Of a stretch of DNA of 23,294 nucleotides, positions 1 to 23,294 are shown in pieces (position 1 is the first letter of the stretch; each line of letters starts with the position of its first letter). Where the stretch lies: positions 1-23,294 of IMG/VR virus record IMGVR_UViG_3300009431_000575. One strand, written 5' to 3'. The notes under the pieces are model-generated. The model was not told where the DNA came from and ran no database searches. It worked only from the letters and a program-made list of their open reading frames with translations. The DNA is from a virus. Both the position numbers and the translations under genes were made by a program.

Positions 1-65
1 ATTTGGGCTGCTGTAGGCGGGGAGGCGTCGCTGTTTCCGTTTGGGTTTGCCTGAGCAACCCGCTG

Positions 66-920
66 TTATATTCCCAATCCTAGCTGACATTTTGACAATC
101 TTTCTCTCGCCATCTCACAATATCTCTTTTCTTTGTCTATACCTATGATGTTACAACCATTCTGCAAAGCCGCTATGCCCATTGTACCAGAGCCAAAGAA
201 AGGATCGAGTACTGTACCACCAGGTGAGACCATGTAGCGCGTCCACCAGTCTGCGAGTCTGATGGGAGTACCTGCGCCGTGGCCATGTGCACCTGCGCTG
301 GTGGTACTGTTTGCATTTGCAAAAGGTAGTAAATTATAGGGAGTGACACCTCCCCTTTCGGCACAAATTTGCACACATTGAGCTGGGTTCATTCCTTGTC
401 CACTGGGGCGTTCATTTCTCTTGTTAATCCTTTTCCTAGCTCGTTCCTTTGCGGTTTCTTGGCTTTCAGACCACAAAACATTTTCTTGATTTCTAAAACA
501 TTTTGGTGCTCCACACCACACGCATGCCTTAACTGAGGCCCGCAGAAGACCACGGCTACGAGGAACGCATACTCCAGTTGGCACAGCCGTAAAATTCCAC
601 CACCACACATCCTGTACCATATTCCACTCTCTACACACCCACGCCATGAATTCCCATAGCCACCCGCGCATCTGGCCCACATGCTCGCTATTCGGTTGCA
701 AGATAAACACGGCGCTACCAGTCGGTTTCAGAATCCGTCTCACCTCTGGCACTACTCCCTCAACTATGAGTGTCCACCATTCCTCCACCGTCAACATCCC
801 ATAGTCCCGCTTTGTCATCGGATAAGGCGGATCAGTGATTACGGCATCCACGCTGGCACTTGGTAATGTAGTCAAGACTTCCAAGCAGTCACCGCACTCA
901 ATGTGTACAGATAGATTCAT
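66..920 (-). CDS. DNA amino-methyltransferase (N4-cytosine/N6-adenine, beta class)
   Basis: This 284-residue protein should transfer a methyl group from SAM to an exocyclic amino group of adenine or cytosine in DNA. The catalytic motif IV (DPPY in AVITDPPYP, about residues 31-34) precedes the SAM-binding motif I (LDPFFGSGTMG, about residues 239-249). That order defines the beta class (N6_N4_Mtase family). The middle 100 residues, with CVWCG and basic stretches, probably form the target-recognition region. The target base and site cannot be read from sequence. It is the last readable gene of the leftward operon and starts 10 bases after the zinc-ribbon gene ends, with AAAAGG before the ATG. 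No restriction nuclease is adjacent, so protection against host restriction is the likeliest role. Confidence 0.93.
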   Translation of the reverse strand: MNLSVHIECGDCLEVLTTLPSASVDAVITDPPYPMTKRDYGMLTVEEWWTLIVEGVVPEVRRILKPTGSAVFILQPNSEHVGQMRGWLWEFMAWVCREWNMVQDVWWWNFTAVPTGVCVPRSRGLLRASVKACVWCGAPKCFRNQENVLWSESQETAKERARKRINKRNERPSGQGMNPAQCVQICAERGGVTPYNLLPFANANSTTSAGAHGHGAGTPIRLADWWTRYMVSPGGTVLDPFFGSGTMGIAALQNGCNIIGIDKEKRYCEMARERLSKCQLGLGI

Positions 921-930
921 GTTGCCTTTT

Positions 931-1188
931 TCATTGCAGTAATTTAATGTATGCTTCTAAGAACAAATCCAGCCTAACATTATTGTATTCCACGTCATTG
1001 TATTCCATGTCACTTTCCCGCATCTCACTGAGCGTGAGCAGGCGGTTTGGCGGCATGCCATTCTCATACTCACACACGGGGCAAGCGCCTCGTTGTAATT
1101 GGGCAATCCCGCCAATCCAACCGCAGCCAGGACAGATGATGCAATCACCTATATCTAGGTCTTTCACCGTGCGTGCTAATTCAGACAT
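931..1188 (-). CDS. small zinc-ribbon protein
   Basis: This 85-residue protein has two CxxC pairs (CPGC near residues 19-22 and CPVC near 36-39) separated by a short glycine-rich turn, the pattern of a single zinc ribbon. The C-terminal half is acidic with no recognised domain. The start is supported by AGGAG seven bases upstream of the ATG. The ATG lies inside the end of the C5-methyltransferase gene (8-base overlap), so translation of the two is probably coupled. It could be a DNA-binding or adaptor protein for the neighbouring methyltransferases. I do not recognise a named family, and function is unknown. Confidence 0.8.
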   Translation of the reverse strand: MSELARTVKDLDIGDCIICPGCGWIGGIAQLQRGACPVCEYENGMPPNRLLTLSEMRESDMEYNDVEYNNVRLDLFLEAYIKLLQ

Positions 1189-2500
1189 TGTTGTTCTCCT
1201 TTTTTCCTGCTGTTGACTGTTGTGCTACAGCAACAATTCTCTCACCAATCCACTTGGCGACTGGTACACAAACTGCATTGCCCAGCATCCGATAACGCGG
1301 CGTGTCTTTCATTCCGTTGACCGCCGTGTGCCCATCAGGAAATCCCTGAAGGCGTTCACACTCTGTGACGGTCAATCTCCGGATACCATATCTGTCTTGC
1401 ACTGCTGGTGTCTGACTTGCTTGTAATGCACTCATATGTTCACCAGAAATATTCAGCCGAACATCGCCCCCAGATTGCCAGTCAAATACTACGGCAGACA
1501 CTTGCGTTGTTCCACAAGCTGGCGCTACTTCTTTGCTGATTCCTAAACTGCCAGCCCTTGCTCCTTGTTGCCACTTAAAAGCAATTACGCCCCCCTGCGC
1601 ACAGCCTGGGTTAAGTCCACTTGTGTCAAGCGGCTTTGTCGTTGGCATTTCCCGCACATAGAACCCGCCGTGTGGCCGGTCTCTGCGTTTGTTACCCCCG
1701 TGATTTTTCATCACTACAAAATGCTCACCGTCAGGATCATTGCGTTGGTTGTGGCCTGATAGCGCATGCTGTACTATCAAGTGTCCTCGTTTGTGGTCAT
1801 CTTGTCCCTTGTGACCGCTAGCAGCGCTTGATGTAATTGTGTTGGCAACTTCCGCCCCCGTCTCTCTGCTCGGCGCAGAATCCCAGCACAGGCTTTCGGG
1901 CTCAAAAAGTATTTCCGCGGCACGTGTTTTGTTTCTAAGACATCCGACAATGAACACACGACGGCGGCGTTGGGCCACTCCATAAAATTGCGCATCGAGA
2001 ATGCGCCATGCCACTGAGTAGATTGGTCCACGTGCGGCCCCAGCATTTCCCCAGCCGTTTGTAGGAACTTGCGGTATGATTCCGGTAAGTCCTCCAAGTA
2101 TGATTGCAAAGTCTCGCCCCTGACAGGAATTGAGAAGACCAGGGACATTTTCAATGACAATCCACTCTGGATAAACACTCGTGATAAGTCGATGGAACTC
2201 AAACCAGAGGCCAGATCGCTTTCCAGCCAAGCCTTTACGTTTTCCAGCCACAGAAAGGTCTTGACACGGAAAACCCCCTGTCCAAACATTGATGTTTGCG
2301 AGGTTTGCTCTGGCAAATCCGAGTGGGAATCCTCCAATTCCAGCAAAGAAATGGCATTCGGTGTATGTTTCAACATCATTTGGTTGCACCTCCTCTATGC
2401 TCCGCTCATCAATGAAGCCTATTGGCAATAAGCCACCAGCCATTTGTGCTCTTAGAACGTTGCAGCACTTGAGGTCAATTTCATTGTAGTAAGATGTCAT
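1181..2500 (-). CDS. dcm: DNA (cytosine-5)-methyltransferase
   Basis: This 439-residue protein contains the ordered motifs of C5-cytosine methyltransferases. Motif I is FAGIGGF (52-58). Motif IV is FPCQ with catalytic Cys79. Motif VI is ENV (117-119). Motif VIII is QRRRR (177-181). Motif IX is RRLTVTECERLQGFPD and motif X is YRMLGNAVCVP near the C-terminus. Residues about 190-370 form the variable target-recognition region. The ATG overlaps the TGA of the upstream HNH gene in an ATGA arrangement (2497-2500), indicating translational coupling. An additional long frame with its own ribosome site is nested inside it (1777-2379). The family is certain. The symbol is generic and the recognised site is unknown. 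Confidence 0.95.
   Translation of the reverse strand: MTSYYNEIDLKCCNVLRAQMAGGLLPIGFIDERSIEEVQPNDVETYTECHFFAGIGGFPLGFARANLANINVWTGGFPCQDLSVAGKRKGLAGKRSGLWFEFHRLITSVYPEWIVIENVPGLLNSCQGRDFAIILGGLTGIIPQVPTNGWGNAGAARGPIYSVAWRILDAQFYGVAQRRRRVFIVGCLRNKTRAAEILFEPESLCWDSAPSRETGAEVANTITSSAASGHKGQDDHKRGHLIVQHALSGHNQRNDPDGEHFVVMKNHGGNKRRDRPHGGFYVREMPTTKPLDTSGLNPGCAQGGVIAFKWQQGARAGSLGISKEVAPACGTTQVSAVVFDWQSGGDVRLNISGEHMSALQASQTPAVQDRYGIRRLTVTECERLQGFPDGHTAVNGMKDTPRYRMLGNAVCVPVAKWIGERIVAVAQQSTAGKKENNNV
1777..2379 (-). CDS. overprinted gene nested in the C5-methyltransferase (putative)
   Basis: This 200-codon frame lies wholly inside the cytosine methyltransferase gene, on the same strand in another frame. 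AGGAGGT (2394-2388) sits 8 bases before its first ATG at 2379, with a second ATG directly after. That is as strong a ribosome site as any in the window. The C-terminal third (about 138-190) looks protein-like rather than shadow-like: PNAAVVCSLSDVLET, then YFLSPKACAGILRRAERRGR and a helix. From memory, not checked, similar SLSDxLET...FLSPKACxGILRRAxxRG proteins are annotated in phage genomes as hypothetical or methylase-associated. The frame overlaps codons for motif VIII and the target-recognition region. Function is unknown. The alternative is a chance open frame preserved by constraint on the host gene. Confidence 0.55.
   Translation of the reverse strand: MMLKHTPNAISLLELEDSHSDLPEQTSQTSMFGQGVFRVKTFLWLENVKAWLESDLASGLSSIDLSRVFIQSGLSLKMSLVFSIPVRGETLQSYLEDLPESYRKFLQTAGEMLGPHVDQSTQWHGAFSMRNFMEWPNAAVVCSLSDVLETKHVPRKYFLSPKACAGILRRAERRGRKLPTQLHQALLAVTRDKMTTNEDT
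2380..2400 (-). promoter_or_regulatory. internal Shine-Dalgarno for the nested frame
   Basis: Reading leftward, GAGGAGGTGCAACCA immediately precedes ATGATG. AGGAGGT at 2394-2388 leaves an 8-base spacer. In the methyltransferase frame these bases encode ordinary residues (IEEVQP), so the ribosome site is embedded in coding sequence. Confidence 0.6.
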
Positions 2501-2943
2501 ATCTTCTTTGCTTTCTCTTTAATAGATCGTAATTCATCAATCTTCAGCTGTCCAGTATTTGCAAGCCTGTGGCAATTGGGACATAATATAATTCCATTGT
2601 CAAGTGAATAGACCCCGCCATCCTTTTTTGAGATAATGTGATGGGTGTCACAGGTAGCATCACTCCAACCACAACGCATACAAATATCAGGATAGAGACG
2701 ACGTAAAGCCTTATTCCAACTCCCCTTGTTAGCATAAACTTTCTTACTGTGATGCACATAGGTCAACCCTTTGTTCCAAGGGGTATGAGGGCGAACACGC
2801 TCAAGCGTGGCTTTGGCAGCTTCAATTTGCTCTCGGGTTTTTTCCCTGTTCTGGTGACCTGGGATAAATTTACGGGTGCGCCCTCGTTTGTCAAATTTTG
2901 GCCTCAGTTGTCCACAACCGCATGCGCATTGCATTTGCTCCAT
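2497..2943 (-). CDS. HNH endonuclease (free-standing homing type)
   Basis: This 148-residue protein has a C-terminal HNH nuclease with structural zinc. C88-x2-C91 is followed by the catalytic HH (101-102), Asn116 in the LDNGIILC segment, then C121-x2-C124-H125. The N-terminus carries another Cys cluster (CACGCG, 6-11) and a TPWNKGL segment typical of phage homing-nuclease DNA-binding regions. It should nick or cut DNA at a specific site. The ATG has AAGGAG upstream (TGTGAGAAGGAGTAAACT). It is the first gene after the 2972-3000 promoter and overlaps the methyltransferase start by 4 bases. A restriction role with the methyltransferase is possible, but a mobile endonuclease is likelier. Confidence 0.88.
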   Translation of the reverse strand: MEQMQCACGCGQLRPKFDKRGRTRKFIPGHQNREKTREQIEAAKATLERVRPHTPWNKGLTYVHHSKKVYANKGSWNKALRRLYPDICMRCGWSDATCDTHHIISKKDGGVYSLDNGIILCPNCHRLANTGQLKIDELRSIKEKAKKI

Positions 2944-2971
2944 AGTTTACTCCTTCTCACAGGATAACTTC

Positions 2972-3000
2972 ATTATAGCATAAACTAGGGATGAAGGCAA
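2972..3000 (-). promoter_or_regulatory. sigma70-type promoter for the HNH-methyltransferase operon
   Basis: On the minus strand TTGCCT (3000-2995) and a perfect TATAAT (2977-2972) are separated by 17 bases. The predicted start is about 2965, roughly 20 bases upstream of the HNH ATG. It lies in the 168-base gap after the NPPY-motif gene. The rest of that gap shows nothing convincing. Confidence 0.6.
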
Positions 3001-3111
3001 ATGTCACTTTCCGAATTTCCCCCTCCCACTCCCGCGAAGAGGCTGCCAAATGTGAACTGTGGTAAAGACAACTTATTCCTCTGCTGGTGAACCGCCAGCT
3101 TTTGCTTCCCT

Positions 3112-3348
3112 TCACTCACAATCTGCATCTCTCAGTATATCCTCTGGTGTCCAATCACTGTAACTTTGTTTGATGTGTGGATATGGAGGGTTGACGATGA
3201 CAGCATCAGCGTGCGGCACTCCATATTGCTCTACCATTGCTTCACGGTAGCGCCTCAGTGCAACTAGTGCCTTGCGCTGTGCCTCCAGTGAGAGGGCATA
3301 GAGACGGTCAACTTCGGCGCGGAGGGCTTTTAGGTCTATGTCTGACAT
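3112..3348 (-). CDS. small protein with isolated methyltransferase motif IV (remnant?)
   Basis: This 78-residue protein has an N-terminal charged, coiled-coil-like helix (about 1-40). It is followed by ADAVIVNPPYP (48-58), which resembles the catalytic motif IV of amino-methyltransferases, including VDAVITDPPYP in the methyltransferase ending at position 66. No SAM-binding motif follows; the protein stops 20 residues later in an acidic tail. It starts 13 bases after the helicase-methyltransferase stop. It may be a truncated methyltransferase, or a small protein that kept the segment for another reason. It cannot be an active methyltransferase alone. Confidence 0.6.
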   Translation of the reverse strand: MSDIDLKALRAEVDRLYALSLEAQRKALVALRRYREAMVEQYGVPHADAVIVNPPYPHIKQSYSDWTPEDILRDADCE

Positions 3349-3361
3349 TTGGCCCCCATAA

Positions 3362-5998
3362 TCATAGCAATCTAAGAGCCTTGTGCTCTAGCACTGCCTG
3401 ATCTAAATTCCTGACTGCATCCAAGAAATACTCTCTTTTAAGCTCCATACCAATGAAGTACCGTTCAAGTTTTATTGTCTCCACTCCCTCACTGCCAATA
3501 CCAGCGAACGGTGACAATATAGTGTCCTGCGGTAAACTCCATAGTTTGAGTGCGCGAGAGATGAGGCTGAGTTGGAGCGGACATACATGTTTGTCTGCGT
3601 TTTCAAATTCTTTAGTTCTACCTCGTGCATATGGGCTATTGAGTGTGTCTGTTTCTTTAATGTCGTGCCACACTCCTGCCAGTGTTGCCATGTATTCATC
3701 AAATCGAGCTTCTTGTGGAATAGTGAGAGCAGGGTTGCTTCCTGGATGGTTGTATGTCTCCTCTTGCCAAACTGCATCGGCAAATTCAATCCATTCATTG
3801 CGGGTGATTTCTGAATTGTCTATTGGTGCAGGATTATCACCGGGTTTCTTGAACAGGAGCAAGTAATCAGGGAATGATGGCACAATCTGAGCGCGATCGC
3901 GTTCCAATGTAGAGAATTGCAACGAGTTGATGTGGAGACGAATTGACTGAGCTTGGGGATTTTTCAAGATTACCACTTCACCGAATTGAAAGAAGCCTTG
4001 CTCACAGAAAGCACGGATGACATCACCCCGAAAGTCTGAAATGCCTACAACGCCATCCAGTCCTTTGCGCAAAGGCGCTTGCATTACATGGCAAGCTACC
4101 AGACGCCCTGGCTTCATTGCTCGTCGCAATCCTGCCAGAAAGAAGGAGAAATGAAGCATAAACTCATACTTGCCTTCCTCGCCTACGCCGCCGCTGTTGC
4201 CCATATCGCCTAGTTCATTGGTGTAAGCATAAATATCATTGCGGAATGGCGGACTGAAGATAGCGAAATCTACACTGTTCTCTGCTAGGCCGTCTAGCAT
4301 ACTGGATATGCTGTCTACGTGATATAGTTCATAATGTTCTGTGATTGCTGGTTCTTGCATTATGACTGTCTCCTTTTGTGAGGGCCTTCTGTCGGCCTCA
4401 AGGTACTCTTGCAATTCATCAAAAAGTGAATTGATGTAGAGCCTTTCCTGTATAGCAAAATCATATTCTGCCCGCTCTTGTTTGCGCAGAACATTGGTGA
4501 GCATAACTTCCTCGTAAGATGTATAGGGCAAGAATACTTTTAGCGTCTCAGTCTGTCCATAACGATGTGCGCGTTTGATTGCTTGATAATACTCCTCAAA
4601 ACTATCGCGCAGTCCTGAGAAGATTTCAATCGTGACGTGCTGAAAGTTTAGGCCAAAGCCGAGCAGTCTTGGCTTGCTTATCATCACTTCTAGATGGCCA
4701 TGCCGAAAATCCTCAAGTTGCTGTAGCCTTTTCTCTTGTGGGGTCTTGCCAGTCAGGTGAGCGATTTTCAGATTGGTGTGTTCTCTCAACTCCTGCGCAA
4801 TTGTCTCACCTTCCTCATCGTAGACACACCAAATGATGGCATATTCGCCAGGGTGATCTGCGAGGATATTGCGGATAGTGGTGGGCTTATTTGAAGCAAC
4901 ATGTGTAATGTCAGCTTGTCTGTGGTACAAGAAACCTTTAGAGATTTGCGAATATTGACCGCGTTCCTTCATTCCATTTGGCTTCTTTGCCAGACCAGGC
5001 AGAGTGGGCTGTTGGCGTGTTGTAATAGTTGCGATGAGGCTGAGTTGTTCCTGTGTCATCTCTACAGGTATCTTGATTTCCTTCCACGGTGGTAAGTCTT
5101 TTAAGTTATCATTGAACCCATACGCTGATGGGTGGCGGATGAAGATGCTCCAACCAGATAGAAAGCGGTAGAAAGCATCTGAGCCATGCCGCCGCAATAC
5201 CCATTTATTCTCTTTGTTGACAAAGAACATGGCATACATCTCGTTAGCTGCCCGTATTTGTTCCAAGAATACTGCGTGCTGCGCATATTCAATTCTTGAG
5301 TTTGGTGCGGGCGTAGCAGAATAGCAGTATTTATACTCTACACCACTAGTGCATTCAATGAGGTTAGTGCGTATGATGCCAGTTCCAGATTTCAAAATTC
5401 CAGATTCGTCAAGTACCACGCAATCAATACCTGATAAGTCAATCGGCTGTCTAAATTTGTCATAGTTGATTATGCCTACCTTGAACTTGCTATCCTTGGC
5501 AAATGCGCGGATATTGTTAGGCCCAATGCCGCCATAGTGCTGGCGCGTATAGAGATTGACGATGTGAAATCCATCACCATAGAATTTCATTGATTCTTCT
5601 ATTGTCTGATTGATGATCATCAGCGGCGAGATAATGAGGGTTTTCTTGCCTAGATGAGCAAGTTGGCGGGCAAGCTCCAAAAAAATAAGTGTCTTCCCCA
5701 ATCCCGCGTCCGCAAAGCAAGCATATCGCTTCTTGCGCCATGATACACGGGTGATGACCTTTTGATAGTCAAACATCACGTCTGGCAGGGGAAGCGGCAA
5801 GTCAAGCTCTTGCGCACTGTAATCTATGCCAAATCGGTCTGCATAAATGGCAGGAAATGTGATACACCAATCACCGTTAGTGCCTGGTGTAACATCGTAG
5901 CGGGGCAAACGTTTCACATTGAGAAATTGACGGTAAGTTTCATTGTCTAGTGTTTCAATGGTCAACCTGGCCTCGCTGTCATGGATTGCAATTGTCAT
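3362..5998 (-). CDS. SNF2-like helicase fused to DNA methyltransferase
   Basis: This 878-residue protein joins a superfamily 2 helicase/translocase to an amino-methyltransferase. Walker A is ADAGLGKT (96-103). The Walker B position reads VVLDESG (194-200). Motif III is SATP (227-230). Motif VI is AIKRAHRYGQTE (about 473-484), the SNF2/Swi2 style. After a linker rich in charged residues (about 505-550) come SPPF (582-585), the N4-cytosine-type motif IV, and SPFAGIGSEG (about 829-838), the SAM-binding motif I. The motif order is beta class. ATP-driven tracking may load the methyltransferase on phage DNA. Comparable helicase-methylase fusions are known in phages. GGAGG lies 4 bases before the ATG. 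It is the first gene behind the structured leader and promoter at 6034-6185. Confidence 0.93.
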   Translation of the reverse strand: MTIAIHDSEARLTIETLDNETYRQFLNVKRLPRYDVTPGTNGDWCITFPAIYADRFGIDYSAQELDLPLPLPDVMFDYQKVITRVSWRKKRYACFADAGLGKTLIFLELARQLAHLGKKTLIISPLMIINQTIEESMKFYGDGFHIVNLYTRQHYGGIGPNNIRAFAKDSKFKVGIINYDKFRQPIDLSGIDCVVLDESGILKSGTGIIRTNLIECTSGVEYKYCYSATPAPNSRIEYAQHAVFLEQIRAANEMYAMFFVNKENKWVLRRHGSDAFYRFLSGWSIFIRHPSAYGFNDNLKDLPPWKEIKIPVEMTQEQLSLIATITTRQQPTLPGLAKKPNGMKERGQYSQISKGFLYHRQADITHVASNKPTTIRNILADHPGEYAIIWCVYDEEGETIAQELREHTNLKIAHLTGKTPQEKRLQQLEDFRHGHLEVMISKPRLLGFGLNFQHVTIEIFSGLRDSFEEYYQAIKRAHRYGQTETLKVFLPYTSYEEVMLTNVLRKQERAEYDFAIQERLYINSLFDELQEYLEADRRPSQKETVIMQEPAITEHYELYHVDSISSMLDGLAENSVDFAIFSPPFRNDIYAYTNELGDMGNSGGVGEEGKYEFMLHFSFFLAGLRRAMKPGRLVACHVMQAPLRKGLDGVVGISDFRGDVIRAFCEQGFFQFGEVVILKNPQAQSIRLHINSLQFSTLERDRAQIVPSFPDYLLLFKKPGDNPAPIDNSEITRNEWIEFADAVWQEETYNHPGSNPALTIPQEARFDEYMATLAGVWHDIKETDTLNSPYARGRTKEFENADKHVCPLQLSLISRALKLWSLPQDTILSPFAGIGSEGVETIKLERYFIGMELKREYFLDAVRNLDQAVLEHKALRLL

Positions 5999-6033
5999 TA
6001 TGCCTCCGTCATTGCCATTACTGATTTAAGCAG

Positions 6034-6151
6034 GAGACCGGCCCACAGGTGGCTATCCTTGTCACAGGAACCGGGGCCGGTCTCGTTTGGTTTATCGGCT
6101 TTCACCGCTATACCCATAATAAAAGCGTCCACCTAGCGGCTTCCTGTGACA
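6034..6151 (-). ncRNA. structured leader RNA A (interleaved helices, pseudoknot)
   Basis: The leader of the helicase-methyltransferase mRNA contains two long perfect complementary pairs that cross. P1 pairs 6151-6141 with 6070-6060 (GUCACAGGAA with UUCCUGUGAC, 11 bp with the closing U-A), extended by CCG 6139-6137 with CGG 6073-6071. P2 pairs GAGACCGGCCC (6084-6074) with GGGCCGGUCUC (6044-6034). A third pair, UAGGUGG (6135-6129) with CCACCUG (6052-6046), also crosses P1. Between them sits a hairpin with a GAAA tetraloop (CGGU-GAAA-GCCG, 6107-6096). The segments do not overlap, so all helices could coexist. The predicted transcription start is the first base of P1. The layout and the AGGA-AGCCA-CU linker recur in leader B. 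I cannot match a named riboswitch or ribozyme. Confidence 0.6.
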
Positions 6152-6156
6152 TCACT

Positions 6157-6185
6157 ATCTTACCACATAATGAGGTTCTTGTCAA
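6157..6185 (-). promoter_or_regulatory. promoter PA (leftward)
   Basis: TTGACA (6185-6180), 17-base spacer, TAAGAT (6162-6157) on the minus strand; predicted start G6150. It shares the TTGACAAG start, CTCATT in the spacer and GTGGTAARAT with the rightward promoter at 6592-6620, so the two appear to be copies. Confidence 0.75.
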
Positions 6186-6209
6186 GCGCTTGCCTCAATT
6201 CATGATGTT

Positions 6210-6354
6210 CAAACCTACACCAAGCTACACCAAAGCTACACCCTGCCTACACCTTTTGTAATGTAATATTGCCATATCCAACGTAACGCGCACAGAGAGA
6301 GTACAAAGGGTGTAGGGTGGGTGTAGCTTTAGTGTAGGATTGGGTGTAGGTTTG
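6210..6354. repeat. inverted iteron array (GTGTAG repeats)
   Basis: The left arm (6210-6253) has four CTACACC units at 6215, 6225, 6236 and 6247. The right arm (6309-6354) has four matching units: GGTGTAG at 6309, 6320 and 6343, and AGTGTAG at 6331. Spacing is 10-12 bases, one helical turn, so bound proteins would line up on one face. The arms are near-perfect inverted copies beyond the units themselves (for example GGGTGTAGCTTT in both). They flank 55 bases with an AT-rich left half. Further units occur at 6428 (GGTGTAG), 6519 (CTACACC) and 6558 (TTACACC). Iterons like these mark replication origins or regulator arrays. No replication initiator gene is visible here, so the role is open. Confidence 0.8.
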
Positions 6355-6365
6355 GTTTTTGCAAA

Positions 6366-6486
6366 ACCACTATATGTGGTGGTTGGGAGTATGCACTACC
6401 CCTATATGTAGTGGTGTATGGATGAAGGGTGTAGTTTCTGTAGGTATTTGTATGGGAACTCCTGCATGCCACAAAACGTTATGTGG
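6366..6486. promoter_or_regulatory. cluster of palindromes between the divergent promoters
   Basis: Three dyads lie here: ACCAC-TATAT-GTGGT (6366-6380), CACTAC-N8-GTAGTG (6394-6413) and the imperfect 18-base palindrome CCACAAAACGTTATGTGG (6469-6486). The first two share CTATATGTRGTGG as a direct repeat 32 bases apart (6370 and 6402), three helical turns. These look like operator or initiator sites. The stretch 6355-6590 otherwise contains no credible gene. Confidence 0.5.
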
Positions 6487-6591
6487 TAATGGCATATTAC
6501 CCCAGAAAGGCCCCAATCCTACACCCTTGGCCTTTTTCCTGTCTTTTGTCCTCAATCTTACACCTGGTCACTGGCAAATCACGCCACTTGC

Positions 6592-6620
6592 TTGACAAGC
6601 CTCTCATTTCGTGGTAAAAT
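6592..6620 (+). promoter_or_regulatory. promoter PB (rightward)
   Basis: Perfect TTGACA (6592-6597), 17-base spacer, TAAAAT (6615-6620); predicted start G6627, the second base of helix P1 in leader B. It is the only clear promoter seen for the rightward genes and is homologous to PA. Confidence 0.8.
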
Positions 6621-6625
6621 ATGAC

Positions 6626-6748
6626 TGTCAGATAGTGAGAGGCGGATTTCGTTTTTATAAGCTATCGCTTATAGGCAAACCGCCGCCCGTGAGAAACACA
6701 TCCGCTTCACTGTCTGACAACTAGGAAGCCAACTCGTCACGGGCGGCG
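6626..6748 (+). ncRNA. structured leader RNA B (interleaved helices, possible attenuator)
   Basis: P1 pairs 6626-6646 with 6701-6719: UGUCAGA with UCUGACA, AGUGA with UCACU, GCGGA with UCCGC, 17 pairs with small bulges. P2 pairs CGCCGCCCGUGA (6681-6692) with UCACGGGCGGCG (6737-6748), 12 perfect pairs, and crosses P1. An internal hairpin UAUAAGC-UAUC-GCUUAUA occupies 6656-6673. The linker between P1 and P2 right strands reads CUAGGAAGCCAACU, matching AGGAUAGCCACCU in leader A. The helix sequences differ from leader A yet remain complementary, which is compensatory evidence for RNA folding. P2 is GC-rich and followed by TTTT, so it could act as a terminator if it forms alone. The ligand or partner is unknown. 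Confidence 0.62.
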
Positions 6749-6778
6749 TTTTGTGTTCATTCTTAAAAGGAGGATACA

Positions 6779-6820
6779 ATGACGGCACTGCTGCGCGGTA
6801 AGGGAGAAGTGGAACTATGA
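6779..6820 (+). CDS. leader peptide, 13 codons
   Basis: ATG at 6779 is preceded by AAAAGGAGGATACA, one of the best ribosome sites in the window. It opens a short frame MTALLRGKGEVEL. Its TGA overlaps the ATG of the next gene (ATGA, 6817-6820). The next gene has only a weak ribosome site of its own, so this peptide probably delivers ribosomes to it by coupling. No run of a single amino acid suggests classical attenuation. Confidence 0.5.
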   Translation: MTALLRGKGEVEL

Positions 6821-7317
6821 GCGACATCGAGCAATACCTAGCTCCTGAGATTTGCGCCGAGTGTGGCGGAAAGTGCTGCCAGGGCATGTCTGGCGCGACC
6901 AAGCCAGAAGACTTCGCGCGTTTTGACAATGATTTGAAAGACGCACTCGTGACTGCATTCAAAACTGGAAACTGGGTTATTGACTGGTGGGAAGATGATC
7001 CACGAGGATTACCTTCCTCTGACCCGCAGGCAGTTAGTTGCGGATACTACATTCGACCACGGGTGGTGACAGACAGACGTGGATTGTATTGTCCCTCTTG
7101 GGGCGGTGCATGTTGTTTTTGGACGGAAGAAGAGGGATGCGTGCTGCCCCCATTTGAGCGCCCTTGGAGTTGCCGAATCCTTGAGCCAAAACTAGGGAAT
7201 GCACCGGCGTGTTGTGTTCAGCATGGCGGCGGCAAGAATGAGGCAGCAGTTGCTTGGATTGGTCTGCATAGTGTAATCAAGGCTGCGGCGAGTGAGATTG
7301 CCAACGATGGCAATTGA
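6817..7317 (+). CDS. YkgJ-like CxxCxxxCC metal-binding protein
   Basis: This 166-residue cysteine-rich protein starts with CAECGGKCC (13-21). It later has CPSWGGACC, EEEGCVLPPF and RPWSCRILEPK. This is the spaced pattern of the YkgJ/UPF0153 family of putative zinc- or iron-chelating proteins: a CxxCxxxCC head, then GC-x-L, then RPxxCR-x-x-P. The reaction is not established for the family, though Fe-S or zinc binding is likely. It is the first full gene of the rightward operon, coupled to the 13-codon leader peptide. Its stop overlaps the ribosome site of the next gene. Family confidence is good, but the role in the phage is unknown. Confidence 0.8.
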   Translation: MSDIEQYLAPEICAECGGKCCQGMSGATKPEDFARFDNDLKDALVTAFKTGNWVIDWWEDDPRGLPSSDPQAVSCGYYIRPRVVTDRRGLYCPSWGGACCFWTEEEGCVLPPFERPWSCRILEPKLGNAPACCVQHGGGKNEAAVAWIGLHSVIKAAASEIANDGN

Positions 7318-7325
7318 GGAATGAC

Positions 7326-7601
7326 ATGGCTAGACCCAAAACCCCCCTAACAAAACGCCTCTGGGCTAAAATTGCGAAAACTGGGCCCGACGAATGTTGG
7401 CCTTGGACTGGTGGAACAAACCTATCCAACTATGGCCGGATACGCGGCGAGGACGGCGTAGAGATTCCCGTCCATTACGCAGTTTGGTGGGAGACCCACG
7501 GCCCGTTGCCGCCATATCACAGAATCCGCCACACTTGCGGCAACCGAGCTTGCTGCAATCCAGCGCATCTTGAGGTGTGGATGGTGAGTGGTAGATTATA
7601 G
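7326..7601 (+). CDS. small HNH endonuclease
   Basis: The protein is 91 residues from ATG 7326, chosen because GAGGA lies five bases upstream. A TTG further upstream at 7314 would overlap the previous stop. The sequence follows the compact HNH_3-type pattern: CWPWTGG, then NYGRI, VHYAVWWETHGPLP, HTCGNRACCNPAHLEVW. The first His of the pair is in VHYAVW, and the zinc/active-site cluster is HxC..CCNPxHL. Free-standing nucleases of this type are frequent in phages as selfish homing endonucleases. It sits between the YkgJ-like gene and a dCTP deaminase-like gene without disrupting either. Confidence 0.87.
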   Translation: MARPKTPLTKRLWAKIAKTGPDECWPWTGGTNLSNYGRIRGEDGVEIPVHYAVWWETHGPLPPYHRIRHTCGNRACCNPAHLEVWMVSGRL

Positions 7602-7624
7602 ATGACGCAGAGGCAAATAGAATT

Positions 7625-8194
7625 ATGACCATATTACCAGACTACAAATTGAGACAGTGGGCCTATAAGGGGGGATTAACTCCGTTTGATGTTGCTTGCA
7701 TCAATCCAGCATCGGTTGATCTGCGATTAGGCAACACTATTTGTGTGCCGTGCTGGTACTGGAAGCCAATATTATGGCGATTGGCATATAGGCTTGGCCT
7801 TCCGCACTGGACAGATCCAAAAATGTTTGACACATATCTACTTAGACCAGGTGAATTTGTGCTGTGTTCCTCTATGGAAATTACACATATACCAGACGAT
7901 ATGATTGCTATTCTGTTTTCCAAGTCAAGCACTGGGCGGCGTGGCATTGAGCATCTGCATGCTGGTTACGGTGATCCAGGCTTTGGTGACAATGCGAGAG
8001 GGGGAACTGACTGGACATGGGAGCTTGTAAACATTGCACCCTGGCCCAATCTATTGGAAGCTGGCAAGCCACTGATGCAACTAGTCTTGGCACAATTGCA
8101 TAGCTGTCCAGAGAGAATGTATAAAGAAACTGGACGCTATAATGAACAATCTGGCCCCACTGCCAACAAGGAGGGAGAGATATTCACTCAGTAA
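7625..8194 (+). CDS. dcd: dCTP deaminase-like protein (Dcd/dUTPase fold)
   Basis: This 189-residue protein has the signatures of the dCTP deaminase/dUTPase trimer family. These are INPASVDLRLG (26-36), SSTGRRGI (101-108), HAGYGDPGFGD (112-122) and TWELVN with the expected catalytic Glu133, then GKPLMQLVL. Dcd converts dCTP to dUTP, feeding dTMP synthesis. Bifunctional members also hydrolyse the product. An insertion of hydrophobic and aromatic residues at about 40-65 is larger than in short family members. It would help a lytic phage raise thymidylate supply. The fold is confident. The choice between deaminase, bifunctional enzyme and dUTPase is not settled by sequence alone. Confidence 0.85.
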   Translation: MTILPDYKLRQWAYKGGLTPFDVACINPASVDLRLGNTICVPCWYWKPILWRLAYRLGLPHWTDPKMFDTYLLRPGEFVLCSSMEITHIPDDMIAILFSKSSTGRRGIEHLHAGYGDPGFGDNARGGTDWTWELVNIAPWPNLLEAGKPLMQLVLAQLHSCPERMYKETGRYNEQSGPTANKEGEIFTQ

Positions 8195-8216
8195 TCATTT
8201 GTCTATTGGAAAAGCG

Positions 8217-8960
8217 ATGTCCAAAACAAAAGCAAACAGCAAGCGTCGGAATTACAGTGGAGAAAACAACCCTAACTGGCGCGGGGGAAACGTTCGTATT
8301 TGCCTAGATTGCGGTGAGCCGTTTACAGCTAGGCATTACGGTAAACAGAAATTCTGTAGTCGTAAGTGCTATGGCAAGCACAGACACAAAACTAACAGTA
8401 CAACTTTTGAGTGTATCATATGCGGCAGAGAAGTAAAGATACTCAAGCATGACGAAGGAAAGCGGAAATATTGCTCCCAGCGATGTATGGGATTAGACAC
8501 TGAGAAAACCCGCTTGACGCAAGAAAAGCGTGCGGGCTGGATTATGAGTGCAGAAGCACGACAAAAGATAAGTGTTGCGGTAACAAACCGCTCAGCAGAG
8601 AATGTATACTCAAGGGGAAAAAGCGGGCACTATACGAGCACAAAGGCAGGAAAAGTATTCTACCGCTCATCCTACGAACTCAAAGCATTTAGATTACTGG
8701 ATGATAATGATGATGTTTTATCTTATAATGTTGAACCATTCATAATTGTATACAAAGACAGGTTTGGTGACACACGACGATACCGCCCCGATATTCTTGT
8801 TTATTGGCAAGACGGGTACACCGCCCTCGTGGAAGTGAAAGCTGCTTGGAGATTGGATATTCCAAAAGTGCTTGAAAAACTCACTGCGGGAGTTATGCAC
8901 GCTAAATCAAAAGGATGGGGTTTTGAAATATGGACAGGTTTTACACTTGGAGTAATATAG
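8217..8960 (+). CDS. zinc-finger PD-(D/E)XK homing endonuclease
   Basis: The protein is 247 residues from ATG 8217. An upstream in-frame ATG at 8142 would overlap the deaminase gene by 53 bases and lacks a ribosome site. GENNPNWRGG (15-24) is followed by two fingers of the C-x2-CG...FCS-x2-C type (29-51 and 66-90), then a NUMOD3-like helix SAEARQKIS. The nuclease domain reads YRSSYELKAF (Glu154), RYRPDILV (Asp192) and ALVEVKAAW (Glu206, Lys208), a PD-(D/E)XK core resembling TnsA-like nucleases. The same finger type occurs in the 14972-15910 protein joined to an HNH domain instead. The likely role is a free-standing homing nuclease. Confidence 0.78.
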   Translation: MSKTKANSKRRNYSGENNPNWRGGNVRICLDCGEPFTARHYGKQKFCSRKCYGKHRHKTNSTTFECIICGREVKILKHDEGKRKYCSQRCMGLDTEKTRLTQEKRAGWIMSAEARQKISVAVTNRSAENVYSRGKSGHYTSTKAGKVFYRSSYELKAFRLLDDNDDVLSYNVEPFIIVYKDRFGDTRRYRPDILVYWQDGYTALVEVKAAWRLDIPKVLEKLTAGVMHAKSKGWGFEIWTGFTLGVI

Positions 8961-9013
8961 CTTTTTGCGGAAAGTACCAGAATCAACGAAGGCAAGAAGA
9001 GGAGATAATAGAA

Positions 9014-9160
9014 ATGAATAAGAATTTGAGAGATGGAATTGGTGCAAATGGGAAACTCTGTTCCAAGTGTGGGTGCAGCGTTAGTGGAGAGCTAGTGAAA
9101 CTCTGTAGAGATTGTTATGCTACCCTCTGCTTGGTTTGTGCCAAGACACACAGATGTTAA
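9014..9160 (+). CDS. 48-residue cysteine-rich zinc-binding protein
   Basis: ATG 9014 is preceded by GAGGAG ten bases upstream; the earlier in-frame start would overlap the nuclease gene. The protein has CSKC (16-19), Cys21, CRDC (31-34), Cys39, CLVC (39-42) and a terminal HRC. This is a dense array of CxxC pairs that would bind one or two zinc ions in a treble-clef or B-box-like fold. Function is unknown. Confidence 0.62.
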   Translation: MNKNLRDGIGANGKLCSKCGCSVSGELVKLCRDCYATLCLVCAKTHRC

Positions 9161-9174
9161 GATGACACTATAGT

Positions 9175-9486
9175 ATGTTATCTACATTTCAGAATAAGGA
9201 ACTAAAAGATAGCGTCATCATCTCATGCTGCGGCGCGTTTCATGCACGCCATGCCGCCCTCGCTGCTTACCAAGCTGGTATGCTCAGTCGCTACATCACT
9301 ACACAACCTCGATATGCTCAGGTTCCACGTCCGAAACCCCTCAATGCCCGCAAGTGCATTAAGACTTATATCCAACAGCCTGAGCACCGCGCACAGATTG
9401 CTGCACGCGCGCGCAAGAGGGCACTGGCTGAACATACATACGCGCACCGCTGGAAGGAGTTGCTTACAGCAATTGGGTGGGAATGA
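9175..9486 (+). CDS. internally deleted glycosyltransferase remnant (short)
   Basis: This 103-residue protein looks like two ends of a family 4-type glycosyltransferase joined together. The N-terminus SVIISCCGAFHARHAALAAYQAGMLSRYITTQPRY (from residue 13) follows the usual opening strand and helix of such enzymes (SxGxFHAxxLAxxLxxRGxLxRxITxYP). The C-terminus QIAARARKRALAEHTYAHRWKELL (about 74-97) follows their usual closing helix (A..R.R.LAEHTYxHRxxELL). Roughly 300 central residues, including the donor-binding site, are missing. It is therefore probably inactive as a transferase. The ATG lacks a clear ribosome site. It is coupled downstream through ATGA (9483-9486). Confidence 0.55.
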   Translation: MLSTFQNKELKDSVIISCCGAFHARHAALAAYQAGMLSRYITTQPRYAQVPRPKPLNARKCIKTYIQQPEHRAQIAARARKRALAEHTYAHRWKELLTAIGWE

Positions 9487-9701
9487 TCTGCATGAAGAAG
9501 AGAAATAAGGTAAAGGTAACCAGAACAAACACCTGGGCCATGATCAAGTGGCTGCGGGCGGGGTTGCTCTTGCAGGCCCTGCTAGCTGATAGCTCGCATG
9601 AAGATTGTGAGCTATTGACAACAGCGCAAAAATTTGGTATACTAGACACTAGGGCGGATCGTGATATTGAATGTGGTGTTTGCATTGAGTGTCCAAAATA
9701 A
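9483..9701 (+). CDS. hypothetical 72-residue protein
   Basis: The start ATG at 9483 overlaps the previous TGA (ATGA), indicating coupling. The N-terminus is very basic (KKRNKVKVTR). A central helix (WAMIKWLRAGLLLQALLA) follows, and the end holds CGVCIEC, three cysteines spaced C-x2-C-x2-C. A nucleic-acid-binding or metal-binding role is possible. I do not recognise a family. Confidence 0.55.
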   Translation: MICMKKRNKVKVTRTNTWAMIKWLRAGLLLQALLADSSHEDCELLTTAQKFGILDTRADRDIECGVCIECPK

Positions 9702-9715
9702 CTAGGAGGTCAAAC

Positions 9716-10009
9716 ATGACTGCTGAAGAACTTGGTGTCATTGCTGGCGTCGTTCTATCCCTCGTGTTCGCCTACATTCCAGGTGTCAAGAACTGGTTTG
9801 ACAAGCTGGAGTCAAAACACAAGCAGGCCGTGATGGGCGTTGTGCTTGTCCTCGTAGCAATCTCCATTTTTGGCCTGGCCTGCTATGGCGTCGTGGGTGT
9901 GGTGGAATGCACGCAGGCTGGCGCATTGGGGTTGCTCAGGGTGCTCGTCGGCGCGCTGATCGGCAACCAGTCTGTCTACAGCGCGACGAAGTATCTTACC
10001 AAAAAGTAA
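9716..10009 (+). CDS. holin-like membrane protein
   Basis: This 97-residue protein is chosen from ATG 9716 because AGGAGGT lies seven bases upstream. It has hydrophobic segments at about residues 5-20 (LGVIAGVVLSLVFAYIP), 42-67 (two short halves with a Cys) and a moderately hydrophobic C-terminal stretch (about 72-86) ending in a KYLTKK tail. Small size, two to three membrane spans and a basic tail fit a phage holin, which forms the inner-membrane lesion releasing the endolysin. The amidase gene lies further down the same operon (15903). Family membership is by topology only. Confidence 0.6.
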   Translation: MTAEELGVIAGVVLSLVFAYIPGVKNWFDKLESKHKQAVMGVVLVLVAISIFGLACYGVVGVVECTQAGALGLLRVLVGALIGNQSVYSATKYLTKK

Positions 10010-10013
10010 GAAC

Positions 10014-10847
10014 GTGGACAATCCCGACCCTGCTATCGTTGCCATTGTAGCAGACACACACATTGGCAGGACCGTTGGCCTTTGTCCGCGTCGCGTAAAA
10101 CTGGATGACGGCGGCACATATCATCCAAGCAAGGGGCAGCGTGCCCTATGGTCTGCGTGGCTAGAATTTTGGGAAGGTGTGTTTGCACGGGCAGCCAAAG
10201 TTGGCGCACAGGTTTATGCTGTCATTAATGGCGACCTGAATGATCTCAATGTCCATGACAACGTGGGCCTGATCACGAAGAACAGATCAGACATAATCAG
10301 GATGACGGCGGACGCCCTGGAGCCCGTCATGGCTGCTGACCACATTTTTATCATTCGTGGCACAGAAGCACATACGGGCCGTCGAGCCAATTTGGAAGAA
10401 GAGGTTGCAAAAGACCTTAACACTGAGCCAGATGCTCAAGCTGGCACTCACTCATGGTGGTGGCTGAAAATGAATGCCGCTGGCGTGCTCTTTGACATAG
10501 CGCATCATCCTCAGACATTCTCACGTCGCCCTTGGACACTGGACGCTGCGCCAAACCGCCACGCTGCTATCATCCGCGATGAATATCAAGACCGGGGTGA
10601 AAAAGTACCAGATATTGCAGTCAGGGCACACGTTCACAAATATGTGCCAGGCAATAAGAGGCTGAAGCCACAGTTTTTCTATTGCTTCCCCTGGCTGCTC
10701 ACGACAGCACATGCGCGGCGGCTTGGTGCAACAGAATTTGAGGCCATTGGAGGCTTGGTCTTTACTTGCCAAGATGGTCAATACACTTTTGAGCCCATGT
10801 CTTGGCGTCCGCCCACATTGAAGAGGAAAATATGGAGCGCACCCTAG
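10014..10847 (+). CDS. calcineurin-like metallophosphoesterase
   Basis: The frame opens with GTG 10014, four bases after the holin-like stop, and gives 277 residues. Metallophosphoesterase blocks are visible in order: DTH (Asp14, His16), GD (Gly73-Asp74 in INGDLND), RGTEAH (115-120) in place of the usual GNHE/D, His164 in IAHHP, and HVH (206-208). These bind two metal ions and would hydrolyse a phosphoester. The substrate (nucleic acid, nucleotide or protein) is not predictable. The altered GNHE block suggests a divergent subfamily. The gene is linked to the next by an overlap of about 16 bases. Confidence 0.82.
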   Translation: MDNPDPAIVAIVADTHIGRTVGLCPRRVKLDDGGTYHPSKGQRALWSAWLEFWEGVFARAAKVGAQVYAVINGDLNDLNVHDNVGLITKNRSDIIRMTADALEPVMAADHIFIIRGTEAHTGRRANLEEEVAKDLNTEPDAQAGTHSWWWLKMNAAGVLFDIAHHPQTFSRRPWTLDAAPNRHAAIIRDEYQDRGEKVPDIAVRAHVHKYVPGNKRLKPQFFYCFPWLLTTAHARRLGATEFEAIGGLVFTCQDGQYTFEPMSWRPPTLKRKIWSAP

Positions 10848-11092
10848 ATATTTCCAGAGAGGAGCTTGTACGGGAATTCAGGAAGGCATTGCAGGTCAGT
10901 GATGCTGGATTTGATCAGAATGCCTTGAGCGTAGATGAAATCGCTGATTTGCTGAGTCTTTCTCGCTCACGGGCAAGAAAGGCAGTCAGTGCAGCGATTC
11001 AGGCAGGACGCATTGAAAGGGTGCAAAAGCGAATTCACACCAAGGATGGCCGATATGCACCTGTGCCAGCATACAGGATAAAAAATGAATGA
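10832..11092 (+). CDS. winged-helix DNA-binding protein (putative)
   Basis: This 86-residue protein starts at ATG 10832 with GAGG upstream, inside the end of the phosphoesterase gene. Its middle reads LSVDEIADLLSLSRSRARKAVSAAIQAGRIERVQKRI. This is a helix-turn-helix followed by the basic wing typical of MarR/GntR-sized winged helices, and ends in a short strand pair (RYAPVPAYRI). It probably binds DNA and may regulate the late genes or act in packaging. It is a candidate small-terminase-like or regulatory protein, but neither can be shown. Confidence 0.65.
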   Translation: MERTLDISREELVREFRKALQVSDAGFDQNALSVDEIADLLSLSRSRARKAVSAAIQAGRIERVQKRIHTKDGRYAPVPAYRIKNE

Positions 11093-11633
11093 TTCCAACA
11101 TTGCACTAATCGTCGCTGCCATATCTGCTATATTTGGCGCAGCTGGCGGCCTGTCGGGCCTAGCCGCATTCTATTCTGCCAAAAGCGCCGCGCGTCGCAA
11201 TAAGGCCGAAGTTGAGCGCATTAAGGCAGAGGCCGCAAAGTTACAGGCTGAGACCGCACGCTCAGAAGTAGGCTCTATGGCTGACCTCGTGGCTGGCGCT
11301 GCGGCTGAGATGATAGGAGACCTGCGAGAACAAGGTAAGTTTAATGCCGACCGCATCATTTCACTTGAGGAACGGAACGAGGAAGAGCATCGGCTAGTTG
11401 TTACCCTCCAGCGGGAAGGCAAGCAACTCCAGGCGATGCTTGACAAGGCCCTCCACCGTATTGACATTCTGGAGTGTGCAGCACGGAAGAAGGATGCTAT
11501 CATTGGGGTTCTGCAAACGGAGAATAAAAGTCTGAAAGTCGCCAATGAGACATTGGAGCGGGAACTTTTGAAATTACAGACAATGTTGACTGAGGCGTTT
11601 CAGCGGATTGATGAGTTGCAGCAGCGTAATTAG
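11085..11633 (+). CDS. membrane-anchored coiled-coil protein (spanin-like?)
   Basis: This 182-residue protein has one N-terminal membrane segment (IALIVAAISAIFGAAGG, about 6-22). Nearly all the rest is charged heptad-like helix, for example AEVERIKAEAAKLQAETARSE and a C-terminal half rich in Leu, Glu and Lys. The topology, N-in anchor with a long periplasmic or cytoplasmic coiled coil, resembles an inner-membrane spanin. It lies between holin and endolysin genes, which fits. Gram-positive-type structural coiled coils are an alternative. The start overlaps the previous gene by 8 bases. Confidence 0.6.
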   Translation: MNDSNIALIVAAISAIFGAAGGLSGLAAFYSAKSAARRNKAEVERIKAEAAKLQAETARSEVGSMADLVAGAAAEMIGDLREQGKFNADRIISLEERNEEEHRLVVTLQREGKQLQAMLDKALHRIDILECAARKKDAIIGVLQTENKSLKVANETLERELLKLQTMLTEAFQRIDELQQRN

Positions 11634-11635
11634 AT

Positions 11636-11734
11636 ATGGGTGGTGTGGCCTTTGTATTCGGCGTAGTGATCGGCTGCATTTTAGGCCTGCTTACAACGCG
11701 AGACACCTGTGATAGTCTTAGATACCTGCGATAG
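11636..11734 (+). CDS. 32-residue single-span membrane peptide (putative)
   Basis: A short frame opens three bases after the coiled-coil gene. It encodes a glycine- and valine-rich hydrophobic span (GGVAFVFGVVIGCILGLL) followed by a charged tail (TTRDTCDSLRYLR). It could be a small lysis or membrane protein. No clear Shine-Dalgarno is present, so translation would depend on coupling. It overlaps a 14-base tandem repeat. Confidence 0.35.
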   Translation: MGGVAFVFGVVIGCILGLLTTRDTCDSLRYLR

Positions 11735-11737
11735 TCT
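11705..11737 (+). repeat. 14-base tandem repeat ACCTGYGATAGTCT
   Basis: ACCTGTGATAGTCT (11705-11718) and ACCTGCGATAGTCT (11724-11737) lie 19 bases apart with one difference. They sit just before the ribosome site of the glycosidase-like gene. Confidence 0.6.
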
Positions 11738-11749
11738 AATGGAGGCTTG

Positions 11750-14700
11750 ATGAGCAAGCAACTACTGCAAAATCCGAGTTTTGAGGGCATCACTCAGCCC
11801 GGAGAATGGACGCGCGATACCCACATTGAGGTTGAATTCGGGGAGATATGTGTCCCAGCGGGGTGGGTTGCCTGGTGGGAGGAGGGTAGATACCGCCGTC
11901 CAGAGATGAGGGTTATCCCGCGTCAGTCTCCATTCCTTGACCCGGCACGCATCTATGATGGCGATTGGGCATTCCAGGCATTTACTATGTTTGGCCGTCA
12001 GCATGCTGGATTGTATCAAGCAGTTGGGGGGCTTACGCCAGGGGCACGGTACAGATTCACAGTCCGCGCACACGCCTGGTCAGCACACACTGGGGAGCTT
12101 GATGTGTCTGGACACTGTTCAGCGGGTGTAGGGTGTGGGCCTGTTTATCTCACGCCAGATGAAGTGCCTCCGTTGAACGGTGATCCTCTCAATGATGCAA
12201 TCGGCAATTTTGCGTTTAGTGTTGGTGTTGGTCCAATCCAATCTGACCCATTCGCAGATGATGTTCAGTGGGGACCAATAGCACACATCTACAATGCATA
12301 CTACATGGTTCCGCCAGTTGAGTTTATTGCGCCTACAAGTGGGGAAGTGACTGTCTATCTACGTGCTCATTCGCTGTGGGAATTTAGGACCTCTGATGCC
12401 TATTTCGACAATGCCTACCTGGAAGTCATTGAGGAGCCTGAGCCGCCACCAGAGCCGTGGCGTGGGCAGCCGCGTGTACAGTATGAGCGCACTTATGTTT
12501 TACTACCACCCAATCAAGGCAGCGAGATGATTGCACCAATGCTGGGTGTGTGGAATGATCATAGATTCACTATTGGAGGAAGCGCCGACGATGCCGGTGT
12601 GGCTAACTTGGATTATCGGCGCGTCGTGGCAATCAATCCAGATCATTGGGTTGATAGTCTGCAAGGCTTTTTCACGGAGCACTATCCAGACATTCAGTAT
12701 GTGCCTTTGACCTGCACAGCGGCAGATATAGGCGCCAAACTATGTCAGGTGTTTGAGGGTGAACCACTTCCACCCCCACCTCCTCCGCCGCCGCCGCCAC
12801 CGCCGCCGCCACCGCCGCCGCCGCCATTACCGAGGGAGACCAGGGGATGCGTCGGGCTACATCTGCAAACGATGACGGGTGGATGGGAGGACTTTACACG
12901 TGATGTGCAACCATCTGTGATGAAGGTTTTCTCTATGCACGATGTGGCTGGTATCAAGCGGGTCTCTCCCCATACTGTGGTCATATACAGATACTTTACA
13001 AACGATTACCACGACACGCTGGAAAATCCTGACCCCTACAGAGGGGCAGAAAAGTGGATTGACAAATTCAGGGATAGCCTGTATGAAATATGCAACCAGA
13101 TGGCAAGTGAATTTCCCGATTTGGCAGAACCATATTTCTATGTGGAATCCCTCAATGAAGTGTATCCGTCTCTGAATGCGCCGCTTGTAACCCGCGCTGC
13201 GAATTTTGATATAGCGTTCATTGACGTCTTGGCGGAAACTGGATTGCCTGTTAAACCAGCAGTTTTCACAGCAGCGGTTGGGAATCCTCACGAATCTGAA
13301 TATGAATTGCTTGTGCCCTTAGCCCGCAGGTGTGAAGAGGCGGGCGGGATGATGGGTTATCACTGTTTTTCAGCAGATACAGACATCTTAACCCAAAGTG
13401 GCTGGATGAATATCAAGGATTTTGTAGAGAACAACAAATCAACCTCAGTTGCCACTCTGAATAAGGATACTGGAAAGGTTGAATATCAATTGCCGACAGA
13501 CTATTATCATTACCACTATCGTGGGTCAATGATACACCTCTTCGGTAAAGTGGATACTCTTACAACTCCAAACCATAGAATGTGGATTCGTGACACTTGC
13601 AAGGAGCGGAAATTCCCGAATGATCATCTACGAGGATTTGGTTTTGTTGAGGCAGGAAATTTGCCAGATAACTTTGAAGTAAAGAGGGATTTTGGTGAAT
13701 ATATAGGCGTCAATGCCGAGTTCTTCACTATTCCTCATTATCGTAACCGTATAAATCAGTATGAGCACTATCACACTAGGTCTGAGCGAAAAGTACCAAT
13801 GGATGCCTGGCTTGAATTTTTTGGCTTTTGGATCACAGAGGGGAGTGTTTCTCAAAGTGGAAATGTATCCATTAGCCAAAACCCTGGGCCTGTATCTCAC
13901 TCCATTGGAAAGGCTTTAGAGGCAATTGGCTATGAACCAAAATATTACAAATATGATGGAAAATCATCTGGTACTTGGGTAGTGCACGACGTACAACTGG
14001 CCCACTACCTGAGACAATTTGGATATTCTAAAGAGAAATATCTACCTCGTGAAATTATGTCCTTATCAAGACGACAACTGAGAATTTTGTTTAAGGCAAT
14101 GATGTTAGGTGATGGACATAAGGATGAGACATATTTTACATCGTCAAGAAGGCTGGCCGATGATTTTCAAGAATTGGCTTTGAAGTTGGGTTATATCACC
14201 ACTCTGTCAGAGAGCAGAGAGGAAAATTATGTCATATCCTTGGGGAAAAAGAGGAAAACGCCACGTACCAGTAAACAATACATATCAAACGACCGGTATG
14301 CTGGAGAAGTATATTGTGTAACTGTACCAAACGGGTTAGTTTTTGTTCGGCGAAATGGCAAACCATCTTGGCAAGGCAATTCCTACTGGCTGGCAAACCA
14401 GGACTATGGTGAACCAGATCACCTATGGCCCTATTTGGCGGGCAGGTGGGTTGAGATGGATAAAGTCTTTGTATCCCACGGCATTCATGTGCGGTGGTAT
14501 GGCGGTGAAGGCGGGGCGGTTGGAGGGCGGTCGAGTGATGGCGAGGCCAGTTTGGCTCGTGCGGGTATGCAATCTTGGCAAACGGCAGCAGTATGTCCAG
14601 TGGACGCGACGGCGCGTGCTGGTTTTCGCGCCAGTGATGAACCGTATCTCATTCACATTGGTTCATCAAGTTTTGGAGTGCAGGCCAATGGCGATTGGGT

Positions 14701-14941
14701 AAGCCTGTTGGCAACTGCTGGCTGGAAAGACCCTGAGTGTTACAACGGTGACTGGCCTCGCTACCTGACCGACATCATGCGTGCCGATGAACTAATTGTT
14801 GAGTGGAATCAGGGACATGATGACCGTTATCTGGGCATGGTTCTCTTCACGACTGGGATTGGTACTGGCTGGTCTAGCTGGCAAATCCGAGAGCCAGAGA
14901 CGCAGAGTATCATGAATGCTCTCTTGGAGCGATACAGTTGA
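11750..14941 (+). CDS. intein-containing glycosidase-like tail or cell-wall protein
   Basis: The precursor is 1063 residues from ATG 11750 (GGAGG four bases upstream). Residues about 5-235 form a jelly-roll carbohydrate-binding-like domain beginning LLQNPSFEG. A run of 19 consecutive prolines (341-359) links it to a glycosidase-like domain. There VESLNEVY places a candidate acid/base Glu470 after Asn, as in clan GH-A barrels, and LIVEWNQ gives a candidate nucleophile Glu1018. An intein interrupts residues 539-877; splicing would leave 724 residues and rejoin GYH to SYWLAN. The likely role is degrading or binding host surface glycans. The position before the endolysin gene suggests a tail- or lysis-associated protein. 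The substrate is unknown, and the enzyme class is inferred from motifs. Confidence 0.8.
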   Translation: MSKQLLQNPSFEGITQPGEWTRDTHIEVEFGEICVPAGWVAWWEEGRYRRPEMRVIPRQSPFLDPARIYDGDWAFQAFTMFGRQHAGLYQAVGGLTPGARYRFTVRAHAWSAHTGELDVSGHCSAGVGCGPVYLTPDEVPPLNGDPLNDAIGNFAFSVGVGPIQSDPFADDVQWGPIAHIYNAYYMVPPVEFIAPTSGEVTVYLRAHSLWEFRTSDAYFDNAYLEVIEEPEPPPEPWRGQPRVQYERTYVLLPPNQGSEMIAPMLGVWNDHRFTIGGSADDAGVANLDYRRVVAINPDHWVDSLQGFFTEHYPDIQYVPLTCTAADIGAKLCQVFEGEPLPPPPPPPPPPPPPPPPPPPLPRETRGCVGLHLQTMTGGWEDFTRDVQPSVMKVFSMHDVAGIKRVSPHTVVIYRYFTNDYHDTLENPDPYRGAEKWIDKFRDSLYEICNQMASEFPDLAEPYFYVESLNEVYPSLNAPLVTRAANFDIAFIDVLAETGLPVKPAVFTAAVGNPHESEYELLVPLARRCEEAGGMMGYHCFSADTDILTQSGWMNIKDFVENNKSTSVATLNKDTGKVEYQLPTDYYHYHYRGSMIHLFGKVDTLTTPNHRMWIRDTCKERKFPNDHLRGFGFVEAGNLPDNFEVKRDFGEYIGVNAEFFTIPHYRNRINQYEHYHTRSERKVPMDAWLEFFGFWITEGSVSQSGNVSISQNPGPVSHSIGKALEAIGYEPKYYKYDGKSSGTWVVHDVQLAHYLRQFGYSKEKYLPREIMSLSRRQLRILFKAMMLGDGHKDETYFTSSRRLADDFQELALKLGYITTLSESREENYVISLGKKRKTPRTSKQYISNDRYAGEVYCVTVPNGLVFVRRNGKPSWQGNSYWLANQDYGEPDHLWPYLAGRWVEMDKVFVSHGIHVRWYGGEGGAVGGRSSDGEASLARAGMQSWQTAAVCPVDATARAGFRASDEPYLIHIGSSSFGVQANGDWVSLLATAGWKDPECYNGDWPRYLTDIMRADELIVEWNQGHDDRYLGMVLFTTGIGTGWSSWQIREPETQSIMNALLERYS
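12770..12826 (+). repeat. polyproline linker (CCN repeat)
   Basis: Nineteen proline codons in a row, mostly CCG with CCA interruptions, between the binding domain and the glycosidase-like domain. It is a rigid spacer at protein level, and at DNA level a simple repeat prone to length change. Confidence 0.9.
13364..14380 (+). mobile_element. LAGLIDADG intein, 339 residues
   Basis: Block A is CFSADTDILTQSGW (Cys1). Block B is LTTPNHRMWI. Two homing-nuclease blocks, LEFFGFWITEGS (13811-13846) and LFKAMMLGDGHKDE (14087-14128), give an intact-looking dodecapeptide pair. Block F is EVYCVTVPNGLVFVRRN and block G ends WQGN before Ser+1. The penultimate residue is Gly instead of the usual His, which some natural inteins tolerate. 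The reading frame is maintained and the flanks join sensibly, so splicing is likely. The base composition is more AT-rich than the host gene, consistent with acquisition. Confidence 0.9.
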
Positions 14942-14971
14942 TCTCTGCAAGAACTATGGTAAGATATAAAT

Positions 14972-15910
14972 ATGATTGTAAAGCAATGCAAAACTTGCGG
15001 AGAGTTCTTCCATATCTACCCAAGTCAGGAAAAGACAACCAAGTTTTGTTCTAAGACATGTTACACTAAACATCAAAACGGCAGCAAGGTGATGCGGATG
15101 TGTGTTTGGTGTGGTGAAACATTCCAAATCTATTTGAAACAGAGGCCAAATGCCCGTTTCTGTTCTGCTGCCTGCTATGGAAAATGGCAATCTGAGCATT
15201 GTAGAAGAGAAAATGCCCGTAATTGGCAAGGCGGTAAAGTAACACTGACATGCAAACAGTGTGGCAACCCCTATCAGCGGGGACGCCCCGCAGTTAAAGG
15301 TAGTAATTTTTGTAGCAGGAAGTGTACGGATCAATGGAAATCAATACATCAGCGCGGTGAGAATCATCCTGACTGGGCTGGCAGGGTGACGCTTATCTGT
15401 AGGCAATGTGGACAACTGTTTGATGTTAAGCCTTGCCTTGCCAAAGGAAGCAGAGCACGAATATTTTGCTCTCTAGCTTGTCGGCGGCGGGAAAAGAAAA
15501 GAGTTGTTTGCACTTGTGAGTGGTGCGGTAAGACGTTTGAGCGACTGCCAAGTGAAACAGAGAATGCCCGCTTTTGCTCACGTTCTTGTTTAGCCAAGTC
15601 ACGTACTGGAGAACGCGCAGCCAATTGGAAAGGTGGCATATCATTTGAGCCATATCCACTTGAATTCAATGAGCGATTTAAGAGGCAAATCAGGGAGCGA
15701 GATTTGCATACCTGCGCCGTATGTAGGCTCTTTGGAAAAGATGTGCATCACATGGATTATAACAAAAACAATACAGTGTCAGAGAATTGTATTACACTTT
15801 GTCACGTGTGTCACACCGTTACAAATGGCAATCGCACTTATTGGCAGGCAGCGCTGCTAGGTCTATTGGAAGCACGTTCAGAATATGCACTGGAGGCGCG
15901 TTATGGGTGA
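14972..15910 (+). CDS. five-zinc-finger HNH homing endonuclease
   Basis: This 312-residue protein has five fingers of the pattern C-x2-CG-x(~15)-FCS-x2/3-C at about 6-30, 44-68, 94-118, 143-170 and 182-206. They are separated by GENxxxWxG-type linkers (ENARNWQGG, GENHPDWAG, GERAANWKGG). The C-terminal HNH domain has C248-x2-C251, HH 259-260, Asn in the YNKNN/SEN segment, and C277-x2-C280-H281. The finger array probably reads a long target and the HNH domain cuts it. The 8217-8960 protein uses the same fingers with a PD-(D/E)XK domain. The ATG has a weak GGTAAGA upstream. It overlaps the amidase start by 8 bases. Confidence 0.88.
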   Translation: MIVKQCKTCGEFFHIYPSQEKTTKFCSKTCYTKHQNGSKVMRMCVWCGETFQIYLKQRPNARFCSAACYGKWQSEHCRRENARNWQGGKVTLTCKQCGNPYQRGRPAVKGSNFCSRKCTDQWKSIHQRGENHPDWAGRVTLICRQCGQLFDVKPCLAKGSRARIFCSLACRRREKKRVVCTCEWCGKTFERLPSETENARFCSRSCLAKSRTGERAANWKGGISFEPYPLEFNERFKRQIRERDLHTCAVCRLFGKDVHHMDYNKNNTVSENCITLCHVCHTVTNGNRTYWQAALLGLLEARSEYALEARYG

Positions 15911-16538
15911 GATAATTGTTAAGGATGGGGACACCGTTGTAATCAAGGCTGGTATGGTATCGGTTACTGTTCCCTTGGCAGTGGTGATTGAGCATCCCAA
16001 ACCAGAGTCAAAAAATGTATGGGATCGAGACATCAGCGGTGAACTTGCCACAAACGACAATTGCCCTAGTAGCCTTAAAAATGGGTGGTGGCAGCGGCGG
16101 CTAGACCAGATCACTGGGCTGACTTTCCATCATACGCTGAGCAATTCACCGCATGCTACGGCGAAACATTATGTCAATAAAGGTGGCGGGAGGCCGTCTA
16201 TTCCATATACAATTTGGGTTTCGGAGACAGGAGAAATTTTGTTGTGCAATGCTTTGACCGACGGCTGCTGGCACGACCATCAGGGGCATTCTAACAAAAA
16301 TCTATCCGTTGGCCTGGCAGGGCAATTACATATTCACCGACCATCAGAGGCACAGTTGGTTGCGGCGGCTAGAGTTGCGGTATGGGCGACTAACCATTCA
16401 GATATGAATGTCACCCTAACGACAGTTCGGGGACACCGTGACTTGTATCCAACTATTTGCCCTGGGTGGGCGTCTGTCAAGAGTGGGCGCTGGAAACCAC
16501 AACTCTACAATAGAATTGAAGCAATGCTAGGAAGATAG
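15903..16538 (+). CDS. endolysin, N-acetylmuramoyl-L-alanine amidase (Amidase_2/PGRP fold)
   Basis: The start at ATG 15903 is supported by GGAGG seven bases upstream and gives 211 residues. The amidase domain (about 60-211) has TFHHT (His76/His77), then VRGHRD (His178) and TICPGW (Cys186). These are the zinc ligands of T7 lysozyme-like amidases, which cut the bond between muramic acid and L-alanine. SIPYTIWVSETGEI and NLSVGLAG match the conserved core strands. The N-terminal 55 residues begin with a small beta-rich segment that may be a wall-binding or regulatory module. There is no signal peptide, so export would depend on the holin. Confidence 0.92.
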   Translation: MGEIIVKDGDTVVIKAGMVSVTVPLAVVIEHPKPESKNVWDRDISGELATNDNCPSSLKNGWWQRRLDQITGLTFHHTLSNSPHATAKHYVNKGGGRPSIPYTIWVSETGEILLCNALTDGCWHDHQGHSNKNLSVGLAGQLHIHRPSEAQLVAAARVAVWATNHSDMNVTLTTVRGHRDLYPTICPGWASVKSGRWKPQLYNRIEAMLGR

Positions 16539-16539
16539 A

Positions 16540-16821
16540 ATGGGCGCTCGCTATTTCTTGACAGTCATTTGTCCAGAGTGCGGAACAGAGGAAGAGGATG
16601 TTTATTATGCCCCCACCTGTGACTTTGTGTCTCACACTTGCTCTGGGTGCGGGACTGGGATTGACTTGGAGAAGTACACAGGCATCACTTATGAGGATGC
16701 GTCAAATATTGCAGAGATTGAGGCGGTGATACTCGCACTCACACCAAAGGAAGCTGAGTATATTGACGGTCGCAAGATGTCGTGCGATGAGATTAATCGT
16801 GCATCTGGTGTCTTCCTGTGA
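16540..16821 (+). CDS. zinc-ribbon protein carrying a portal-like C-terminus
   Basis: This 93-residue protein opens with a zinc ribbon (CPEC near residues 11-14 and CSGC near 34-37). The C-terminal 27 residues, LTPKEAEYIDGRKMSCDEIN onward, match LTPKEAEYLSSRGMSRDEID in the middle of the portal protein (portal residues 277-296). Most DNA differences between the copies are in third codon positions, so the copy is old or maintained. It starts two bases after the endolysin stop. It may be a chimera created by recombination with portal DNA. Function is unknown. Confidence 0.7.
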   Translation: MGARYFLTVICPECGTEEEDVYYAPTCDFVSHTCSGCGTGIDLEKYTGITYEDASNIAEIEAVILALTPKEAEYIDGRKMSCDEINRASGVFL

Positions 16822-16906
16822 CTCAACTGGCGCAGATGGGACAGGGATAACAAGCCGTCCACGGATGGGACGAGGCAGCATGGGCTGCTGACATTCTCCT
16901 CCTTGT

Positions 16907-16940
16907 GGGCCAGGGATGGTTAACCAGGCGTCCCTGGCCC
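16907..16940 (+). terminator. stem-loop between endolysin and head module (no T-run)
   Basis: GGGCCAGGGA (16907-16916) pairs perfectly with TCCCTGGCCC (16931-16940); the loop contains the palindrome TGGTTAACCA. There is no T-run, so it may be a processing or partial termination site rather than a classical terminator. The remaining intergenic bases (16822-16971) show only a small CAGCA-TGCTG hairpin and a G-rich stretch before the portal ATG. Confidence 0.4.
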
Positions 16941-16971
16941 GAGGGGGAGGGGGCAAAGGCAGGAAGCAAAT

Positions 16972-18624
16972 ATGCCAAAATGGTTTGATCGCTTCTTAGA
17001 ACGCAACCTAGAAAGACTGGGATACACCAAGGCACGCAGGCGGGGGGGCAGTATTAGTGCCGTCTATGCTGGTGAGACTCCTCTTGGTACAGCGGAGCTC
17101 ATCACTTCCACAGAGGATGCCAGGCAAATCCAAAACGAAAAGTTAGCTGTTACGTCCTCATGGGTTTTCAGTGATGTCCGGGTGGTGGCAACTGAGAGCA
17201 GTCAAGCCAAGATGGGCGTTCACGAAGTCAAGGGTGAAGAAACCACAGAAATCGTTGATCACGAATTTGAACGTCTGATGCGGCAACCTAATCCCCACTG
17301 GAGCGGCATGCTGCTCAAGCAATACACCTTCTGGTGGTGGCTGCTACGTGGTGAAGCCTACTGGCTCAAAATCTTTGACCGCACAGGGTCACTGCGTCAA
17401 ATTTGGCCCTTGCCCTCCAGTCGCATGCGCCCAATTCCAGACAAGCGCAAGTACATCTCAGGCTACCGCTATACACCTGGCAACAACAGTGAGCGGGGCG
17501 TGACATTTTTGCCTCAGCAAATTGTCTTTTTCCGCTTCCCCAATCCCTTTGACTACCATCGGGGGCTTTCCCCTGTCAGCGCCTATCTGCGCCCACTGCT
17601 GACTGATACAAAGGCTGCCGATTGGAACTTGGATACTTTTGACAAGGAGATGACACTGAAAACGCTCATCTCCTTGAGAGCAGACTTGGCGCAGTCAACT
17701 TATGAAAAAGCGAAGACTGAGCTTCTTGAGCAATTGATACAGAAACAAATGCGCTACCTTATAGCGCGTGCTGGTGATGTGCAGATAGAGCGGTTCTCAC
17801 TCACTCCAAAAGAGGCGGAATATCTTAGCAGCCGCGGAATGTCACGTGATGAGATTGACCGCGTATTTGGCTTTCCAGAAGGGTATTGGTCGGCCAGAGC
17901 AAACCGCGCAAATGCTGAAGCGGCGAAGGCAGCACTCATTGACTCAGTGATCTGGCCTCTCCTGCAACTCATGGCCGCTGATGTAACGACGCAATTGATT
18001 GTGCCTGAATATGGTGGGCAATACATCGTCAAGTTTGACGATATTCGCATCATAGATCAGCGTTTACAGATGGCAAAGCACAATGTGGAATGGAAGGTGA
18101 GCACATTTGATGAGGCGCGGGATGACCTGGATCAAGAGCCCTATGATGGGCCGATGGCCGACATTATTGGCCCGCTGCCCGTCCCGCTGGCTACTAACCC
18201 TCAGTTTGTGCTTGCGTTACAGCAAGGCGACGATGAGAGTAAGGAGGAGGTCTCTTCACGAACGCCTGCTCAACTACCGCCGCCAAAGCAGGGAGCACAG
18301 CCTCAAGAGGAGGAAATGCAAGAGGGGCAAGTGCCAGAGATGGAAGAAAGCCCACAGGAGAAGAAGGCTATCCGCGCAGATTTGCGGCGCTGGCGTGGGA
18401 TTGCGCTGCGGCGTCTGCGGGCCGGTGAATCACCAGCAGGGTATGACTTTGAGAGTGATGTTATCCCTGCTGTGTTGGTGGTGACTATCAAGGCTGCCTT
18501 GAGCGATGCGAGCGATGAGGAGGCGGTTAAGGCTGCCTTTGAGTATTCAGATAGTAGCGGTAAGGAGGTGAAACCAGCAGACGCTACCTTTTTTCGAGGA
18601 AGCCAATGGGAAGGCTACGGTTAA
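16972..18624 (+). CDS. phage portal protein (HK97-type)
   Basis: This 550-residue protein matches the HK97-type portal family. The N-terminal third contains FWWWLLRGEAYWLKI and LWPLP-like segments (QIWPLPSSRMRPI). Then come QQIVFFRFPNPFDYHRGLSPVSAYL and the helical stem and wing (FSLTPKEAEYLSSRGMSRDE, GFPEGYWS). A long acidic and glutamine-rich tail (about 420-465) precedes KAIRADLRRWRGIALRRLRAG. The portal forms the dodecameric ring through which DNA enters and leaves the head. The frame stops at 18624, but the next frame continues in +1 register from a T6 run at 18589-18594. The natural product may therefore be longer. Confidence 0.92.
   Translation: MPKWFDRFLERNLERLGYTKARRRGGSISAVYAGETPLGTAELITSTEDARQIQNEKLAVTSSWVFSDVRVVATESSQAKMGVHEVKGEETTEIVDHEFERLMRQPNPHWSGMLLKQYTFWWWLLRGEAYWLKIFDRTGSLRQIWPLPSSRMRPIPDKRKYISGYRYTPGNNSERGVTFLPQQIVFFRFPNPFDYHRGLSPVSAYLRPLLTDTKAADWNLDTFDKEMTLKTLISLRADLAQSTYEKAKTELLEQLIQKQMRYLIARAGDVQIERFSLTPKEAEYLSSRGMSRDEIDRVFGFPEGYWSARANRANAEAAKAALIDSVIWPLLQLMAADVTTQLIVPEYGGQYIVKFDDIRIIDQRLQMAKHNVEWKVSTFDEARDDLDQEPYDGPMADIIGPLPVPLATNPQFVLALQQGDDESKEEVSSRTPAQLPPPKQGAQPQEEEMQEGQVPEMEESPQEKKAIRADLRRWRGIALRRLRAGESPAGYDFESDVIPAVLVVTIKAALSDASDEEAVKAAFEYSDSSGKEVKPADATFFRGSQWEGYG
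18589..18594 (+). other. T6 run: probable +1 frameshift joining portal to ART module
   Basis: In the portal frame the region reads ACC TTT TTT CGA GGA and ends at TAA 18622. Skipping one T gives TTC GAG GAA GCC and continues open into FDPQQPRDEGGRWT and the downstream protein. The downstream frame has no ATG, GTG or TTG between its preceding stop (18569) and GTG 18692. By then the conserved FDP..GRWT junction has already passed. A programmed shift, a recent mutation or a sequencing indel would all explain this. Confidence 0.55.
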
Positions 18625-18691
18625 GTTTGACCCCCAGCAGCCCAGAGATGAGGGCGGGAGGTGGACAAGCGGTGGTATCAATGCTGAAAGT

Positions 18692-20302
18692 GTGGCCTTG
18701 CATGCCCTCAAAATAGCAATTGATGGTGATATTCCAGAAGTCAAATCTGCACTTGATTCACTTGGCTGGGATTCTGAGGAACTTGATGCAATGACTGAGC
18801 GGCAATTGCGTCAAGTAGCAGCCAAGAGGCAGCCCGCATCAACTGATAAGTGGTTGGAGAAGCAGCAGGGTCAATTGACACTTTATCATGGCACAACATC
18901 AGCAGCATTGGAAGATATTGAGAAGAATGGTTTGCGGGCACAAAGTTCTACTTTCAGGGACGTAGGGCAAGAGGCCGGTGTCTTTGTTGTCAATGAACAT
19001 AACAAGCGATGGGCTGAGTATTGGGCCAACAAAGCGGCAGAATCACAGGGTGGTGATCCTATTGTGTTGCTGGTTACTATTCCGCGACCTAGTGTTCAGT
19101 CTGATCCAATTAACAGACGCTCATTCATGTACACACCCAGTGATGTGCCTGTGTCTAGCGTGCGGAAAGTTATCAAATTAGCACCGCAATCTACACAAGA
19201 TTTCCAGTTCCATGTAACAGTTGATGATCCACGTGGTGGCACGAATAATATTTATGTCTATGACATTTTTAGTGGTGTAGCTGAGCAGGTTGATTTTGGT
19301 GGCAAGAGTCTCAAGGTCGTGGAGGGCGCAGATGATCCTCACGAAACTGAGAAAGCCCGCATAGAGCGCAAGATTCAACGCGCAATGTTGGCATATTGGC
19401 AAGGCTTGGCGCAGCGCGTTTTGACACAGGTGAGGAAGCAAGGAAAGACATTAAAATATGACCCTGCACAGCCGAGAGATGAGAGTGGGAGATGGACTTC
19501 TACTGGGGCGGGAGGGAAGAAACCAACAGTAGAAGGCGCAAAGAATCGGGATTTGGTTGAAGAAATGCTCAATGAGGGATTAGCCTACAGTTGGAGAAAT
19601 TCTTCTAGTGCTGAGCGCGCTGCTGCCAAGATGAAAATCTGTCAAGAATTGGCGGAAAGAACAGGTATGCCAGAGCAAGAAGTCAGTTATACACTTCGGC
19701 AGTGGGCAAGGACTTCCAATGACGAGGAGATGGCGTCATTGAGTCTTCAGGCCGATACCGCTAAAGAGTTTGCATTGCCAGTATCAGAATTTACGCAGGG
19801 GAAGATACGGTCTCAGAAGATAGCCATACAGAAAGAAAGCAACCGGCTTCAGGGGCTGGGGCTTGAGCCAGATGAAATCCAAGATGCTCTGCAAGGGACT
19901 GAATTTGCTCCTCTTGCTGATTCTTCAACTCAACGCACTCTGCTCCGCGCAATGTACCAGAATACCCAGCAACAACTCCATAAACAAGGTCTGAGCGGGG
20001 ATGATACTGTTACACTTTATCGAGGCGTGAAATTGCCTGACTTAGTAGCTAAGAATTGGCAAGCAGGTGATATCGTCTCAATAGATGGCAATCCTCTTGA
20101 AAGTTGGTCGGTTAGCGTGACGGCTGCAAGTGACTTTGCAATGAATCCGCGCTCTGGTCAAACTGGCGTAACTCTAATAATGGACATTCCAATTAAGATG
20201 ATAATCGGGTCTGCCACCACTGGTTTTGGTTGCCTCGCCGAAGGCGAGGTCGTGGTGCTTGGTAGCTTGGGCGGCGTTGCTGAAGTAATGGGAACAAATT
20301 AG
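18692..20302 (+). CDS. double ADP-ribosyltransferase-like protein downstream of portal
   Basis: The frame is open from 18572, but the first possible start is GTG 18692, with no convincing ribosome site. The protein is probably made as a portal extension by frameshifting. The first module has LYHGTT (18881-18898), GVFVVNEHNKRWAEYWA and VLLVTIP, resembling the H-Y type of the PARP/ART fold. A helical segment (ERKIQRAMLAYWQGLAQRVL) and the junction YDPAQPRDESGRWT (19459-19500) follow. The second module shows an R-S-E triad: LYRG (Arg at 20021), ESWSVS and EGE (20240-20248). Such enzymes move ADP-ribose from NAD+ to proteins. Placed on a head protein, they may be injected with the DNA to modify host targets. 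Its paralogue ends at 22645. Confidence 0.78.
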   Translation: MALHALKIAIDGDIPEVKSALDSLGWDSEELDAMTERQLRQVAAKRQPASTDKWLEKQQGQLTLYHGTTSAALEDIEKNGLRAQSSTFRDVGQEAGVFVVNEHNKRWAEYWANKAAESQGGDPIVLLVTIPRPSVQSDPINRRSFMYTPSDVPVSSVRKVIKLAPQSTQDFQFHVTVDDPRGGTNNIYVYDIFSGVAEQVDFGGKSLKVVEGADDPHETEKARIERKIQRAMLAYWQGLAQRVLTQVRKQGKTLKYDPAQPRDESGRWTSTGAGGKKPTVEGAKNRDLVEEMLNEGLAYSWRNSSSAERAAAKMKICQELAERTGMPEQEVSYTLRQWARTSNDEEMASLSLQADTAKEFALPVSEFTQGKIRSQKIAIQKESNRLQGLGLEPDEIQDALQGTEFAPLADSSTQRTLLRAMYQNTQQQLHKQGLSGDDTVTLYRGVKLPDLVAKNWQAGDIVSIDGNPLESWSVSVTAASDFAMNPRSGQTGVTLIMDIPIKMIIGSATTGFGCLAEGEVVVLGSLGGVAEVMGTN

Positions 20303-20313
20303 GGCAGAATATT

Positions 20314-20475
20314 ATGGAGCACAAACAAGTCGTAAATGTTGGCGACACCGACGAAAATGCAGACTGGATTCTCTCAGAGATCAAGCGCAAGGAAGAGATA
20401 GCAATCTGTGAAAGGGTGGCTGCCAGCTTAGAACATGAACACAATGAGGAGGACAATGGCGCAGAGCAAGCCTGA
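20314..20475 (+). CDS. small acidic protein after the first ART (possible partner or immunity protein)
   Basis: This 53-residue protein begins MEHKQVVNVGDTDENADWI and continues as a charged helix (EIKRKEEIAICERV). It starts 11 bases after the first ART gene. A paralogue sharing V-N/I-x-GDTDENADWI occurs directly after the second ART gene (22653-22817). The repeated pairing suggests a cognate inhibitor, chaperone or packaging partner. It overlaps the following gene. Confidence 0.6.
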   Translation: MEHKQVVNVGDTDENADWILSEIKRKEEIAICERVAASLEHEHNEEDNGAEQA

Positions 20476-20716
20476 AAGTGTTATGCAAATTGGCCTGACC
20501 GCCGACGAGGTACTGCGCTTGCCAGGTTGGGGCAAATCCTCTGCTGTTCGCCCGCCAAAGATAGTGGGCAATGATGACGGCAATCTCACCGTCCAGTGGT
20601 TCTACTGGGACATGATTTTGACACTCAGGCGGCGTGATGGTTGCTACCGTGTGACGAAAATTAGGGAGCGTAGTTTGTTGGGCAAGATGTGGTGGGCGTT
20701 GATAAGGGGGAAATAA
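20456..20716 (+). CDS. hypothetical 86-residue protein
   Basis: ATG 20456 is preceded by GAGGAGG; earlier ATGs lie inside the previous gene without a better ribosome site. The sequence GLTADEVLRLPGW, then strands VQWFYWDMILTLRRR and CYRVTKI, loosely resembles the alpha-beta layout of BamE/SmpA-like domains. That likeness is weak. It has no signal peptide and ends with a basic, tryptophan-rich tail. Its TAA overlaps the next ATG. Role unknown. Confidence 0.5.
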   Translation: MAQSKPESVMQIGLTADEVLRLPGWGKSSAVRPPKIVGNDDGNLTVQWFYWDMILTLRRRDGCYRVTKIRERSLLGKMWWALIRGK

Positions 20717-20964
20717 TGAAGAGGAGACCTGGCCTGCAAGCATATGATAAGGAAGGGGATGTCTTGCCTGGGGCGCAAATCCTCGCCAAAGATGGGAAAA
20801 TACAGGTTCTCATGGCTGGCGCTGACGTGACTGACCGTGCAACCATTGTCTATTGTCACCGTGTTGTGGATACCGACCCAGATAGCTCCACGTTTGGTAA
20901 AATAGGGTGGAGGTGTATGGGAATTAGGAATGTGGAGGGAGTGACGCTTGCCAGTTCTGCCTGA
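20716..20964 (+). CDS. hypothetical 82-residue protein
   Basis: The start shares a base with the previous stop (TAATG, 20714-20718), indicating coupling. The protein is beta-rich (GAQILAKDGKIQVLMAGADVTDRATIVYCHRVV), consistent with a small barrel or a head-tail connector-like fold, but no family is recognised. It overlaps the start of the MuF-like gene by 17 bases. Confidence 0.5.
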   Translation: MKRRPGLQAYDKEGDVLPGAQILAKDGKIQVLMAGADVTDRATIVYCHRVVDTDPDSSTFGKIGWRCMGIRNVEGVTLASSA

Positions 20965-22645
20965 CCTCTTAGGCCCCAATTTCTGGGCTGCCGAATCGCG
21001 CCATCTGCTGGCCGTGCTGCTGCCCCTTATCCAAGAGGGCGCAGAACTTGGCGTTGAGATTGCCGAAGGCGATTTATGGGATGAATTCCAGATCGGCTTT
21101 GACAATGCGCTGGCAAACGAGGCGGCGGCGTCTTGGGCGCGAATGCACACCGATGATCTGCTGGAGATGCTGGGCACGACTACTCAGCGCGTGGTAGGCG
21201 CTCAGATTGCGAATTACATTGAGACGCCAGGAATGACGCAAGGTGACCTGGCGGCGGCACTGGAGAAGGTGTTGGGGACAAATAGGCAGCGGGCATTGCT
21301 CATAGGTCGAACTGAAAGTACACGTGCAACGGCAGCCGGCAGGAATGAATCTAGGATTGCCGCAGGGTTACCGTTGACATTGTTCCCGCCACCACTTCAC
21401 CCACGGGGGCGCTGTTTTGACGCAGTTGAATTGCTTGACGATGGTACTTGGGTAGTTACTTGGCAAACCCGCAGAGATGAAATAGTCTGTATTGCCGAAT
21501 ATGATGTTCCTTGGGGCACAGTGCGCGGTTGTCGAGGGATGCAAGGCCGTGTCATCAGCGAAGGCCCATACTTTGGGATGCTGATTGAGCAAGCGCGGGC
21601 GATTGCGGCGGATCGGGCGGAAGAGCAAATTACGGCAGAGCAAGCGAGCGCCGAGCTTGCAGGGGCGCTTACGGGATATGAGGCTTGGCAAGCGGGGCGG
21701 CGGTCAGCGCCAGTGAAGTTTGACCCCGCACAACCCCGTGATGAAAGTGGGAGGTGGACTACCACTGGCGCTGGTGATTATGGCCAAGGAACTGCGCCAA
21801 GTGAAGCAGGGATAGCAGGCGCTGAAAAAGCTGAAGTGATGTTCAATGAGGGATTGGCAAAAGATTGGCGTGGTGCTAGTGCTCAACAGGCAGCAGATAT
21901 TAAGGATGATATTGTCAAGAAAATATCTGATGATAGTGATATGTCATACGATGACACAAATAATTTCATTCACCAATGGGCTGAATCTTCCAATGATGAT
22001 GACTTACGCTCATTGGCGATTCAGCGAGATACGGCGGCGGAGTTTAGAGTTGAACTTTCAGGGTTTACAAATGACCGCATATCTGAAATGAATGTGGAAC
22101 GAGAGGAATTTGAAGTAAAAATGCGTAAGCGAGCTAGAAGACAGTTTCGGTCAGAACTAGAAAGTGGAGCAATGACCGAATCACAATTTCAGGCTATAGC
22201 GTCAGAATGGATCGCCGATACACTATCGGATGTTCACCCTAGACTTCTTCCATTAACTGAGCCAAAGGCTCAGCGTCAAATCCTCCGCGCAATGTATGAC
22301 AATACACAAGCCAGATTACGTGATGCCGGCCTGAAGGCGGGAGATACAATTAGGCTTTATCGAGGGACAAGACTGCCTGACAAAGTTGCAGCAGACTGGA
22401 AACTCGGCGATGTAGTGTCTGTTGTAGGTAATGCGCTGGAGAGTTGGTCATTGAGTAAAGAAGTAGCTGACAAATTTGCTAGAGGTAGTTTTGCTCAGCC
22501 TGATGTTCGTGGTATCATTTTTGAAATGGACATTCCAGTTGAGGCAATTATTGGGTCAGCCCGAACGGGCTTTGGCTGCTTGACAGAAGGTGAATTTGTT
22601 GTGTTGGGTATACCTGGTGATGCACAAGTTGAACTGAATTTCTGA
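20948..22645 (+). CDS. MuF/SPP1 gp7-type minor head protein fused to ADP-ribosyltransferase
   Basis: This 565-residue protein starts at TTG 20948, supported by GGAGGGAG about nine bases upstream. An in-frame stop just before it excludes an earlier start. Residues 1-250 carry the MuF signature RTESTRATAAGRNES (121-135) and a conserved Cys/Trp segment (WQTRRDEIVC). The junction VKFDPAQPRDESGRWT (256-271) then leads to a helical region and an R-S-E ADP-ribosyltransferase: LYRG (Arg472), ESWSLS (Ser501) and TEGEF (Glu547/Glu549). MuF proteins sit inside the capsid and are injected in some phages; MuF-toxin fusions are known. The C-terminal half is paralogous to 19480-20302. The likely outcome is delivery of the enzyme into the host with the genome. 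Confidence 0.88.
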   Translation: MPVLPDLLGPNFWAAESRHLLAVLLPLIQEGAELGVEIAEGDLWDEFQIGFDNALANEAAASWARMHTDDLLEMLGTTTQRVVGAQIANYIETPGMTQGDLAAALEKVLGTNRQRALLIGRTESTRATAAGRNESRIAAGLPLTLFPPPLHPRGRCFDAVELLDDGTWVVTWQTRRDEIVCIAEYDVPWGTVRGCRGMQGRVISEGPYFGMLIEQARAIAADRAEEQITAEQASAELAGALTGYEAWQAGRRSAPVKFDPAQPRDESGRWTTTGAGDYGQGTAPSEAGIAGAEKAEVMFNEGLAKDWRGASAQQAADIKDDIVKKISDDSDMSYDDTNNFIHQWAESSNDDDLRSLAIQRDTAAEFRVELSGFTNDRISEMNVEREEFEVKMRKRARRQFRSELESGAMTESQFQAIASEWIADTLSDVHPRLLPLTEPKAQRQILRAMYDNTQARLRDAGLKAGDTIRLYRGTRLPDKVAADWKLGDVVSVVGNALESWSLSKEVADKFARGSFAQPDVRGIIFEMDIPVEAIIGSARTGFGCLTEGEFVVLGIPGDAQVELNF

Positions 22646-22652
22646 GGTAATT

Positions 22653-22817
22653 ATGAAACGTAAGGCAGTTATAAACATCGGCGACACTGATGAAAATGCC
22701 GATTGGATAAAGACGCCAGAGAATATCGCACGTGAGCGCGAGATATATGAACGACTGAAACGCGCGATAAAATCAATAAAGGCACGCGATGCGAAGAAGG
22801 GCAAAAGAGAAAAGTGA
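22653..22817 (+). CDS. small basic protein after the second ART (possible partner or immunity protein)
   Basis: This 54-residue protein (MKRKAVINIGDTDENADWIK) has a basic helical C-terminus. GAGG lies six bases before the ATG. It shares GDTDENADWI and helix phase with the 20314-20475 protein and occupies the same place behind an ART module. The tails differ in charge (this one basic, the other acidic), which fits partner-specific divergence. Function is inferred from position only. Confidence 0.6.
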   Translation: MKRKAVINIGDTDENADWIKTPENIAREREIYERLKRAIKSIKARDAKKGKREK

Positions 22818-22829
22818 ACAGAGGAAATA

Positions 22830-23294: not shown

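Follow-up and report, generated by a model that had tools for sequence, protein, structure and literature searches.

The gene for a C5-cytosine DNA methyltransferase (MTase) in the viral DNA analysed here contains a second open reading frame, offset by one base on the same strand, which is longer than chance would give for this MTase protein and which, across its relatives, is under purifying selection of its own. It is very likely that the locus codes for protein in both frames, with translation of the nested gene predicted. The preliminary description had suggested an overlooked, conserved dual-coding locus, and the linkage to MTases, the selection and the enrichment of start signals reported below all support that suggestion. 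New here is a motif like those that bind the bacterial sliding clamp, found near the N-terminus of about half of the non-redundant members of the proteobacterial type.

The window, that is, the whole stretch of DNA analysed (23,294 nucleotides), is a complete viral record. The features of the overlap are as follows:

1181..2500 (−): C5-cytosine DNA methyltransferase, 439 aa, the host ORF of the overlap (Pfam PF00145, E 2.7e-46)
1777..2379 (−): nested alternate-frame ORF, 200 aa plus stop TGA; its codon position 1 is MTase codon position 2
2388..2394 (−): Shine-Dalgarno sequence (SD) AGGAGGT, with an 8-nt spacer to the ATGATG start at 2374-2379
2284..2298 (−): QTSMF, aa 28-32 of the nested protein, aligned with QLTLF of relatives L051 and L087, which share its MTase context
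1816..2031 (−): conserved C-terminal region, aa 117-188, including SLSDVLET and YFLSPKACAGILRRAERRGRKLP; alternate-frame selection peaks in its second half
1958..1972 (−): MTase motif QRRRR, which on comparison of the frames is PNAAVV in the alternate frame

In the ORF list of the window the nested ORF lies wholly within the MTase ORF, which itself holds the PF00145 domain together with the PCQ, ENV and QRRRR motifs. The preliminary description had proposed the 200-codon open frame, the AGGAGGT eight bases 5′ of ATGATG and PNAAVV as the shifted reading of QRRRR; all three were confirmed, the last because alternate codons begin at MTase codon position 2, so that QRRRR is read as (P)N-A-A-V-V. 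The length of the nested ORF exceeds what the MTase protein would produce by chance: in 20,000 shuffles of the window gene that kept the MTase protein and its codon usage constant, an open stretch at least as long as the real 205 codons arose in 4 and an ATG-started ORF of at least 200 codons in 2.

The MTase belongs to a cluster of modification genes on the minus strand (66-5998), which also includes an N4/N6 MTase (66-920), an HNH protein (2497-2943) and an 878-aa helicase fused to an N6/N4 MTase (3362-5998). A 78-aa ORF at 3112-3348 (−) has an NPPY-like motif (DAVIVNPPYPH) and no family match, and is maybe a methyltransferase remnant or fragment. On the plus strand, a single ORF at 8142-8960 combines an HNH-type N-terminal half (PHROG) with a match to a TnsA-like endonuclease N-terminal domain and head-closure PHROG, and a 1064-aa ORF at 11747-14941, with a LAGLIDADG-like segment and a match to PHROG 85 (thymidylate synthase) over a short central stretch, is possibly a large phage protein with an intein or homing-endonuclease insertion.

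Relatives and linkage to methyltransferase genes

Searched by tblastn with the shifted protein alone, 130 phage records were matched, P1 and P7 among them, and each of the matches listed fell in a methyltransferase gene, an unnamed gene at the same place or an unannotated stretch. Both P7 Dam and P1 Dmt contain the nested frame, which in P1 is an ORF of 162 aa. The search by tblastn also matched 532 plasmids; most come from Escherichia and have annotations resembling that of P1 Dmt. Pattern scans brought at least 572 confirmed loci in viral contigs and 412 in bacterial genomes; scans of viral contigs with single-sequence patterns were nearly empty, and alignments were needed to detect relatives. 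A draw of 300 Pseudomonadota genomes gave at least 6 with matches, a lower bound on prevalence because most candidates were not fully scored. The carriers comprise phages and plasmids of Pseudomonadota, Actinomycetota and Bacillota, and include prophages and P1-like phage-plasmids.

The check proposed at the outset, whether each hit overlaps a methyltransferase, gave a uniform answer: in 247 of 247 first-round loci the alternate domain overlaps an MTase ORF at the identical frame offset, and no stand-alone copy was found among them. One locus that looked like a short stand-alone copy (L254) was rejected, as it sits on a broken MTase fragment. The nested frame was also present in 80 of 80 loci retrieved by MTase sequence only; these loci scored highest against an MTase alignment into which only carriers of the frame had been selected. 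The frame is not inherent in C5-MTases, since those of Vibrio 1.233.B, Thermus P23-45 and Bacillus phi18-2 are without it; four other controls (L262, L264, L265 and L270) were uninformative, their motif-VIII anchor not being located.

A shorter, diverged nested frame occurs in MTases of streptococcal, lactococcal, clostridial, listerial, enterococcal and lactobacillar phages or plasmids. The host MTases of this Bacillota form have QNRERVF-like motifs in place of QRRRR, and the nested frame ends shortly after SLSDILE..V.EKYFLS, a core it has in common with the proteobacterial type. Versions that have diverged further are found in Caulobacter CcrSC and Pectobacterium ZF40. Two loci are irregular. 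In Faecalibacterium phage FP_Toutatis (L269 1099-2510) the annotated MTase is split, its N-terminal part entering the alternate-frame tail and its true continuation lying in another frame, a frameshift or sequencing error. In Mycobacterium phage Thibault (L247 1841-3642) an HNH-bearing stretch disrupts the MTase, and gp104, which has an ATG of its own, preserves the alternate-frame domain.

Selection on the alternate frame

The preliminary description had named three outcomes that would speak against a gene: no purifying selection in the alternate frame, stop codons in most homologues, and loss of the ribosome site in relatives. As to the first, there is purifying selection on the alternate frame and it is confined to the overlap. 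In a codon alignment of 68 MTases of less than 60% identity, the ratio of observed to expected synonymous identity was about 1.0-1.2 upstream of the nested ORF, 1.1-1.6 in its N-terminal and middle part and 2.1-2.8 in its C-terminal part, and fell to 0.97 just 3′ of the nested stop. The C-terminal part, where the SLSDVLET motif singled out earlier lies within the conserved region under the strongest alternate-frame selection, had a dNN/dNS of 0.36 (CI 0.28-0.46) and a dSN/dSS of 0.24 (CI 0.17-0.37) for the alternate frame, the related sequences not being fully independent in these intervals because the bootstrap resamples columns rather than lineages. Flanking controls gave dNN/dNS values of 0.85-1.16 and 0.88-1.00. 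For the N-terminal and middle parts dNN/dNS was about 0.95, and alternate-frame selection was visible only in the small synonymous class. The streptococcal clade yielded alternate-frame values of 0.36 (dNN/dNS) and 0.13 (dSN/dSS), with a conserved nested stop.

Stops, the second outcome, are absent from the alternate frame over about 110 codons in the 68 diverged sequences, and reappear immediately past the nested stop. In the C-terminal part the most variable site is MTase codon position 1, the wobble position of the alternate frame (entropy 1.34, against 0.76 and 0.70 for the other two), and identity is higher in the alternate frame (0.64) than in the MTase frame (0.39), which is the more weakly constrained of the two here, though selection at the protein level is seen in both. 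The comparison of P1 with P7 illustrates this: the MTases have diverged (EGVRRNIAPRRKKKEIAS versus EGMRRNIAPSRGEGKETT), and both nested proteins retain KACAGILRR.E.R.K.LP..LQ..L.

The same conclusion comes from a profile of the alternate frame, trained on the window and L001-L004, the remaining rows of the test lying outside the training set: for 68 non-redundant relatives the real score was matched by none of 6,800 MTase-preserving shuffles. In our view a mere by-product of MTase conservation is ruled out, because the shuffles never match the score and selection follows the alternate frame. These data also disfavour an RNA or DNA element.

Start signals and a clamp-like motif

The nested frame has translation start signals of its own. 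The third outcome, loss of the ribosome site in relatives, was not borne out; an ATG with an SD of at least 4 bases is present in 84 of 115 loci, against 33 expected from shuffles. Several Lactococcus, Enterococcus and Listeria members have AAGGAGA about 12 bases upstream of an internal ATG.

Just within the N-terminus many members carry a short motif like the bacterial beta-sliding-clamp-binding consensus, QL(S/D)LF (PMC9690074). Scored as QL[STDN][LMIF][FLWM], with M or I also permitted at position 2, it occurs in 56 of 115 non-redundant proteobacterial-type loci (0.9 expected), together with a start codon and SD in 44 (0.16 expected) and as a perfect QLSLF or QLDLF in 5; in the other two frames it was found in none of the 115. 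When the order of the residue classes was permuted, the real order came top with 56, the runner-up gave 34 and the other orders averaged 3.8, a control that is imperfect because the classes overlap. Downstream of the internal ATG starts of Lactococcus, Enterococcus and Listeria members lie QLSLF, QMSLF and QMTLF, and among Bacillota loci the motif was present in only 7 of 33 non-redundant members against 0.7 expected.

The motif occupies several non-homologous positions in the MTase, at varied distances from the C-terminal domain, and is written over differing MTase residues (xIDLLVGG, NAIDxxR, VVAFYEN, IVWEN and SVGFVPER). Because it is encoded over different residues at different distances, the pattern suggests that the motif itself was selected for more than once. 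Around half of the non-redundant members do not have it in strict form, including those of P7, P1 (MQLTTN) and the window, where QTSMF falls outside the strict pattern and is presumably a degenerate copy of a putative clamp-binding motif.

The nested protein and its possible role

The C-terminal consensus of the nested protein is SLSxVLE..P.KYFLS.KACAGILRRAxKRGxxLP..L..AL. AlphaFold gave the same picture for the window protein and for a short member: low confidence over most of the N-terminal part, and confident C-terminal helices, which in the window protein span aa 161-174 and 180-196, with pLDDT of about 97 for the first helix and the start of the second. No relative of solved structure was found in the PDB, and a Foldseek search with the window model returned no usable match, as expected for a model that is mostly disordered; its one weak match was to Thibault gp104, whose annotated ORF is likewise in the alternate frame. 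Pfam and NCBIfam gave no significant family for the 115 members, only scattered weak Pfam matches of single members. PHROG 16143, labelled ‘DNA methyltransferase’, was matched by 72 of the 115 alternate-frame proteins (best E 8e-15). This family was apparently built at least in part from annotated copies of the nested frame, and its label suits the overlapping MTase gene rather than the nested protein. The statement in the preliminary description that similar phage proteins are annotated as independent genes holds in some cases, Thibault gp104 and PHROG 16143 being examples.

On balance we lean towards the nested protein being real and working by way of the clamp. The middle of the C5-MTase, from around motif IV to slightly beyond motif VIII, would be encoded in one frame of an mRNA stretch whose +1-shifted frame would specify a second, distinct protein of roughly 130-200 aa with an internal translation start of its own. 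This small protein would consist of a short linear motif of beta-clamp type near the N-terminus (QL[S/T/D][L/M/I/F][F/L/W]), a weakly constrained and probably disordered linker, and the conserved C-terminal helical region. Made along with the MTase, it would dock by its N-terminus on the beta clamp of the host (or phage), while the C-terminal part would hold a partner there, plausibly the MTase itself or DNA; the outcome would be methylation, at the fork, of phage DNA that has just been replicated. The motif statistics make it fairly likely that motif-bearing members have a clamp-binding N-terminus. That the nested protein tethers the MTase at the replication fork is a tentative proposal, favoured because the association with an MTase is constant and by the precedent of DNMT1 and PCNA (PMC9690074). 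More doubtful still is the general case, in which many C5-MTase genes of phages and mobile elements would encode their own clamp adaptor in a shifted frame, an arrangement analogous, in bacteria, to DNMT1-PCNA recruitment and one that escaped notice even in P1.

A clamp-binding nested protein could instead act on the host, occupying the clamp so that host replication slows or is diverted, in the manner of SocB, a small clamp-binding toxin that inhibits replication (PMC9690074). The same N-terminal motif is compatible with this, as is the number of carriers that are phages or prophages. We nevertheless think it unlikely: never to occur apart from an MTase in 247 loci is odd for a free-standing inhibitor, and inhibition would be costly in the prophages, the P1-like phage-plasmids and the few kinds of plasmid that retain the frame. 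Less probable again is that the motif is not a clamp motif and that the C-terminal helices are the working part, for example of an MTase-binding regulator or a DNA-binding or anti-restriction protein. Selection is indeed strongest there, many members are without the strict motif and the helix GILRRAxKRG is basic, but this would leave the motif, placed at several MTase positions just past SD-bearing starts and far above the MTase-preserving null, to be accounted for.

A programmed frameshift, giving a truncated MTase with an alternate tail, seems very improbable. The frames are one base apart, the FP_Toutatis annotation joins an MTase N-terminal part to the alternate tail and BFVD contains a 521-aa ‘methyltransferase’ model with a match to the alternate domain; however, ATG, SD and motif coincide at the 5′ end far above chance, the starts fall at differing MTase positions, and the FP_Toutatis join resembles one indel in a single record. 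Least credible is that there is no gene, the conservation reflecting a DNA or RNA element or following from codon bias and the conserved MTase, since although motifs IV and VIII are conserved here and dictate part of the alternate sequence, the shuffles never reach the real score, substitutions track alternate codons and leave their wobble sites free, stops are missing and the constraint ends just past the alternate stop.

If it is translated, the nested gene would be unusually widespread, present even in the classic laboratory phage P1 and generally absent from annotation. It would explain why the MTase stretch just past motif VIII is poorly conserved as protein yet rigid as DNA, would offer a tractable case of two proteins sharing a single gene, and would supply a testable motif linking phage DNA methylation to the replication clamp.

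Classical overprinted phage genes of the phiX174 type are likewise nested on the same strand in a shifted frame, but the frame described here spans phages of several bacterial phyla and is always tied to one host-gene family. In the open-access literature we found no earlier report of a nested or overprinted ORF in methyltransferase genes or P1 dmt besides that of ShiLan, in which a hidden HNH endonuclease occupies another frame of a phage DNA-methylase gene as a mobile insertion with no detectable SD (PMC11855218). The nested frame differs in that it is written over the core of the MTase, is often preceded by an SD and was present in every first-round relative checked; no HNH domain was matched by Pfam in the window protein (P0001), nor any HNH family among the matches of the 115 members. 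PHROG 16143 is alike in being matched by alternate-frame proteins and differs in its methyltransferase label, and Thibault gp104 is a stand-alone annotated ORF with the alternate-frame C-terminal domain, at a locus whose MTase is disrupted. Closest in proposed function is DNMT1, whose PCNA-binding motif is a precedent for clamp-recruited C5 methylation (PMC9690074). DNMT1 and the bacterial beta-clamp binders use a short clamp-binding peptide, for which the nested-protein motif is a candidate, but here the motif lies on a separate protein, encoded in the other frame of the MTase gene.
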